Assembly: GCF_009762795.1 (NCBI RefSeq)
Contig: NZ_CP046400.1
Location: forward strand, 1,589,501 to 1,653,500
Direction: 5' to 3'
DNA: 64,000 nucleotides
DNA from: Pseudodesulfovibrio cashew
GTDB lineage: Bacteria > Desulfobacterota > Desulfovibrionia > Desulfovibrionales > Desulfovibrionaceae
The notes under the pieces were generated by a model. It was not told the origin of the DNA and did not search any database. It saw only the letters and a list, made by a program, of their open reading frames with translations. Position 1 is the first letter of the stretch. Each line of letters opens with the position of its first letter. This document shows positions 1 through 64,000 of the stretch, in pieces. The translations under genes were made by a program, and so were the position numbers.

Positions 1-167
1 GGAGAGAAACCGCCGATACCCATCATGATCAGGTCGCCCTTGGCGCGATCGGAGATATCGAGGGTCTTCAGGCCTTCGGCCTTCTTGATTTCAGCATCGA
101 GCTCAGCGCCTTCGAGCAGGCAGCAGACGAGACCTTTTCCACCGTGAGGTGCTACGAGGTTGGACAT
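1..167 (-). CDS. sat: Sulfate adenylyltransferase (dissimilatory ATP sulfurylase), N-terminal part only
   Basis: Sat activates sulfate with ATP to adenosine 5'-phosphosulfate (APS) and pyrophosphate, the first cytoplasmic step of dissimilatory sulfate reduction. Only the first 55 codons are inside the window; the gene runs off the left edge. The visible protein starts MSNLVAPHGGKGLVCCLLEG and continues through a KGDLIMMGIGGFSP stretch, which I recognise as the N-terminus of the homo-oligomeric Desulfovibrio-type Sat. The start is the ATG ending at 167, with a strong AGGAGG ribosome site at 173-178. It is divergent from aprBA, so the genes for the first two steps of sulfate reduction flank one shared regulatory region. 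Confidence is high despite truncation. Confidence 0.93.
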   Translation of the reverse strand, partial: MSNLVAPHGGKGLVCCLLEGAELDAEIKKAEGLKTLDISDRAKGDLIMMGIGGFS

Positions 168-276
168 TTAAGCCTCCTAAAAAATATAATTTTAAATGAA
201 ACCTTAGCCTTAATACATGGTGTGCGAACCCTTACCGCCCGATACCATGATCATTTCCCACGAACAGGGTCAGCCT

Positions 277-305
277 TTAATGTCTGTTTGTGAAAGTCGT
301 GTCAA
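277..305 (-). promoter_or_regulatory. Candidate sat promoter overlapping a Rex/HcpR-like operator
   Basis: On the minus strand a perfect -35 hexamer TTGACA (305-300) is followed after 17 bases by CATTAA (282-277), a weak -10 match. Read on the plus strand, 288-305 is TTGTGA-N6-TGTCAA. The left half is a perfect match to the TTGTGA half-site shared by Rex and HcpR operators of Desulfovibrio; the right half matches 4 of 6. The operator would cover the -35 and spacer, as expected for repression. This is pattern matching by eye only. Confidence 0.35.
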
Positions 306-630
306 GCGCTTTTTTCCGGAAGAAGTGTCTCTTCTAATAATTGTAATACGGCAGACCAGACAGGTAGAGAAACTCGTAAAAAAGTCTAGAAAAATCGTCC
401 GATGTAGGCTTTTTTTAACGTTATATTTCAGACTGTTGGCGTAGGATAGTGATATCCACCTGCGAAAGAGAAAAAAGTCTTGCTAACAGTAGTTTTTTTA
501 CTCTAAAACCGTGGTGGTTTTATATGGAAACGGCTCTGTTGTGCGGCTTTTCACGTCCGACCGGTGTTAAAGGCCAAATGTGCACTGCCGGGCCTTCGAA
601 AACCATTGACATAGGTAATTCGGCCACCGC

Positions 631-682
631 TTGTTCAAAAATTCACTTTCGCATTGACAAGGGGTGTCTGTCTTGCTAATTC
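631..682 (+). promoter_or_regulatory. Candidate aprBA promoter with a weak operator-like site upstream
   Basis: A perfect TTGACA lies at 654-659. A downstream -10 could be GCTAAT (675-680, 15-bp spacer) or an extended TGnTAAT at 674-680. Just upstream, 631-648 reads TTGTTC-N6-TCACTT, a degenerate version (4 of 6 in each half) of the TTGTGA-N6-TCACAA operator seen near sat. The distance to the aprB start (about 95 bp) leaves an untranslated leader. The assignment is tentative. Confidence 0.35.
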
Positions 683-779
683 CCAACTTCCGCACTCTTT
701 AAACTGAGCGCAGATTTTTTTGTTTAGGTAGAGGACGTCGGTTTAGTATGAATAATAAAACCCTTTAGGAGGAGAAGTT

Positions 780-1280
780 ATGCCGACTTTTGTTAACCCG
801 GAAAAATGTGACGGCTGCAAAGGTGGCGAAAAGACCGCCTGCATGTACATTTGCCCGAACGATCTTATGATCCTGGATCCTGACGAAATGCGGGCTTACA
901 ACCAGGAACCTTCCGCTTGCTGGGAGTGCTACTCCTGCGTCAAGATTTGCCCCCAGGGCGCTATCGAAGCTCGTCCCTACGCTGACTTCGCCCCCATGGG
1001 TGGTACCTCCATCCCGATGCGTTCTGCTGAAGACATCATGTGGACCATCAAGTTCCGTAACGGTTCCGTGAAGCGCTTCAAGTTCCCCATCCGCACCACC
1101 CCTGAAGGTTCCATCAAGCCTTACGAGGGCAAGCCCGAACCCGGCGATCTGGACTCCGAGCTCCTGTTCACCGAAACCGAGCTGAAGAGCCCCATTGCTT
1201 CCATCGCCGAAGAGGCTCCCGTCACCGACGCCGACCTCAAGAAAGAATGGAAGATGGAAGACTACGCCAACCTGGTCTAG
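780..1280 (+). CDS. aprB: Adenylylsulfate reductase beta subunit (iron-sulfur)
   Basis: AprB carries electrons to the FAD of AprA, where APS is reduced to sulfite and AMP in the cytoplasm. The 166-residue protein is a dicluster ferredoxin plus a C-terminal extension. Cys10, 13, 21 and 25 and Cys47, 50, 53 and 57 are the ligands of two [4Fe-4S] clusters, each closing with a CP pair. The tail from about residue 85 is the region that in known structures wraps around AprA. Length is normal for the family. The ATG follows TAGGAGGA with good spacing. aprA follows 68 bp later, the standard aprBA order. Codon use is strongly biased, as expected for one of the most abundant proteins of a sulfate reducer. 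Confidence 0.97.
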   Translation: MPTFVNPEKCDGCKGGEKTACMYICPNDLMILDPDEMRAYNQEPSACWECYSCVKICPQGAIEARPYADFAPMGGTSIPMRSAEDIMWTIKFRNGSVKRFKFPIRTTPEGSIKPYEGKPEPGDLDSELLFTETELKSPIASIAEEAPVTDADLKKEWKMEDYANLV

Positions 1281-1348
1281 TACCGAGTTGTTTGTTTGCT
1301 TGTCTGAATTAGACTATTTGAACCAAGTATAAGACTAGGAGAAATATT

Positions 1349-3346
1349 ATGCCTCTGCTTCCCATGAAAGAAGCTTCCAAGGGTGTTGCTCTCGCCGAGC
1401 CGGAAATCGTCGAAAAATCCGTTGATATCCTGCTTGTCGGCGGTGGCATGGGTAACTGTGGTGTCGCTTTTGAAGCTTGCCGCTGGATCGAAAAGGTCGA
1501 CCCCTCCATCAGCATCGAACTCTGCGACAAGGCCGCTCTCGAGCGCTCCGGCGCCATCGCCCAGGGCCTGTCCGCCATCAACACCTACTGCGGTGAGAAC
1601 GACCCGGACGATTACGTCCGCATGGTCCGCACCGACCTCATGGGCCTGGTCCGCGAAGACCTGATCTTCGACCTCGGCCGTCACGTTGATGATTCCGTCC
1701 ACCTCTTCGAAGAATGGGGCCTCCCCGTTTGGGTCAAGAAAGACGGCAAGAACCTCGACGGTGCCAAGGCCAAGGCCGAAGGCCTCGCCATCCGCAACGG
1801 CGCCGACCCGGTCCGTTCCGGTCGCTGGCAGATCATGATCAACGGTGAGTCCTACAAGTGCATCGTTGCTGAAGCCGCCAAGAACGCTCTGGGCGAAGAC
1901 CGCTACGTCGAGCGCGTGTTCATCGTTAAGATGCTCCTGGACGCCAACGAGCCCAACCGCATCGCCGGTGCCGTCGGTTTCTCCACTCGCGAAAACAAGA
2001 TCTACATCTACAAGTGCAACGCTGCCGTTGTCGCTTGTGGTGGTGCCGTTAACGTGTACCGTCCCCGCTCCACTGGTGAGGGTATGGGCCGCGCTTGGTA
2101 CCCCGTCTGGAACGCTGGTTCCACCTACACCATGGTTGCCCAGGTTGGCGGCGAAATGACCATGATGGAAAACCGCTTCGTCCCCGCCCGTTTCAAAGAC
2201 GGTTACGGCCCGGTCGGCGCCTGGTTCCTCCTGTTCAAGGCCAAAGCCACCAACTACAAGGGTGAGGACTACTGTGAGACCAACCGCGCCATGCTGAAGC
2301 CTTACGAGGATCGCGGCTACGCCAAGGGTCACATCATCCCCACCTGCCTGCGTAACCACATGATGCTCCGTGAAATGCGTGAAGGCCGCGGCCCGATCTT
2401 CATGGACACCAAGTCCGCTCTGCTGAAGACCGTCAACGGCGATCTCTCCGGCCCCGAGTGGAAGCACCTCGAGTCCGAAGCCTGGGAAGACTTCCTCGAC
2501 ATGTGCGTCGGTCAGGCCAACCTGTGGGCCGCCACCAACTGCGCTCCCGAGGATCGCGGTTCCGAGATCATGCCCACCGAGCCTTACCTCCTGGGTTCCC
2601 ACTCCGGTTGCTGCGGCATCTGGGTTTCCGGTCCGGACGAGCCCTGGGTCCCCGAGTCCTACAAGGTCAAAGCCGACAACGGCAAGGTCTACAACCGTAT
2701 GACCACCGTCAACGGCCTGTTCACCTGCGCTGATGGTGTTGGCGCCTCCGGCCACAAGTTCTCCTCCGGTTCCCACGCTGAAGGCCGTATCGTCGGTAAG
2801 CAGCTGGTGCGCTGGGTCGTGGATCACAAAGACTTCACCCCCACCATCAAGGAAACCGCTGACGAGATGAAGCAGGAGCTCTACCAGCCCTGGTACACCT
2901 ACGAAGAGAACAAGGGCGGTTCCACCGATCCAGTCATCAACCCCGCTTACATCACTCCCCACAACTTCATGATGCGCCTCATCAAGTGCACCGATGAATA
3001 CGGTGGTGGTGTCGGTACCCTGTACATGACCTCCAAGGCTCTGCTGAACACCGGCTTCTGGCTGCTCGGCATGATGGAAGAAGATTCCAAGAAGCTCGCC
3101 GCTCGTGACCTGCACGAACTGATGCGCTGCTGGGAACAGTTCCACCGCCTCTGGACCGTCCGCCTGCACATGCAGCACATCGAGTTCCGCGAAGAATCCC
3201 GTTACCCCGGCTTCTACTACCGCGGCGACTTCATGGGCCTGGACGACTCCAAGTGGAAGTGCTTCGTCAACTCCACTTACGATCCCGCCACTGGCGTGAC
3301 CACTGTCTTCAAGAAGCCCTACGTCAAGATCATCCCTGACGCCTAA
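1349..3346 (+). CDS. aprA: Adenylylsulfate reductase alpha subunit (FAD)
   Basis: AprA is the catalytic subunit of APS reductase: APS plus two electrons gives sulfite and AMP. The 665-residue protein belongs to the succinate dehydrogenase/fumarate reductase flavoprotein family. The dinucleotide-binding glycine motif VGGGMGNCG lies at residues 30-38. A His/Arg-rich segment (residues near HIIPTCLRNHM) and the SGCCGIW segment are typical AprA features. The start ATG is preceded by AGGAG. It is full length with no damage. It sits between aprB and a pair of strong hairpins before qmoA, so aprBA may be expressed above the qmo genes. Very high confidence from family recognition and context. Confidence 0.97.
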   Translation: MPLLPMKEASKGVALAEPEIVEKSVDILLVGGGMGNCGVAFEACRWIEKVDPSISIELCDKAALERSGAIAQGLSAINTYCGENDPDDYVRMVRTDLMGLVREDLIFDLGRHVDDSVHLFEEWGLPVWVKKDGKNLDGAKAKAEGLAIRNGADPVRSGRWQIMINGESYKCIVAEAAKNALGEDRYVERVFIVKMLLDANEPNRIAGAVGFSTRENKIYIYKCNAAVVACGGAVNVYRPRSTGEGMGRAWYPVWNAGSTYTMVAQVGGEMTMMENRFVPARFKDGYGPVGAWFLLFKAKATNYKGEDYCETNRAMLKPYEDRGYAKGHIIPTCLRNHMMLREMREGRGPIFMDTKSALLKTVNGDLSGPEWKHLESEAWEDFLDMCVGQANLWAATNCAPEDRGSEIMPTEPYLLGSHSGCCGIWVSGPDEPWVPESYKVKADNGKVYNRMTTVNGLFTCADGVGASGHKFSSGSHAEGRIVGKQLVRWVVDHKDFTPTIKETADEMKQELYQPWYTYEENKGGSTDPVINPAYITPHNFMMRLIKCTDEYGGGVGTLYMTSKALLNTGFWLLGMMEEDSKKLAARDLHELMRCWEQFHRLWTVRLHMQHIEFREESRYPGFYYRGDFMGLDDSKWKCFVNSTYDPATGVTTVFKKPYVKIIPDA

Positions 3347-3369
3347 GCAATTAGGTAAATGATCATCCC

Positions 3370-3401
3370 GTGACCGCGGGCCCCCCCGGGCCCGCGGTCA
3401 C
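3370..3401 (+). terminator. Perfect 14-bp GC hairpin after aprA
   Basis: Bases 3370-3383 and 3388-3401 form a perfect 14-bp inverted repeat (arm GTGACCGCGGGCCC) with a four-base C loop, beginning 23 bases after the aprA stop. Only three T follow, so it may be a 3' mRNA stabiliser rather than a complete terminator. It is the first of two hairpins in this 173-bp intercistronic gap. Confidence 0.75.
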
Positions 3402-3420
3402 TTTCCCAAAATGCCGGGGA

Positions 3421-3482
3421 AAAATGGTCTGAATCCGGGCCGGGATGAGCATGCCCCCGGCCCGGGTTTAGGCCATTTTTTT
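3421..3482 (+). terminator. Long hairpin with T-run between aprA and qmoA
   Basis: A perfect inner stem of 10 bp (CCGGGCCGGG at 3435-3444 with 3456-3465) is extended by imperfect outer arms (AAAATGG at 3421 against CCATTTT near 3473). It ends in seven T (3476-3482). This is a full intrinsic-terminator architecture. The qmoA start codon lies only 37 bases beyond the T-run, leaving little room for a separate promoter, so partial read-through into qmoABC is likely. Confidence 0.85.
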
Positions 3483-3519
3483 GGCTTATCCTCAACTTTA
3501 TTCGGGAGGAGTGAAGAGA

Positions 3520-4755
3520 ATGTCGAATAACAGTATTCTCGTTGTAGGCGGAGGGTTCGCAGGAATCACCGCCGCCCTCGAAGCTGCCGAACTGGGCTAC
3601 GAGGTGTACATCGTTGAGACGAATCCCTACCTCGGTGGCAGGGTCGCACAGCTGAATCAGTATTTCCCCAAGCTGTGTCCCCCGTCCTGTGGTCTGGAGA
3701 TTCAGTTCCAGCGCATAAAAAACAACCCCAACGTCAAGGTCATCACCATGGCCAGCGTCGATTCCGTTTCCGGCTCTGTCGGCAACTACGACGTGAAGAT
3801 CACGCAGCGCCCCCGCTTCGTGAACGAAAAGTGTACCGCCTGCGGCGAGTGTGAGAAGGCAACCTCCAGCAAGATCTCTTCCGAATTTGATTTCGGTACC
3901 GGGACCCGCGGACTGGCCTACAAGACCCATCCTTTCATGTTCCCCATGCGCTATGTGGTGGACGCGGAGAACGCATCCGAGGGCGAACTGACCGCCATCA
4001 AGAATGCGTGTCCCTACGACGCCGTGGACCTGGACGACGCACCCAAGACCATCGATCTGGCCGTGGGCGCCATCGTCGTCGCCACCGGTTGGAAGCCGTA
4101 CGACGTCTCCAACCTGACCAACCTGGGCGGCGGCAAGCTCAAGAACGTCGTCACCAACATGCAGTTCGAGCGGCTGGCGGCCCCCAACGGCCCCACCGGC
4201 GGCAAGGTCGTGCGTCCTTCCGACGGCGCCGAGCCCCAGAAGATCGCTTTTGTTCAGTGTGCCGGTTCCCGTGACCAGAACCACCTGAACTATTGCTCCT
4301 ACATCTGCTGCATGGCGTCCCTGAAGCATGTCCGCTATGTGCGCGAGCGCTCCGATGCCAATGTGACCGTTTTCTACATCGACCTGCGTACCCCCGGCCG
4401 CTACGACAAATTCAAGTCCATCACCGAGGCTGACGACAAGCTCAACCTGGTCAAGGGCAAGGTCGCCGGCATCGTCGAAGACGCCGCAGGCAACCCGATT
4501 GTCACCGTCGAGAACGCCATCACCGGCATCAAGTCCGACGAGAAGTTCGACATGGTCGTCCTCGCGACCGGCATGGAGCCCAGCCTTGCTGGACTGTCCG
4601 TCCCGGCCGGAAGCGCCGATGCCGACGGTTTCGTCATCGACGGCGAAGGCATCATCGCCGCCGGTTGCGCCAAGCAGCCGCTTGACGTCATGAAGACCGC
4701 CCAGTCCGGCACCGCCGCCGCGATGAAGGCGATTCAAACCGTGGTAGGGAGGTAA
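3520..4755 (+). CDS. qmoA: Quinone-interacting membrane-bound oxidoreductase subunit A
   Basis: QmoA is an HdrA-like flavoprotein of the Qmo complex, which passes electrons between the menaquinone pool and APS reductase. The protein (411 aa) begins with an FAD motif VVGGGFAG (residues 8-15). Cys105, 108 and 111 form a CxxCxxC group, and the fourth likely cluster ligand, Cys164 in an ACPYDA context, lies 53 residues later. This split iron-sulfur motif is typical of HdrA relatives. The ATG at 3520 was chosen because GGGAGGA (3504-3510) is correctly spaced; an upstream GTG at 3511 overlaps that site. Its stop codon lies within the qmoB ribosome site region (translation coupling). Confidence 0.95.
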   Translation: MSNNSILVVGGGFAGITAALEAAELGYEVYIVETNPYLGGRVAQLNQYFPKLCPPSCGLEIQFQRIKNNPNVKVITMASVDSVSGSVGNYDVKITQRPRFVNEKCTACGECEKATSSKISSEFDFGTGTRGLAYKTHPFMFPMRYVVDAENASEGELTAIKNACPYDAVDLDDAPKTIDLAVGAIVVATGWKPYDVSNLTNLGGGKLKNVVTNMQFERLAAPNGPTGGKVVRPSDGAEPQKIAFVQCAGSRDQNHLNYCSYICCMASLKHVRYVRERSDANVTVFYIDLRTPGRYDKFKSITEADDKLNLVKGKVAGIVEDAAGNPIVTVENAITGIKSDEKFDMVVLATGMEPSLAGLSVPAGSADADGFVIDGEGIIAAGCAKQPLDVMKTAQSGTAAAMKAIQTVVGR

Positions 4756-4758
4756 CCG

Positions 4759-7041
4759 ATGGCTGAAAAGCTTGGAGTATATATCTGTGGAGGTTGCGAC
4801 ATCGGTGACAACATCGACGTCGCTGCGTTGGCCGAATTCGCTGCCAACGGCAAACACTCCTCCTGCGTGACCGTGGCCAAGTCTACCCCGGTGCTGTGCA
4901 GCCCCGAGGGCAAGGCCATGATCGAGGCCGACATCAAGGAACAAGGACTCGACGGCGTGGTCTGCTGCGCCTGTACCCCGCGCTCCAAGTGGGATGTGTT
5001 CAAGTTCGGCGATGCCATCCAGGTGGAACGCGTCTCCCTGCGCGAGCAGTGCGTGTGGTCCTACCAGGAAGATCCCAAATTCCCTGGCCAGATGGAAATC
5101 ATCGCCAAGGATTATGTCAATATGGGAATCACCAAGCTGTTCAACAGCCGGATTCCCCAGCCGGAACTGCCGGACGCTTTCAAGACCGTACTGGTCATGG
5201 GCGGCGGCTTCACCGGCATGAAGGCGGCCCTGAATGCCGCAGCCCTGGGCTACGAAGTGGTCCTGGTCGAAAAGGACGAGACTCTGGGCGGCAAGGCCGC
5301 GACCATGTACAAGTCCTTCCCCTTGGGCGCCCCCTTCAGCGACCGTGAACAGGAAATCGGCATCGACGCCCTGATCAAGGAAGTCGAAGCCAACGACAAG
5401 ATCAAGATCATCACCGGCGCCACCCTGGATTCCCTGGCCGGCGCTCCCGCCAAGTACAAGGCCACTATCGGTGGAACCGAGTACGAGATCGGCGCGGTTG
5501 TCATGGCCACCGGCTGGGTGCCCGGCAAGGGCAAGTTCCTGGCCCCGCTCGGCTACGGCGAGATCAAGAACGTTGTCACCACCGCCGAGTTCGAGAAGAT
5601 GGCTGCCAACGGCGGCATCAAGATGGCCAACGGCCAGGCTCCCGACTCCGTGGCCTTCATCGTCGACACCTCCCTGCTCACCAAGAACGTCTCCTACGAC
5701 GCCTGCGGCGAAGCCTGCGAGGCCCCCGAGGACATGCCCTGCAAGGAAGGCGACGAAAGCGAAAGCGCTGAAGAGTGCGAAGTCTTCGATTACGCCGACA
5801 AGGAGTCCGCAAAGCACCTGGCCTACAGCTCGGAGCTGACCTCCCTGATCGCCCTGAAGCAGGCCAATTACGTCCGCGAGCTCGCTCCCGAGGCCGTTGC
5901 CTACGTTGTCTACGACCACATGATGGTCCCGGGCATCAACGAGAAATACTACCAGGCGGCCCAGGACGATCCGGGCGTCATGCTGACCAAGGGCACCGTC
6001 ACCGGTGTCAAGGAAGCCGGCGCCAAGATCCTGATCTCCGCCAAGGATACTCTGCTTGGCGCCGAGGTGGAACTGGCCGCTGACATGGTTGTCCTTCCGA
6101 CCGCCATCGTGCCCACCACTGCCGCTAATCCGACCATGAACTTCGTCTACCGCCAGGGCCCGGCCTTCCCGGATCTGGAGCTGTTCGACGGGTTCGCCGA
6201 TTCCAACTACATCTGCTTCCCCTACGAAACCCGCCGCACGGGCGTCTACGCCGCCGGTTGCGTGCGCCAGCCCATGGGCCTGGGTCTCGCTGCGGAAGAC
6301 GCTGCCGGTGCCGCCCTCAAGGCGATCCAGTGCATCGAGTCCGCCAACCGCGGCGTGTCCGTGCACCCGCGCTCCGGCGACCTGAGCTTCCCCGAGTTCA
6401 ACTTCATGCGCTGTACTCAGTGTAAGCGCTGTACCGAAGAGTGCCCGTTCGGCGCCCTGGACGACGACGAGAAGGGTACGCCGCTTCCGAACCCCACGCG
6501 CTGCCGCCGCTGCGGTACCTGCATGGGCGCCTGTCCGGAACGCGTCATCAGCTTCGCCAACTACGGCATCAGCCAGATCGGCCAGGCCATCAAGGAAGTC
6601 AAGGTTCCCGACACCCTGGACGAGGGCGGTCCCCGCATCATCGTCCTGGCTTGCGAGAACGACGCCTACCCGGCCCTGGATATGGCTGCCATGCGCGGCA
6701 AGTCCTGGTCTCCCTACGTCCGTTTCCTGCCGGTCCGTTGTCTCGGTTCGGTCAACGCCATTTGGGTGGCTGACGCCATGTCCAAGGGTGTTGACGGCGT
6801 GATGATGCTCGGCTGCAAGTACGGCGACGACTACCAGTGCCACTTCGTCAAGGGTTCCGAGCTGTGTAACCGCCGTAAGGAGAACATCGCGGAGTCCCTG
6901 GGACGCCTCGGTGTGGAACCCGAGCGCGTCGAGCAGTACGAGGTCTCCATCGACATGTACGACAAGGTTCCGGCCCTGATCGACGAGTTCGTGGAGAACA
7001 TCACCACAAACTTCGGCCCCAACCCGTTCAAGGGCTACTAG
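4759..7041 (+). CDS. qmoB: Quinone-interacting membrane-bound oxidoreductase subunit B
   Basis: QmoB (760 aa) is the large HdrA-like flavoprotein of the Qmo complex. Domains in order: an N-terminal Cys-rich region with CxGCD and CCACTPR motifs; an FAD domain with VMGGGFTG near residue 145; two ferredoxin-type [4Fe-4S] motifs, Cys552/555/558/562 and Cys582/585/588/592; and a C-terminal MvhD/FlpD-like domain (from about residue 630) with the VRCLGS and GCKYGDDYQCH Cys motifs. That C-terminal domain is a hydrogenase/heterodisulfide-reductase electron-entry module and is a known feature of QmoB. The start ATG follows AGGGAGGT located inside the end of qmoA, three bases after its stop. Confidence 0.95.
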   Translation: MAEKLGVYICGGCDIGDNIDVAALAEFAANGKHSSCVTVAKSTPVLCSPEGKAMIEADIKEQGLDGVVCCACTPRSKWDVFKFGDAIQVERVSLREQCVWSYQEDPKFPGQMEIIAKDYVNMGITKLFNSRIPQPELPDAFKTVLVMGGGFTGMKAALNAAALGYEVVLVEKDETLGGKAATMYKSFPLGAPFSDREQEIGIDALIKEVEANDKIKIITGATLDSLAGAPAKYKATIGGTEYEIGAVVMATGWVPGKGKFLAPLGYGEIKNVVTTAEFEKMAANGGIKMANGQAPDSVAFIVDTSLLTKNVSYDACGEACEAPEDMPCKEGDESESAEECEVFDYADKESAKHLAYSSELTSLIALKQANYVRELAPEAVAYVVYDHMMVPGINEKYYQAAQDDPGVMLTKGTVTGVKEAGAKILISAKDTLLGAEVELAADMVVLPTAIVPTTAANPTMNFVYRQGPAFPDLELFDGFADSNYICFPYETRRTGVYAAGCVRQPMGLGLAAEDAAGAALKAIQCIESANRGVSVHPRSGDLSFPEFNFMRCTQCKRCTEECPFGALDDDEKGTPLPNPTRCRRCGTCMGACPERVISFANYGISQIGQAIKEVKVPDTLDEGGPRIIVLACENDAYPALDMAAMRGKSWSPYVRFLPVRCLGSVNAIWVADAMSKGVDGVMMLGCKYGDDYQCHFVKGSELCNRRKENIAESLGRLGVEPERVEQYEVSIDMYDKVPALIDEFVENITTNFGPNPFKGY

Positions 7042-7051
7042 GAGGTACGGC

Positions 7052-8323
7052 ATGTCAAATACCGTCAAGGTACAACCGGACCTTAAGTTCGTTAAAGAGT
7101 TGCAGGCCGTAGGCGGCGACTCCCTGAAGAAATGCTACCAGTGCGCCACCTGCTCGGTGGTCTGTCCGCTGTCTCCCGCTGACAGCCCGTATCCCCGCAA
7201 GGAGATGGTCTGGGCCCAGTGGGGACTCAAGGACCGCCTGGTCAATGATATCGACATCTGGCTCTGCCACAACTGCGGCACCTGTTCCGACATGTGCCCG
7301 CGCGGTGCCAAGCCGGGCGACCTGCTGTCCGCCCTGCGCAACATGGCTTACCGCAACCTGGCTCCGCTGCCGATCATCGGCAAGCTGATGTCCTCCAGCT
7401 CGGGCATGCTGCCCCTGGCAGCCGTCCCGGCGATCATCTACGCCATCATCTGGGTGATCATGGCCGGCAAGACCGGCTCCTTCCTGCCCACCTTCGAGTG
7501 GGATCACGCTGCCCATGCCTGGAAAGCGGTTCAGGACGGCGCCATCGTGTTCGGCGGCCTGTTCCCCGGCGACTACACCATCGACCCCATCTTCATGCTG
7601 GTCTTCCTGTTCATGCTCTGGGGTTTCTATGCCGGTGTGCGCAACATGCTCAAGGCTTTCGACTCGCAGCCCAAGACCTTCATCGTGGGCCGCAAGGATG
7701 AGCCTTGCTTCTGCTCCTGCCTGATCGATACGCTCAAGTACGAGATCCTGCAGCACACCCAGTTCAACGATTGCAACGACGAAGAGTCCGATGAACTCGA
7801 CGTGAAGCGCGCCGGTGGGCACAAGATGCTCATGTTCGGTTTTGTCGCGCTGATGGTCGTCACCGGCGTCGTGGCTTCCGGCCACTGGGGCGGCTGGCTC
7901 ATGCGGACCATCGGTCTCGAGAGCCTGGGCAACATCCTTGGCGCCATCGGCCACACTCCGATGCCCATTTACAGCCCGGTCAAGCTCCTCGCCTTCGTCG
8001 GCGCCGGCCTTGGCATCTACGGCCTCATCGCCCTGACCAAGCGTCGCGTGAACCTGGACCAGTCCAAGCAGTCCTCCAACTGGTATGACTGGTATCTGCT
8101 GACCCTGATCTGGACCATCTTCCTGACCGGTCTCGGTGCCTTTGTCTTCCGTACCCTGGGCGTGGCCCTGCTGGCCTACCCCATCTACTACGTGCACCTG
8201 ATCGGAGTGTTCATGCTGCTGGCATACCTCCCCTGGTCCAAGCTGGGGCACCTGGTTTACCGTACTGTGGCATTGTCCTACGCCAAGAAGATTGGCCGCA
8301 TTCCCATGGGCGCCGACAAATAG
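7052..8323 (+). CDS. qmoC: Quinone-interacting membrane-bound oxidoreductase subunit C
   Basis: QmoC (423 aa) anchors the complex in the cytoplasmic membrane and exchanges electrons with menaquinol. The N-terminal HdrC-like part has two [4Fe-4S] motifs, Cys28/31/34/38 and Cys72/75/78/82. The C-terminal part is an HdrE/NarI-like cytochrome b with about six hydrophobic segments (residues roughly 125-400) and several candidate heme histidines. The ribosome site AGGAGGT starts at the qmoB stop codon, ten bases before the ATG, so qmoB and qmoC are tightly coupled. No anomalies seen. Confidence 0.95.
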   Translation: MSNTVKVQPDLKFVKELQAVGGDSLKKCYQCATCSVVCPLSPADSPYPRKEMVWAQWGLKDRLVNDIDIWLCHNCGTCSDMCPRGAKPGDLLSALRNMAYRNLAPLPIIGKLMSSSSGMLPLAAVPAIIYAIIWVIMAGKTGSFLPTFEWDHAAHAWKAVQDGAIVFGGLFPGDYTIDPIFMLVFLFMLWGFYAGVRNMLKAFDSQPKTFIVGRKDEPCFCSCLIDTLKYEILQHTQFNDCNDEESDELDVKRAGGHKMLMFGFVALMVVTGVVASGHWGGWLMRTIGLESLGNILGAIGHTPMPIYSPVKLLAFVGAGLGIYGLIALTKRRVNLDQSKQSSNWYDWYLLTLIWTIFLTGLGAFVFRTLGVALLAYPIYYVHLIGVFMLLAYLPWSKLGHLVYRTVALSYAKKIGRIPMGADK

Positions 8324-8375
8324 TCGCCTGGGTGAACATAAAAAAACGAAGCTTACTTAGTTAAGGAGGCATCAA

Positions 8376-9032
8376 ATGGCTGAAGCTAAGGTATTCCCGA
8401 TGAACGCTTTCGTGTCTGTGCTCCGCGGCGAAGCCGCCGACCAGACCCAGCTCGATATGCTGGCTTACATCACCCAGGCTGAAACTCTGGACGCCGACGT
8501 CGCTCCCGTGGCGCAGGCCCTGTCCAAAGCCTGGATCTACGAACAGGAACCCGGTCTGACCAAGTACGCCGAAGGCGACATCGCCAAGCTCGGCAACCAG
8601 GTCAAGATCGAAGCCCTGCCCGAAGGCGAGGCTGCCCGTGCCCAGGCCGTCCTGGACATCATGGCCGCCCTGAAGGCTGAGAACGCCGCTCTGAAGGCCG
8701 AAGTGGAAAAGCTGACCGCCGAGAAGAAAGATCTGGCCGCCAAGCTGGATCCGCTGGCCGCCAAGGTCAAGACCATCGACGCTGCCAACGCCGCCGGCGA
8801 GCAGCAGGTCTCCGTGGCCACCACCAAGCTGAACGAAATGACCGCCAAGCTCAACGAACTCATGGAGGAAGTTGACAAGGTCAAGAAGCAGGGCGTTGTG
8901 GTCGCCGGTGTTGCCGGTGACGGTGCTGCCGCTGCCGACGGTGCCGCGCCCATGGCTGACGGCCCCGAGGTCGGTGGCGAGCCCGAGGCCGATTTCGGTC
9001 TCGGTGGCGACGCTTTCGGCGGCGACTGGTAA
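8376..9032 (+). CDS. qmoD: QmoD-type conserved protein of the apr-qmo locus
   Basis: A 218-residue soluble protein with no signal peptide, encoded 52 bp after qmoC behind AAGGAGG. It corresponds in position and character to the fourth gene co-transcribed with qmoABC in Desulfovibrio (DVU0851-type, called QmoD). Residues about 1-90 are an acidic helical domain. Residues about 92-170 are a predicted coiled coil rich in Lys/Glu/Ala heptads. The tail from about residue 170 is Gly/Ala-rich and acidic, ending in FGGDW. No catalytic or metal motif is visible. A role in stabilising or linking the Apr-Qmo assembly is inference only. A long hairpin terminator follows immediately and closes the operon. 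Confidence 0.85.
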   Translation: MAEAKVFPMNAFVSVLRGEAADQTQLDMLAYITQAETLDADVAPVAQALSKAWIYEQEPGLTKYAEGDIAKLGNQVKIEALPEGEAARAQAVLDIMAALKAENAALKAEVEKLTAEKKDLAAKLDPLAAKVKTIDAANAAGEQQVSVATTKLNEMTAKLNELMEEVDKVKKQGVVVAGVAGDGAAAADGAAPMADGPEVGGEPEADFGLGGDAFGGDW

Positions 9033-9033
9033 G

Positions 9034-9110
9034 CCGCGAGTCGACAAAAGAACGCAAGGGGCTGTGCCATTGGCACAGCCCCTTTTTTGCGTTCTTTTGT
9101 CGGCTCGCGG
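9034..9110 (+). terminator. Very long (about 36-bp arm) palindromic terminator closing the qmo operon
   Basis: Bases 9034-9069 pair with 9071-9110 over essentially their whole length. The outer stem is CCGCGAG(T/C)CGACAAAAG plus AACGCAA, and the inner stem GGGGCTGTGCCA. The only irregularities are one G-T wobble and a four-T bulge inside the T-run 9083-9088. The hairpin begins two bases after the qmoD stop. The symmetrical arms contain A-runs and T-runs, so it could act in both directions. Confidence 0.9.
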
Positions 9111-9479
9111 ACCCGGCAAGCGATAGCGGCGCATCCACGTCGTTGTCGAGGTTGAGCCTGTCCTTGCCGTATTAAGATACGGCGGCGGGCGGCTCGAACC
9201 TCTCCGCCTAGCGGCTGCACCACTCTCGCAAGCCTCCCTCGGTGCTCGGGCTCGCATCGCTTTGCTCTGCATGCGCGGGAGGGCGGGCTGAGGTGGAGCC
9301 TTGTGGGTGTTGGTTGGAAAGCGTTGACGATCGAACCAGACTAATTAGTGGGAGGGATCAGGATGTTTGGTAAATGTATGCAAGGGCATGCTCCTCTTAT
9401 GTAATGTATTAGACAACAGCTTTTCATGCTTGCTGACCCTTCTTTGGAATGACCTGCTGATAACTTGCGGTTTTCGTAT
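9111..9479. other. Intergenic stretch without a recognisable gene
   Basis: Between the qmo terminator and the repeat at 9480 no open frame has a ribosome site or a recognisable product. A short 7-bp hairpin (GCCGTAT, 9166-9172 with 9177-9183) is present. The last 150 bases are AT-richer than the surroundings. I see no tRNA or known riboswitch. Confidence 0.6.
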
Positions 9480-9607
9480 CCGCCGAAGGCGCGCCAAAAA
9501 GTTTAGGAGGGGAGAAGGGGATAGGGGGTCTGGGGGAAAGGGGAAGAGGGGAAGCCCTTTTCGAAAGGGTGCCCCTCTTCCCCTTTCCCCCAGCCGCCGG
9601 AGGCATT
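9480..9607 (+). repeat. Intergenic repeat element, copy A
   Basis: Starts CCGCCGAAGGCGCGCC followed by AAAAAGTTTAGGA and ends GCCGCCGGAGGCATT. Between them lies a purine-strand hairpin: 9530-9551 and 9572-9593 are perfect 22-base inverted repeats (G/A-rich arm starting CTGGGGGAAAGG), with an inner CCCTTT/AAAGGG stem. The same head and tail sequences recur at 44075 (copy B) and, in short form, at 53795 (copy C); part of it recurs inverted at 24868 (copy D). It lies just upstream of the queuosine-transporter gene. Confidence 0.85.
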
Positions 9608-9650
9608 CTTTCTCTTGACCTTGACGCGCCTGGGGGCTAGGGCAGAGCCC

Positions 9651-10343
9651 ATGAACGAAACATTATGGATTCTTTTCGCGTTGGTGGATCTGTGCATGGT
9701 CCTGGCCGTGTACCGCTTTTTCGGCAAGGTGGGGCTGTTCGGTCTGATGGTCTTCAACCTGCTGTTGTGCAACATTCAGGTGCTGAAAACCGTGGAACTG
9801 TTCGGTCTGACCACCACGCTCGGGAACGTGCTGTATGCCAGCGTGTTTCTGGCCACGGACCTGCTCAGTGAATTTTACGGGAAGAAGGAGGCGCAGAAGG
9901 GCGTACTGCTCGGCTTCGTCTCGCTGCTGATGATGGTCGGATACATGCAGATCGCGCTCTACTTCCAGCCTGCCTCGGACGACTTCGCCCAGCCGCATCT
10001 CATGGCCTTATTCGGGTTCATGCCGCGCATCGCCATGGCCAGCATGGCCGCCTACCTGGTCTCCCAGATGCACGACGTTTGGGCCTTCCACGCCATCCGC
10101 GAGCGTACCGGCGGCAAATGGTTGTGGCTCCGAAACAATGCCTCTACCATGGTCAGCCAGTTCCTGGATTCCGCCATCTTCTGCACCATCGCCTTCTGGG
10201 GCATGTTCCCGATCAACGTGTTCTGGGAGATTCTGCTCTCCACCTACATCATCAAGGTGGTCGTGGCAGCACTGGACACGCCGTTCATCTACCTTGCCAA
10301 GCGCATCTTCCAGAAGGAAGGGGACGCCTTGGAACACGCATAG
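9651..10343 (+). CDS. yhhQ: Queuosine precursor transporter (YhhQ family)
   Basis: A 230-residue inner-membrane protein with about six hydrophobic segments, recognised as the YhhQ/DUF165 family (VUT superfamily). These proteins import 7-deazaguanine precursors (preQ0/preQ1) used to make queuosine in tRNA. Family-typical stretches are TDLLSEFYGKKEA, SQMHDVWAFHAIR and the SQFLDSAIF segment. I chose ATG 9651 (MNETLWILF) because it starts directly before the first membrane segment; the upstream TTG (9615) would add an unlikely leader. The ribosome site is weak. The gene stands alone between repeat A and a terminator. No preQ1 riboswitch was identified upstream. Confidence 0.85.
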   Translation: MNETLWILFALVDLCMVLAVYRFFGKVGLFGLMVFNLLLCNIQVLKTVELFGLTTTLGNVLYASVFLATDLLSEFYGKKEAQKGVLLGFVSLLMMVGYMQIALYFQPASDDFAQPHLMALFGFMPRIAMASMAAYLVSQMHDVWAFHAIRERTGGKWLWLRNNASTMVSQFLDSAIFCTIAFWGMFPINVFWEILLSTYIIKVVVAALDTPFIYLAKRIFQKEGDALEHA

Positions 10344-10368
10344 CGTTTTACCCGAAGAGAATCTCAAG

Positions 10369-10399
10369 AGGCTCCCGCATCGGCGGGGGCCTTTTTTTT
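10369..10399 (+). terminator. Intrinsic terminator after yhhQ
   Basis: Stem AGGCTCCCGC (10369-10378) with GCGGGGGCCT (10383-10392), four-base loop ATCG, followed by a run of eight T (10392-10399). A textbook intrinsic terminator for the plus-strand transporter gene. Confidence 0.9.
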
Positions 10400-10550
10400 G
10401 CGGACATCCGGGGAGGGCTCTCAGGCCTAACTGTATGGCTTGCCTTGGGAGCGAGTCATTCAACGAAAAGAGTCACCCGGGGTTCCCTTAAACTGGGTGT
10501 TTAAAAGCGTCCCCTGAAAGAGCGTCGGCTTGTGGCGGGGCTGACACGCA

Positions 10551-10583
10551 AAAGAGGCGGCCCAATGCATGGGCCGCCTCTTT
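10551..10583 (-). terminator. Terminator of the chemoreceptor gene
   Basis: Perfect 14-bp inverted repeat AAAGAGGCGGCCCA (10551-10564) / 10570-10583 with a five-base loop. A/T tracts on both sides allow termination in either direction. It lies 33 bases beyond the minus-strand chemoreceptor stop. Confidence 0.85.
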
Positions 10584-10616
10584 GCTTGTGTGATTCGAGA
10601 GGGTGAAACGGCGAAA

Positions 10617-12173
10617 CTAGCTACGCATGCCGTTCATCACTTTGTGCAGCTCGCCGGCCAGGCGGGCGAGGTCGGCGACGGCTTCGGCCGACTCATGCAT
10701 GGCGCGCGAGGTTTCGTCCGCCGCCACGTTGATCTCACTGGTTGATCTGGAGATTTCCTCACTGGCGGCAGACTGCTGTTCCGCGGCTGCCGCGATGGAG
10801 CGGACGTTGTCCGAGGTCTGGCCGGAGAGGTCTACAATGGTCGCCAGCGCCTGCCCGGCCTTGCCCACCGTTTCCACTGTGGTCGCGACCACGCCGACGG
10901 TATCCTTCGTGGAGGCCACGTTGGCCTCGGCCGAGAGTTGGATGGCGCGGATGTTGTCCTCCACGTTCTTAGTGGCGTCCATGGTTTTTTCAGCGAGTTT
11001 GCGCACCTCGTCGGCTACAACGGCAAACCCTCGCCCCGCATCGCCCGCCCGAGCGGCCTCGATGGCGGCGTTGAGAGCCAGCAGGTTGGTCTGGTCCGCG
11101 ATGTCGGAGATGACGTGCATGATGCCGCCGATGGAGTCGGCCTGCTTGCCCAGTGCGTCCATGTCCTCGGCCAGCTTGGCTGCCTGGCTCTCCAGGAAGG
11201 AGATTCCCTTCACTGCTTCGTCCACGATCCGGGCCCCTTCTTCGGCCTCCTGCTTGGCCTGGGCGGAGATGTCGGAGGCGACAGAGGCGTTTCGCGCGAC
11301 TTCAATGACGGTGGCGTTCATCTCTTCAACGCTCACGGCCACTCCGGCTGTCAGCTGGCTGCTTTTCTCGCTTGCCTGTGAGGAGTGCTCCACCTGTGAT
11401 GAAATCTGTTCGGAAGCGGACGCTAGCTGATTCGAAATGGCGTCGGCCTGATTCACCGCCTCGGATATGGCCGTGTTCTGTGTCTGGAGGGCCTCTTCCT
11501 TCTCCTTGAGGGCGGTCATGTCCAGATAGAGGCAGAAGCCGCCCAGACACTCCCCGTGATCGTTTCTGAGGGCGTAGACGTTGGCGAGGACATGGTGGGT
11601 CCCGCCCTTGTGCCCCTGGATGGTGACCTCCAGGTTGCGGAAGGTTTGGCCCTGATGCATGGCCTTGCCCACTGCGGTTTCACGGCTGGGGTCATTGTAG
11701 AAGATTTCCGCGAGGGTCCGGCCCAGCTGTTTCTCCACCGGGCCGTCCACTTCAACCATATCCAGGGTCGCCTGGTTGGTGAAGAGGGTGCGCTCCTCGG
11801 GATCGACGAGCAGGAAGGGCATGGGCAGTCCTTCGATGATTCCTTCCGCCAAACCTTTGTACCGATCCAGCCCGCCTGCGAGTTGGCGCAGAGCTGCGGC
11901 GGTCGCCGGGTCTCCGGTTGCCGTGGAAAAATCCACAATTTCGCCTTTGGCGGCGTTATCGATGAGGGTTGCGAGCCGGGATTCGCCTCCCGTTTCGCCT
12001 TGGCGGATCAGGAGCAGGCAGAGCAGGGCGACCAGAGCCGTGGCCGCTCCTGCCGCCCAGATGGCAGCCGGAGATTCCGGGCCGAGAGCCTGACCTGCCG
12101 CGCTGGCGGCAATCGCAGTAATAATAACGGCAAACGCCGACGCAATGATACGCGTTGTGATGGACCTGTGCAT
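10617..12173 (-). CDS. Methyl-accepting chemotaxis protein with PAS domain
   Basis: A 518-residue chemoreceptor. Two hydrophobic segments near the N-terminus (about residues 7-28 and 38-60) bracket almost no periplasmic loop, so sensing is probably by the cytoplasmic PAS domain (about 115-215, with the [14 protein letters not shown] start). No HAMP domain is evident. The C-terminal half is an MCP coiled coil with the conserved hairpin tip ([18 protein letters not shown]), which binds CheA/CheW. There is no C-terminal CheR/CheB tether pentapeptide. I preferred ATG 12173 over GTG 12179 because GAGG lies five bases before it. Solitary gene; the ligand cannot be predicted. PAS receptors of this layout often sense redox or energy state (inference). 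Confidence 0.9.
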
Positions 12174-12249
12174 ACGCACCTCGTCTGATATTGCTGAGAT
12201 GAAAGAGGTTGGAGCGATTCGAGCGCGCCTTTCAGAAAGCGCACCCGGC

Positions 12250-12951
12250 CTAGCTTGCGGGCGTCTTCTTCTTGAGCAGGGGCTTGCCCAGGCCGAATCG
12301 GGTCAGGGTAGCCTTCATGTCTGCGGTGGAGGCCGGCGTGCCTCGGTGCAGGACTCGGACGCGGTGCCAGGTGCTTCCGTTGGCCTCACCGGAGTTAATA
12401 TTCGTTCGCAGTCCTGCGCCGCTCAGCTTGGCAGCAAGGGATTCCGCCATGTCGAGCTTGCGGAAGGAGGCCACCTGGTAGATGTAGTCGAAGGTCGCCT
12501 CTCCGGGCTGAGCGGTCGGCGCAGGAGCCGGTGCGGGCGCAGTTTCGGCCTTGGACTCAGCCTTGAGCTTTGCCGGTGCCTTTGGTTTATTGGCATCCGC
12601 TTCGGCCTTGGCTTCGGCGGCGGCGTTGGCCATGACCTGCTTGGGCGACTCCTTGAGGCGCTCGGGGTAATCGAGCTCCTCAGGCTTGAGGATCTCGTTC
12701 TTGAGCGGCGCTTCGCCCACCTGGCCATGCTGTTTGTCCGGCATGAGCTCGCTGAGCTGGGGGACGTCCGCCTCGGGGCGGTAACCCCGCCCGATGAGGA
12801 TGCCCATGACAAAGAAGAAGGTGAGCGCGAGCACGCCCGCACCCACGGCAGTGATCATGCCCGGCAGGGAGAGCGAGAAGTCATAGGTCTTCTTGGTCAC
12901 CTGCAACTTGGGCATCTTGACGCTGTAATCCGAGTCCTTGTTCTTTGCCAT
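12250..12951 (-). CDS. SPOR domain-containing membrane protein
   Basis: A 233-residue protein: a short cytoplasmic N-terminus, one transmembrane segment (about residues 30-52), an Ala/Lys/Pro-rich periplasmic linker (about 100-148) and a C-terminal SPOR domain (about 150-225, [10 protein letters not shown] start). SPOR domains bind glycan strands lacking stem peptides at the division septum, so a cell-division or septal role is likely. It starts ten bases after the argS stop on the same strand, forming an argS-SPOR operon, an arrangement I recognise from other Desulfovibrio genomes. Confidence 0.85.
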
Positions 12952-12960
12952 TCCGTTTCC

Positions 12961-14604
<1,644 letters not shown>

Positions 14605-14753
14605 GGATTATCTATCTCCTTAATCATAGCTCGTGGTCGGGGCTGTAGCATGTTTGCCCCGGAACTCCAAGCAGGGAAAAGTCGCAGTTCCCGACCGGTT
14701 CGCCGATGTCCCGCAAGCGGGTTCGGGCGGGTCGTCGGGGAGGGGAAGACGGG

Positions 14754-15416
14754 TTATCGCTCTCCGGCGTGTTCGGCCAACAGGGCGAAAACCCGGTCCT
14801 TGTCCAGTTCGGTGGTATCAATGGTCACGGCGTCGTCCGCCGGTCGCAAGGGGGCCACGGCGCGGTTCCGGTCCTGGTGATCGCGCCGGGCGATCTGCTC
14901 CTTGAGTTCCTCAAGGTCGGCGGGTTTGCCCAGCCCCTCCAACTGATGGAAGCGCCTGTTGGCACGCTCTTCGACCGAGGCGTCCAGGAAGAATTTGTGC
15001 GGGGCATCCGGGAAAATGACCGTGCCCATGTCGCGGCCTTCGGCCACCAGGGAGAAACGCGCTCCCAGAGACTGCTGGGCCGTCTTGAGGTAGGCGCGGA
15101 CCACGGGCAGGGTGGCCACGTTGGACGCCCACATGCCCACCTGCTCGGTGCGGATCTCATTGCCGATGGGCGTGCCGTTCAGGGAGAGGACCGAGTCCTC
15201 GCCCACGCCGGAGAGGGTGAAGTCGAAGCCCGCCAGTTCATCTTTGAGCCGTGTCTCGTCCCAGTCCCATGAGCCTTCGCCCAGCTTCCAGGCCACGGCC
15301 CGGAACATGGCACCGGTGTCCAGGTAGGGGATTCCCAGCTCGCGGGCCAGTCTTTTGGCCATGGTAGACTTGCCGACTCCGGCAGGTCCGTCGATGGTGA
15401 CGATTAATTTAGCCAC
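14754..15416 (-). CDS. cmk: Cytidylate kinase
   Basis: Phosphorylates CMP/dCMP with ATP, recycling pyrimidine nucleotides. 220 residues, usual length. The Walker A loop GPAGVGKST is at residues 10-18, followed by the family motif YLDTGAMFRA; RDMGTVIFPDA and the Arg-rich lid (RRDHQDRNR) are also present. Its start overlaps the end of hisC by 8 bp, so the two are translationally coupled. Start choice is fixed by MAKLIVTIDGPAG. Confidence 0.95.
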   Translation of the reverse strand: MAKLIVTIDGPAGVGKSTMAKRLARELGIPYLDTGAMFRAVAWKLGEGSWDWDETRLKDELAGFDFTLSGVGEDSVLSLNGTPIGNEIRTEQVGMWASNVATLPVVRAYLKTAQQSLGARFSLVAEGRDMGTVIFPDAPHKFFLDASVEERANRRFHQLEGLGKPADLEELKEQIARRDHQDRNRAVAPLRPADDAVTIDTTELDKDRVFALLAEHAGER

Positions 15417-16509
15417 GCAGCAACTCCCCGATAACCTTGATGAACGTTTCGTTTTCCTGTTTTGTCCCGACGTTGACTCGAATGCAGTCGGGCAGGCCGA
15501 AGCTCTTCAGGGGGCGGACGATGATGCCTCGCTCCAGAAGCGCCTGGAAAACGTCCATGGCGTTCTTGGGGGGCTGGAACATGACGAAGTTGGCCTGGGT
15601 GGGCCAGACCCGGCAGCCGAGCCGCTTCAGTTCGTCGGCGAAGTACTCCCGGCCGCTCATGACCAGTTGCAGGGTCTCGTTGTAGAAGGTCTCGTCGCGC
15701 AGGGCGGCAATGGCGGCCTCCTCGGCCAGCAGGTTGACCGTGAACGGGATGCGGGCGTTCTTCAGCCGCGCCATGAGGGCCGGGGGCAGGATGCCGTAGC
15801 CCACGCGCAGTCCTGCCAGGCCGTAGGCCTTGGAAAAGGTGCGCAGCACGACCAGGTTCTCGAATTTGTCCCAGGCCTGGACCGGAGTATAGGACTCGGG
15901 CGGCCAGGTGAAATCCACATAGGCCTCGTCCACCACCAGCAGGCAGTCCTTGGGCAGGACCCCGGCCAGCACGGCCAGGTCCTCCACGTGGGCCACCTGG
16001 CCCGTGGGGTTGTCCGGGCTGGTGACGATGACCATGGCGGTGTTCTCGTCGGCGGCCTCGGCCATCTTGTCCAGGGGCAGGGCGAAGTCCTTGCCGCGCG
16101 GCACCTCGCGGTATTCGACGCCCGCCAGCTTGGCGCACATGCGGTACATGGAGAAGCAGTGTTCGTAGCAGACTACGTTATCCCGGCCAGGGTGTGCCTT
16201 CATGCGGAAAAGCATGTCGATGATCTCGTCCGAGCCGTTGCCCACCAGCACGCACTCCTCGGGCACGCCGACCTGGCGGCTGATCTCCTCCACCAGGCGC
16301 GGGGTGTGGTTCTCGGGATAGCGGAAGGCGCGGGCGGCGTTGCGCTCGATGGTCTTCTGCACCACGGGCGAGGTGCCCAGCGGATTTTCGTTGCTGGCCA
16401 GCTTGATGACGGTCTCCAGGCCGTATTCCGCCTGGATCTGCTCGATGGTCAGGCCCGGTTTGTAGGGATCGAACTCCATGATCTCCGGGCGGACGCTGAA
16501 TTCTCTCAT
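15409..16509 (-). CDS. hisC: Histidinol-phosphate aminotransferase
   Basis: PLP enzyme converting imidazole-acetol phosphate and glutamate to histidinol phosphate in histidine synthesis. 366 residues. Fold type I aminotransferase motifs: KLASNENPLG near residue 40, GNGSDEIID, SPDNPTG, DEAYVDF and the PLP-lysine motif TFSKAYGLAGLRVGY. The start ATG 16509 (MREFSVRP) has AAGGA upstream; the open frame extends about 80 codons further upstream, but that part is not family-like. Overlaps cmk by 8 bp. Confidence 0.93.
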   Translation of the reverse strand: MREFSVRPEIMEFDPYKPGLTIEQIQAEYGLETVIKLASNENPLGTSPVVQKTIERNAARAFRYPENHTPRLVEEISRQVGVPEECVLVGNGSDEIIDMLFRMKAHPGRDNVVCYEHCFSMYRMCAKLAGVEYREVPRGKDFALPLDKMAEAADENTAMVIVTSPDNPTGQVAHVEDLAVLAGVLPKDCLLVVDEAYVDFTWPPESYTPVQAWDKFENLVVLRTFSKAYGLAGLRVGYGILPPALMARLKNARIPFTVNLLAEEAAIAALRDETFYNETLQLVMSGREYFADELKRLGCRVWPTQANFVMFQPPKNAMDVFQALLERGIIVRPLKSFGLPDCIRVNVGTKQENETFIKVIGELLRG

Positions 16510-16688
16510 GACTGCGTGTCCTTGAATGAAATTGTCGGCCGGTGAAACCGGCGGGCCGTTCGCCGTTGCTTGCACGGGAGGGGAAAAGGCCCCATCAAGG
16601 CTAGTGCCTGATGTCTCCCGCCGCGCCATTGATGCGAAAAAGGTCGTTCCAGCCCGTGGCCGGGCGTGTGGAGCAGCCGGAGCGGCTC

Positions 16689-16718
16689 CAAAAAAAAGAA
16701 CGGCCGAAGCCGTTCTTT
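16689..16718 (-). terminator. Terminator of the universal stress protein gene
   Basis: On the minus strand a 10-bp stem (arm AAAGAACGGC, 16695-16704 with 16709-16718) carries a TTCG tetraloop and is followed by a run of T (A-run 16689-16697 on plus). It lies about 45 bases after the usp stop. Confidence 0.9.
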
Positions 16719-16764
16719 GTATAGTCTTTGGTTGCGCTCGTAAAGAGGCGCGGGCATTCACCCC

Positions 16765-17205
16765 TTACTTGGGGCGAATGGTCAGCACCGGGGCGGCGGA
16801 CGACTTGACGACCTTTTCGGCCACGGAGCCGAACAGGATGCGGTCGATGCCCTTGCGGCCGTGGGTGCCCATGACGATCATGTCCGCCTTTTCAGCCTCG
16901 GCGATGGACAGGATCTCCTCGGCCGGGTAACCCGTGACGACCTTGCCGTTGACGTTGATGTCCTTGAAGTTGTCCTTGATGAACTCGCTCATGGTGTCCT
17001 CGGCTCCGGTGACGATCTCGCCCACAAAGGACTCAATTGAACTGGGCGGTACGTGGAAGCCCACGTACTGGCTCAGGGAGGGGGCCACGTAGAGGACGAG
17101 GATCTCCGCTTCCATGCAGTCGCCTATCTGCCGCGCGTACTCGGCCACCATGGGGCTGTAGTCGGAAAAGTCCACGGCGCAAAGAATCTTCTTGATGTCA
17201 GCCAT
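16765..17205 (-). CDS. Universal stress protein (UspA family, ATP-binding type)
   Basis: A 146-residue single-domain Usp. The C-terminal nucleotide motif G-x2-G-x9-G-S is intact (GTHGRKG...LFGSV), so it belongs to the ATP-binding subgroup. These small cytoplasmic dimers accumulate on growth arrest or energy stress; the partner is unknown. ATG 17205 (MADIKKIL) was chosen because AAGGAGGA lies five bases upstream (17211-17218); an upstream in-frame start lacks a ribosome site. Monocistronic, with its own terminator. The promoter must lie in the AT-rich 17206-17460 region. Confidence 0.9.
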   Translation of the reverse strand: MADIKKILCAVDFSDYSPMVAEYARQIGDCMEAEILVLYVAPSLSQYVGFHVPPSSIESFVGEIVTGAEDTMSEFIKDNFKDINVNGKVVTGYPAEEILSIAEAEKADMIVMGTHGRKGIDRILFGSVAEKVVKSSAAPVLTIRPK

Positions 17206-17458
17206 AACGGTCCTCCTTGGTTGCAATTGCCGTTGTATCGAGTAGCCTTCCGGATCGGAAAAGCCCGCCGGAAGGGCTCGGAATATCCAATAATCCTCTA
17301 TTAATTACATGCCATTTCCGCAGGCCGTAGACAACCCTTTTCTTCTGCCGTACCATTCCTGATAGAAGTAGAGGGTGCTGTTACGCCCGGCGGCATTTTT
17401 TGCCGGGTGCTTTTGATATAAAAGTGATGAATTTCAAATTCTTGTCGCAAGAATGTTA

Positions 17459-17475
17459 TTGGCAAGCTCTTTGCA
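17459..17475 (+). promoter_or_regulatory. Sigma-54 (RpoN) promoter
   Basis: TTGGCA at the -24 position and TTGCA at the -12 position have the exact GG-N10-GC spacing (GG 17461-17462, GC 17473-17474), close to the TGGCAC-N5-TTGC consensus. The predicted transcript would start near 17486, about 27 bases before the ATG of the next gene. The AT-rich stretch upstream suits an enhancer-dependent promoter. Confidence 0.75.
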
Positions 17476-17512
17476 GCAGACAAGGGCAAACCACAGGATA
17501 GGAGAGAGAACC

Positions 17513-17962
17513 ATGAAGATCCGTCCTGATCAGATCGAGGGCGTTTCGCCGGAGCAATTGCAGCGGCGGAACAAGGCTAATCAGCCGGGGCAAGCCTTCG
17601 GGGACATTCTCAACCAGGAAGTGGCCAAGGGAGAGACTCCTGCCGCCGTTTCCGTGGCGCCTCCGCCGGTTGTGAATCCTCTGATCGCCGCCGGGAACGT
17701 GGCTGCCGTGTCTTCGGACGCCAGCGCCACGGCGGCGGGACAAGTGGAATCCATCCTCGACAAGTGGGACGACTATGCCGCCAATCTTGCCGACCCGGAG
17801 GCCGGACTCAAGTCCGCCTACGGCACCTTGGACGAGATTGCGGAGGATGTGGCCGCCCTCAAGGAAAATGACCTTGATCCCGGCCTGAAGTCCATTGTCG
17901 ATGACCTGGAAACCCTTGCCGCAGCCGAGCGTTTCAAGTTCAACCGCGGCGACTACGTCTAG
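17513..17962 (+). CDS. Hypothetical protein under a sigma-54 promoter
   Basis: 149 residues, no signal peptide, no transmembrane segment. The N-terminus (MKIRPDQIEGVSPEQLQRR) leads to a short GQAFGDILNQEV segment. A low-complexity Ala/Val/Pro linker (about 45-85) follows, then a helical C-terminal half (SILDKWDDYAANL; ending RFKFNRGDYV). I do not recognise the family. The combination of an N-terminal disordered part, a helical tail and a sigma-54 promoter resembles small flagellar or motility accessory proteins of Desulfovibrio, but this is inference. Ribosome site AGGAGAG, start ATG 17513. A strong terminator follows, so it is monocistronic. Confidence 0.75.
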   Translation: MKIRPDQIEGVSPEQLQRRNKANQPGQAFGDILNQEVAKGETPAAVSVAPPPVVNPLIAAGNVAAVSSDASATAAGQVESILDKWDDYAANLADPEAGLKSAYGTLDEIAEDVAALKENDLDPGLKSIVDDLETLAAAERFKFNRGDYV

Positions 17963-17978
17963 CCCCGGATCGATTTCC

Positions 17979-18023
17979 CGCCCGGGCCGTCCATCGGAAG
18001 GCCCGGGCGTCCCCCTCTTTTTT
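17979..18023 (+). terminator. Intrinsic terminator after the sigma-54-driven gene
   Basis: Perfect 10-bp stem CGCCCGGGCC (17979-17988) / GGCCCGGGCG (18000-18009), 11-base loop, then a T-rich tail ending in six T (to about 18023). Confidence 0.85.
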
Positions 18024-18182
18024 CGTCTTTTTCCCGACTTTTGCTACATTCCCCTAAAGAAGACGTTTCGTTGCGTCGATATGATCCGTGAGCTGCCTTA
18101 GCGGCGGCCTCTGAAGAGCATAACGGGGAGCGGGGAGAGCCCCCCACAATTCCGCATGGATGGCGGAAAAGGGAGAAAAGCG

Positions 18183-18905
18183 ATGGCCATGGACGGCATC
18201 CTCTTTTCGATCATCATACCTTCCACCGGTCGGCGTCCCAAGGCGTTGCAAAAAGCCGTCGATTCCGTCGGCGAGGCGGCACGGTTCGCCGGGCTGGAGA
18301 TGGATCAGGTGGAGATTCTTGTCGGTTTTGACGGCGTGAAACGTGCGGCTCCGGCCTGCGCCTATCCGGTGCGTTCCTTCTGTCTTCCCAAGGACGGCGA
18401 CTGGGGCAACGGCATCCGTCAGACCCTACTCAAAGTGGCCTCGGGCGAACGGCTGATCTTTCTGGACGACGACAACGTCCTCAAGCGCCAGGCACTGAGG
18501 ACCTATCTCAAGTACCTGGACACGGAGATGGTCATCGGGCGCATCGACACCCAGCTGGCCTTTGACAAGCCTTTTCTCCCGGAGGAGGACAACGGCTCTC
18601 TGGTCCGACCCGGCAACATAGACCCGCTGTGCCTCTGCCTGTCGCGCAGGCTGGTGGTCACCCGCTGCGGCGGCTGGCTCCATCGGGGGCGGTACGAGGC
18701 CGACTACCTCAACATCCTGGCCTGGTTCAGACGCGCTCGCACCGTGACCGTCATCGAGGAGGTCGTGGGCGTGTACGACGCCGGACGGAGCTTGGACAAC
18801 AACGCCCTGTCAAGGCGGCAGATGAACCTGCTGGACCGCCTGGCCAACGAGCGAAGCGAGCCCGCGAAGGCGGTGTCCGGACATTTGGAGATAGCGCCCG
18901 TCTGA
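18183..18905 (+). CDS. Family 2-like glycosyltransferase
   Basis: A 240-residue GT-A-fold protein. The start FSIIIPSTGRRPKALQKAVDS is a family 2 donor-binding beta-strand/helix. LIFLDDDNVLKR (about residues 95-106) is the DxD metal/nucleotide-sugar motif. No membrane segment follows, so it is a soluble cytoplasmic transferase acting on an unknown acceptor. Start ATG 18183 is preceded by GGGAG with seven-base spacing; an ATG at 18156 lacks one. It stands alone, not in a polysaccharide cluster, so the product cannot be inferred. The family call is moderate because the C-terminal half is not typical. Confidence 0.7.
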   Translation: MAMDGILFSIIIPSTGRRPKALQKAVDSVGEAARFAGLEMDQVEILVGFDGVKRAAPACAYPVRSFCLPKDGDWGNGIRQTLLKVASGERLIFLDDDNVLKRQALRTYLKYLDTEMVIGRIDTQLAFDKPFLPEEDNGSLVRPGNIDPLCLCLSRRLVVTRCGGWLHRGRYEADYLNILAWFRRARTVTVIEEVVGVYDAGRSLDNNALSRRQMNLLDRLANERSEPAKAVSGHLEIAPV

Positions 18906-19065
18906 TTCCGGTCCCCAGGTTTTGCCTTTACTCTGTTTAAAGAGGGCACGAGGGCATACCGCGAGTTTATCATTCCAACTTTGCGTCTTTCACGCTATAT
19001 AGTTCTTCAGGACCGCAACGGGGTTACGCGGTCCCTGTTGTGCACTTTCGCGTGGGAGAAGATGG

Positions 19066-19869
19066 ATGAGGAGAACTGGCAGGGGCCGTGCTCTTTGGGA
19101 CTGGCCTGTACTCATGTTGCTGCTGGGCCTGGGCATTGTCCTGTTCGGCTCCGGCCTCGGTCTGGGTGTTTTCGTGCACGAGCGGGAGCTCGTCCGTGAA
19201 CTTCCGGCCGATGTTCCCCTGTTTGTCATGGGGTTGGTGCTTCCTGCGGTGATTCTCTCCGCCGCTCTCTTCTTTACCTGCACGGTACGATTACGCCGGG
19301 AGCTGGGCAATGCCCGCAAGAGCGTGGCGGATCTCGCTACCCTGGATGAGCTCACCGGCGTCCCCAATCGTCGCCATTTTTTTGAGCGTTTTGACGAAGA
19401 GGTCGATCGTGCCCTGCGCTACGGGACACGGCTTTCACTGATCATGGTCGACATCGATCACTTCAGCCGAACCAATGCTGAGCTCGGACACCCGGCGGGG
19501 GATCTTGCCCTGGCCGAAGTGGCCAGGCTTCTTGCCGCCAACATCCGGACCTCGGACATAATCGGCCGCTACGGGGGAGAGGAGTTCGCCATTCTGGTCC
19601 CGGCCCAGGGGCTGCATACGGCCGCCCAGGTGGCCGAGAAGCTGCGCGTGGTCATCGAGATCAACGATCTGGCCATGGAAGGGCCGCGCCTCAAGGTTAC
19701 GGTCAGCGCCGGGGTGGCGGAGTTCCAGAAGGGCGAGGGATCACCCGAGGAGCTCCGGGACCGGCTCATTCGGGACGCGGACACGGCTTTGGCGCGGGCC
19801 AAGGCCGGCGGCAGGAACCGCGTCGCCACCCATGGCGGGAACGGCCAGCGCCAGCTTCGGCTCATTTGA
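19066..19869 (+). CDS. Membrane-bound diguanylate cyclase (GGDEF)
   Basis: Makes cyclic di-GMP from two GTP. 267 residues: two transmembrane helices (about 12-35 and 48-72) joined by a short periplasmic loop, then a GGDEF domain (about 90-255). The active-site motif is GGEEF at residues 170-174, a catalytically competent variant. An allosteric I-site RTSD lies at 161-164, exactly five residues upstream, so product inhibition is expected. No separate sensor domain is present. ATG 19066 has GGGAG about eight bases upstream. Monocistronic by position. Confidence 0.92.
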   Translation: MRRTGRGRALWDWPVLMLLLGLGIVLFGSGLGLGVFVHERELVRELPADVPLFVMGLVLPAVILSAALFFTCTVRLRRELGNARKSVADLATLDELTGVPNRRHFFERFDEEVDRALRYGTRLSLIMVDIDHFSRTNAELGHPAGDLALAEVARLLAANIRTSDIIGRYGGEEFAILVPAQGLHTAAQVAEKLRVVIEINDLAMEGPRLKVTVSAGVAEFQKGEGSPEELRDRLIRDADTALARAKAGGRNRVATHGGNGQRQLRLI

Positions 19870-20091
19870 CCTGAGCAGGGCTCGAACGGCCCGTCTTCTG
19901 CATCGCGGTCCGGCGTCTATCCTGATTGGCAGTGCGCATCTTGCTGATTTCCCATTGGATTTTTCCGATAAAAATTCCCCTTTCCCCTCACGGTCGTTTG
20001 CGATAAGTAATTTGGTTCCCTGCGGAGGGGCGTAGGCCTGCCGCCACGCCGGTTTTCGCGGGGCAATCATCCCAGCACGAGGTTTATGAAT

Positions 20092-21306
<1,215 letters not shown>

Positions 21307-21357
21307 GCAAACCTATAGTACATCGTTACATTTTCATATAAAGAGGGAGATCGACCC

Positions 21358-21825
21358 ATGCCCCTGACCAAAATCGAAGGCCAGCTCAACGCCCAAGGTT
21401 TGAAATTCGCCATCGTGGCCGCCCGTTTCAACGATTTCATCGTTGACCGACTCATCTCCGGCGCCATCGATTACCTCGTCCGCCACGGCGGCAGCGAGGA
21501 CGACTTGACCCTGGTCCGACTACCCGGTGCCTTCGAACTGCCCATCGCCGCCCAGAAGCTGGCCAAGTCCGGCAAGTACGACGGCGTGGTCGTCCTGGGT
21601 GCGGTCATCCGCGGCGCCACCCCCCATTTTGACTACGTGTGCAACGAGTGCGCCAAGGGCGTGGCCCAGGCCTCCATGGAGAGCGGCGTGCCCATGGGCT
21701 TCGGCCTGCTTACCTGCGATTCCCTGGACCAGGCCATCGAACGCGCCGGGTCCAAGGCGGGCAACAAGGGCGTGGAAGCCGCGTCCGCACTGCTCGAAAC
21801 CGTGCGTGTACTGGAACAGCTCTAG
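21358..21825 (+). CDS. ribH: 6,7-dimethyl-8-ribityllumazine synthase
   Basis: Condenses the two RibBA-derived precursors to lumazine, the penultimate riboflavin step; it usually assembles into icosahedral shells. 155 residues, normal length. Typical stretches: [30 protein letters not shown] and [15 protein letters not shown] (substrate site and catalytic His). Ribosome site GAGGGAGA upstream of ATG 21358. It is followed three bases later by nusB, the ribH-nusB pairing common across bacteria. Confidence 0.95.
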
Positions 21826-21828
21826 AAT

Positions 21829-22275
21829 ATGGCAGGCAAGAAAAAGGGCAATCGGCCCGGCATTCGCAGGGTGGGACGTACCCTGGCGTTTCAGGTGCTC
21901 TACTCCACGCACTTCGTGGACAAGAACAATCCCGTGGATCTCCAGGTGCGGTTCGACCAGAACCCTCTGGTCTTGGAGCAGGAATCCGAGACCGCGCGCG
22001 ACTTCGCCTACGCCCTGGTCAAGGGGGTTGAGGAGAACCTCGACGCCGTGGACAAGGCCATCCAGGCCAACTCCCAGAACTGGAAGATCGAGCGCATCGC
22101 CATGGTGGAGCTGTCGATCCTGCGGCTTTCCCTGTACGAGATGATGTTCACGGACATCCCGGTCAAGGCCGCCATCAACGAGGCCATCGAGCTGTCCAAG
22201 ACGTTCGGCGACGAAAAGTCCCGCTCCTTCGTCAACGGCATCCTCGACGGCGCGGCCAAGACCATCAAGAAATAA
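21829..22275 (+). CDS. nusB: Transcription antitermination factor NusB
   Basis: NusB with NusE (S10) binds boxA RNA and supports antitermination of rRNA operons. 148 residues, all-helical. Family motifs: [14 protein letters not shown] at the N-terminus, [17 protein letters not shown], and the C-terminal [25 protein letters not shown]. The ATG lies three bases after the ribH stop without a strong ribosome site, so translation is probably coupled to ribH. Confidence 0.95.
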
Positions 22276-22303
22276 GCATTTCATTCCCAGCAAGGATTTT
22301 CAT

Positions 22304-24805
22304 ATGCCTTTAGGAAAATACGATCCGGAAGCGATCGAGAAGAAATGGCAGCTTGCCTGGAATGAGGCCGGCTGCTTTGAAGTGGAAGTCGACGCGGACA
22401 AACCCAAGTACTATGTGCTGGAAATGTTCCCCTATCCCTCGGGCAAGATCCACATGGGCCACGTGCGTAACTACTCCATCGGCGATGTGGTGGCGCGCTT
22501 CAAGTCCATGCAGGGCTTCAACGTGCTCCATCCCATGGGTTGGGACGCCTTCGGCCTGCCCGCCGAGAACGCGGCCATCAAGAACGAGACCCATCCCGCC
22601 GAGTGGACCTACCAGAACATCTCCGAGATGCGCGAGCAGCTTCAGCGCCTAGGCTACTCCTATGACTGGCGGCGCGAGATCGCGTCCTGTCGCCCCGAGT
22701 ACTACAAGTGGGAGCAGAAATTCTTCCTCAAGTTCCTGGAAAAGGGCCTGGCCTATCGCAAGGATTCCCCCCAAAACTGGTGTCCGAGCTGCAACACCGT
22801 GCTCGCCAACGAGCAAGTGGAGGAGGGCCTCTGCTGGCGCTGCGACACCGAGGTCGAGCAGAAGGACATGGAGCAGTGGTTCCTGCGTATCACCGACTAT
22901 GCGGACGAGCTGCTCAAGGACCTGGAGACGCTGGAAGGCGGCTGGCCCGAGCGCGTGCTGACCATGCAGCGCAACTGGATCGGCAAATCCTACGGCGCGG
23001 AGCTGACCTTCCAGGTCAAGGATATGGAAGAGACCATCACGGTCTTCACAACCCGTCCGGACACCCTCTACGGCGCGACCTTCATGTCCGTGGCCGCCGA
23101 GCATCCCATGGTGGAGAAGCTTATCGCCGACGCCCCGAACAAGGCCGAGGTCGAGGCCTTCGTCACCAACATCCGGAACATGGACCGCATCAAGCGCGGA
23201 GCCGACGATCTGGAGAAGGAAGGCGTCTTCACCGGCAAGTACTGCATCAACCCGGTCACCGGACGCGAACTGCCCATCTACGTGGCCAACTTCGTGCTCA
23301 TGGGCTACGGCACCGGAGCGGTCATGGCCGTTCCCGCCCACGACCAGCGTGACTACGAGTTCGCTACCAAGTACGAGCTGCCCATGCAGGTGGTCATCAA
23401 TCCGCCCGAGCTGGCGGCCAAGGGCGAGGTCCTGAAGCTCGAGGACATGACCGAGGCCTACACCGCGCCCGGCATCCTGGTGAACTCCGGCGAATTCGAC
23501 GGCACCGAGAACGAGCCCGCCAAGAAGGCCATCGTCCAGCACCTGGACAAGTCCGGCCTGGGCAAGATGGCCGTCAACTACCGCCTGCGCGACTGGAACG
23601 TCTCCCGCCAGCGCTTCTGGGGCGCGCCCATCCCGGTCATCTACTGCGAGGACTGCGGCGCTGTGCCCGTGCCCGAGGACCAGCTCCCGGTGCTCCTGCC
23701 CGAGAACGCCCAGGTGCGCAAGGACGGCAAGTCCCCGCTCCCGGCGATGGAGGAGTTCGTCAACTGCGCCTGTCCGACCTGCGGCAAGCCTGCCCGGCGC
23801 GAGACCGACACCTTCGACACCTTTTTCGAGTCCTCCTGGTATTACATGCGCTACTGCGACCCGCGCAACGAGGAGGAGGCCCTGGACAAGACCAAGGTCG
23901 GCTACTGGATGAACGTCGATCAGTACATCGGCGGCATCGAGCACGCCATCCTGCACCTGCTCTACTCCCGCTTCTTCACCAAGGCGCTGCGCGACACCGG
24001 GTTCATCGAGTGCGACGAGCCCTTCGCCAACCTGCTCACCCAGGGCATGGTGCTCAAGGACGGCGGCAAGATGTCCAAGTCCAAGGGCAACGTGGTCGAT
24101 CCCAACGCCATGATCAACCAGTACGGCGCGGACGCCACCCGGCTGTTCATTCTCTTCGCCTCACCGCCGGTCAAGGAACTCGAGTGGTCCGATCAGGGCA
24201 TTGAGGGCGCTTTCCGCTTCCTCAGCCGTCTTTGGCGGCTGGTGGAGGAACTGGAAGGCGTGCTGGAACCGGTCCTGCCCGTGTCCGCAGGCGAGCCTGG
24301 GTCCGACGCGGCCAAGGCACTCCGCTTCAAGGAGCACGACACCATCCGCCGTGCCACCCACGACATCGAGAACGAGTTCCAGTTCAATACGGTCATCGCC
24401 GCCATCATGGAGCTGGTCAACGAGATGTACCAGGTCAAGGACGAGCTCAAGGAGAGCGATCCCAAGGCCCTGTCCTCGGCCGTCGCCACTGCCGTGACCC
24501 TGCTCTCGCCCGTGGCCCCGCATATCTGCGAGGAGCTCTGGCAGGCCATGGGTCACCAGTCCGGCCTCACCGGCCAGCCCTGGCCCACCTATGACGAGAA
24601 AGCCCTGGTCAAGGACGAGGTCACCCTCGTGGTCCAGGTCAACGGCAAGGTACGCGGCAAGTTCGAGGCCCCCAACAACGCCCCCAAGGACGAGGTCGAA
24701 GCCATCGCCCTGGGCCTGGAAAACGTGGTCAAGTTCATCGAGGGCAAGACCGTCCGCAAGGTCATCGTCATCCCCAACAAGCTCGTCAACATCGTCGCCA
24801 ACTAG
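22304..24805 (+). CDS. leuS: Leucyl-tRNA synthetase
   Basis: Charges tRNA-Leu (class I synthetase). 833 residues, normal for the bacterial form. HIGH-type signature [16 protein letters not shown] (near residue 42-57), zinc-knuckle Cys residues ([14 protein letters not shown]), the CP1 editing domain ([29 protein letters not shown]) and the KMSKS loop [10 protein letters not shown] near residue 585 are all present. Last gene of the ribBA operon, 28 bp after nusB, closed by a strong terminator. Confidence 0.96.
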
Positions 24806-24827
24806 CGGCACCTGATTTAGCCATAAA

Positions 24828-24863
24828 CGCAAAAGGGCCGTCCTTCGGGACGGCCCTTTTGCG
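24828..24863 (+). terminator. Terminator of the ribBA-leuS operon
   Basis: Perfect 16-bp stem CGCAAAAGGGCCGTCC (24828-24843) / 24848-24863 with a TTCG tetraloop and a T tract inside the 3' arm. Strong intrinsic terminator 22 bases after leuS. Confidence 0.92.
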
Positions 24864-24867
24864 TTGT

Positions 24868-24915
24868 GGGGGGGCTCCGCCCCCCATCCCATCCCCTAAA
24901 CTTTTGGGTGCGCTT
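24868..24915 (-). repeat. Partial, inverted copy D of the intergenic repeat
   Basis: Read on the minus strand it starts CGCACCCAAAAGTTTAGG and continues through G-rich GGGATGGGATGGGGGG to a GGGGG/CCCCC hairpin at 24868-24885. The AAAAGTTTAGG core plus the G-rich tract matches the left part of copies A (9480) and B (44075). The CCGCCG head and GCCGCCGGAGGC tail are degenerate or absent. Confidence 0.6.
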
Positions 24916-25215
24916 GCCGCGAGGGCAGAGGTATACGGAGGAGATGGCTTCTAAAAACACTTGGTTGCGTTGAGCCGCAGCTTCTCCCTCAAATACAAAT
25001 GACTAGCCTCAGCTACCGAACGCACTCTAGCGAAGCGAGCTATGGGATGCCATAGGGCCTCGGCCTTTGGCAGGTCCAGGGCAGCGCCCTGGTCTCTCCG
25101 AAGGAGACCGCCGGTAGGCCCTGCGGAGCATAACCGGCAGGGAGGGAGCGTGCTTGGCTCGTGTGCGGGAATGGTGTATTCAGATCGGCACACCCCCCCA
25201 AGCATGAGGAATCGC
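24916..25215. other. Gene-free stretch with tandem small hairpins
   Basis: No supported gene. Two adjacent stems are clear: CCAGGGC-AGC-GCCCTGG (25076-25092) and GGTCTC...GAGACC (25091-25109), followed by an ACCGCCGG motif reminiscent of the repeat tail. The pair could be another degenerate member of the repeat family or a processed RNA structure upstream of the exonuclease gene. Confidence 0.5.
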
Positions 25216-25755
25216 ATGTCGCCGACAGTAGAGAACACCCGTTTCGTGGCCATTGATTTCGAGACCGCAGACCCCAAGCGCGACTCGGCCTGCGCCGTGG
25301 GCATCGTGGTGGTGGACAAGGGCGAGATCGTGGCCCGCGACTACCGCCTGATCCGTCCGCCGCGCAAGAAGTTCAACCCCTACTGCGTGCGCGTGCACGG
25401 CATCCACTGGGAGGACGTGTGCGACGAGCCTTCCTTCGGCGATCTTTGGCCCGAGCTCGAGCCACTGTTCGAGGGCGCGGATTTTCTGGTCGCCCACAAC
25501 GCCTCCTTTGACAAGTCAGTGCTACACACCTGTTGCCGCGAGTCGGGCTGGCTCGCGCCGGAGCAGCCGTTTCTGTGCACGGTCCAGCTTTCGCGCAAGA
25601 CCTGGTGCCTGGAGTCCAACAAGCTGCCGAGCGTCTGCGACCACCTGGGCATTTCCCTCAAGCACCACCACGCGGCCTCGGACGCCGAGGCGTGCGCCCT
25701 GATCGCAGTCAACGGCCTGCGCGAGAATCCCGGCTTCCTGGGCAAGGTGCTGTAG
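25216..25755 (+). CDS. DEDDh-family 3'-5' exonuclease (DnaQ-like)
   Basis: A 179-residue single-domain exonuclease of the DNA polymerase III epsilon type. ExoI motif FVAIDFETAD (D and E metal ligands, residues about 11-20), ExoII HNASFDKSVL, and ExoIIIe HHAASDAEACA with the catalytic His. Substrate and partner are unknown; stand-alone relatives act in DNA repair or RNA trimming. I chose ATG 25216 because GAGGA lies five bases upstream; ATG 25204 overlaps that site. It ends exactly where cobM begins (TAG then ATG), suggesting co-transcription with an unrelated cobalamin gene. Confidence 0.88.
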   Translation: MSPTVENTRFVAIDFETADPKRDSACAVGIVVVDKGEIVARDYRLIRPPRKKFNPYCVRVHGIHWEDVCDEPSFGDLWPELEPLFEGADFLVAHNASFDKSVLHTCCRESGWLAPEQPFLCTVQLSRKTWCLESNKLPSVCDHLGISLKHHHAASDAEACALIAVNGLRENPGFLGKVL

Positions 25756-26517
25756 ATGGTTCAAGTTCACTTCATCGGCGCAGGGCCGGGCGATCCCGAA
25801 CTGGTCACAGTCAAGGGCCAGCGTTTGATTCGGGAGGCCGACCTGGTGCTCTATGCCGGTTCGCTGGTGCCTGCGGAGGTCGTGGCCTGTGCGCGTGATG
25901 ACGCCAAGGTGGCGGACTCCGCGCCGCTGAATCTGGAGGAGACCCACGCGCTGATCATGGAGACCGTGCGCGCGGGCGGCACCGTGGCCCGGGTGCATAC
26001 GGGCGATCCGTCACTCTACGGGGCCATCCGGGAGCAGATGGCTCTTTTGGACGGCGAGGGCGTCGAATACGTCGTGGTGCCGGGCGTTACCGCCGGATTC
26101 GCGGCGGCGGCCTCGGCCTGCCGCTCCTTCACCGTGCCCGAGGTCACCCAGACCCTGATTTTCACCCGCCTGGCCGGGCGCACCCCGGTGCCCGAGGCCG
26201 AGGCGCTGCGCAAGCTGGCGGCCCACGGTACGGCCCTGTGCGTCTATCTCTCTGCGGGCGACCCCGAGGGCATCCAGCGCGAGCTTGAAGCGGGCGGCCT
26301 GGCCGCGTCCACATTGGTGGTCATGGCCTACCGCGTGGGCTGGCCCGAGGAGAAGATCGTGGAGACCGAACTTGCCGAACTGGCAGCCACGGCGCGGGAG
26401 CACGAGTTCACCCGCCAGACCGTGTTCCTGGTCCTGCCGGGCCAGGGCAGGGAGGACGCAGGAGAGGCTAGGTCCCTGCTCTACGACGAGAATTTCAAGC
26501 ACATGTACCGCAAGTAG
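25756..26517 (+). CDS. cobM: Precorrin-4 C11-methyltransferase (CobM/CbiF)
   Basis: SAM-dependent uroporphyrinogen/tetrapyrrole methylase that adds the C11 methyl group to the corrin ring of vitamin B12; in an anaerobe the equivalent step uses cobalt-precorrin-4 (CbiF). 253 residues. Signature VHFIGAGPGDPELVTVKG at the start, VHTGDPSLYGAIREQ, and VVPGVTAGFAAAA are typical. No other corrin genes are in the window. It directly follows the exonuclease stop and precedes the broken yjbQ by eight bases, which suggests an original exonuclease-cobM-yjbQ operon. Confidence 0.93.
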   Translation: MVQVHFIGAGPGDPELVTVKGQRLIREADLVLYAGSLVPAEVVACARDDAKVADSAPLNLEETHALIMETVRAGGTVARVHTGDPSLYGAIREQMALLDGEGVEYVVVPGVTAGFAAAASACRSFTVPEVTQTLIFTRLAGRTPVPEAEALRKLAAHGTALCVYLSAGDPEGIQRELEAGGLAASTLVVMAYRVGWPEEKIVETELAELAATAREHEFTRQTVFLVLPGQGREDAGEARSLLYDENFKHMYRK

Positions 26518-26525
26518 GGGGAACC

Positions 26526-26660
26526 ATGGAACGGATCGAAATCCGCACCCACGCCCGCGAGGAAATGGTCGGCCGTACGCCGCTGCGTCAACGGGAACGG
26601 CTGGTCCTACGGTGCGCTCCTGCGTTACTGCCCGCACACCACCGGGCCGTCATGGTTTAG
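26526..26660 (+). pseudogene. yjbQ: Truncated, frameshifted yjbQ remnant
   Basis: ATG 26526 follows cobM by eight bases behind GGGGGA. Frame 1 reads MERIEIRTHAREEMV, matching the N-terminus of the intact YjbQ at 28157 (MEHLQISTHAREEMV). The match then jumps to the +1 frame from 26572 (AVRRCVNGNGWSYGALL, then YCPHTTG). Compared with the intact gene, 11 bases are missing at the junction (after GTCG). The match stops near 26652, so only about the first third of the gene survives. Nucleotide identity over the aligned parts is about 83% by hand count, so this is a diverged copy and not a fresh duplicate. Confidence 0.85.
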
Positions 26661-26695
26661 GTGGACAACTAGCAATACTTAAAGGGAGATCGACC

Positions 26696-28081
26696 ATGAA
26701 ACAACCTCTAACAGGAGGGGAGCTGGTAGCCTCGCAAAAGCAGGTGAGGACGTTGGGTGTCATACGCGCGAGTCTGCACAATGGTCGTGAATCAGACGTG
26801 TTGCACCTTGAAAGAATCGCCGAAACGCTGAGTAAGGCGAAAAGCGTAGAAGCTGTTGTCCTGGCTATGCCCGACGATGACTACCATGCCTCACTTTCTC
26901 GCGAACTGACGTTTTGTGAAATCTTCCTGGGCGACGTCGAAAATATGAACAATCGTCTCCTTGAGGCAGCAAGAAGTCAGGGTGCGTCTTGTCTTGTCGA
27001 TTGTTCCTTGTTGACCCAGTGTTTGGACCCGCATCTTTATGACGAGTTGGTCGATTATCACAACGCCTCGCCCGGCAGCATGACGAGGCCCAGTTTATGG
27101 TATCCGGAATATTTGCCCAACGTGGTGGATGTCGACACTCTGTCCACGATTACAGAAGAGTACAGCTGGCCCTATTACTCTCATGTGTCTGAGGCGCATA
27201 TTAATTACTATACACCCAATTTGGACAAAATTACTCATTTGTTCAGTCATCTCAACCCGATTTGCCAAGAGCTGGTCATCCATAAGGGCAGACAGCTTCG
27301 AAATTCCATGAATCTGGCCGTTCATCCCTATGACCCTGTCAATTGGGCCTCCCGATGTGCTTCCCTTTTGCCAAAGATAGAGAATTTGTTTCACAAACGG
27401 TCCGTCTCCGTGCTTGAGGTTGGGTGCGGCAGACGTTTTGGCTTGGGAATCCTGTTGCGGATGGCTGGAATTGCCCAATATTCCGGGATTGATCTCAACC
27501 TTCCCCCCCTCTCCGACGAGCAACTCGAATTTTTTGAAGAGTGGTTGTCTTTCAATCAACAAGCAGCCCCCATTTCCGGAATGTCCATGGAGCCGATAGT
27601 CAGAGATGAATGCAGCCAGGGTGGGTATTCCTTTTTCGAAGGCTCAGTGCAGCTGCGAGCTATGGACGCATGCGCTCTTGAATTTGAAGACAATTCATTT
27701 GATTTGATTTTCTCCGATGCTGTGCTTGAGCACATCGCCCCCTGCAAGTCGGCGATCAAAGAGATGTACAGAGTTCTAAAGCCCGGAGGTTTTGCCGTTC
27801 ATGGGATCGATTTCAAGGATCATATGACAAAAGATGGCGATAGCCATCTCTATGTCTCCAAAAAGGAGTGGCATGAGAAGCATCGATCGCGACTCATTAA
27901 TTTGTCACGGCCGGCTGAGATGTATTCGTGGTTTTCAGAGGTCGGTTTCCATTTCCTGTCTATCTCCGAGGATAAATTTACCGAAGCCGACAGTTCTCAA
28001 ATTCATGCTGACCACCTGGCTTTTGGCGTGTCAGATGCGCTGACGCATGCTTCGCATGTGGTCATGCAAAAAGCCGGGTAA
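26696..28081 (+). CDS. SpsF-like (degenerate cytidylyltransferase) - SAM methyltransferase fusion
   Basis: 461 residues in two parts. Residues about 15-165 resemble the SpsF/NeuA-type cytidylyltransferase fold: VVLAMPDDD, then DVENMNNRLLEAA from Asp80, and a DCSLLTQCLDPHLYDELVDYH stretch equivalent to the family DCPLIDP motif. The N-terminal catalytic signature (QARMGSTRLPGK in SpsF) is replaced by VIRASLHNGRES, so this half may be inactive. Residues about 235-400 are a class I methyltransferase: VLEVGCG at 239-245, an LEFEDNSFDLIFSDAVLEH segment, and MYRVLKPGGF. The gene is clearly AT-richer than its neighbours. Start ATG 26696 follows GGGAG. Surface-glycan or nucleotide-sugar modification is a plausible role (inference). 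Confidence 0.8.
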   Translation: MKQPLTGGELVASQKQVRTLGVIRASLHNGRESDVLHLERIAETLSKAKSVEAVVLAMPDDDYHASLSRELTFCEIFLGDVENMNNRLLEAARSQGASCLVDCSLLTQCLDPHLYDELVDYHNASPGSMTRPSLWYPEYLPNVVDVDTLSTITEEYSWPYYSHVSEAHINYYTPNLDKITHLFSHLNPICQELVIHKGRQLRNSMNLAVHPYDPVNWASRCASLLPKIENLFHKRSVSVLEVGCGRRFGLGILLRMAGIAQYSGIDLNLPPLSDEQLEFFEEWLSFNQQAAPISGMSMEPIVRDECSQGGYSFFEGSVQLRAMDACALEFEDNSFDLIFSDAVLEHIAPCKSAIKEMYRVLKPGGFAVHGIDFKDHMTKDGDSHLYVSKKEWHEKHRSRLINLSRPAEMYSWFSEVGFHFLSISEDKFTEADSSQIHADHLAFGVSDALTHASHVVMQKAG

Positions 28082-28156
28082 GCGCAGAATCCCTTAATTG
28101 AAGCCTGGAATCGAGAACGCTCCGGTTTCTTGCGGATGAATACAGGAGGGGCAACA

Positions 28157-28552
28157 ATGGAACACCTGCAAATAAGCACCCACGCTCGCGAGGAAATGGT
28201 CGACATCACCACCGCCGTGCGTCGCCTCATCAACGAGAACGGCTGGTCCGACGGCGCACTGCTGCTCTACTGCCCGCACACTACCGGGGCCGTGACCATC
28301 AACGAAGGAGCCGACCCGGACGTGGTCCGCGACATCACGATGAACATGAACAAGCTGGTCCCGCACCGGGGCGACTACCGCCACGCCGAGGGCAACTCCG
28401 ACGCGCACATCAAATCCAGCATGTTCGGCTGCGACCAGATGGTCATCGTCGAGGGCGGCAATATCCAGCTCGGCACCTGGCAGAAAATCTACTTCTGCGA
28501 GTTCGACGGTCCGCGCACCCGCAAGCTGTGGGTAAAGTGGCTGGGAGCGTAG
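28157..28552 (+). CDS. yjbQ: YjbQ family protein (UPF0047), intact copy
   Basis: 131 residues, full length for the family. Typical stretches: LYCPHTTGAVTINEGAD, HRGDYRHAEGNSDAHIKSS and the VEGGNIQLGTWQKIYFCEFD tail, with several conserved His that may bind metal. E. coli YjbQ has a weak thiamine-phosphate-synthase activity, but the physiological role is not settled. Start ATG 28157 behind AGGAGGG. A diverged, broken copy lies at 26526 on the other side of the fusion gene. It converges with the small secreted protein gene, with only four bases between stops. Confidence 0.9.
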   Translation: MEHLQISTHAREEMVDITTAVRRLINENGWSDGALLLYCPHTTGAVTINEGADPDVVRDITMNMNKLVPHRGDYRHAEGNSDAHIKSSMFGCDQMVIVEGGNIQLGTWQKIYFCEFDGPRTRKLWVKWLGA

Positions 28553-28556
28553 CTTC

Positions 28557-28997
28557 CTACTTATCTAAATCAGCCCACTTGTCACTGAAGCTGATGTTTA
28601 ATGCAGTCCAATTTTGATCGGGTTTGCAGTATAAGAACGTGAAGAAGAGTGGTGTCTTCTCGGCGAAGACGATGTACGTCAACTTGACCACGGACTTCCC
28701 GTACTCTTTCCGGGCAGCTAATTCATACCGGATGCACTTCCCGACCATAGGCATCTGGGTTACGTACTGCCGCTTGGCAAGTTCAAGCTTGTCTGGGTCC
28801 ATCTGACTGGAGTCAAAGTCATCGAACCAAGTTTCAGCCATTTTGATGTACTCGCCTTTCAGCATGAGGTCGAAGCCAGCCTCTGCCATGCTTTCAGGAG
28901 TTGCCTCCGTCCAGTTTGCCGGAGTTCCGCTGTTTGCCGCTATAGCCGCGCTTGAGGCCATGAGAATGAAAGCCGTAATCGTCAGAATCCATTTCAT
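28557..28997 (-). CDS. Small secreted hypothetical protein
   Basis: 146 residues with a classical signal peptide (MKWILTITAFILMASSAAIA-A; cleavage probably after residue 20). The mature part is helical then beta, with two Cys (in GKCIRYE and LYCKPDQ) that could form a disulfide. The KGEYIKMAETWFDDF and YGKSVVKLTYIVF stretches suggest a small DUF3887/NTF2-like fold, but I do not recognise it firmly. The ribosome site AAGGA precedes ATG 28997. It stands alone, convergent with yjbQ, and is less GC-rich than the core genes. Confidence 0.75.
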   Translation of the reverse strand: MKWILTITAFILMASSAAIAANSGTPANWTEATPESMAEAGFDLMLKGEYIKMAETWFDDFDSSQMDPDKLELAKRQYVTQMPMVGKCIRYELAARKEYGKSVVKLTYIVFAEKTPLFFTFLYCKPDQNWTALNISFSDKWADLDK

Positions 28998-29323
28998 GTC
29001 AATATCCTTGGTGAAGTTGTTTTGGGCTTGGAGAATTCAATTCCTCGTAGATTGATCACGTCGTCTATCAAATCAAGCAGTAATAATCCACACCGTCAAA
29101 GAAGTCGGAAGAAATCGGTACGGGATGGAAGAAAGACACGCGGAGGCGACAGTATAGGTGGTTATCTGGTGCCTGTTGATTGAAAAAAGAGGGGAGGAGG
29201 AAGGAGGACAATTATGGTATCGGTCCTCCTACGAAGGCGAGAGGTGTCCCTACTTCCCAATACTCGCGGACTGGAGTCTCAAACCATGTAGTATCAACGG
29301 CTCCTGCCGGAGACTGACCCAGC
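28998..29323. other. Gene-free stretch (326 bp)
   Basis: Upstream of the minus-strand secreted protein and downstream of the minus-strand ZIP gene. An open frame at 29158-29355 has no ribosome site and a compositionally random product. A hairpin AGGAGGAC (29202-29209) / GTCCTCCT (29223-29230) with a 13-base loop is the only visible structure; it has no T-run. Confidence 0.55.
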
Positions 29324-30133
29324 CTAGCCCAGGGCCACGTCCAGCGTCATCATGAGGGTGAAGCCGAAGATCACGCCCATGGTGGCGAGGTCGCCGTTGC
29401 CCGATGACTGGGATTCGGGGATGACCTCTTCCACCACCACGAAGATCATGGCCCCGGCGGCAAAGGCCAGGGCGTAGGGGAGCAGGGGTTGGACCACGAG
29501 GACGGCCGCTGCGCCCAGGACTGCGGCGATGGGTTCCACCAGGCCCGAGGCCTGCCCGTAGAGGAAAGCCTTAGTGCGGGACATGCCCTCGCGGCGCAGG
29601 GGGACCGACACCGCCGTGCCTTCCGGGAAATTCTGAATGCCGATACCCATGGCAAGGGCCACTGCTCCGGCAAAGGTCGCGGAGTTCAGCCCCGCGGCCA
29701 CTGCGCCGAAGGCGACGCCCACGGCCAGGCCTTCCGGGATGTTGTGCAGGGTGATGGCGGTGACCAGCAGGGTGCTGCGCTGCCAGCTCGTCTTCACGCC
29801 CTCGGCCTCGGACATGGGCGCATTGAGGTGCAGGTGCGGCAGGAACATGTCCACCAGGCGCAGAAATATCGCGCCCATCACGAAGCCCACTGCAGCGGGA
29901 ACGAACGACCACGTTCCGAGATCACTGCTCATTTCGATGGCCGGAGCAAGCAGCGACCAGTAGCTTGCGGCGATCATGACGCCGCCGGCAAAGCCGAGCA
30001 TCACGTCGAGGGTCTTTTTAGAGATATCCTTGGCCGTGAAAACCAACGCCGCGCCGAGGGCCGTGACGCTCCATGTGAAGAGGCCTGCCATCAGAGCCTG
30101 CAATACGGGACTTTGTGCCATGAACCAATTCAT
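29324..30133 (-). CDS. ZIP family metal transporter (ZupT-like)
   Basis: A 269-residue inner-membrane divalent-cation importer with about eight hydrophobic segments. The paired metal-site helices are clear: TLHNIPEGLAVG and GIQNFPEGTAVS (H/N-x-PEG motifs), followed by VVVEEVIPES. A short His-containing cytoplasmic loop (LPHLHLN) is present. The likely substrate is zinc or another divalent metal; it cannot be decided from sequence. ATG 30133 follows AAGGAG. Divergent from the LysE-type exporter across 215 bp. Confidence 0.9.
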   Translation of the reverse strand: MNWFMAQSPVLQALMAGLFTWSVTALGAALVFTAKDISKKTLDVMLGFAGGVMIAASYWSLLAPAIEMSSDLGTWSFVPAAVGFVMGAIFLRLVDMFLPHLHLNAPMSEAEGVKTSWQRSTLLVTAITLHNIPEGLAVGVAFGAVAAGLNSATFAGAVALAMGIGIQNFPEGTAVSVPLRREGMSRTKAFLYGQASGLVEPIAAVLGAAAVLVVQPLLPYALAFAAGAMIFVVVEEVIPESQSSGNGDLATMGVIFGFTLMMTLDVALG

Positions 30134-30348
30134 GCGGAATTCTCCTTCTCAAGTGCATGAATAGATACATGCATTTCGGTGTCGATGTCCATGCCCCAGG
30201 AGGTGAAGCACATTGCGCGGCCGGTACGGGCGAGTCTCTCCCCTCGTCGCTGCGATTCATGGTCCGCCAATGGTGCCGGAAAGCGTTTTGCCGCATGTCA
30301 GACAGTACTACTTGCTTTCTCATGGAAGATGAAGGAGCATGCGCCATA

Positions 30349-30966
30349 ATGAATTTCGCTACCTGGTTGACCTATGCCCTGCTTATGACGGCCATCGCCT
30401 ACACGCCCGGGCCCATGACGCTTTTTTCCATGTCGTCGAGCCTGCGAAACGGCTTTGCCCGCACCGTGCCCGCCCTTGCCGGCGGCTCCACAGCCTATAT
30501 GGTCCAGATGGCCGTGGTCTACTTCGGTCTCGGCGTGGTGGTGCAGAACTCCCTGGTGGTCTTCAACGCCATCAAGTGGGCCGGGGTGGTCTACCTGATC
30601 GTGCTCGGGGTGAAGAACTGGCGCGCGGCCGTACGTACGCTTCAGGAAGACGACAGCGCCCGGGCCGCCTCCCGCCGCAGGCAGTTCAGCCTCGGCTTTT
30701 TGACCGGTATGTCCAACCCCAAATCCGTTTTGGTGTTTACCGTCCTTTTCCCGCAGTTCATCGACCCGGCTCGCTACACTTCGGACTTCCTGACGCTGGC
30801 CGTCACCTTTGCCGTGCTCCAGCTCAGCAGCGCCGTGTCCTACGCTCTGTTCGGGGCACGCGTCTTCACTTGGCTGCATCGCCGGGGATTGGCCCATGTG
30901 CAAAACCGGATCACCGCCGTGGTGCTTTTCCTGGCCGGAGGAATGCTGGCGGTGAGTGAGCGGTAG
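30349..30966 (+). CDS. LysE family exporter
   Basis: A 205-residue inner-membrane protein with about six hydrophobic segments, the normal RhtB/LysE size. Signature AYTPGPMTLFSMSSSLRNG at residues about 16-35 is the LysE motif; GMSNPKSVLVF is the second conserved loop. Members export amino acids or small metabolites; the substrate is unknown. ATG 30349 was chosen because the family starts there and AAGGAG (30332-30337) lies upstream; the longer frame begins without support. Confidence 0.9.
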   Translation: MNFATWLTYALLMTAIAYTPGPMTLFSMSSSLRNGFARTVPALAGGSTAYMVQMAVVYFGLGVVVQNSLVVFNAIKWAGVVYLIVLGVKNWRAAVRTLQEDDSARAASRRRQFSLGFLTGMSNPKSVLVFTVLFPQFIDPARYTSDFLTLAVTFAVLQLSSAVSYALFGARVFTWLHRRGLAHVQNRITAVVLFLAGGMLAVSER

Positions 30967-31176
30967 CCTCGAATCCCGATTGTCCGCTTTGTCATAGCAT
31001 CCGGTGTCCACCTGAGACTTCGCTGTCTCCAGGTGGTGTTGTCGCCTTTTTGCCGCAGGGATGAAATTCGAAAATAATAATCGCTCCACAGCACTTCGGG
31101 GGTATGCTGGATTTGCCCGCCGCAAAGCGTAGGCCTTGTCGCGGGACGGTATGACGGATTCTTCCGGAGTGGGATT

Positions 31177-32073
31177 ATGCAAGGTTGTGTGAGTTCCTTC
31201 CTGGGTCGGCTTTTGTTGTTGTGCGCGGCCTGCGTGTTTGCTTTTCCGTTCTCGGCTGGAGCGGCGGAGCGCATAGTCATGCCGCATGTCATGCCGGACG
31301 ACCCCCGCCACACTTATGTCATTTCCTTGCTTCGGCTGGCTCTGGACAAGACCGTGCCGGAGTACGGGGATTATGATCTGGTCCACCATCCCATTCCTAC
31401 TGAGCAGTCGCGGAGCCTGGAGCTTGTTGCCGAAGGCGGAGGAATAGATGTGGTCTGGACCATGACCTCCATCGAACGGGAGCGCGACCTTCTCCCCGTT
31501 CGGATCCCGCTGCAGAAGGGGCTGCTGGGGTACCGGATATTCCTCATCAGAAAAGGCCGTGCCGATGTCTTTCGGCGGGTTCGCTCCCTTGACGAGTTGC
31601 GGAGATTTGTCGCCGGGCAGGGGCACGACTGGCCCGATACGCGGATCTTGCGGCACAACGGGCTGAGGGTGAGAACCTGCCCACGCTACAGCCTCTGTTT
31701 TGGCATGCTCGCGGAGAGGCGCTTCGATTTCTTCCCTCGCGGGGTGAACGAACCGTGGGGAGAGATGCGGGAGCATCCGGGCATGCCGTTTTGCGTGGAG
31801 AAGACGATCCTGCTTCGCTATCCGGCTCCTTTGTACTTCTTTGTGAATCGAGGCAATCCCGGACTCGCCAAGCGTATTGACACGGGGTTGCGGATGGCCC
31901 TGGCAGACGGCTCCTTTGACGAACTGTTTTACAACCATCCGCAGATGCGTCAGGTCTTTCAGAAGGTCGGCTTCAAGGAGCGTAGAATCTTCGATCTGGA
32001 AAATCCGTTTTTGCCGCCCGAGACGCCTCTCGACGACGCCTCCATGTGGATAGATCTGGACAAACTGCCGTAG
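31177..32073 (+). CDS. Periplasmic solute-binding-like protein (family 3 type)
   Basis: 298 residues with a signal peptide ending near AGAA-ER (residue 30). The mature protein has the two-lobe layout of family 3 binding proteins without an adjacent permease or ATPase: LVAEGGGIDVVWTMTSIERE, the LLGYRIFLIRKG hinge and a C-terminal lobe. Stand-alone members of this kind often feed periplasmic sensors rather than ABC importers (inference). ATG 31177 follows GGAG by seven bases. The next gene is a secreted Cache-domain protein, which fits a sensory theme. Confidence 0.8.
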   Translation: MQGCVSSFLGRLLLLCAACVFAFPFSAGAAERIVMPHVMPDDPRHTYVISLLRLALDKTVPEYGDYDLVHHPIPTEQSRSLELVAEGGGIDVVWTMTSIERERDLLPVRIPLQKGLLGYRIFLIRKGRADVFRRVRSLDELRRFVAGQGHDWPDTRILRHNGLRVRTCPRYSLCFGMLAERRFDFFPRGVNEPWGEMREHPGMPFCVEKTILLRYPAPLYFFVNRGNPGLAKRIDTGLRMALADGSFDELFYNHPQMRQVFQKVGFKERRIFDLENPFLPPETPLDDASMWIDLDKLP

Positions 32074-32175
32074 CTGTTCGGGTATTTTCCCGTGTGCAAA
32101 AAAATATGGGATAACGGCTTCCGTTGAAGTATGCTGGACACGCATAGGGAGCAACGTCTTGTCTCGGGAGACTGC

Positions 32176-32688
32176 ATGAAGCGCATCACAGTATTAATCG
32201 CCGGGTTAGTCGCCGCGATTCTTCTTATTGCCTCACCCGCGTGGGCCGAAGCCCAGACCAGGAAACGGGCCATCCGTCCAGACGCCAAGCTTGCGGTGGA
32301 CGTTGTGGCCGACGGTCTTGGCGGCCTGCTGTCTGGTGTTGAAGATAGGGAGGAGCAAATTCGGCTCGTGCGCGCCTTCATCACTCCCGTCCGTTTTTTC
32401 CCTGACGGTTCCGGCTACTATTTCGTCTACGACTATTCCGGCGTGTGCATTGCCCATGGCACCCAGCCCGAGCTGGTGGGCATGGATCTCCTCGACATGA
32501 GGGACAAGGCGGGCATCCCCGTGATCCGTAAGATCATCGGAACGGCGAGAGCTGGCGGCGGATTCATCGAGTATTACTGGGAAGAGCCCGGCCTGGTCGG
32601 GACGCATGAAAAGATCAGTTACGTCAAGCCCATCCGGGGCACCGATTTCATTATCGGTACCGGCATCTACTTCATAAACCTGCGCTAG
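32176..32688 (+). CDS. Secreted single Cache-domain protein
   Basis: 170 residues: signal peptide (MKRITVLIAGLVAAILL, cleavage near AWA-EA, residue 24) followed by one small Cache domain (about 45-170). Cache hallmarks: SGYYFVYDYSGVCIAHG, a GIPVIRKIIGTARAGGGFIEY helix-strand, and DFIIGTGIYF at the end. Unlike chemoreceptors and kinases with this domain, it has no membrane anchor or output domain, so it should be a free periplasmic ligand-binding protein. ATG 32176 follows GGGAG. Its 3' end overlaps the convergent mscS gene by 17 bp. Confidence 0.85.
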   Translation: MKRITVLIAGLVAAILLIASPAWAEAQTRKRAIRPDAKLAVDVVADGLGGLLSGVEDREEQIRLVRAFITPVRFFPDGSGYYFVYDYSGVCIAHGTQPELVGMDLLDMRDKAGIPVIRKIIGTARAGGGFIEYYWEEPGLVGTHEKISYVKPIRGTDFIIGTGIYFINLR

Positions 32689-33583
32689 GCGCCGCTGCCG
32701 GTCCTCCCCTGAGGTTGACGTTGGCCGCGTGGGTGGGAATGCCTTTTTCCCGGAACACCCGGACCAGCCGGGTGGCGATGTCGCTCTTGAGGTTCCACGC
32801 CTCGCCGGGGGTCTCGGCCCAGGCCGCTATCCAGCAGACCACGCTCTCCCTGTCCATGCGCATGACCCAGAACTGGGGTTCCTCCTGATCATTGTGGTGT
32901 TCGCTTTCGGCGGCCACCTTGCGGGCGATGCGGCTGACCTCGTCAAGGTCGGCTTCGTAGGAAACCGAGAATTCAAGGTAGGCCCAGAGCAAAGAATCGT
33001 TGAGGGTCAGGTTGACGAATTCCTTGTTCAGCATCCGGCTGTTGGGGATGACGTAGCGCTTCCAGTCCCAGGTTTTGATCTTGGTGTGCGTGATGGAGAT
33101 GTCCTCCACCGTACCGTATTGTCCGTCCATCATCAGCGTGTCGCCAACGCGGAGCTGGCGGGAGAAGCTGATGACGATGCCTGAGATGAGGTTTTCCACC
33201 AGCGGTCGGGCCGCGATACCGATGACGGCGGTGGAGATGGCGACCATGACCGAGATCATGGTGCTGGGCAGCTTGCCCAGGAAGGGCAGGGTCAGGGCTA
33301 GGGCCCAGACCACCACCACACAGGCGACCAGCGTCCTGCGGATTACCGAGAAACGGGTTTTGACGCCTCTGACCATGTCCCGCCGTTCCTGCTTCTCCTC
33401 CTTGTCGGTCAGGACGTCCGTCGGCATGGCGGCGGTGGTTTCCGGCTCCTTGACCAGTTTCCGTATCCGGTCCACGCGGCGGTTCTTGAAAGACGTGACC
33501 CGGTAGTGGAGCCAGGCGTAGGCGATGGCGGAGAGGGCGGAGACCCCGGCGACGTACAGGGCTGGGTTCAACTCGGCTAACAT
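32672..33583 (-). CDS. MscS-type small-conductance mechanosensitive channel
   Basis: 303 residues: an N-terminal hydrophobic helix (about 5-25), a charged linker, two further membrane helices (about 78-125), then the pore helix and the cytoplasmic beta domain (LRVGDTLMMDGQYGTVEDISITHTKI; WDWKRYVIPNSRMLNKEF). It releases solutes on osmotic downshock. ATG 33583 is preceded by AAGGAG; the upstream in-frame start lacks a site. The convergent overlap with the Cache gene means the two transcripts are antisense at their 3' ends. Confidence 0.9.
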   Translation of the reverse strand: MLAELNPALYVAGVSALSAIAYAWLHYRVTSFKNRRVDRIRKLVKEPETTAAMPTDVLTDKEEKQERRDMVRGVKTRFSVIRRTLVACVVVVWALALTLPFLGKLPSTMISVMVAISTAVIGIAARPLVENLISGIVISFSRQLRVGDTLMMDGQYGTVEDISITHTKIKTWDWKRYVIPNSRMLNKEFVNLTLNDSLLWAYLEFSVSYEADLDEVSRIARKVAAESEHHNDQEEPQFWVMRMDRESVVCWIAAWAETPGEAWNLKSDIATRLVRVFREKGIPTHAANVNLRGGPAAAPSAGL

Positions 33584-33887
33584 GACGCTCCTTGTGCTTT
33601 TTTTCTCTTGAATTGCAAGCATAGGCATTTGGCGCCGTTTTGAAAAGGATGCGCCGCTTTCCGCAGTTTTGCGCGCCCCTCCAGGGCGGATCAGCCTGTC
33701 CGGAGTTGTCGGACTTGTTTACATAACTTACGTTTTCTTTACACATTGACCTGAAAAAACGCGGTTTTCCCCCTGATTTCAGCCTGTGTAGGGCGGAATA
33801 CTTCTTGCATTTTTACATGGCGTCGAATGCTGACGTGATCGGATGCCCTACAACGCAATCCCCCTATGGGGTTTCTTGGAGTCGGAG
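33584..33887. other. Intergenic region upstream of the PEP-CTERM gene (304 bp)
   Basis: No gene. The region is AT-rich with several TTTACA-like segments, and contains a candidate sigma-54 element: GG 33795-33796 and GC 33807-33808 in the exact GG-N10-GC spacing with a good -12 box (CTTGCA), but a poor -24 box. A promoter for mscS must lie at the left end. Confidence 0.5.
33793..33810 (+). promoter_or_regulatory. Possible sigma-54 promoter of the PEP-CTERM gene
   Basis: CGG-N10-GC with -12 sequence CTTGCAT and -24 sequence CGGAAT; spacing is exact but the -24 element lacks the CAC bases. The predicted start is near 33820, 68 bases before the ATG. Weaker than the promoter at 17459. Confidence 0.4.
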
Positions 33888-34673
33888 ATGAAAAAGACCT
33901 GTTCCGCATTGTTGCTGTCCTTGTTCCTGCTGCTGGGCGCGGCCTCGATCGCCTTCGCCGCTACGGGGACGGTGGGAATAACGCAGTACGACATCCTCAA
34001 CACCGTGGAGGATCGCACTGGAGACAACGATGGACACAGCGCGGCCTATACCGGCTCGGTTACCAATAACCCCACCACCGGACGCTGGTTCTACCGGGGC
34101 GGTGTCGGGTCGCTGAATAACGGGGATACCTATGAAGGGGTCAATGAAGGGCAACAGCTTTTCCAAGGCGGCATCGGCACCACCATGGAGCTGTTTTTCG
34201 ACACGGATTTTTATTATTCCATAATAGGCTTGCGGATTTACGGTGGCGATCCTTCCCTTCTTGGCGGATTCTTAAACGATACCCAGACGGGGGCCCTGAC
34301 ACAGTTGTCCATATCGGGTTATGATTACCTGGGCAGTGCCGACGTGACGGCCTCAGGACTCTATACCACCCCGGAGCATCTTGTGGTGTCCATATCCGGC
34401 GATAGCAGTTATGTGGATGATTACGTCGATCTGTCCGGGATTTTCGGGGGCAAGGCGGTGCAGTCTTTGACGTTGAGCGAATTCGTCGCTGCGGACGGAT
34501 ATCAGAACGGTTTTTCCTTTAGCGAGATAGAGGTATACGGGGAGAAAATCGAGATCCCCGGCCAGGATGACCCCACCGCTCCGGTGCCGGAGCCGTCGGC
34601 GCTGTTGCTGACCGGTCTCGGCATTGTCGGTCTTCTTGCCCTTCGCCGTTGCCGCAGGGCTGTCCGCGACTAG
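33888..34673 (+). CDS. PEP-CTERM sorting-domain exported protein
   Basis: 261 residues with two sorting signals. An N-terminal signal peptide (MKKTCSALLLSLFLLLGAAS, cleavage near AFA-AT) is followed by a Gly/Ser/Thr/Asp-rich beta-type ectodomain. The C-terminus is VPEPSALLL from Val233, then a hydrophobic helix ending in an Arg cluster (RRCRRAVRD). That tripartite tail is the PEP-CTERM signal processed by exosortase, usually in bacteria that make exopolysaccharide. No exosortase is in this window. The ectodomain function is unknown. ATG 33888 has GGAG upstream. Strong terminator follows. Confidence 0.9.
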   Translation: MKKTCSALLLSLFLLLGAASIAFAATGTVGITQYDILNTVEDRTGDNDGHSAAYTGSVTNNPTTGRWFYRGGVGSLNNGDTYEGVNEGQQLFQGGIGTTMELFFDTDFYYSIIGLRIYGGDPSLLGGFLNDTQTGALTQLSISGYDYLGSADVTASGLYTTPEHLVVSISGDSSYVDDYVDLSGIFGGKAVQSLTLSEFVAADGYQNGFSFSEIEVYGEKIEIPGQDDPTAPVPEPSALLLTGLGIVGLLALRRCRRAVRD

Positions 34674-34695
34674 CAGCAAACACATACACAACAGT

Positions 34696-34723
34696 AAACG
34701 CACCCCACGTGGGTGCGTTTTTT
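34696..34723 (+). terminator. Terminator after the PEP-CTERM gene
   Basis: 10-bp stem AAACGCACCC (34696-34705) / GGGTGCGTTT (34711-34720), loop CACGT, then a T-run to 34723. Confidence 0.9.
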
Positions 34724-34760
34724 GTTTGGGGATAAAAGTGCACAACCCCCACTTGACTCT

Positions 34761-34787
34761 TAAGCTTTTTTTAGATTCGACCGAATA
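34761..34787 (+). promoter_or_regulatory. Candidate sigma-28 (FliA) promoter of the flagellin gene
   Basis: TAAGCTTT (6 of 8 to TAAAGTTT) and ACCGAATA (5 of 8 to GCCGATAA) are separated by exactly 11 bases, the canonical FliA spacing. A start point about seven bases after the -10 would fall at 34794-34795, on the GTG start codon itself. Confidence 0.5.
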
Positions 34788-34794
34788 CTAAGGC

Positions 34795-35952
34795 GTGGCA
34801 CTGGCAATCAATCATAACCTGATGGCGATGAACGCCTCCCGGAACCTGGGCGCGACCTTCGGCGACCTGGCGACCTCCACACGTCGTCTTTCTTCCGGAC
34901 TGCGCATCTCCCAGGCCTCGGACGATGCAGCCGGGCTGGCCATCCGCGAACTCATGCGGGCCGAGATTGCTTCCCTGAATCAGGGCATTCGAAATGCCAA
35001 CGATGCCATCTCCCTTGTCCAGACTGCTGACGGCGCTCTCGGGGTCATCGACGAGAAGCTCATTCGCATGAAAGAGCTGGCAATGCAGGCCGCCACCGGA
35101 ACCTACAATTCGGACCAGCGGTTGATCATCGACTCCGAATACCAGGCCATGGCCAGTGAGATCACCCGCATCGCCCAGTCCACCGACTTCAACGGCATCC
35201 ACCTGCTTAACGGCAACCTGTCCGGTGCGCACAACGGCACCGGGCTTCAGGCCTCCGGCAGGCTCAAGGTCCACTTCGGCACGGGCAACGACTGCGCCGA
35301 GGACTACTATTACATCCAGATTAATACGGCCACGGCCAGCGCCCTCGGCGTTGGAGGCGGTACCAGGCGGATAGATAACCTCGACCAAGCAGGCATCCTG
35401 GCAGCAAATGCCGGAGCCACTTTCATCGCCACCGGAACCTGGCAGGTGGGGTTGCCTCTCTATAACAATACGCCGGACCCGCCCCGGAGCGAATTTGCCT
35501 CTGGATCCCAGGCCCAATTGTATACCTACAACGGCAACGTTTATGCGGTGATGACCGACACGACCGGCAGCCAGCGCGCCCTGCGTTATTCTGGCGTGAC
35601 CTATCAGGGAGAGGGCGGCCTCACCGTGACCGAGGTTACCACGCCTCCGGGCAGCCACGTGGACACCCAGGAGCGGGCGCAGGAGGCTCTTGATCCGCTC
35701 AACCGGGCCATCATCTCCAAGGACACCATCCGCGCCAATCTGGGTGCGTTGCAGAACCGGCTGGAGAACACGGTCACCGCCCTGGAGATCCAGGCCGAAA
35801 ACCTTCAGGCCGCCGAGTCGCGCATCTCGGACGTGGACGTGGCCACCGAGATGACCGAGTTCGTGCGCAACCAGATCAAGGCCCAGGCCGCCGTCTCCAT
35901 GCTTTCACAGGCCAACTCCCTGCCGAGAATGGCTCTCTCGCTTATCGGCTAG
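34795..35952 (+). CDS. Flagellin
   Basis: 385 residues. The conserved N-terminal D0/D1 domain (ALAINHNLMAMNASRNL; RLSSGLRISQASDDAAGLAI; TDFNGIHLLNG) and C-terminal D1/D0 domain (NLGALQNRLENTV; NLQAAESRISDVDVATEM; ending PRMALSLIG) frame a variable central domain (about 150-285). Filament subunit, exported through the flagellar type III system. The start must be GTG 34795: a TAA stops the frame two codons upstream and the family N-terminus begins right there. No properly spaced ribosome site precedes it, which is odd for a highly expressed gene. No other flagellar gene adjoins, so this may be an accessory or minor flagellin. Confidence 0.92.
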   Translation: MALAINHNLMAMNASRNLGATFGDLATSTRRLSSGLRISQASDDAAGLAIRELMRAEIASLNQGIRNANDAISLVQTADGALGVIDEKLIRMKELAMQAATGTYNSDQRLIIDSEYQAMASEITRIAQSTDFNGIHLLNGNLSGAHNGTGLQASGRLKVHFGTGNDCAEDYYYIQINTATASALGVGGGTRRIDNLDQAGILAANAGATFIATGTWQVGLPLYNNTPDPPRSEFASGSQAQLYTYNGNVYAVMTDTTGSQRALRYSGVTYQGEGGLTVTEVTTPPGSHVDTQERAQEALDPLNRAIISKDTIRANLGALQNRLENTVTALEIQAENLQAAESRISDVDVATEMTEFVRNQIKAQAAVSMLSQANSLPRMALSLIG

Positions 35953-36027
35953 GCCGGTTGCGACACGATCACAGAAGTTCTCCTGCGGACCGTCGTGGCA
36001 TGCTGGGTGATGGCGTTCCGGAAGTGG

Positions 36028-36771
36028 TCAGGGATAGCTTACAGAGACAAGGGTGAGCCCCTGCGGAGGGGCCGTGGCGGGCGCAAGGCTCCGATCGCCG
36101 CTTTCCAGAATGGTCCTGATCTCGTCGGGCGAAAGCCTGCCGCGTCCGGCGGCCACCAGGCAGCCCGTCAGATTGCGCACCATCTGTTTGAGGAAGCCGT
36201 TGGCCGTGAACCGCCAGACTGTTTCGTGTCCGCTGGGGCCTGGGTGGCGCGAGATACCCGTTATGGTCCGCACCGTGGATTTGACCGGGGTGCCCACGTT
36301 CTGGAAGGAGGCAAAGTCGTGCTCACCCAGAAAGACGCGGGCTGCCGCTTCCATGGCCTCGAAATCCACGGGGCCGCAGTTCCAGACGAATCGCCTGCGC
36401 TGGGGCAGGCAGAACTCGCGGGTGTGCCAGAGAGCATACTCGTAGGTTTTTCCCGTGGCCGAGTAGCGGGCATGGAAGTCCTCGTCGGTCACGACACAAT
36501 CCACGACGCGAACGTCCTTGGGCAGGATGGCGTTGAGCGCCCGCTGCCAGGGCAGGTCGGCCCGTTCGTCCGGGCTGTCGAAGTGTGCGGCCTGGCCCAG
36601 GGCATGGACCCCGGCGTCCGTACGCCCGGAGCCGTGTACACGCGGCGGCGCGCCCAGGATTTTACCCAGGGCGCGTTCCAGCTCACCCTGCACGGTGCGG
36701 CCGTAGGGCTGCAATTGCCAGCCGGAAAAGTCGGTGCCGTCGTAGGCTAGGGTGAGCTTGACGCGAGCCAT
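36028..36771 (-). CDS. truA: tRNA pseudouridine(38-40) synthase
   Basis: Isomerises uridines 38-40 in the tRNA anticodon stem. 247 residues. The catalytic Asp lies in GSGRTDAGVHA, and LTLAYDGTDFSGWQ is the N-terminal signature; FTANGFLKQMVRNLTG completes the active site. ATG 36771 is preceded by GGAGGA; the frame stays open far upstream, but those codons are antisense to yraN. Divergent from yraN-rsmI, so the group is a small RNA-modification neighbourhood. Confidence 0.95.
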   Translation of the reverse strand: MARVKLTLAYDGTDFSGWQLQPYGRTVQGELERALGKILGAPPRVHGSGRTDAGVHALGQAAHFDSPDERADLPWQRALNAILPKDVRVVDCVVTDEDFHARYSATGKTYEYALWHTREFCLPQRRRFVWNCGPVDFEAMEAAARVFLGEHDFASFQNVGTPVKSTVRTITGISRHPGPSGHETVWRFTANGFLKQMVRNLTGCLVAAGRGRLSPDEIRTILESGDRSLAPATAPPQGLTLVSVSYP

Positions 36772-36865
36772 GGGTTCCTCCAGGCCGGGACCATAGCGCA
36801 TTAGCGCGGGGCGGGGAAGGGTGGGCTTCTGGCGTCCCGGACCGGGCTGTGCTATCACTCCGGCC

Positions 36866-37255
36866 ATGGGTCTGATTGCACGAATTCTGCCGTCCAGGCG
36901 GCGTGGGGAACAGGGCGAGGAAGCGGCCGCCCGGTTCCTCAAGACGCGTGGCTTCCGCGTGCTGGAGCGCAACTGGCGATACCGGCAGTGGGAGCTGGAC
37001 CTGATATGTCGCGACAGGGACACCCTGGTTTTCGTTGAGGTCAAGACCCGGGCGGCCACGACCATGGGCTCACCAGCCGACGGGCTGGGCAGGCGGAAGC
37101 GGGAACGGCTGGTCAAGGCCGCGAGCCGGTATCTTTCCACCAAGAACCTGTGGGACATGCCGTGCCGCTTCGACTTCGTTGCCGTGGTGGACAGGGAGGG
37201 CTCCCTGGAAGTGGAGCATGTTGAAAACGCTTTTGATCTGACAGGGATGGAGTAA
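36866..37255 (+). CDS. yraN: YraN family (UPF0102) endonuclease-like protein
   Basis: 129 residues with the PD-(D/E)xK-like nuclease core of the UPF0102 family: RGEQGEEAAARFLKTRGF, then ELDLICRDRDTLVFVEVKTR (D and ExK metal ligands). The function is not established; a DNA/RNA-processing nuclease is suspected. ATG 36866 chosen by family start; an upstream frame extension is not conserved-looking. The stop TAA is immediately followed by the rsmI ATG, and yraN-rsmI neighbours are common in bacteria. Confidence 0.88.
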   Translation: MGLIARILPSRRRGEQGEEAAARFLKTRGFRVLERNWRYRQWELDLICRDRDTLVFVEVKTRAATTMGSPADGLGRRKRERLVKAASRYLSTKNLWDMPCRFDFVAVVDREGSLEVEHVENAFDLTGME

Positions 37256-38083
37256 ATGGACGAGACGGGTAAACTGTGGGTGGTAGCCACCCCTCTGGGC
37301 AATGCGGACGATCTGTCGCCGCGCGCCAGGGCAGTGCTGGAGGACGCGGACGTGGTTCTGGCCGAGGACACCCGCCGGGCCGGACTGCTCTTCAAGCGGC
37401 TGGAGTTGGAGCGCCATGGCCGCCTCATGTCTTTCTTCGAGCACAACGAGGACAAGCGGCTGCCCCGTGTTCTCGAATTTCTGGAGGAGGGCCTTTCCGT
37501 GGCCCTGATCTCCGATGCCGGGACCCCGCTGCTCTCCGACCCCGGCTTTACCCTGGTCCGAGCCTGCCGCGAGCGGAATATCCCGGTCTCGCCCGTGCCC
37601 GGCCCCAGCGCGCCAGTTACCGCGCTTTCGGCCTCGGGGCTGCCGCCGCTGCCCTACACCTTTCTCGGCTTCATGCCGCGCCGCAAGTCTCAGACCGAAA
37701 AGCTGCTCGCCGCCCATCGCGACACCGGGGCCACGCTGGTCCTGTTCGAACGCAAGTCGCGTCTGGAGGGCACCCTGCGTATCGCCGGGGAAGCCCTCGG
37801 CGGACGGGAGTTCTGCGTGGCTCGGGAGCTGACCAAGGAGTACGAGGAGTTCCTGTACGGCTCGTTGGACGCACTGGAGCTATTCGATTGCGACCTGCGC
37901 GGCGAGTTGACGGTTATCATCGGCCCCGGCGGTGGAGAGGGCGAAGTGTCAGAGGACGACCTGGCCCGACTCATCGAAGAGGAACGCGAGGCCGGCGGCA
38001 AGCCCAAGGAGATCGCCCGGCGCGTTGCCGAGCGGGCGCCCGGCTGGACCGCCAAGGAGATTTACGGGCTGATGCGCGATTGA
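37256..38083 (+). CDS. rsmI: 16S rRNA (cytidine1402-2'-O)-methyltransferase
   Basis: SAM-dependent enzyme that 2'-O-methylates C1402 in the decoding centre. 275 residues of the tetrapyrrole-methylase fold. Motifs: LWVVATPLGNADDLSPRA, LAEDTRRAG, LISDAGTPLLSDPG, PVPGPSAPVTALSASGLP and FERKSRL. The C-terminal helical RsmI domain (KEIARRVAERAPGWTAKEIY) is present. It starts directly after the yraN stop and is closed by a strong hairpin terminator. Confidence 0.95.
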   Translation: MDETGKLWVVATPLGNADDLSPRARAVLEDADVVLAEDTRRAGLLFKRLELERHGRLMSFFEHNEDKRLPRVLEFLEEGLSVALISDAGTPLLSDPGFTLVRACRERNIPVSPVPGPSAPVTALSASGLPPLPYTFLGFMPRRKSQTEKLLAAHRDTGATLVLFERKSRLEGTLRIAGEALGGREFCVARELTKEYEEFLYGSLDALELFDCDLRGELTVIIGPGGGEGEVSEDDLARLIEEEREAGGKPKEIARRVAERAPGWTAKEIYGLMRD

Positions 38084-38104
38084 GTTTGCGCCTGCTCAAA
38101 AAGA

Positions 38105-38150
38105 TAACGGACCGGCAACCGGATGATTCCGGTTGCCGGTCCGTTATTTT
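38105..38150 (+). terminator. Terminator after rsmI
   Basis: Perfect 18-bp stem TAACGGACCGGCAACCGG (38105-38122) / 38129-38146 with a six-base loop, followed by TTTT. It can also serve the convergent minus-strand gene at 38189. Confidence 0.9.
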
Positions 38151-38188
38151 CCTCTTTCACGCGGCCGTTGTCGCCGCGTGGGTTCTTC

Positions 38189-38401
38189 CTACATGCGGAA
38201 GCGGTCCCTGTCGAAAAAGGCGTAGAAGGTGGTGCCCGCGTCGCACCAGCGGGGGTAGCGTTTTTCGCAGTGCCTGGTCAGGCGGTGCAGGATGGGCGTC
38301 CAGCGGGCAATGCGCGGACCGACGACGAACTCGGCCTCAAGGATGATGCCAATCAGCACGAACGCCAGCAATACATAAACAAACAACATTTCCATCGACA
38401 T
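38189..38401 (-). CDS. Small membrane protein, hypothetical
   Basis: 70 residues. One hydrophobic segment (about residues 5-27, LFVYVLLAFVLIGIIL) followed by a short basic cytoplasmic tail with two Cys (HCEKRYPRWCDAG). No known family recognised. ATG 38401 has a very good AAGGAGG site eight bases upstream, which supports a real gene despite its size. Divergent from bioB with about 145 bp between starts, so it may share regulatory DNA with the biotin operon. Confidence 0.7.
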   Translation of the reverse strand: MSMEMLFVYVLLAFVLIGIILEAEFVVGPRIARWTPILHRLTRHCEKRYPRWCDAGTTFYAFFDRDRFRM

Positions 38402-38546
38402 GTGTCGGACCTCCTTAGTGATAGGGGTAACTACTGTAGCCTTTTTTGGGGCTTGGTCAACAGGGTTTGCAAATTCTATTTTTCACATACTTCCGGTGGG
38501 TCCGCGGCTGGACAGCCGTGGGCGTGTGTGCTTTGATGCGCTCCTC

Positions 38547-39527
38547 ATGAGTCTCGACGTTATTTCCCGCAAGGTTCTGGACGGGGCCGCGCCCTCCGAT
38601 TCCGACATCCGCTACCTGATCGGCCTGCCCGATGAACGGTTGGGCGAGTTGCTCCGGGCGGCCCACGCCATCCGAACGGCCCATTTCGGCAACCGGATCG
38701 GACTGTGCGCCATCATCAACGCTAAGTCGGGCACCTGTTCCGAGGACTGCGCCTTTTGTGCCCAGTCAGGGCATCACCGGGCCGAGAGCCCCGAGTATCC
38801 GCTCTTGTCGCCAGAGGAGATCGCGGCAGCGGGCGAGGCGGCACGCCGCAATGGCGCGTCTCGATTCGGGATTGTTGCCAGCGGCAAACTGGTGAGCAGC
38901 GCGGACCTGGCCGGTTTCACCGACGCGGTCCGGCGGCTTGCGGCCCTCGGGGTCAAGCCGGACCTCTCTCCTGGCATTCTCGACTGTTCGCAGCTAAAAG
39001 CATTGAAAGTCGCAGGGCTCGCGGGCTATCATCATAATTTGGAAACCTCGGCCTCCTTTTTCCCGAACATCTGTACCACCCATTCCTACGACGAAGATGT
39101 GCGGGCCGTGCGGGCCGGACTGGAAGCGGGCCTGTACGTCTGCTCGGGCGGCATTTTCGGCGTGGGCGAGTCCTGGGACGACCGGGTGGAGCTGGCTCTG
39201 CTGCTCAGGGATCTCGGTGTGCCCTCCGTGCCCATGAATTTTTTGATTCGCATGGTAGGCACCCCGCTGGAAAACCAGGAAGTGCTCACCTCAGGGGAGG
39301 CGCTGAAGATTGTGGCCCTGTACCGTTTTCTCCTGCCGGATCGCGCCCTGCGTATCTGCGGCGGGCGGCTCACGGTGTTCGGCGCGGCGGGAAAGAAGGC
39401 GCTGCTGACCGCAGGAGCCAGCGGACTGATGATCGGCGACTACCTGACCACCCGGGGCGGCGACCCGGAAGGGGACCTGCGCGAGATCGAAGAAGCGGGA
39501 CTTGTCCCGGAGACCATCAAGGCGTAA
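38547..39527 (+). CDS. bioB: Biotin synthase
   Basis: Radical-SAM enzyme that inserts sulfur into dethiobiotin. 326 residues. The radical-SAM cluster ligands are Cys64, Cys68 and Cys71 (GTCSEDCAFCAQ). Family stretches SGHHRAESPEYPLL, HNLETSASFFPNICTTHSYD and SGGIFGVGESWDDR are present, including cluster ligand candidates in ICTTH and YVCSGG. I chose ATG 38547 (MSLDVISRK) although no clear ribosome site precedes it; the longer frame begins with a non-family hydrophobic stretch. First gene of an apparent operon with bioY. Confidence 0.94.
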   Translation: MSLDVISRKVLDGAAPSDSDIRYLIGLPDERLGELLRAAHAIRTAHFGNRIGLCAIINAKSGTCSEDCAFCAQSGHHRAESPEYPLLSPEEIAAAGEAARRNGASRFGIVASGKLVSSADLAGFTDAVRRLAALGVKPDLSPGILDCSQLKALKVAGLAGYHHNLETSASFFPNICTTHSYDEDVRAVRAGLEAGLYVCSGGIFGVGESWDDRVELALLLRDLGVPSVPMNFLIRMVGTPLENQEVLTSGEALKIVALYRFLLPDRALRICGGRLTVFGAAGKKALLTAGASGLMIGDYLTTRGGDPEGDLREIEEAGLVPETIKA

Positions 39528-39540
39528 GAAACCAAAGCAT

Positions 39541-40092
39541 ATGACGAAGAATTCCCTGACCGACCTGCATCTGCTCGTTTGGACCGCGCTCATGGCGGCG
39601 GCCATCGGCGCGGGTGCATACCTCATCGTGCCCATCGGGCCGGTGCCTATTTCCATGCAGCCCTTTTTCATCTTCCTGGCCGGGTACGTGCTCGGCGCCA
39701 GGCGCGGTGCGCTGGCCGTGGGGCTTTACCTGCTGGCCGGAACCATCGGGCTGCCGGTCTTCGCGGGCGGCAAGTCCGGCCTGGGCCATCTGCTGGGCCC
39801 CACCGGAGGCTATCTATTCGGTTTCATGGTCTCTGCCTGGCTGTGCGGCCTGGCAGGCCACCACGAGCGGGTCATCCCCTGGATCAAAGGGCTGGCCTTC
39901 GGCGCGGGGGCACTGCTCACGGCCTATGCCGCAGGCGCGGCCTGGCTCAAGTTCGCCCTGGGCCTGACCTGGTACAAGGCCTGGCTGGCGGGCGTGGTCC
40001 CGTTCATCCCGTGGGACGCCGTCAAGGTCGTCCTCGCCCTGCTCTGCGTCCGCTATCTGGCCAGACACAACCTGTTGCCGGGACAGCGCTAG
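39541..40092 (+). CDS. bioY: Biotin transporter BioY
   Basis: Substrate-binding S component of the biotin ECF importer; 183 residues with about six membrane segments. Signatures PIGPVPISMQPFFIFLAGYVLG, AGTIGLPVFAGGKSG and LLGPTGGYLFGF match BioY. The energising EcfA/EcfT partners are not in the window; BioY can function with shared or no ATPases. It begins 13 bp after bioB, so the cell can both make and import biotin. The next gene (PTS IID) begins 12 bp after its stop. Confidence 0.93.
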   Translation: MTKNSLTDLHLLVWTALMAAAIGAGAYLIVPIGPVPISMQPFFIFLAGYVLGARRGALAVGLYLLAGTIGLPVFAGGKSGLGHLLGPTGGYLFGFMVSAWLCGLAGHHERVIPWIKGLAFGAGALLTAYAAGAAWLKFALGLTWYKAWLAGVVPFIPWDAVKVVLALLCVRYLARHNLLPGQR

Positions 40093-40104
40093 GAACGGAA
40101 CTTC

Positions 40105-40884
40105 ATGTCCATGTCCCTGCCGTCCAGACCGGATTCGCGCACCATGGCGCACATGCGCAGCTTCATGCGCTGTTATCTGGCCGGGGCCGGGTTCAACACG
40201 CGGGGCATGCAGAACATCGGACTCATGTACGCCATGCAGCCTGGACTTTCTTCGGTGCATGACGACCCCAAGGCCCTGAAGACGGCCTACAAGCGGTATG
40301 TCAGCCACTATCAGTCCCATCCGTTCTGGATGCCCTGTCTGGTGGGCATCTACCTGAACGTGGAGGCCGCCATCGCGGCGGGGCGCTTTCCGCCCAAGAT
40401 GTTCGCCAAGGTCAAGGACACCACGGCCTACACCCTGTCGGCAATAGGCGACTCCGTATTCGCGGGCAGCCTGCTGATTTTCTGGGCGCTGCTGACCATC
40501 TGCCTGCTGCTCACCGGGCACGACGCGTCGGCCCTGGCCCTGGGCGTGATTCTCTTTATCGGGCTCCAGGCGTTCCGGGCATATACTTTTGTCCAGGGAC
40601 TGCGCCATGGTTTCAAGGTCCTGGAGCGCCTCAAACGGTGGGACCTGATCAACTGGGGCCGGCGGATAAAATATGTCAACGCGGTGCTGATGGTTTGGCT
40701 TCTGGCTCTGATCTGGCCCAAGCCGCACGTGTGGTGGGAGTGGCTCGTGGGCGTGAGCGCGCTCCTGCTTTTCGGACGATTCGTGCGCATCGGGCTCATG
40801 GCCCGGGTCTTCGCCGCTGCGGCCTTTGTCGTCCTCATCGATTCGTTCCCGCAGTTGGTGCAGTGGATTAATAATGCCCTTTAA
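40105..40884 (+). CDS. PTS system mannose-family IID component
   Basis: 259 residues, recognised as the EIID-Man family (MRCYLAGAGFNTRGMQNIGLMYAMQPGL at the start is typical). The N-terminal part is cytoplasmic; the C-terminal half has several hydrophobic segments. In full mannose-class PTS, IID works with IIC as the membrane sugar channel, fed by IIA/IIB. No IIA, IIB or IIC gene is near here, yet HPr and Enzyme I follow directly. The sugar, if any, is unknown. Overlap-free spacing with bioY (12 bp) and HPr (53 bp) suggests one transcript. Confidence 0.88.
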   Translation: MSMSLPSRPDSRTMAHMRSFMRCYLAGAGFNTRGMQNIGLMYAMQPGLSSVHDDPKALKTAYKRYVSHYQSHPFWMPCLVGIYLNVEAAIAAGRFPPKMFAKVKDTTAYTLSAIGDSVFAGSLLIFWALLTICLLLTGHDASALALGVILFIGLQAFRAYTFVQGLRHGFKVLERLKRWDLINWGRRIKYVNAVLMVWLLALIWPKPHVWWEWLVGVSALLLFGRFVRIGLMARVFAAAAFVVLIDSFPQLVQWINNAL

Positions 40885-40937
40885 CTTGTATTTTTCGGCC
40901 AAAAGGACATATAAACGGCTCCAAGAAGTAGGTATGC

Positions 40938-41243
40938 ATGACGGTTGATACGCAGACCCCGGGTTCCTTCCCGGAAGACATCGAATCCCGGCAGGTGGTG
41001 GTGGCCAATGATCACGGGCTGCATGCCCGTCCCGCCGGCAAGCTGGCCCAGCAGGCCCAGGCCTTCGAGGCCGAGATCCTGCTGGTATACGGCGAGCAGT
41101 CCGTGGACGCCAAGTCCATCCTGGACGTGCTGACCCTGGCAGCGGGCCCCGGCGAGGTGATCGAGATCCGCGCCAGCGGCGACGACGCCGCCGAGGCGGC
41201 CGACGCCCTGGAAACCCTCTTCCGGAACAAGTTCGACGAGTAG
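40938..41243 (+). CDS. Phosphocarrier protein HPr
   Basis: 101 residues. The phospho-accepting histidine is His29 in GLHARPAG; the regulatory-serine region is present as VDAKSILDVL with Ser60 in the position of Ser46 of other HPr proteins, so HPr-kinase control is possible. An N-terminal extension of about 15 residues is unusual but short. It shuttles phosphate from Enzyme I (next gene, four bases downstream) to EII components. Start ATG 40938 has only a weak upstream AAGTAGG site. Confidence 0.93.
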   Translation: MTVDTQTPGSFPEDIESRQVVVANDHGLHARPAGKLAQQAQAFEAEILLVYGEQSVDAKSILDVLTLAAGPGEVIEIRASGDDAAEAADALETLFRNKFDE

Positions 41244-41247
41244 ATAT

Positions 41248-43032
41248 ATGGCGGACAAGATCCTCACCGGCATCCCGGTGGCCACCGGCATAGCCATCGG
41301 AAAGGCGTTTTTCGTCAACCGGAACCACCGCGCGCGGCTGCCCAGGCAGACCGTGACCCTGGACCTCGTTTCAAACGAGGTGCACCTGTTGCAGGACGCC
41401 TTCCACTCCGTGGAGGCCGAACTGTCCGCCACCCGCGAGCATGTGCCGGCCGAGCTCAAGGACTACCGGCTGCTCATCGATACCCACATCCTGATGCTCA
41501 AGGATCCCAAGCTGGCCGGAGCAGCCGAGGAGTACATCAAGTCCCTCGGGCTGAACGCGGCCTGGGCTCTGGAAAAGGCCGTATCCGACCAGGAGGCCGC
41601 CTTCCGCGCCATCAACGACCCCTACATCCGGGAGCGGATGCAGGACGTGCGCGTGGTGGCGGACAAGGTCCTGGCCAAGATTATCGGCGAGGAGACCGAC
41701 CTCGGGGCCATGGAAGGGCGGGCCATCATCATGGCCCACGACCTGACCCCGGCGGACACCGTGGAACTCCAGGTGAACAAGATCATGGGCTTTGCCACGG
41801 TCTGCGGCGGCAAGACCTCGCACACCGGCATCATGGCCCGTTCTCTGGCCATCCCGGCCCTGGTGGGTGTGAACAAGCTGGAGGACAACGTTCACGACGG
41901 CGACCTGGTGGTGCTGGACGGGCTGTCCGGCAAGATCGTGGTCAACCCCACCGAGACGGAGCTGGCCGAGTACAATGAGCGCGCCGCGTATTTCGAGGAG
42001 TACACGCGCAAGATCAAGCGTCATTGCCATCTGCCCGCCGAGACCATCGACGGCTCGCGAGTCCAGGTCCTGGCCAACATCGAGTTGGTGGAGGAGGTCG
42101 CCTCGGTCCTGGACAACGGCGGCGAAGGCGTGGGGCTGTATCGCACGGAGTACGCCTACCTCAACCGCACGGACCTGCCCGGCGAAGAGGAGCTGGCCGA
42201 GAAGTATATCGACCTGGCCTCGATCATGTCGCCGAAAAAGGTGGTCTTCCGTACCCTGGATTTGGGCGCGGACAAGTTCATTTCCTCCTATGGCGAGCTG
42301 GGCGAGACCAACCCCGCCATGGGGCTTCGGGCCATCCGCTTCTGCCTGAAGAACCCGCAGCTGTTCAAGACCCAGCTCCGGGCCATCCTGCGCGCCTCGG
42401 CTCACGGCAAGGTGTCGCTCATGTTTCCCATGATCTCGGGGGTCAAGGAGGTGCGCCAGGCCAAGGCGTGGCTGGCCCAGGCCAAGGCCGAGCTGCGACG
42501 CGAGGGCGTGGAGTACGACCCGGATATGCCCGTGGGCATCATGATCGAGCTTCCCGCCGCGGTGATGATCGCCGAATACCTGGCCTACGAGGTGGATTTC
42601 TTTTCCATCGGCACCAATGATCTGATCCAGTACTCCATCGGCGTGGACCGGACCAACCACCACGTGTCCTATCTGTACCAGCCGTTGCACCCCGCCACGC
42701 TGCGGACCATCAAGCTGGTGGTTGACGCGGCCCACCAGGCGGGCATAGAAGTGTCGCTCTGCGGCGAAGTGGCGTCCGACCCGTTCTGCGTGCCCATCCT
42801 GTTGGGCATGGGTATCGACTCCCTGTCGCTGACGCCCCAGGCTATCCCCGGCATCAAGCGCATCATCCGGCAGACCAACATGCACGACTGCCGCAAGCTG
42901 CTCAAGGAAGTCCTGGAGTGCCGCACGGTCGGACGCATCAATGATCTGGTGATGGACAATATTTTCAAGCACTTTCCGGACGAGGTGACCTTTTTCTCCT
43001 CGCTCCTGGAAAACGACGAAGCGCCTTCCTAG
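41248..43032 (+). CDS. ptsI: Phosphoenolpyruvate-protein phosphotransferase (Enzyme I)
   Basis: Uses PEP to autophosphorylate and then phosphorylates HPr. 594 residues. The phospho-histidine is His192 in GGKTSHTGIMARSLAIPA. The PEP-binding TIM barrel has GVGLYRTEYAYLNR, FRTLDLGADKF and SIGTNDLIQYSIGVDR, and the catalytic Cys region SLCGEVASDP. All are intact. It starts four bases after HPr (tight coupling) and 15 bp before smpB. Confidence 0.95.
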   Translation: MADKILTGIPVATGIAIGKAFFVNRNHRARLPRQTVTLDLVSNEVHLLQDAFHSVEAELSATREHVPAELKDYRLLIDTHILMLKDPKLAGAAEEYIKSLGLNAAWALEKAVSDQEAAFRAINDPYIRERMQDVRVVADKVLAKIIGEETDLGAMEGRAIIMAHDLTPADTVELQVNKIMGFATVCGGKTSHTGIMARSLAIPALVGVNKLEDNVHDGDLVVLDGLSGKIVVNPTETELAEYNERAAYFEEYTRKIKRHCHLPAETIDGSRVQVLANIELVEEVASVLDNGGEGVGLYRTEYAYLNRTDLPGEEELAEKYIDLASIMSPKKVVFRTLDLGADKFISSYGELGETNPAMGLRAIRFCLKNPQLFKTQLRAILRASAHGKVSLMFPMISGVKEVRQAKAWLAQAKAELRREGVEYDPDMPVGIMIELPAAVMIAEYLAYEVDFFSIGTNDLIQYSIGVDRTNHHVSYLYQPLHPATLRTIKLVVDAAHQAGIEVSLCGEVASDPFCVPILLGMGIDSLSLTPQAIPGIKRIIRQTNMHDCRKLLKEVLECRTVGRINDLVMDNIFKHFPDEVTFFSSLLENDEAPS

Positions 43033-43047
43033 GCATCACATACATTC

Positions 43048-43527
43048 ATGGCGAAGAAGAAAAAAAAGAAGGTGTCCCCGGACACCATTGCGGTCAATAA
43101 ACAGGCGCGTCGTCTGTACGAAATCCTGGAAACCTTCGAGGCGGGCATCTCCCTGCTGGGCAGCGAGGTCAAGTCCCTGCGCGGCGGGCAGGTCTCGTTC
43201 AAGGACGGCTATGTGTCGTTTCGCGACGGCTCGGCCTTCCTGATCGGCGTGCATATCGCGCCCTACGAGCAGACCGGCCCCTTTGACCAGCACGAGCCCG
43301 AGCGGCCCCGCCGCCTGCTCCTGCACAAGCGCGAGATCGACCTGCTCCAGGCCAAGTCCGAGCAGAAGGGGCTGACCGTGGTTCCCATGAAGCTCTATTT
43401 CGCCCGGGGCAAGGTCAAGGTCCAGATAGGCCTGGGCCGGGGCAAGAACGTCCACTCCAAGAAGCAGGACCTCAAGGACCGCGACATCGCCCGCGACACC
43501 GCCCGCCAACTGGCCTCGTACAAGTAA
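43048..43527 (+). CDS. smpB: SsrA-binding protein
   Basis: SmpB binds tmRNA and delivers it to stalled ribosomes. 159 residues. The Lys-rich start is followed by [30 protein letters not shown], then [10 protein letters not shown] and [10 protein letters not shown], all typical; the basic C-terminal tail ([13 protein letters not shown]) that mimics the mRNA path is present. No tmRNA gene was found next to it. Co-directional with ptsI (15 bp gap). Confidence 0.96.
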
Positions 43528-43538
43528 GCGAGCAAGCC

Positions 43539-43997
43539 ATGCTCAGTACCTTCGAGGACCTCGTCAACGCCTGCCTTGGAAGCGGCAAGCATTTCCATCT
43601 GCTCTACGTGTACATGAAGACGGCGGCCATGCCTGCCGGGGATGTGGGACAGGCGCTCTTTCCTGGCCAGGACGTGGCCGGTTTGGATAACCTGTGCACC
43701 ATTCAGTTCGACGCCCATGAGCCGGTCAAGCCCGGGCTGACCTTTGCGGAGATGGTTTCCCACGCCGATTCCTACTGTCCCGACTGGGACGTGGTTTTTG
43801 TTCAAACCGCCCGCAACCGAAGCAACGCTCCGGTCTCGGATGAACAGGCCAAAATCTTTCTGGCCGACATGCGGGAAAAGATTCTGTCCGGCAACTTCCC
43901 GCAGGGCGCGCCCATCTTCGACAAGCAGGGCAACCTCAAGGGCATCCAACGCAGCGCCCCGATCCGCGTCAACGATTCCACGCATCGCGCCCAGTAA
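43539..43997 (+). CDS. Hypothetical protein downstream of smpB
   Basis: 152 residues, no signal peptide, no membrane segment, alpha/beta composition. It begins MLSTFEDLVNACLGSGKHFHLLYVYMKTA, and has a DWDVVFVQTARNRSNAPVSDEQ stretch and a C-terminal GAPIFDKQGNLKGIQRS. No catalytic motif recognised. It starts 11 bp after smpB with a weak ribosome site, so it is probably translated from the same mRNA. Repeat copy B follows it. Confidence 0.75.
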   Translation: MLSTFEDLVNACLGSGKHFHLLYVYMKTAAMPAGDVGQALFPGQDVAGLDNLCTIQFDAHEPVKPGLTFAEMVSHADSYCPDWDVVFVQTARNRSNAPVSDEQAKIFLADMREKILSGNFPQGAPIFDKQGNLKGIQRSAPIRVNDSTHRAQ

Positions 43998-44074
43998 CCC
44001 TGGTCTTTTTCTTCGGTCACCTTCCCGGCTTGTCGCTTCTTGCGGCTAACAAGGACGGAACCAACATCACCTCC

Positions 44075-44193
44075 CCGCCGAAGGCGCGCCAAAAAGTTTA
44101 GGAAGGGAGAGGAGATGGGGGGGCGGGGGAAGGGGAGAGGGGAACCCTTTACAACGGGTTCCCCTCTCCCCTTCCTCCGGCCGCCGGAGGCAT
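44075..44193 (+). repeat. Intergenic repeat element, copy B
   Basis: Head CCGCCGAAGGCGCGCC plus AAAAAGTTTAGGA is base-for-base the same as copy A (9480). The tail GCCGCCGGAGGCAT is also identical. In between, 44128-44147 and 44156-44175 are perfect 20-base inverted repeats (arm starting GGAAGGGGAGAGG). The hairpin arms differ from copy A in sequence but keep the purine/pyrimidine strand bias. Located between a hypothetical gene and the FAD oxidase gene. Confidence 0.88.
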
Positions 44194-44232
44194 ACCATTG
44201 ACTCCACCGCGCACCCCTCGTAAGGGTGTGGC

Positions 44233-45624
44233 ATGTCCGATCTTGCCCAATCCCTGACCGCTGCCCATCGCGCCTTTCTCTCCGAGCTCTTTCCCGGCGA
44301 GGATTGCCTGTTCGCGCCCGAGGAGCGGGCCGCGTTTTCGGCTGACGCCAGCCTGGAGCGCGGTATGCCGTGGGCCGTGGTGCGCCCGGAGCGGCGGGAA
44401 CAGGTGGAGGAGCTGCTGCGCTGGGCCGACCTCGAGCGGGTGGCGATCCTGGGGCGGGGGCGCGGCACCGGCCGCGTGGGCGGCGCAGTGCCCGCGCAGG
44501 GCGGCGTGGTGGTCTCCCTGCTCAAGATGAACCGCATCATCGATGTGAACGAGCGCGACTTCGTGGCCGTGGTCGAGCCGGGCGTGATCGCCGGAGACCT
44601 CCAGACAGCGTGCGCGGCAAAGCGGCTGCTCTACGCACCGGACCCGGCCAGCGTGCGTATTTCCACCATCGGGGGCAATGTCTCCACCTGTGCCGGCGGC
44701 CTGCGGGCCGTGAAATACGGCGTGACCCGCGACTGGGTGCTCGGCGTGGAGGCGGTCCTGCCCGGCGGCAGAGTGCTGCGCGCGGGCGGACGCTCGCACA
44801 AGGACGTGGTCGGCCTGGACCTGACACGGCTTTTTGTGGGCGCGGGCGGCAAGCTCGGCCTGCTGACCGAAATCACGGTGAAATTGCTGCCCCTGCCCGA
44901 AGCCTCGGCCTCGGTGCTCGTTGGTTTTTCCGACCTGGGCGCCTCGCTCTCGGGTGCGCAGGCTGTCTTTCGGGCGGGCGTACTCCCGGCGGCGTGCGAG
45001 TTTATGGACCGCGAGACCTTGCGGGCCGTGCGCCTGATCGGGGCGGACATCCCCTTGGCGGACGGAGCCGAGGGCGCATTGCTTTTTAAATTGGACGGCA
45101 CCGGGCCTGGCGTTGACGCCGAAATCCGGGCGCTGACGGAGGTCCTGAAGCCGCTCGATCCCGCGTCGGTGGAAGTAGGGCGCGGCGAGGCGGAAGAGCG
45201 CCTCTGGTCGGTGCGCCGGTCCATCTCTCCAGCGGCCTACCAGATCGCGCCGGACAAGCTCTCCGAGGATATCGCCGTGCCGCGCGGCAGGGTTGCCGAG
45301 GCCGTAGAACGCGCCCACGCCATCGGGCGGGAGCGCGGGCTTACGATCCTCTGTTTCGGGCATCTGGGCGACGGCAACATCCACGTCAATATTCTGCATG
45401 ACGCCCGACAGGAGGGCGAGGCCGCAAGGGCGGAGCAGGCCAAGGACGCCGTGTTCCGCCTGGCCGTGGAACTGGGCGGCACGATCTCCGGCGAGCACGG
45501 CACCGGCCTGACCAAGGCTTCATTCGTGTCCGAGCAGCTTTCCCCGCTGGCTCTGGAGCTGATGGAGTCCATCAAGCGGACCTTCGACCCCCACGGCATC
45601 ATGAACCCCGGCAAGGGGTGGTAG
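44233..45624 (+). CDS. FAD-linked oxidase (glycolate oxidase GlcD / D-lactate dehydrogenase type)
   Basis: 463 residues of the VAO/PCMH flavoprotein family. The FAD domain has ILGRGRGTGRVGGAVP, GGNVSTCAGGLRAVKYG and VGAGGKLGLLTEITVKLLP. The C-terminal substrate domain ends with LCFGHLGDGNIHVNI and GEHGTGLTK...MNPGKGW, the full GlcD/D-lactate dehydrogenase set. It should oxidise a 2-hydroxy acid (D-lactate or glycolate) and pass electrons to an Fe-S partner. That partner is probably the gene at 48275, but an opposite-strand gene now lies between them. In other Desulfovibrio genomes the two are adjacent (recalled). Confidence 0.92.
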   Translation: MSDLAQSLTAAHRAFLSELFPGEDCLFAPEERAAFSADASLERGMPWAVVRPERREQVEELLRWADLERVAILGRGRGTGRVGGAVPAQGGVVVSLLKMNRIIDVNERDFVAVVEPGVIAGDLQTACAAKRLLYAPDPASVRISTIGGNVSTCAGGLRAVKYGVTRDWVLGVEAVLPGGRVLRAGGRSHKDVVGLDLTRLFVGAGGKLGLLTEITVKLLPLPEASASVLVGFSDLGASLSGAQAVFRAGVLPAACEFMDRETLRAVRLIGADIPLADGAEGALLFKLDGTGPGVDAEIRALTEVLKPLDPASVEVGRGEAEERLWSVRRSISPAAYQIAPDKLSEDIAVPRGRVAEAVERAHAIGRERGLTILCFGHLGDGNIHVNILHDARQEGEAARAEQAKDAVFRLAVELGGTISGEHGTGLTKASFVSEQLSPLALELMESIKRTFDPHGIMNPGKGW

Positions 45625-45670
45625 CCGTGGCGGACTATTACCTTCACCGGATGCTGGCTAAAGATAGATA

Positions 45671-45712
45671 GAAGCCCCGAAGCCATGATGCGGCCTCGGG
45701 GCTTCCGTTTTT
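45671..45712 (+). terminator. Terminator after the FAD oxidase gene
   Basis: Stem GAAGCCCCGA (45671-45680) / TCGGGGCTTC (45696-45705) with an inner GCC/GGC extension, then CGTTTTT. Directional for the plus strand; the convergent gene at 45803 has no T-run on its side. Confidence 0.88.
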
Positions 45713-45802
45713 GCGGATCGTTTCCCGGTCACAGCGTCAAGACTGAGGCTGTTCGCATGTGAGCAGACCTTTCTTTTGACGGTGAGGACAGGAGTGCGGC
45801 AT

Positions 45803-48157
45803 TTATTCATCCTTGAAGTATGGCAACCGGCAACAGGGGTCGGCGTCTGGCTGCTCTCCTCGGTAGTGTCGAAGGGTGTAGTCCAGCGGCTCCAGGGAAA
45901 AGCTGAGGGCGTCGGGTTGGAACAGGCCGATTCGTTTGCCTTCGACCTCTTTTGCGGCGATCTCCTCCTTGGAGTGGAAGGCGCAGTCGTCGTGCCGCAG
46001 GAATTGACTCGTCTCGATATTGTAGACGATGGAGGTGTCGCCGGGAATGATGAATTTGCGGTTTTCACTGCCCTGCATCCGCTGCAGGCCGAGGGCCAGG
46101 AACTCCGCGATCTGCATTCTGAGGTCCTTGAGTTCGGAGCCGAACTCGCTGACTATCGTTGATGCCGGGTCCAGTTCGTGGATCATGGTCGCCGTACCCA
46201 GCAGGCCGAGGTGGTTGGCGTAGAACATGGGTTCGTCCGGGTTTCTGGAGGGATCGAACTCATATCGCTGGATGGACCCGATGTGCGGGATGAACAGGTC
46301 CGGCGACTTGCCGAACTCCTCCGGGTAGTTCTTGTGGAGGGCTAGGCTCGGCTCATCCTCCCGGACCTTGGTGATGCCCTCGTAAGGTGGTTTGTCGAAT
46401 TTTTCTATCTTGTTATCCAGGTCCTGCTTGGGCGGGAAAAGCCCGGTGTCTCCCGTGAAGACGATCTTGCGGGTTCTGCGGCCCTGGAACTTGAACTTGA
46501 AGCCGAGGCCAACGGCGTAGTCCTCGGTGAAGACGTCGTCGTGGTATGCCGGAAGCACTGTGAGCGAGCACTGGCTTGAGAGATGGATGGTCTGCTCGGA
46601 CGTCGGATCATAGCTGTTCAGGCAGATGACCCGGTCGATATATTCGCAATCCTTGTGCAGCCGGAAGCCGGAGAACTTCTTGAGTGTACTGTGGTTAAGG
46701 AGCAGGAAGACCTTCTTCTTTTTCCCCTTCTTGTTGTACTGGTGGAACATGGTCAGCAACTGTTCCAGTTGCGCCGTGTGATCATCGTGGGCGTGGGTGA
46801 TGACAATGTGGGTGATGTCGTGAATGCGCCCGCCGATCTTGTGGAAGTGCTCGATGAAGTCGTAGCCGGGGTCAACGACGATGCCCATGCGGTTGTGATA
46901 GATGAAGTAGCCGCCTCCGCGGTCGGACTCGGTGCCGTCGGCGATGATCGGGGTGAAGGAGTTCCACTGGCGCAGGACAAAGACGAGCGAGGCGCGGTGC
47001 TTGAACCGGCTGTGCTTTTCGAGGAAGGCGTCGATCTTCTTCTTTCGTCGGTCCATCTTGCTCAGAAAGTTTTCCTTTTCGTTGGAGAAGCGGTCGATGA
47101 CTCCGGCCAGGGATTCCCTGAGGGTGATCCGCTGGACCTGCTGGTTCTCCGTGGCGCGGGCGGTTTCGATGGCGTCCTCAAGCACTTGTTGGGATTCGGC
47201 TTCCATTCCCATGTCGCGCAGGATCAGGCGCTTGTATCGTCTGGCCAGGGAGACCTGCTCCTGAATGTTGGCGTCGGCGCTGTCTTCAAATGTCTCCAGA
47301 ACCCGGTTGTAGGCCTCGATCTCCCTGTCCGGTTCATCCATCTCGTTGAAGGCGAGCCCGATGTTGTTCAACGCCTCGGCCACCGTGACCTGGACCTCCT
47401 GCGACGGATTGTCCTTGAAGCGGTGGTAGATGTCTTCCCACTGGGCGATGGCTTTTTCGTATTCCCCGAAGTCCAATCGGCAATGACCCATGTTGAACAT
47501 GGCCTCCGCGACGATCTCCTGGAGCCACTTGTTGTCACTGCCGCGATACGCCTTGATCAGCTTCAGGTAGTGGTCCGGCTCGGCCTTGTCCTCGATGTCG
47601 CCGCTGATGATGCCGATGTTTAGCCTGGCCGTGGCCACCGCAATGGTTATGTTGATGTCATCGAACTGTTTGAAGTCATTGATGACCTGGTTCAAGCAGC
47701 CATAGGCCTTGGTGACGTTCTTGAGCCGTCCGTACATGACTCCCATATTGTTCAACGCACGGGGGATGAAGGACTGGATACGGAGATCGCCGCTGTCCTT
47801 GAATGAGTCGAGCAGCTTCTCCAGGCATTCTTCCGCCGTGTCGGCGTCATCTATCGAGGAGGAAGCGGCTACAAGCTGGTAGAGAGCGTGCGCGACCAGC
47901 CACGGTTCGACTGGCGTCTTGCGCTCCACTGCCCATCTGTAGAATTCCCACAGCCTCTTGATGTAGGTGTCCTTCTTCTCAAAATCCTCCTGGACTTCCA
48001 GATAGCGTTTCCAATCTTTCCAGCCCTTTTTTGTAGCTGTCTCCAACAGGCTGGCGACCTGTTGGGCTCGGCCCGTGGTGTCGTAGGGATAGAATTGCTG
48101 CGAGTTGATGACGGTTTCGATCCATTCTGCCAACAGGGTGTCTCTCGTGTGCTGCAT
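45803..48157 (-). CDS. TPR-repeat / metallo-beta-lactamase-fold fusion protein
   Basis: A 784-residue cytoplasmic protein. Residues about 60-370 are helical repeats of TPR type (for example ALNNMGVMYGRL, AMFNMGHCRLDFGEYEKAIAQWEDI, ALNNIGLAFNEMDEPDREIEAYNRVL). After a basic helical linker (KMDRRKKKIDAFLEKH), residues about 400-700 are a metallo-hydrolase: THAHDDH at 454-460, then FTGDTG and later PHIGSIQRYEF and YANHLGLLG with candidate His ligands. Substrate unknown; TPR part as sensor or scaffold and hydrolase as effector is inference. Start ATG 48157 has GGGAG six bases upstream. It is inserted antisense between the two oxidase genes and looks slightly less GC-rich. Confidence 0.82.
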   Translation of the reverse strand: MQHTRDTLLAEWIETVINSQQFYPYDTTGRAQQVASLLETATKKGWKDWKRYLEVQEDFEKKDTYIKRLWEFYRWAVERKTPVEPWLVAHALYQLVAASSSIDDADTAEECLEKLLDSFKDSGDLRIQSFIPRALNNMGVMYGRLKNVTKAYGCLNQVINDFKQFDDINITIAVATARLNIGIISGDIEDKAEPDHYLKLIKAYRGSDNKWLQEIVAEAMFNMGHCRLDFGEYEKAIAQWEDIYHRFKDNPSQEVQVTVAEALNNIGLAFNEMDEPDREIEAYNRVLETFEDSADANIQEQVSLARRYKRLILRDMGMEAESQQVLEDAIETARATENQQVQRITLRESLAGVIDRFSNEKENFLSKMDRRKKKIDAFLEKHSRFKHRASLVFVLRQWNSFTPIIADGTESDRGGGYFIYHNRMGIVVDPGYDFIEHFHKIGGRIHDITHIVITHAHDDHTAQLEQLLTMFHQYNKKGKKKKVFLLLNHSTLKKFSGFRLHKDCEYIDRVICLNSYDPTSEQTIHLSSQCSLTVLPAYHDDVFTEDYAVGLGFKFKFQGRRTRKIVFTGDTGLFPPKQDLDNKIEKFDKPPYEGITKVREDEPSLALHKNYPEEFGKSPDLFIPHIGSIQRYEFDPSRNPDEPMFYANHLGLLGTATMIHELDPASTIVSEFGSELKDLRMQIAEFLALGLQRMQGSENRKFIIPGDTSIVYNIETSQFLRHDDCAFHSKEEIAAKEVEGKRIGLFQPDALSFSLEPLDYTLRHYRGEQPDADPCCRLPYFKDE

Positions 48158-48274
48158 GCCGTCTCCCGGTGTTGAATCGTGACTTGCGTAATTTGATAAT
48201 ATATTCACAATCAAATATCAAGATCAAATATAAAATAGAAAATATAACGGTTGCCCGAGAGGGAGACGAAGCGT

Positions 48275-49408
48275 ATGGATGCGGGTATGTCCAAAGATTG
48301 TATCCTGTGCGGCAAGTGCCTGGAGGTCTGTCCGCTTTTGCGGGCAACCGGGCGGGAGGAGCTTTCCCCGCGCGCCAAGGCGGACCTTGTTCGGTTGTTG
48401 GATGGCGACGGCGGCGAACTGCGAGAGGCGAACGTGGCCCGGCTGGCCTCCCTGTGCCTTGGCTGCAAGCGGTGCCGGGCTGTCTGCTCTCAGGATGTGG
48501 ACGTGCCCGGGTTGGTGGCCATGCTGCGGGCGGCCCATCCCGATTTCAAGCAGTGGCTGTGGAAGACCTGGTTGAGCCACGCAGGGACGTTGTGGTCCGC
48601 TGGCTCGACTGCGGCCGGACTCATCCCCGAACGGTTCCGGCCGGAAAAGTTCGGCCCCATGCTCAAGATGCTCGCAGGCTTGAAGGGCGGGCCGGGGCTG
48701 ACGCCGTTCCTCTCTCCCCAAAAATTCCCTGACACATCTCGCGGCGAGAAAATGCTGCTCTTTGCGGGCTGCACCGCCACCCATGTGCAGGGACGCTGGC
48801 TCATGGCCGCGTTGAGACTGTTGGACGGCCTCGGCATCGAGGTCCTGCCCGGCGACTTCGGCTGCTGTGGGGCGAGCCTCGAAGCAGGGGGGTGTCTGGA
48901 CGAAGCGAAAGCCATGGCCAAGCACAACCTTGCGGTATGGCGTGCGGCGGGCAGGCCCAAGGTTGCGGTCTTCTGCGCCTCCTGCAGGGCGGGGCTGCTC
49001 GGGTACTCGGATTGCAGGGATGAGGAGGAATGTCTCCTCTGGAGGAAATCCATCCTGCCGTTATCCGAAGTTGTGAAAAATACTGAATTTATGATATTCG
49101 ACAATGCGCCGGAAAAATTGGGATACCATCATCCCTGCCATGCCGGTGACGGCGATCCTGACTTCGGGTTCCTTTCCGCAGTGCTGGGCGAGCGCCTGGC
49201 CGCTCCGTCCGGCAGGGAGTGTTGCGGATTCGGCGGACTCCTGCGCCTGGCCGCGCCCGAGGTGGCCGAGGATGTCAACCGGCGCTGTTGGGACGCGCTG
49301 ACCGGGCCGGAGGTGATCGTCACCGGGTGTTCGGCGTGCGTGGCGCAGCTTGCGGCCACCGCGCCGGAGGGAACGGCGGTGGGGCATTGGTTGGAACTGA
49401 TAGGATAG
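48275..49408 (+). CDS. Fe-S oxidoreductase with CCG domains (GlcF/LutA-like)
   Basis: 377 residues. Two N-terminal [4Fe-4S] ferredoxin motifs, DCILCGKCLEVCP and CLGCKRCRAVCS, are followed by two CCG-type domains (DFGCCGASLEAGG; YHHPCHAGD...ECCGFGGLL), as in GlcF, HdrD and GlpC. It would take electrons from the FAD oxidase (44233) and pass them to quinone or another carrier. The start ATG 48275 was chosen because GGGAG lies nine bases upstream. It is separated from its probable partner by the TPR-hydrolase gene and diverges from it across an AT-rich 117-bp gap. Confidence 0.9.
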   Translation: MDAGMSKDCILCGKCLEVCPLLRATGREELSPRAKADLVRLLDGDGGELREANVARLASLCLGCKRCRAVCSQDVDVPGLVAMLRAAHPDFKQWLWKTWLSHAGTLWSAGSTAAGLIPERFRPEKFGPMLKMLAGLKGGPGLTPFLSPQKFPDTSRGEKMLLFAGCTATHVQGRWLMAALRLLDGLGIEVLPGDFGCCGASLEAGGCLDEAKAMAKHNLAVWRAAGRPKVAVFCASCRAGLLGYSDCRDEEECLLWRKSILPLSEVVKNTEFMIFDNAPEKLGYHHPCHAGDGDPDFGFLSAVLGERLAAPSGRECCGFGGLLRLAAPEVAEDVNRRCWDALTGPEVIVTGCSACVAQLAATAPEGTAVGHWLELIG

Positions 49409-49416
49409 GAGCATTC

Positions 49417-50235
49417 ATGTCGGACAAGATTTCGGTGCTTCAGGTGTTCAAGGAGAGCATTGCTCTCATAAAGGAAAAGCTGGTTCTCCTCATTGTTGTG
49501 GTGGCTGGGATGACCGCCCTGGCCATTCCCATGCTCATGCAATTGGGCGGCAGGCCGCAAGACGCGCTTTCACCGGCGTACCTCGGGCAGTTTGTTTTGT
49601 TGGCGGTCATCGGCGTGGCGATCTACGTCATCCTGTTTCACGATTTTATCGGAACGCTTCGCAGCGAAGCGCATCCGTTGATCCCCGAGGGGTTTTGGGG
49701 GAAATATTTCAAGACGCTTCTCAAGATCTTGTTGCTGTCGCTGGCTCTCATAGTACCCTTTGCCCTCTTTTCGTTCCTGATTGTGTTCATTGTTGCGACT
49801 GTGGGAGCCGTCGGATCGGGGGAACGGGTCGTGGTGATGGCGCTCTTCGTGTCGAGCGCAATGGTGGCGCTGGGTGTGGGGTGCCTGCTTCTTGCCTGTC
49901 GCTGGGGGTTCCTGGTCCCGGCCGTTGCCGTCGACGAGGTTTCCACCTTCAAGCGGTCCTGGCGAATGAGCCGGGGGTATACCTTCAGGCTGGGGCTTTT
50001 CGGTCTCCCCTTCCTGATCGTGCAGTCGCTCCAACGCGTCTATTTCAATGGGCAAATTGAAAGCCGAACGTTCAGCTGGCACTCCCCCGGCTCCATCGCC
50101 TGGTCGCTGGCTATATCCGCCGTGTTCTGGTTCACCTTCACGTCCTATGTCGTCTGGTATGTTCGTCTCAAAGAGCGTTATGACGCAATGGAGGCGGCCG
50201 GAGCCGGGAACGGCGATGCCGCCGATGCGGGATAG
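49417..50235 (+). CDS. Hypothetical multi-pass membrane protein
   Basis: 272 residues with about five to six hydrophobic segments (near 23-43, 58-80, 100-135, 148-170, 195-212, 230-250). The VPAVAVDEVSTFKRSWRMSRGYTFRLGLF segment resembles the S-W-x-x-T/S-x-G loop of the glycerophosphodiester-phosphodiesterase membrane-domain superfamily. Function unknown. Start ATG 49417 lies eight bases after the Fe-S gene stop, with AGGA upstream. Paralogous in layout to the next gene. Confidence 0.8.
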   Translation: MSDKISVLQVFKESIALIKEKLVLLIVVVAGMTALAIPMLMQLGGRPQDALSPAYLGQFVLLAVIGVAIYVILFHDFIGTLRSEAHPLIPEGFWGKYFKTLLKILLLSLALIVPFALFSFLIVFIVATVGAVGSGERVVVMALFVSSAMVALGVGCLLLACRWGFLVPAVAVDEVSTFKRSWRMSRGYTFRLGLFGLPFLIVQSLQRVYFNGQIESRTFSWHSPGSIAWSLAISAVFWFTFTSYVVWYVRLKERYDAMEAAGAGNGDAADAG

Positions 50236-50369
50236 ACTCCCGCCGTCTTGAGGAGGGGGAGGCCTGCGTCCTGTAACGTGATTGAAACATTTTCTTCCGG
50301 GGTCTCCCTTTGCCCGGGGGGTGGTTTGTGCTATCCCAAGGCTCGTTGCGCCGCTGCGCAGGGAGCCAC

Positions 50370-51179
50370 ATGAATTACGTCCTTTCCCCGCCCGATATCC
50401 TTTTCAAAACCTTCGCCCGGTTGCGGCGCGGTTCCGGAGCGTTTGCGCGCATCGTGGCCGCCATCTTCGGAATTCATCTGCTGGCCGGATTGGCGCGGGG
50501 CCTTTTCCCGGGGCTGTATACATTCAATCCCTTTGACCTGGGGTGGCTGCTTATCCCCGAGGCCATGGCGCTCGGGCCCTTGCTGGCGTTGCTCTGCCAC
50601 CGCATCCTGGACACGGGGGACGCCTTTGGCTGGTCCGGCGAGAACCGCCTGGTCAAGCTCGGCAAGGCGGCAGCCTACTGTTACGTGCTGTTCGTCTCGT
50701 TCATGCTCGGGACATTCGTCGTGGTCACGCTGGTGCCGACGCTGTTCGGGCAGGTGGTCGGTCCTGCGGCGGGCCGGTTCCAGCCGCTGATAGTGGCCGC
50801 CGGGGCTTTCCTGCTGCTGCCGGTTTATGTCCGGGCCATTTTGGTGTATCCCGTGTTGTCGGGCGACGAGGCCGAGCCGCTCATGCGTTCCCTGGCTCTG
50901 ACCAAAGGATATGGCCGCCAAATGGCCTCCTGCCTCTTGCTTCTGGCCTCGCCCGTGCTTATTCCTTGGGTTGCCGCCTCGGCCTATGCCGGGGACTGGC
51001 TGAACCCGAGCCTGGGACCCGGGCTGCGGCTCATGCCGATCATCACGCGCTCCATGCTGTTGACGCTGGGCGCATTGTTATTATCCACAGGGCTTTGCGT
51101 TATATATGAAGCCCTCATCGCCGAAGAGGCCCGCGCAGAGCGAGCCCGGAAACAAGGCGACACCGACCTAGACGTGTAG
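50370..51179 (+). CDS. Hypothetical multi-pass membrane protein
   Basis: 269 residues with about six hydrophobic segments and a basic C-terminal tail ([13 protein letters not shown]). The loop [21 protein letters not shown] parallels the S-W-x-x-S-x-G loop of the previous gene, so the two are likely distant paralogues. Function unknown. ATG 50370 was chosen because AGGGAG lies six bases upstream; the longer frame from 50310 lacks one. The secA ATG follows eight bases after its stop, so it may share the secA transcript. Confidence 0.78.
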
Positions 51180-51187
51180 GAGTCAGA

Positions 51188-53728
<2,541 letters not shown>

Positions 53729-53755
53729 GCCTTATTACAGACAATTGATAGCAAG

Positions 53756-53782
53756 AAGGCCGTCCTAAGGGCGGCCTTTTTT
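53756..53782 (+). terminator. Terminator of secA
   Basis: 10-bp stem AAGGCCGTCC (53756-53765) / GGGCGGCCTT (53769-53778) with one G-T pair and a TAA loop, followed by a T-run to 53782. Confidence 0.9.
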
Positions 53783-53794
53783 GTTGAACAGACC

Positions 53795-53848
53795 CCGCCG
53801 AAGGCGAGAATGGGAATCCAAAGGGCTTGCCCTTTGGCCGCCGGATGC
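53795..53848 (+). repeat. Intergenic repeat element, short copy C
   Basis: Head CCGCCGAAGGCG and tail GCCGCCGGATGCG match copies A and B, but the AAAAAGTTTAGGA box is absent and the central hairpin is short: CCAAAGGG-CTTG-CCCTTTGG (53818-53837). Located just after the secA terminator. Confidence 0.75.
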
Positions 53849-54110
53849 GAAATCACCCGGCAGCGCCGCCAACGGCGGCATCATATCCTGATTCCAAAAA
53901 CATGGTGACTGTCCACCATGTCCACTCCGGGCACGGGAGTTGCTATTTACCTGTCAGCCCGCTCGGAAACGGGGAAACCAGGTGTGGATTGTCCACAATT
54001 TGCCCACAAGGTGCGCACGGTGCGCACCGGAAAGCGCGTCACACTCTCCTGGTCCGTTTCCGGCGGGTTGCGCTTGTCAGGGAGCAGGAGAGGGAGTATC
54101 TGGAGACGTC

Positions 54111-55043
54111 ATGCACTACCTCTGCCGTTTGCTGCTCCTGCAGTTCCTCCTCCTGTTCCTGGCCGTCCATCCTGCTTTTGCCGAGGAGCCTTCCTTCACG
54201 TCCAGGCCGGGCTTCCTGCTGGCCGCGCCCACCAACGTCTCTACCAAGCTCAGAATGGAGGCGGACGTCTCCTATGTGGAGAACTCGGATTTCACCAATG
54301 GGCTGGGCAGCGTGGCCGTGGCGCGCACGACCATCAGCGCGGACTATTCCATCTTCCATTTTTCCTACGGCATTTCCCACTTCATGTGGGAGGACAAGGG
54401 GCAGGTGACCTTTGCCTCCAGCCATCGCGAGCCATGGGACAACCTCTACGACGTCACGCTCCAGGCCCGGCTGCTCAACAATCGGTTCTGGGAGAATTGG
54501 CGGTACTGGGTCAACGGGGAACTCTCCTCCTCGTTCGAGAGGGATTTCCCCGGCGCGGTAGGCGCGGGCTTCGACGGTGGTGTTGCCTATGACTTCTGGG
54601 ACGGCTGGATGCTCGGAATCACAGCCAAGACCGTGGCCCTGAGCGCCTTGCATCAGGACCTGTTCGGCGACGTGGAATTCGGCCTGGCCGTGGCCGTGTC
54701 GCAGAAGACGCTGCGCGAGACCCTGAAGCGGATGGGCTTTTTCCCGGCCCTGCCCGGCGGCTCGGACAAGATCGGCTTCAGCATGGCCCTGTCCGGCGCG
54801 GACAAGACCTATCGCCTGTCACCGGACAGCCCGGTGCGCAAGAATGGCTATCTCGGCCTGGTGCGTGCCAAGGTCGGGGCCTATCTGGACTATTCGCCTG
54901 ATAAGAGCTGGACCATCTCGGTTGGCCCGGAATACCATTACAACCGACGCTACAAACTCTACGATTCCCAGGGCAAGCTTCACTCCACCCACCGTCTGGC
55001 CGATGGCTGGGGCGGCTACGCACGCGTGCTCTATACCTTTTAG
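54111..55043 (+). CDS. Predicted outer-membrane beta-barrel protein
   Basis: 310 residues with a signal peptide (MHYLCRLLLLQFLLLFLAVH, cleavage near AFA-EE, residue 24). The mature protein alternates short amphipathic strands (for example YFSYGISHFMWED; FGLAVAVSQKT; YLGLVRAKVGAYLDY) and ends in an aromatic YTF, the C-terminal signature of Bam-assembled barrels. No specific family recognised. ATG 54111 has GGAG upstream; the longer frame is not secreted-protein-like. Monocistronic. Confidence 0.75.
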   Translation: MHYLCRLLLLQFLLLFLAVHPAFAEEPSFTSRPGFLLAAPTNVSTKLRMEADVSYVENSDFTNGLGSVAVARTTISADYSIFHFSYGISHFMWEDKGQVTFASSHREPWDNLYDVTLQARLLNNRFWENWRYWVNGELSSSFERDFPGAVGAGFDGGVAYDFWDGWMLGITAKTVALSALHQDLFGDVEFGLAVAVSQKTLRETLKRMGFFPALPGGSDKIGFSMALSGADKTYRLSPDSPVRKNGYLGLVRAKVGAYLDYSPDKSWTISVGPEYHYNRRYKLYDSQGKLHSTHRLADGWGGYARVLYTF

Positions 55044-55054
55044 TCAGGCACGAA

Positions 55055-55089
55055 GAAAGCGGGCCCCGCATGAGCAGGCACCCGCTTTC
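55055..55089 (+). terminator. Weak hairpin after the outer-membrane protein gene
   Basis: 9-bp stem GAAAGCGGG (55055-55063) / CCCGCTTTC (55081-55089) with a 17-base loop and no T-run. Possibly a 3' stabiliser shared by the convergent genes. Confidence 0.4.
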
Positions 55090-55128
55090 GTCCACTATCC
55101 ACGGGGTATCCCCGAAGAAATATTTCCC

Positions 55129-55368
55129 TTACTGCCCCTTGGCGCAGGAGATGTAGGTCTCGGCGTCCTCCCTGGACAATCCGTGTCCGCCGAGGATCTT
55201 GGCGGCCATGACCCAGACCTCAAGCCGCTCGTCATCGGTCAGATCGTAGCCCTTGGCAGTGATGAACGCCTCCATGCCAGCTTGGTCCGTAATGGTCATG
55301 GCCTCGGACAAAAGGGCCGGGTTGTTCATGACGTCGTTTACGAGGCGGGAAAGTTCATCCTGGCTCAT
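55129..55368 (-). CDS. Nif11-like small protein
   Basis: 79 residues, soluble, acidic. SQDELSRLVNDVMNNPAL, then a short helix and FITAKGYDLTDDE fit the Nif11 pattern (helix - DP-L - helix - A-x-x-GY-x-[FL]-T). The C-terminus has a GG (KILGGHGLSRED) followed by about 18 residues with one Cys (YISCAKGQ), reminiscent of a leader-peptide cleavage site. No modification enzyme or peptidase transporter is nearby, so a RiPP precursor role is not supported; it is more likely a small regulatory or stress protein. ATG 55368 has AAGGAG seven bases upstream. It lies 16 bp after creA on the same strand. Confidence 0.7.
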   Translation of the reverse strand: MSQDELSRLVNDVMNNPALLSEAMTITDQAGMEAFITAKGYDLTDDERLEVWVMAAKILGGHGLSREDAETYISCAKGQ

Positions 55369-55384
55369 GCGTTTCTCCTTGCGG

Positions 55385-55897
55385 TTATTCTACCTTGACG
55401 GCGGAGACGCTGTTCTTGGGCGATCCTTCAACCAGCTTGTCGCTGTAGACCATGTAGACGAGCACGTTGCGCTTCTTGTCATAGAAGCGCACCACCTGCA
55501 TGGATTTGAAGACCAGCGAGGTGTTCTTCTTGAACAGCCGCTTGCCGTCCCGTTTGCCGTTTTTGACGTCTTCGGGGACCTTGATGGGCCCGGTACGGAT
55601 GCACTCCAGCGAGGCGTCCGACGGGTCTTCGGCCACCCCGATCATGCCTTTTACCCCACCCTTGCGCGCCCGGCTCAGGTAGCAGGTCACGCCGGAAACC
55701 TCGGGGTCGTCGAAGGCCTCAAGCACGATGTCATCGTCCCGCGAAAACATGTGGAAGACCGTGTCCACGCTTCCTATGGTCTCCGAGGCCACGGGCGAGG
55801 CCGTGAGCATGCACAGGACCAGCGCGAAAAACACAGCCTGGACCGAGAAGCCGAAACCGGATCGAGATTTTTTCGAGTAAAAGTCTAGAGATTGCAT
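55385..55897 (-). CDS. creA: CreA family protein
   Basis: 170 residues of the CreA family: [41 protein letters not shown] and the C-terminal [15 protein letters not shown] plus [17 protein letters not shown] signal-type hydrophobic segment (about residues 20-38, cleavage near ASE) suggests a periplasmic location. Despite its historical name the function is unknown. I chose ATG 55897; a further in-frame start is a TTG at 55933. Neither has a strong ribosome site. Upstream of the Nif11-like gene in the same direction. Confidence 0.88.
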
Positions 55898-56293
55898 GAG
55901 ACGATATCTAGCAAGGGTTTTCCGAAAAGGCAAGGGAGAGGCATGGCGGTGTCCCCTCGCGTCTCAGGAGAGAGGCGATGTTAAGGAGAGGGGCTCTTGT
56001 TAGGTGACGTTGAGCGAGTCAAACCGCTTGGCACTGGCTCGCGCCAAAAGCGTGAAGACGAAAGTGAGAAGCCAAACTCAAATCGTGTGTTCTATCACGC
56101 GACCGCACTGTTCCGCGCTGGGCTCCAAGTCTGCCAATCCGAAGGCTGGATGAATTGCAGGGCTGGCGGATTTGCCGCCGTATCGTACGGAAGAGTGGGG
56201 CTTGTGCCGTTGTGATCGTCTATTCGGCAAGAATGCCGAGAGGTGGCTCCGGCTGGTAAATAGCAGAAGACGCGCGAGAGGCGGAGATCGGCG
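55898..56293. other. Gene-free stretch (about 396 bp)
   Basis: No open frame here has a ribosome site or recognisable product. It should contain the creA promoter (left end). A TTGGCAC at 56029-56035 resembles a sigma-54 -24 box, but the -12 GC is at the wrong distance. Confidence 0.5.
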
Positions 56294-56773
56294 TCAGCCT
56301 GCGTCGATGAACTCGCACTCCATGGAGCAGTCGTCACGTACGGTGACGAGGGCAAGGGAGCGGGATTCGCCCAGGGAACCGGGGTTGAGCATCTGGACGC
56401 CCTCGACGATTGACCAGTCGCGCCTGTGGGTGTGCCCGTAGCAGATCAGGTCGAAGTCCGGGCCGAAGGCCTTGGCCACCTTGATCGGCACCTGGGAGCG
56501 CGGCCCCCAGCCATGGGCGGCTGCAAGGGTAATGGGGCCGACACGGGCCGTGAGGGTGTCCTGAAGTTGGGCTGTCAGTTGCAGGTCCCAGTCGCAGTTG
56601 CCGCGTACGCAGAGGAACCGGTCATGCTGCATGAAATAGGACCAGGTGGAAAAGGTGGTGATGTCACCGCAGTGGATGAGGCAGTCGGCGGGCGCAAGCC
56701 ACTTGGCGTAAACGCGCTCGAGCCACGGCTCCGGGCCGGTCAGGTGGGTGTCGGAAATGACGGCGATTTGCAT
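56294..56773 (-). CDS. YfcE/MJ0936-type metallophosphoesterase
   Basis: 159 residues of the calcineurin-like phosphoesterase fold. Metal-site motifs: VISDTHL (D-x-H), HCGDITT (GD), GNCDWD (GN-x-D), LAAAHGWG and CYGHTHRRD (GHTH). Relatives hydrolyse phosphodiesters in vitro; the natural substrate is unknown. Start ATG 56773. It is the downstream neighbour of mlaA on the same strand (26-bp gap), so it may be co-transcribed with the mla operon. Confidence 0.9.
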   Translation of the reverse strand: MQIAVISDTHLTGPEPWLERVYAKWLAPADCLIHCGDITTFSTWSYFMQHDRFLCVRGNCDWDLQLTAQLQDTLTARVGPITLAAAHGWGPRSQVPIKVAKAFGPDFDLICYGHTHRRDWSIVEGVQMLNPGSLGESRSLALVTVRDDCSMECEFIDAG

Positions 56774-56799
56774 GAGGCTGAGGCCGGTTCGGTCGTTCG

Positions 56800-57639
56800 T
56801 TATTCCTCGACCTTCTTGGCCCTGAAGCGAATGTAGGCGTCGCGGACTGCGGCGTATTTGTCCACCGCGCCCTCGGTAATGGCTTCGTACTCGTTGCCCG
56901 TGAGTTGCAGCGACAGGTCGTTCAGGTTCTTGTAGGTGCGGATGGCCGCAAACTCGATGAACGTGAACTTACCGTAGGTGATCGGGTCAAGGTAGGCGTC
57001 GGCCACCCAACCCACTGATTCACGGATGGAGCTGGGGCCGATGATGGGCCAGACCAGGTAGACTCCGTGCCCGATGCCGGCCTTGCCCAGCGTCTGGCCG
57101 AAGCCGTCCGCTGTGGGCCGTTCAGGCTCCCAGTTGCGCTTCATGCCGGACGTGACGTCCGCCAGGCCCAGTGCGCCGAACGCGGTGTTGGCGATGAACT
57201 TGGAGGTCTCCATATAAGCGGCGTCGAACTTGCCCTGGAGCAGGTCGTTCACGAAACGGACAGGGAAGAGCAGGTTGGTGAAGAAGTTGCGGACCCACTG
57301 GCGTGGTTTTTCCGGCACGGCCCAGGCATAGCCCTTGGCGATCGGCTTGAACACGCCGTGGTACATGGCGTCGTTGAAGTGGAACATGACGAGGTTGAAG
57401 CCGTAGAGCGGATCAGCCACCAGCGGACCCTGATCCGCGTATTCGTCGTCCGCGAAGATGTCCTCATCCGCGGCGGTTCCGGTTGCGTCCTTGGCAGCTC
57501 CGGCTCCCTTCATACCCGAGAACTGGGCGACCATGCGGGTGGAGTCCCCGGATGGCGTATCGCCTGACGCGAGGGCAGACCCGGCCCCAAGCAGGAGAAG
57601 GGCGGCCAGTACGCCGCAGATCAGCATTTTGAAATTCAT
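56800..57639 (-). CDS. mlaA: MlaA/VacJ-type outer-membrane phospholipid transport protein
   Basis: 279 residues. MlaA sits in the inner leaflet of the outer membrane and extracts mislocalised phospholipids for return by MlaC. Family stretches: DPLYGFNLVMFHFNDAMYH, NFFTNLLFPVRFVNDLLQGK, FIANTAFGALGLADV and GHGVYLVWPIIGPSSIRES. The N-terminus is a signal peptide (LLLLGAGSALAS) without the lipobox Cys expected for E. coli MlaA, so it may be non-lipidated; the region 45-75 is acidic and low complexity. Ends the mlaEFDCA order. Confidence 0.93.
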   Translation of the reverse strand: MNFKMLICGVLAALLLLGAGSALASGDTPSGDSTRMVAQFSGMKGAGAAKDATGTAADEDIFADDEYADQGPLVADPLYGFNLVMFHFNDAMYHGVFKPIAKGYAWAVPEKPRQWVRNFFTNLLFPVRFVNDLLQGKFDAAYMETSKFIANTAFGALGLADVTSGMKRNWEPERPTADGFGQTLGKAGIGHGVYLVWPIIGPSSIRESVGWVADAYLDPITYGKFTFIEFAAIRTYKNLNDLSLQLTGNEYEAITEGAVDKYAAVRDAYIRFRAKKVEE

Positions 57640-57647
57640 TGTATCAA

Positions 57648-58289
57648 TTATCCCTGAACCTTGTCTTCGGAAGCGTCTACTTCACCCCGGTCAAGTTTCT
57701 GGATGCGTTCACGAATCAGATTGAGCAGATCCTCCGGGCTTCCGGTATCCAGAATCTCGGAGAATTGACTACGATAATTGGCCACCAGGCTGACGCCCTC
57801 GGCAACCACGTCGTAGATCATCCACTGCTCTCCAGTGTCCCTCAACCTGAATTCAACAACTATTTTTTTATCTTTGTCAATGATTTCTGTGAAAACTTTT
57901 GCTTTTTTCCCGGCGACAAGCTCCTTGTCGTACTTCACTTCCTGGCCTCCGTAGGCCGGGATGCGCTTGAGGTAGGTGCGCTCCAGAAGCTGGACAAATG
58001 CCTCGGTCAGGTCGCTTTGCATCTGCTCGGACATCTTCAACCACGGCTTGCCCACGGAGTACATGGTCACCAGCCGGAAGTCGATGTATTCCTCGGCGGT
58101 CTTGCGCAGGGTGCTGATGGCCTCGTCGTGTTTTGCCTCGTCCTGCAAGGCGGGATCGGACAGGACCTTGATGAGCTTGTCCGCGCCCTCCTTGACCCGC
58201 TCCATGGGGGTCTGTTTGGCGGCGGACACGGTTGCCGCGGCCAGGAGCGCGCAGAGGAGGACCAGGGGAAAGAGTATCTTCTTGAGCAT
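57648..58289 (-). CDS. mlaC: MlaC-type periplasmic phospholipid-binding protein
   Basis: 213 residues with a signal peptide (LFPLVLLCALLAAATVSA-AK). The mature domain carries the MlaC/Ttg2D pattern: RKTAEEYIDFRLVTMYSVGKPW, FVQLLERTYLKRI, VEFRLRDTGEQWMIYDVVAEGVSLVANYRSQF. It ferries phospholipid between the MlaA and MlaFED complexes. Eight-base gap to mlaA and 28 to mlaD, so one operon. Confidence 0.94.
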   Translation of the reverse strand: MLKKILFPLVLLCALLAAATVSAAKQTPMERVKEGADKLIKVLSDPALQDEAKHDEAISTLRKTAEEYIDFRLVTMYSVGKPWLKMSEQMQSDLTEAFVQLLERTYLKRIPAYGGQEVKYDKELVAGKKAKVFTEIIDKDKKIVVEFRLRDTGEQWMIYDVVAEGVSLVANYRSQFSEILDTGSPEDLLNLIRERIQKLDRGEVDASEDKVQG

Positions 58290-58317
58290 TTATGTACCTT
58301 GTTGCGGGTCTTTTTGC

Positions 58318-58767
58318 TTATTTTACGTTGCCCAGAGCGAACTTGCTGATCAGGTCCTCTAGAATGATTGCGGGGTTGGTGTCAAACAGCGTGTCGCCCG
58401 GTTTTACCGGTTCGCCCAGACCGCCTGGGGAAATCTTGAGGTATTTGTCACCGATAAGGCCGTTGGTCTTGACCGAGACGATGGCGTCGTCGGTGAGCAT
58501 GATCTCCTTTTCAATGAGCATGGTGACCGTGGCCATGCCCTTTTCCTGATCCAGGCCGATCTGCTCGACATAACCGATGGAGACACCGAACATCTGCACG
58601 GGCGCGTTGACCTTGAGGCCGGAGATGTCCGTGAAGTTGGCGTGGACCGGATAGTATTTGTCCGAGAACAACTGGACGTTGCCGAGCTTGACGGACATGT
58701 ACACGATGGCGGCCAGTCCGAGGAGAACGAACAGGCCCACGGCGGTTTCCTTTTTCAGTTTCAGCAT
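58318..58767 (-). CDS. mlaD: MlaD-type MCE domain protein
   Basis: 149 residues: an N-terminal membrane anchor (about 8-26) and a single MCE domain (about 38-120). Typical stretches are LKVNAPVQMFGVSIGYVE and GLIGDKYLKISPGG. It forms the hexameric ring through which lipid passes in the periplasm. Its start overlaps the end of mlaF by 7 bp (translation coupling). Confidence 0.95.
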   Translation of the reverse strand: MLKLKKETAVGLFVLLGLAAIVYMSVKLGNVQLFSDKYYPVHANFTDISGLKVNAPVQMFGVSIGYVEQIGLDQEKGMATVTMLIEKEIMLTDDAIVSVKTNGLIGDKYLKISPGGLGEPVKPGDTLFDTNPAIILEDLISKFALGNVK

Positions 58768-59615
58768 CTCTCACCCTTTCGGACAGTGTCTTTTTCGCCC
58801 ATTACGGCGTTGCAGTTGCGTTTCATCATGCTCTGGTCGATGGGCGGCAACGTCAGCCTCGGCGCATCGCGTTCCGTGGCGATGCGGTCCAGGAAATTTC
58901 TCAGATACGGGTCCGTCGTCGCCTCGAGCTCCTCCAGCGAACCCTGGAAGAGGCACCGGGCCTCGCCCAGGACGACCACGTAGTCGGCCAGGCTGCGCAT
59001 GCTTGCCAGGTCATGGGTGACCACGATCATTGTCATGTCGAAATGGCACATCATCTCAAGCAAGAGCTGGTCCAGTTCGGCGGACATGACCGGGTCGAGC
59101 CCACTGGTGGGTTCGTCGCAGAAGAGCACCTGCGGGTCCATGACCAGGGCCCGCGCCAGCCCCGCGCGTTTGCGCATGCCGCCCGAGAGTTCGTTGGGGT
59201 AGAGGTCCAGGGCATGCTCCAGGCCGACCATGGCCAGGCGGTCCTCCACGATGCGCAGGATTTGCGCTTCATTCAACCTGGTGTGCTCGCGCAGGGGCAG
59301 GGCCATGTTGTCCTTGACCGTGAGCGAGCCGAGCAGGGCGCCGTCTTGAAACAGGACGCCCGTGCGCTGGCGGATGCAGTGCGCCTCCATCCGGCTCATG
59401 GCGTTCGTGTCGTGCCCGCCGATGAGGATGCGGCCGCCCAGGGGCGGCTGCAGCTGGAGGATGTGCTTGAGCAGGGTGGACTTGCCCGAGCCCGAGCCGC
59501 CCACGACCATGGACAGCTTGCCGCCGGGAAATTCGATGTTCAGATCCTTGCAGATGACCTTGCTGCCGTAGCCGATGGCCAGATTTTCAAGCTTTATGCC
59601 GGGTGCGCCGCTCAT
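58761..59615 (-). CDS. mlaF: MlaF-type ABC transporter ATPase
   Basis: 284 residues. Walker A GGSGSGKST, Q-loop FQDGALLGSLT, ABC signature LSGGMRKRAGLARAL, Walker B VLFCDEPTSGLDP and the switch His in VVTHDLAS are present. Energises retrograde or anterograde phospholipid transfer with MlaE. A longer C-terminal tail (about 30 residues after ATERDAP) is present. Seven-base gap to mlaE. Confidence 0.95.
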   Translation of the reverse strand: MSGAPGIKLENLAIGYGSKVICKDLNIEFPGGKLSMVVGGSGSGKSTLLKHILQLQPPLGGRILIGGHDTNAMSRMEAHCIRQRTGVLFQDGALLGSLTVKDNMALPLREHTRLNEAQILRIVEDRLAMVGLEHALDLYPNELSGGMRKRAGLARALVMDPQVLFCDEPTSGLDPVMSAELDQLLLEMMCHFDMTMIVVTHDLASMRSLADYVVVLGEARCLFQGSLEELEATTDPYLRNFLDRIATERDAPRLTLPPIDQSMMKRNCNAVMGEKDTVRKGERC

Positions 59616-59622
59616 CTTTCAC

Positions 59623-60429
59623 CTACCACAACAGCGACGTGAGCACGTAGTCCGCCGCAAGAATGATGACACACGACTTGACCACCGCGTTGGTGGTCGA
59701 CTGGCTCACGCCCTCGGGCCCGGCATGGCCGGAGCGGGTGTGAGTCCAGTATCCCTCGAAACAGCAGATGGTGCAGACCAGCACCCCGAAGACCATGGCC
59801 TTGATGAAGCCGCCCTGGATGTCGTCCCATTGCAGGGAGGATTCCACGCTCGACCAGTACACGCCCTCGTTGGCCCCCAGGAGCTTGACGCCGGTCAGCC
59901 AGCCGCCCCACATGGCGATGAGGTTGAAGAACGTGGTCAGGATCGGGAATGAGAGCAGGCTGGCGGCCAGCTTGGGGGCCACCAGGTAGCGCATGGGGTT
60001 GATGTCCATGATGGTCAGAGCGTCGATCTGCTCGGAAATGCGCATGACGCCGATCTCGGCGGTCATGGCCGATCCGGCGCGGCCGGTAAGCATGATCGCG
60101 GTCAGCACCGGGGCCAGCTCGCGGACCATGGACAGGGCCACACCCGTTCCCAGGAAGCCGTCCGCGCCGAAGGTGGACAGGGCGTAGTAGAGCTGCATGC
60201 CCATGACCATGCCGGTGAAGAGCCCGATGAGCGCGATGACCGAGATGGACTGGACGCCGATGAAGTAGATCTGTCGGACCGACTTGGCGAACTGGCCCCA
60301 TCCCGCGAATATGAGCACGAAGGACTCCAGCAGGAACAGGGTCATATTGCCCAGTTCATCGACGAAATCGCGGCACATCCTGTACGGAACCGCAAAAGAA
60401 AATATGGATTTTCCAGCCTGTTCGGCCAT
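59623..60429 (-). CDS. mlaE: MlaE-type ABC transporter permease
   Basis: 268 residues with about five to six membrane segments. Family stretches: VQSISVIALIGLFTGMVMGMQ, LVRELAPVLTAIMLTGRAGSAMTAEIG and EQIDALTIMDINPMRYLVAPK. I set the start at ATG 60429 (MAEQAGKSIFSF), which gives normal family length and has GGGAG 11 bases upstream; an upstream ATG at 60525 would add 32 residues but lacks a ribosome site. First gene of mlaEFDCA; no mlaB (STAS) gene is present. Confidence 0.9.
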   Translation of the reverse strand: MAEQAGKSIFSFAVPYRMCRDFVDELGNMTLFLLESFVLIFAGWGQFAKSVRQIYFIGVQSISVIALIGLFTGMVMGMQLYYALSTFGADGFLGTGVALSMVRELAPVLTAIMLTGRAGSAMTAEIGVMRISEQIDALTIMDINPMRYLVAPKLAASLLSFPILTTFFNLIAMWGGWLTGVKLLGANEGVYWSSVESSLQWDDIQGGFIKAMVFGVLVCTICCFEGYWTHTRSGHAGPEGVSQSTTNAVVKSCVIILAADYVLTSLLW

Positions 60430-60658
60430 CGAAAGTCCCACTCCCGGCAGAGGACTGCCCTTAACTTTGTCTTGCACCAACGGTCTGCGGATTTTCAACC
60501 GGCCAGCTTCGTTGGCGTTCCCCATCAAACGTTAAGAATTCATTACTGACACGTCTGTACCGAAATAGTGATGAAACGGCAAGGCTGTTAGCCCTTTCCG
60601 TCACTTCGTGCACCAGCATCGCCGGGGAACTAAACACGAAACAAGTTGTTCGTGCAAC

Positions 60659-61270
60659 TTATTTTTTGTCTTTGCCGTTCTTTTTGACCCACCAGGACGG
60701 GTCCGGGCCGAGGAACCACCACTCCTTGTGATCGGTTCTGGCGATGGTTTCGGCCAGCTCGTGGCCCCACTCGGTGCGCACCCGCTTTACGGCCATCTCC
60801 AGCCACTCGCCCGCATACTTGTTTCCCATGTCGAACTCCTCCTTCAGGTTCAGGATGAAGTCCAACTGATCGGCGTCCTGGGCCAGTTTCGCCTCCAGGG
60901 TCTCGGTGGTCTCCAGCTCTTCCCAGTAGCCCAGGATTTCCTCCTCCAGCCCGGTGCCGCCCGTGGCGTGTTCGAGCGCCGTGGTGCGGTCCGACCTGTC
61001 GTAGATGCTGTTGACGTAATTGAAGTCCGCCGTGCGCGCCTCGTGAAGGTCGTGAAAGAGGCACATGTACGTGGTCCGCGCCACGTCCGCTCCGGCCATC
61101 AGCGCCAGCACGTGGCCTATGACCGCCGTGCGGAACGAGTGCTGGGCCACGTCTTCGCTGCCCGAGCCCAGAAACTGGTAACCCGTGCGCGGCGTCTTGC
61201 GGAGCATGCCGCACTCGTTAAAAAAATCGACTATCCGGGTTGTCTTGTCCCGGCCCTTCATGTCTGCCAT
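60659..61270 (-). CDS. HD domain phosphohydrolase (YfbR/HDDC2-like)
   Basis: 203 residues. HD-type metal ligands: H in EDVAQHSFRTAVIGH, the HD pair in YMCLFHDLHEARTADF, and a later Asp in QDADQLDFIL. YfbR and HDDC2 relatives are 5'-deoxynucleotidases that trim nucleotide pools. Substrate not assigned. Start ATG 61270 (MADMKGRDKTT). It stands alone between mlaE and the tautomerase, on the same strand. Confidence 0.85.
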   Translation of the reverse strand: MADMKGRDKTTRIVDFFNECGMLRKTPRTGYQFLGSGSEDVAQHSFRTAVIGHVLALMAGADVARTTYMCLFHDLHEARTADFNYVNSIYDRSDRTTALEHATGGTGLEEEILGYWEELETTETLEAKLAQDADQLDFILNLKEEFDMGNKYAGEWLEMAVKRVRTEWGHELAETIARTDHKEWWFLGPDPSWWVKKNGKDKK

Positions 61271-61414
61271 GGAATGCCTCCGGCAAGCCTCTTCCCCTCT
61301 ATCTCTCCCGCACGTATTGACGCTGCCTCGCGACGAGAGCGGAGTGGGGTGATGGGGTGTGCCGTGTATAGTATAATGGTATTATGTTAGCTCAGTAAAA
61401 TGCTTCCGATGCCG

Positions 61415-61612
61415 TTACTTGTCCGGGAACCGCTCGGAGCAAAGCTCGCCCGCCGCGCCCCAGTTCTCCTTGGGGACCTCGTCGATGATCACGGTCACGG
61501 CCTCGGGCGGGCAGCCCAGGATGCGCGTGGCCTCCCTGGTCAGGGTTTCCACGAAGTCCCGCTTCTTTTCCTTGGGCAGTCCGGCCCAGGTCTCGACGCG
61601 CAGGATGGGCAT
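61415..61612 (-). CDS. 4-oxalocrotonate tautomerase family protein
   Basis: 65 residues, the typical minimal tautomerase. After Met removal, Pro1 (in MPILRVETW) is the catalytic base; the pattern LPKEKKRDFVETLTREATRILG is family-like. The Arg expected near position 11 is not obvious here, so the substrate may differ from 2-hydroxymuconate. It follows argJ by 11 bases on the same strand, a likely co-transcript. Confidence 0.88.
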   Translation of the reverse strand: MPILRVETWAGLPKEKKRDFVETLTREATRILGCPPEAVTVIIDEVPKENWGAAGELCSERFPDK

Positions 61613-61623
61613 GTTTCCGTCTC

Positions 61624-62802
61624 CTAGCTGCGGTAGTCCGCGTTAATGCTGATGTATTCCTTGGTCAGGTCCGAGGCGAGCAGCATGGTGCTGCCCGGCC
61701 CGTCGCCCACGTCCAGGTGGATGACGATGTCCCGCTTGGCCATGATCGGCGCTAGCAGATCGTCCATGTCTCCCGGCTCGGGCGTGCCGTTGCGGAAAAC
61801 CAGAACGCCGCCGATCTTGAGCACCAGATCCTCGGCCCGGAAATTCGCGCCCGAGTAGCCCGCGGCGCAGATGATCCGGCCCCAGTTGGGGTCCGATCCG
61901 AACAGGGCGGTCTTGACCAGGGGCGAATTGCCCACGGCCCGGGCCACGAGCTCGGCGTCCGCATCGGTCTTGGCTCCGGACACCTCGATGAAGGCGACCT
62001 TGGTGCCGCCCTCGGCGTCCATGACGATCTTGTAGGCCAGCTCCTCCAGCACGCTCAGCAGGTGCTTGCGCAGCAGGATGTAGTCGTCCTCGGACTCGAT
62101 GGCCACGCCGGACCTGCCATTGGACAACGCCAACACGCAGTCGTTGGTTGACATGTCGCCGTCAACGGTGACCCTGTTGATGGTCAGGTTCACGCAGTCG
62201 GAGAGCATGGTCTGCCACGCCTCGGCCGAAACGTCCGCGTCGCAGGCGATGAAGGAGAGCATGGTCGCCATGTTCGGGGAGATCATGCCCGCGCCTTTGC
62301 ACATGCCTATCAGGCGGACCTCGCCGCCCTTGAGCTCGAAGGAGGCCTCGGCCAGCTTGTGGACCGTGTCCGTGGTCATGATCGCCTTGGCTGTGAGTTC
62401 CGGGTCGTCGCCCAGGGACTCGGCCAGTGAGGGCATGACTGCCTCCCACTTGGCCATGTTGAACTGTGCGCCGATGACGCCGGTGGAAGCGGGCAGGATT
62501 TCGTCCGCCGGGACGCCCAGCGCCCTGGCGGCCAGGTTCAGGGTCTCACGGCAGTTGGCACGGCCCTCTTCGCCGGTGCAGGCGTTGGCCTGGCCGGAGT
62601 TGCCCATGATGGCGGAAATTTTTCGACCGTCGGCCAGCATCTCCTTGCACTGGAGGACCGGCGCGGCCTGGAACTTGTTGGTGGTGAACACGCCCGCGGC
62701 CACGGCCGGGGTGTCGCTGACGATGGCCCCGAGGTCGAGCTTGCCTTCGTACTTGAAGGCGGCCCGTGCCGCGGCGAACCGGTATCCCTTGGGTATATTC
62801 AT
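61624..62802 (-). CDS. argJ: Arginine biosynthesis bifunctional protein ArgJ (ornithine/N-acetylglutamate acetyltransferase)
   Basis: Transfers acetyl from N-acetylornithine to glutamate, recycling the acetyl group in arginine synthesis. 392 residues. It self-cleaves at ATML: the nucleophile Thr lies in ISPNMATMLSFIACDA. The oxyanion motif PASTGVIG is present. If it also uses acetyl-CoA it can start the pathway; that cannot be told from sequence. ATG 62802 (MNIPKGYRF) was chosen because GGAG lies seven bases upstream; an upstream ATG at 62814 lacks a site. Confidence 0.95.
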   Translation of the reverse strand: MNIPKGYRFAAARAAFKYEGKLDLGAIVSDTPAVAAGVFTTNKFQAAPVLQCKEMLADGRKISAIMGNSGQANACTGEEGRANCRETLNLAARALGVPADEILPASTGVIGAQFNMAKWEAVMPSLAESLGDDPELTAKAIMTTDTVHKLAEASFELKGGEVRLIGMCKGAGMISPNMATMLSFIACDADVSAEAWQTMLSDCVNLTINRVTVDGDMSTNDCVLALSNGRSGVAIESEDDYILLRKHLLSVLEELAYKIVMDAEGGTKVAFIEVSGAKTDADAELVARAVGNSPLVKTALFGSDPNWGRIICAAGYSGANFRAEDLVLKIGGVLVFRNGTPEPGDMDDLLAPIMAKRDIVIHLDVGDGPGSTMLLASDLTKEYISINADYRS

Positions 62803-62916
62803 GTCGTGCTCCATATGGATTTTCGTGATTGAGGCATTGGTGTACCCCAGAGCGGCCCTGCTGAAAAGGGGTAACCGCTTGCCAGCGGTCCAGGGAGGGC
62901 GTAGTCAGGTGCGATC

Positions 62917-63651
62917 ATGGAACCGCTGACAATCGCCTTCGTCTTCGCCACCTTCCTGTTCGCCGCTTTTCTCAAGGGAACCGCAGGGCTCGGTTTCGCC
63001 ACCACCTGCCTCGGGGTCATGGCGGGCTACCTGGACATGCGCCTGGCCATTCCGCTGGTTATCGTTCCGTCCCTGCTCTCCAACGCCCTGGTCATGATCG
63101 ACGCGGGCGGCTTCGTGCGCATCTTCCGCCGCTTTTGGTTCCTGTACGCGGCCACGCTGCCCGGCCTGGCCGTGGGGTTGTGGGTGCTGGGCGGCGGGGA
63201 CACGACCCTGCCCAGGGCCGTGCTCGGCATCTCCATGGTCCTGTACGGCCTCTACGGGCTCTGGGGCGGCAGCTTTTCCCTGCCTTACACCCGGTTTACC
63301 GCCTCGGTCGCGGGCACCCTCACCGGTCTGGTCAACGGCCTGACCGGATCGCAGATCATGCCCATGCTGCCCTACCTCATGTCCCTGAACATCACCAAGG
63401 ACGAGCTGGTTCAGGCCATCAATACCTCGTTTACCATCTCCAGCGTGATCATGCTCGCCGGGCTGGGCCGCATGGGGCTGCTTTCCGCCGAAACCATGAC
63501 CGTGTCGGCGGCGGGCGTCATTCCTGTGGCCGTGGGCATCTGGCTGGGGGGAAAGGTCCGCCGAAAACTGCCGGAAACCGTATTCCGGAAGATCGTTCTC
63601 GGCCTGGTGGCGGTGCTGGGCGCGGCCCTGGTCGTCAAGGCCCTCGGCTGA
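62917..63651 (+). CDS. TauE/SafE-type sulfite exporter family protein
   Basis: 244 residues with about seven to eight membrane segments. The duplicated family motif is visible: FLKGTAGLGFATTCLGVMAGYLD near residue 20 and TLTGLVNGLTGSQIMPMLPYL near residue 140. Members move sulfite, sulfoacetate or other organosulfur anions, which would suit a sulfate reducer, but the substrate is not determined. Divergent from argJ across 114 bp. Confidence 0.88.
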   Translation: MEPLTIAFVFATFLFAAFLKGTAGLGFATTCLGVMAGYLDMRLAIPLVIVPSLLSNALVMIDAGGFVRIFRRFWFLYAATLPGLAVGLWVLGGGDTTLPRAVLGISMVLYGLYGLWGGSFSLPYTRFTASVAGTLTGLVNGLTGSQIMPMLPYLMSLNITKDELVQAINTSFTISSVIMLAGLGRMGLLSAETMTVSAAGVIPVAVGIWLGGKVRRKLPETVFRKIVLGLVAVLGAALVVKALG

Positions 63652-63717
63652 CCTTGCAATTCCCCGGGCGAGCGGGCATATATCCGGGTACGATCCCCGT
63701 TCCATCAAGGAGTTCCC

Positions 63718-64000
63718 ATGCGCCGTAATACTTTGATTCCCGTCCTGGCCGTACTGGCCGCATTCCTGTTCGTCCAGTCCGCACAGGCCGGGCGCGAGTT
63801 GTTTCTTTCAAGCGGACAGAAGGTCTACGTGCCCGTGTATTCGCATGTCTACCAGGGACCCAAGAATCGTCCGTACAATCTTTCGGCTTTGCTCTCCATC
63901 CGCAACGTGGACTCCGAGCACTCCATCACCGTGTCGTATGTGCACTACTACAACGACGACGGAGAATTGGTGAAAAGTTTCTTCAAGGAGCCGGTGGTCA
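63718..64000 (+). CDS. DUF3124 family exported protein, 5' part
   Basis: The first 94 codons of a longer gene. Signal peptide MRRNTLIPVLAVLAAFLF with cleavage near AQA-GR. The mature start LSSGQKVYVPVYSHVYQGPK and the following LSIRNVDSEHSITVSYVHYYN match the DUF3124 family. Periplasmic, function unknown. Start ATG 63718 behind AAGGAG, 66 bp after the exporter gene. The 3' end is outside the window. Confidence 0.88.
   Translation, partial: MRRNTLIPVLAVLAAFLFVQSAQAGRELFLSSGQKVYVPVYSHVYQGPKNRPYNLSALLSIRNVDSEHSITVSYVHYYNDDGELVKSFFKEPVV

Follow-up and report, generated by a model that had tools for sequence, protein, structure and literature searches.

Integrative islands that occupy a gene and repair it have been described in several forms. 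In dusA islands and prophages, as presented in the available text of PMC4482086, the original 5' end of the gene stays as the outer boundary while a new one comes from the island. The locus analysed here shares with them an insertion in a protein-coding gene and the same 5'-end arrangement, with the differences that its target is yjbQ rather than dusA, and that the dusA site has an integrase family of its own whereas the present insert has none. Islands in tRNA and tmRNA genes (Islander; available text of PMC4383910) split and restore their target, leaving the displaced fragment as a marker of the far end, a pattern also found in four of the genomes compared below (G013, G015, G020 and G101); they differ in that a protein gene is cut here, near its first third, and in that tyrosine integrases act there whereas a serine recombinase is found in genome G246. 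Large serine recombinase elements (available text of PMC10083194) resemble the island of G246 in having next to one end a recombinase of the usual domain make-up, a short identical centre in both junctions, a palindromic attP (by eye in G246) and a conserved target gene. Unlike the elements described in that text, G246 carries a complete replacement of the target gene just inside its left end.

The name UPF0047 has 0 occurrences in the available main text of PMC10083194, and yjbQ may be in its supplement. Literature searches returned no paper pairing "serine integrase" with yjbQ or UPF0047 with "integrase", target-survey supplements being outside their scope, and among the yjbQ literature, judged from titles and the starts of abstracts, none apparently concerns integration into yjbQ. 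Most likely, the kind of element is a known one and yjbQ is new among its target genes.

The yjbQ locus in the window

The window is a stretch of 64,000 nucleotides, positions 1589501-1653500 of a 3.91 Mb single-contig genome. Compared genomes are designated Gnnn and compared loci Lnnn, with G000 for the genome of the window. The features of the locus are as follows.

25756..26517, + strand: cobM (precorrin-4 C11-methyltransferase), the probable ancestral left neighbour of yjbQ; TIGR01465 297.5 bits, cut-off 259.65
26526..26651, + strand: yjbQ 5' fragment (BLAST) that covers codons 1-46 and has an 11-base deletion; under the proposed model, the host side of the junction
26652..28156, + strand: 1505-bp insert separating the fragment from the intact yjbQ, missing from the same place in 33 congeneric loci
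26658..26680, + strand: candidate for a decayed attachment arm (left end of insert); weak
26696..28081, + strand: fusion gene, 461 aa, cargo
28157..28552, + strand: intact (putatively restored) yjbQ, TIGR00149 152.1 bits; the shared breakpoint corresponds to 28294/28295

An earlier note on this DNA had described a broken yjbQ directly behind cobM and an intact copy after the fusion gene, and both observations hold, so that a complete target gene stands beside its displaced fragment. BLAST pairs yjbQ nt 1-137 with 26526-26650, and codon 46 (GTC) ends at 26651; homology thus runs through codon 46 (nt 137/138), and the last two thirds of the gene are missing. The identity of about 83% that the note had reached by hand, with one 11-base deletion and loss of the 3' two thirds, is close to the 85.5% measured over 110 aligned bases with 12 gapped columns, the 11-base gap included, and the local alignment score of 216 exceeds the maximum of 130 in 200 shuffles. 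The window was searched at 20000-60000 for a hidden yjbQ 3' piece. The highest scores, 46, 45 and 44, slightly exceed the 40 reached at most by 200 shuffles; these candidates were not accepted because their places are scattered and mostly on the other strand. The insert holds a single gene and no recombinase. Promoters and terminators did not exceed what shuffles gave. Right behind yjbQ, at 28557-28997 on the - strand, lies a small AT-rich gene (GC 0.497) with no family match at cut-offs, which is not part of the insert, since homologues occupy the same place in G028 (72%) and G005 (66%).

The earlier note called the fusion gene AT-rich, and its GC of 0.494 is indeed lower than that of any of the window's 52 crude ORF calls (mean 0.615); its GC3 is undercut or equalled by 2 of the 52. 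The C-terminal half of the protein is a SAM methyltransferase (Methyltransf_11, 3.8e-16), and the N-terminal 215 residues matched no Pfam family; a likeness of this part to SpsF-type nucleotidyltransferases, suggested by eye, found no support. A single-sequence structure model failed, with a mean pLDDT of 32.8. A first scan of genome contigs with the fusion protein gave no match. Of 348 genomes of the order, one besides G000 has a full-length homologue (38%), which lies at a different place.

The cobM-yjbQ slot in congeners

The genus set comprised 36 genomes, 35 of them with a yjbQ match, that of G022 being a distant paralogue only, and the yjbQ locus was compared in 33 congeners, which are species and not strains. 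cobM lies upstream of yjbQ in 32 of the 33 loci, at a distance of up to 60 bp in 21, of 61-500 bp in two and of more than 900 bp in nine. No match to the fusion gene was found at any of the 33 loci, the one match lying in a separate stretch (L098) of G019. The arrangement that the earlier note proposed to look for in relatives, cobM-yjbQ without the fusion gene, is present with a gap of up to 60 bp in 21 of 32 congeners, and an order of cobM, fusion gene and yjbQ with the same remnant is not what most of the 33 loci have. Since cobM and yjbQ adjoin in congeners and the fusion gene is absent there, the ancestral order was probably cobM-yjbQ; among the compared genomes, the insert is particular to the lineage of the window. 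Two genomes, G018 and G022, have no close cobM, and G022 is also without a close yjbQ while keeping the distant paralogue.

The nine wide gaps (L065, L070, L073, L074, L075, L079, L084, L085 and L089) contain other DNA of 1.0-3.1 kb and no accepted yjbQ fragment; the slot between cobM and yjbQ gains genes often. Hidden 5' yjbQ fragments were sought at 13 gapped loci other than the window. Scores against each locus's own gene were 18-29, against shuffle maxima of 27-45; with a panel of 110 genes and 20 shuffles, three loci came slightly above the null (L073, 36 against 34; L084, 47 against 45; L089, 50 against 42), all well inside inserted DNA and not accepted, compared with 146 for the window.

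A breakpoint shared among unrelated insertions

A wider sample of 112 loci from about 110 genomes was drawn from the 285 of 348 genomes of the order that have a yjbQ match at E 1e-10; the sample favours close matches because the choice followed the listing. Extra pieces of yjbQ occur in eight genomes among these loci, and in seven of them (G000, G013, G015, G020, G098, G101 and G246), with eight insertions in four genera, the break lies at or near the same point. Seven of the insertions, in the six genomes other than that of the window, carry other cargo than the window does. In G013, G015 and G020 an intact yjbQ is followed by unrelated genes and then by a yjbQ 3' piece; the cargo is a GGDEF protein in G013 and an AraC-type regulator with a short-chain dehydrogenase in G015, while G020 has two consecutive 3' pieces, both preceded by an RTX-repeat gene of their own. 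The inserts of the window, G013, G015 and G020 (twice) measure 1.0-2.7 kb and consist of one or two genes with no recombinase. The 3' pieces start at nt 139 in G013 and G246 and at nt 140 in G015 and, twice, in G020, next to the point at nt 137/138 where the window fragment ends. The piece of G098 starts at nt 136; that of G101 starts at nt 128 by BLAST, with similarity by eye from near 140. By a hand estimate, the chance that the five ends at 139-140 would fall within 3 nt is about (3/390)^4. That the breakpoint is common to other species was absent from the earlier note.

One might suppose that the window fragment has nothing to do with these insertions, being an independent gain in a gene-gaining slot whose breakpoint coincides through chance and decay. 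The nine of 32 congeners with gaps above 900 bp and no accepted yjbQ fragment fit such a history, as do the weak arm of the window and its junction, in which neither the CCATCAA core of G246 nor any core repeat was found. Against it, the insert begins exactly at the shared breakpoint, and an end within about 1 nt of that point would arise by chance in roughly 3 of 390 cases (hand estimate), so that we regard this history as very improbable. The breakpoint lies in a conserved part of the gene, codons 40-53 being 95.2% conserved in the genus against 85.2% overall, although other stretches are equally conserved.

As a control, direct repeats of >=60 bases at E 1e-12 were collected from the 1.80 Mb of the 112 loci. 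yjbQ was involved in 7 loci (L109 by contig-end assignment; G246 lay below the cut-off), and the other repeats were internal repeats, paralogues and, in several loci, a short repeat upstream of an exonuclease gene; no other gene recurred with its own fragment, as judged by reading the list. The exonuclease-associated direct repeat of about 70-130 bases, its copies a few kilobases apart, occurs in L065, L076, L077, L079 and L084, where Rfam gave no family at gathering scores. In L113 (G125), a repeat of about 106 bases (91.7%) lies directly behind yjbQ at 6892-6999 and again 4 kb downstream at 10895-11000, possibly as the ends of another insertion.

The eighth genome, G307, has the yjbQ 3' end and the bases following it duplicated locally (L107, 6479-6703 and 7728-7952, 92.9% alike, about 1 kb between), and is counted as another kind because its break lies at codon 81 and the repeat runs past the stop.

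The island of G246 and its kindred

G246 contains an island of 11 kb in which both pieces of the split yjbQ are present. The 5' piece reads ...GGGGGCCGTC ACCATCAA GAACGG... and shortly after it a whole yjbQ begins; at the other junction, 11 kb on, the sequence reads ...AATAGCA ACCATCAA CGAAGG... and resumes the 3' piece. The 8-bp core ACCATCAA, equal to yjbQ nt 139-146, is therefore present at both junctions inside the target gene. A frame of 612 aa with PF00239 (Resolvase), PF07508 (Recombinase) and PF13408 (zinc-ribbon) domains, classified as PHROG 95 integrase, abuts the 3' piece, and the end halves, when joined, give GGGTAT...ATACCC, palindromic by eye as expected of a serine-recombinase attP. 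The cargo includes type I restriction genes. G098 follows the same plan with thymidylate-synthase-like and 5-hmdU-DNA-kinase-like genes, and G101 follows it over three contigs with cargo that by eye consists of probable chromate genes.

Relatives of the G246 recombinase were found in 22 of 348 genomes of the order (E 1e-30) and in 3 of 395 genomes of the phylum (E 1e-60). A yjbQ piece beside such a relative was seen in G246 only among 30 loci of the order, and in none of 8 further loci. In L134 (G064), a relative (55%) stands against sequence that by eye resembles a gene of the comM/yifB type. In the genus of the window, PF07508 is matched in 12 of 36 genomes, with no match in the whole of G000, in G015 or in G020 (87% complete), and with one match in G013, elsewhere in the genome.

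Putative attachment arms

The cargo ends that touch the 3' pieces (G013, G015, twice G020, and G246) are alike outside the core, with 85 of 180 pairwise matches, whereas 0 of 20,000 draws made at random within these inserts came as high; when one G020 arm is omitted, p=0.00035. The test is partly after the fact because the likeness was first spotted by eye. The cargo ends of three congeners thus resemble the attachment arm of G246 above random draws. They are not decayed yjbQ, with only 1-4 of 18 matches to the yjbQ sequence at that place. The P arm of G098, which was left out of the test, does not look alike. Compared with six arms at the predicted offset, the left end of the window insert scores 42 of 108 (p=0.022 within the insert), and an unrelated nearby offset scores 40, so that the match is suggestive only.

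These ends bear on a different origin of the insertions, namely one-sided homologous recombination in yjbQ, with the other end joined illegitimately at random and a partial copy left behind. Such a single process would give both the 5'- and the 3'-piece types, and it suits the small size of most inserts, their lack of recombinases and the closeness, within the genus, of the pieces to the intact yjbQ of the same genome. In its simple form it predicts scattered ends, against the five 3' ends in four genomes at nt 139-140, and random capture predicts neither alike cargo ends nor what G246 shows, namely a core repeat, a palindrome and a recombinase. In a variant, a sequence-specific double-strand break in yjbQ, mended by the same process, would yield a constant breakpoint without a recombinase. 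We consider recombination of this sort unlikely, if worth keeping in view.

Origin of the yjbQ copies

The two pieces in G246 share 90.4% and 88.1% identity with the yjbQ of a congener, G238, to which they are sister (support 100/93 and 100/80), whereas the two parts of its whole yjbQ reach at most 74.6% and 80.7%, best to species of the window's genus. It is therefore safe to say, on these sequence comparisons, that the whole copy is of another lineage than the host pieces. An origin in another genus is not safe, since the 5' tree groups the intact copy, unstarred (86/86), with two further species of the genus to which G246 belongs. In G098 the 3' piece is sister to the congener G097 (99/99), and the 5' piece groups with another genus (91/71). 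The pieces of G013, G015 and G020 are sister to the intact yjbQ of the same genome (96/93, 99/97 and 100/98), which would imply replacement from close kin, gene conversion or a local origin.

In the window, neither the fragment nor the intact copy is placed with support in the yjbQ trees; the 5' part of the intact copy joins the intact copy of G098 (89/86) on a long branch, unstarred. A foreign origin of the intact yjbQ was considered and not accepted, its 3' part (90.4% to G032) being ordinary for the genus and no tree place being starred. A phage or plasmid source was likewise set aside, the 8 phage-record and 67 plasmid matches all being below 60% identity, and viral contigs held no relative of yjbQ or of the G246 recombinase. 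The proposal of a cassette arriving with its own yjbQ consequently stands in part: an acquired island that renews yjbQ is the best reading, because other insertions lie at the same point of the gene, while the foreign nature of the intact copy is unsupported.

The fragment is nearest to its own intact copy (85.5%, against 83.6% for G013). This would suit a local duplication of yjbQ, in which the fusion gene landed later between the copies and the first copy decayed, and local partial duplication does occur, as in G307. Such a course leaves unexplained that the fragment ends where unrelated insertions break yjbQ elsewhere, and the pieces of G246 and G098 are not sister to the neighbouring intact copy; we think it quite improbable.

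Proposed mechanism

The comparison establishes that the breakpoint is shared, that in G246 the gene is split and replaced and a recombinase gene abuts it, and that other insertions have similar cargo ends. Our preferred explanation, which we hold to be probable, is that yjbQ in this family serves as attB for integrative islands that restore the gene and that the window records such an event. Crossover would take place within yjbQ nt 138-147, in the conserved HTTGAVTINEG segment, so that integration would cut the host gene after about codon 46. The island would bring yjbQ sequence, either the whole gene or a new end, and a full copy would be restored behind the host operon, by which the host would keep the enzyme.

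Three outcomes are observed: the whole gene is brought (G246, G098), the gene is restored with a 3' remnant (G013, G015, G020, G101), or it is restored with a 5' remnant (the window). The 3'- and 5'-remnant outcomes may be original designs, or may stem from recombination between repeated pieces of the whole-gene type. The window, with a host 5' fragment, one acquired gene and a putatively restored yjbQ, most likely contains a site-specific island, small or reduced, that sits in yjbQ and renews it. A small island may have provided a new 5' end, as happens at dusA, or a larger island may have kept its left part and lost the right one when yjbQ copies recombined. We infer that the insertion was the work of a large serine recombinase and that it brought the fusion gene with it.

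A more speculative possibility, in our judgement distinctly unlikely, is that the small inserts without a recombinase are non-autonomous cassettes that dock at yjbQ codon 46/47 through serine-recombinase-like arms, carry yjbQ sequence with which the entered gene is repaired, and can stack in tandem, as in G020, much like integron cassettes with a housekeeping gene as their platform.

Significance

If integration into yjbQ is the right explanation, the gene of a conserved enzyme joins the list of integration targets, and the breakpoint would offer a nearly nucleotide-exact marker for finding islands in this family. The cargo at the one site is varied, comprising type I restriction, DNA-hypermodification-like, RTX-repeat, GGDEF, regulator with dehydrogenase, probable chromate (by eye) and methyltransferase-fusion genes. 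The recombinase of G246 and its predicted sites are open to direct test.
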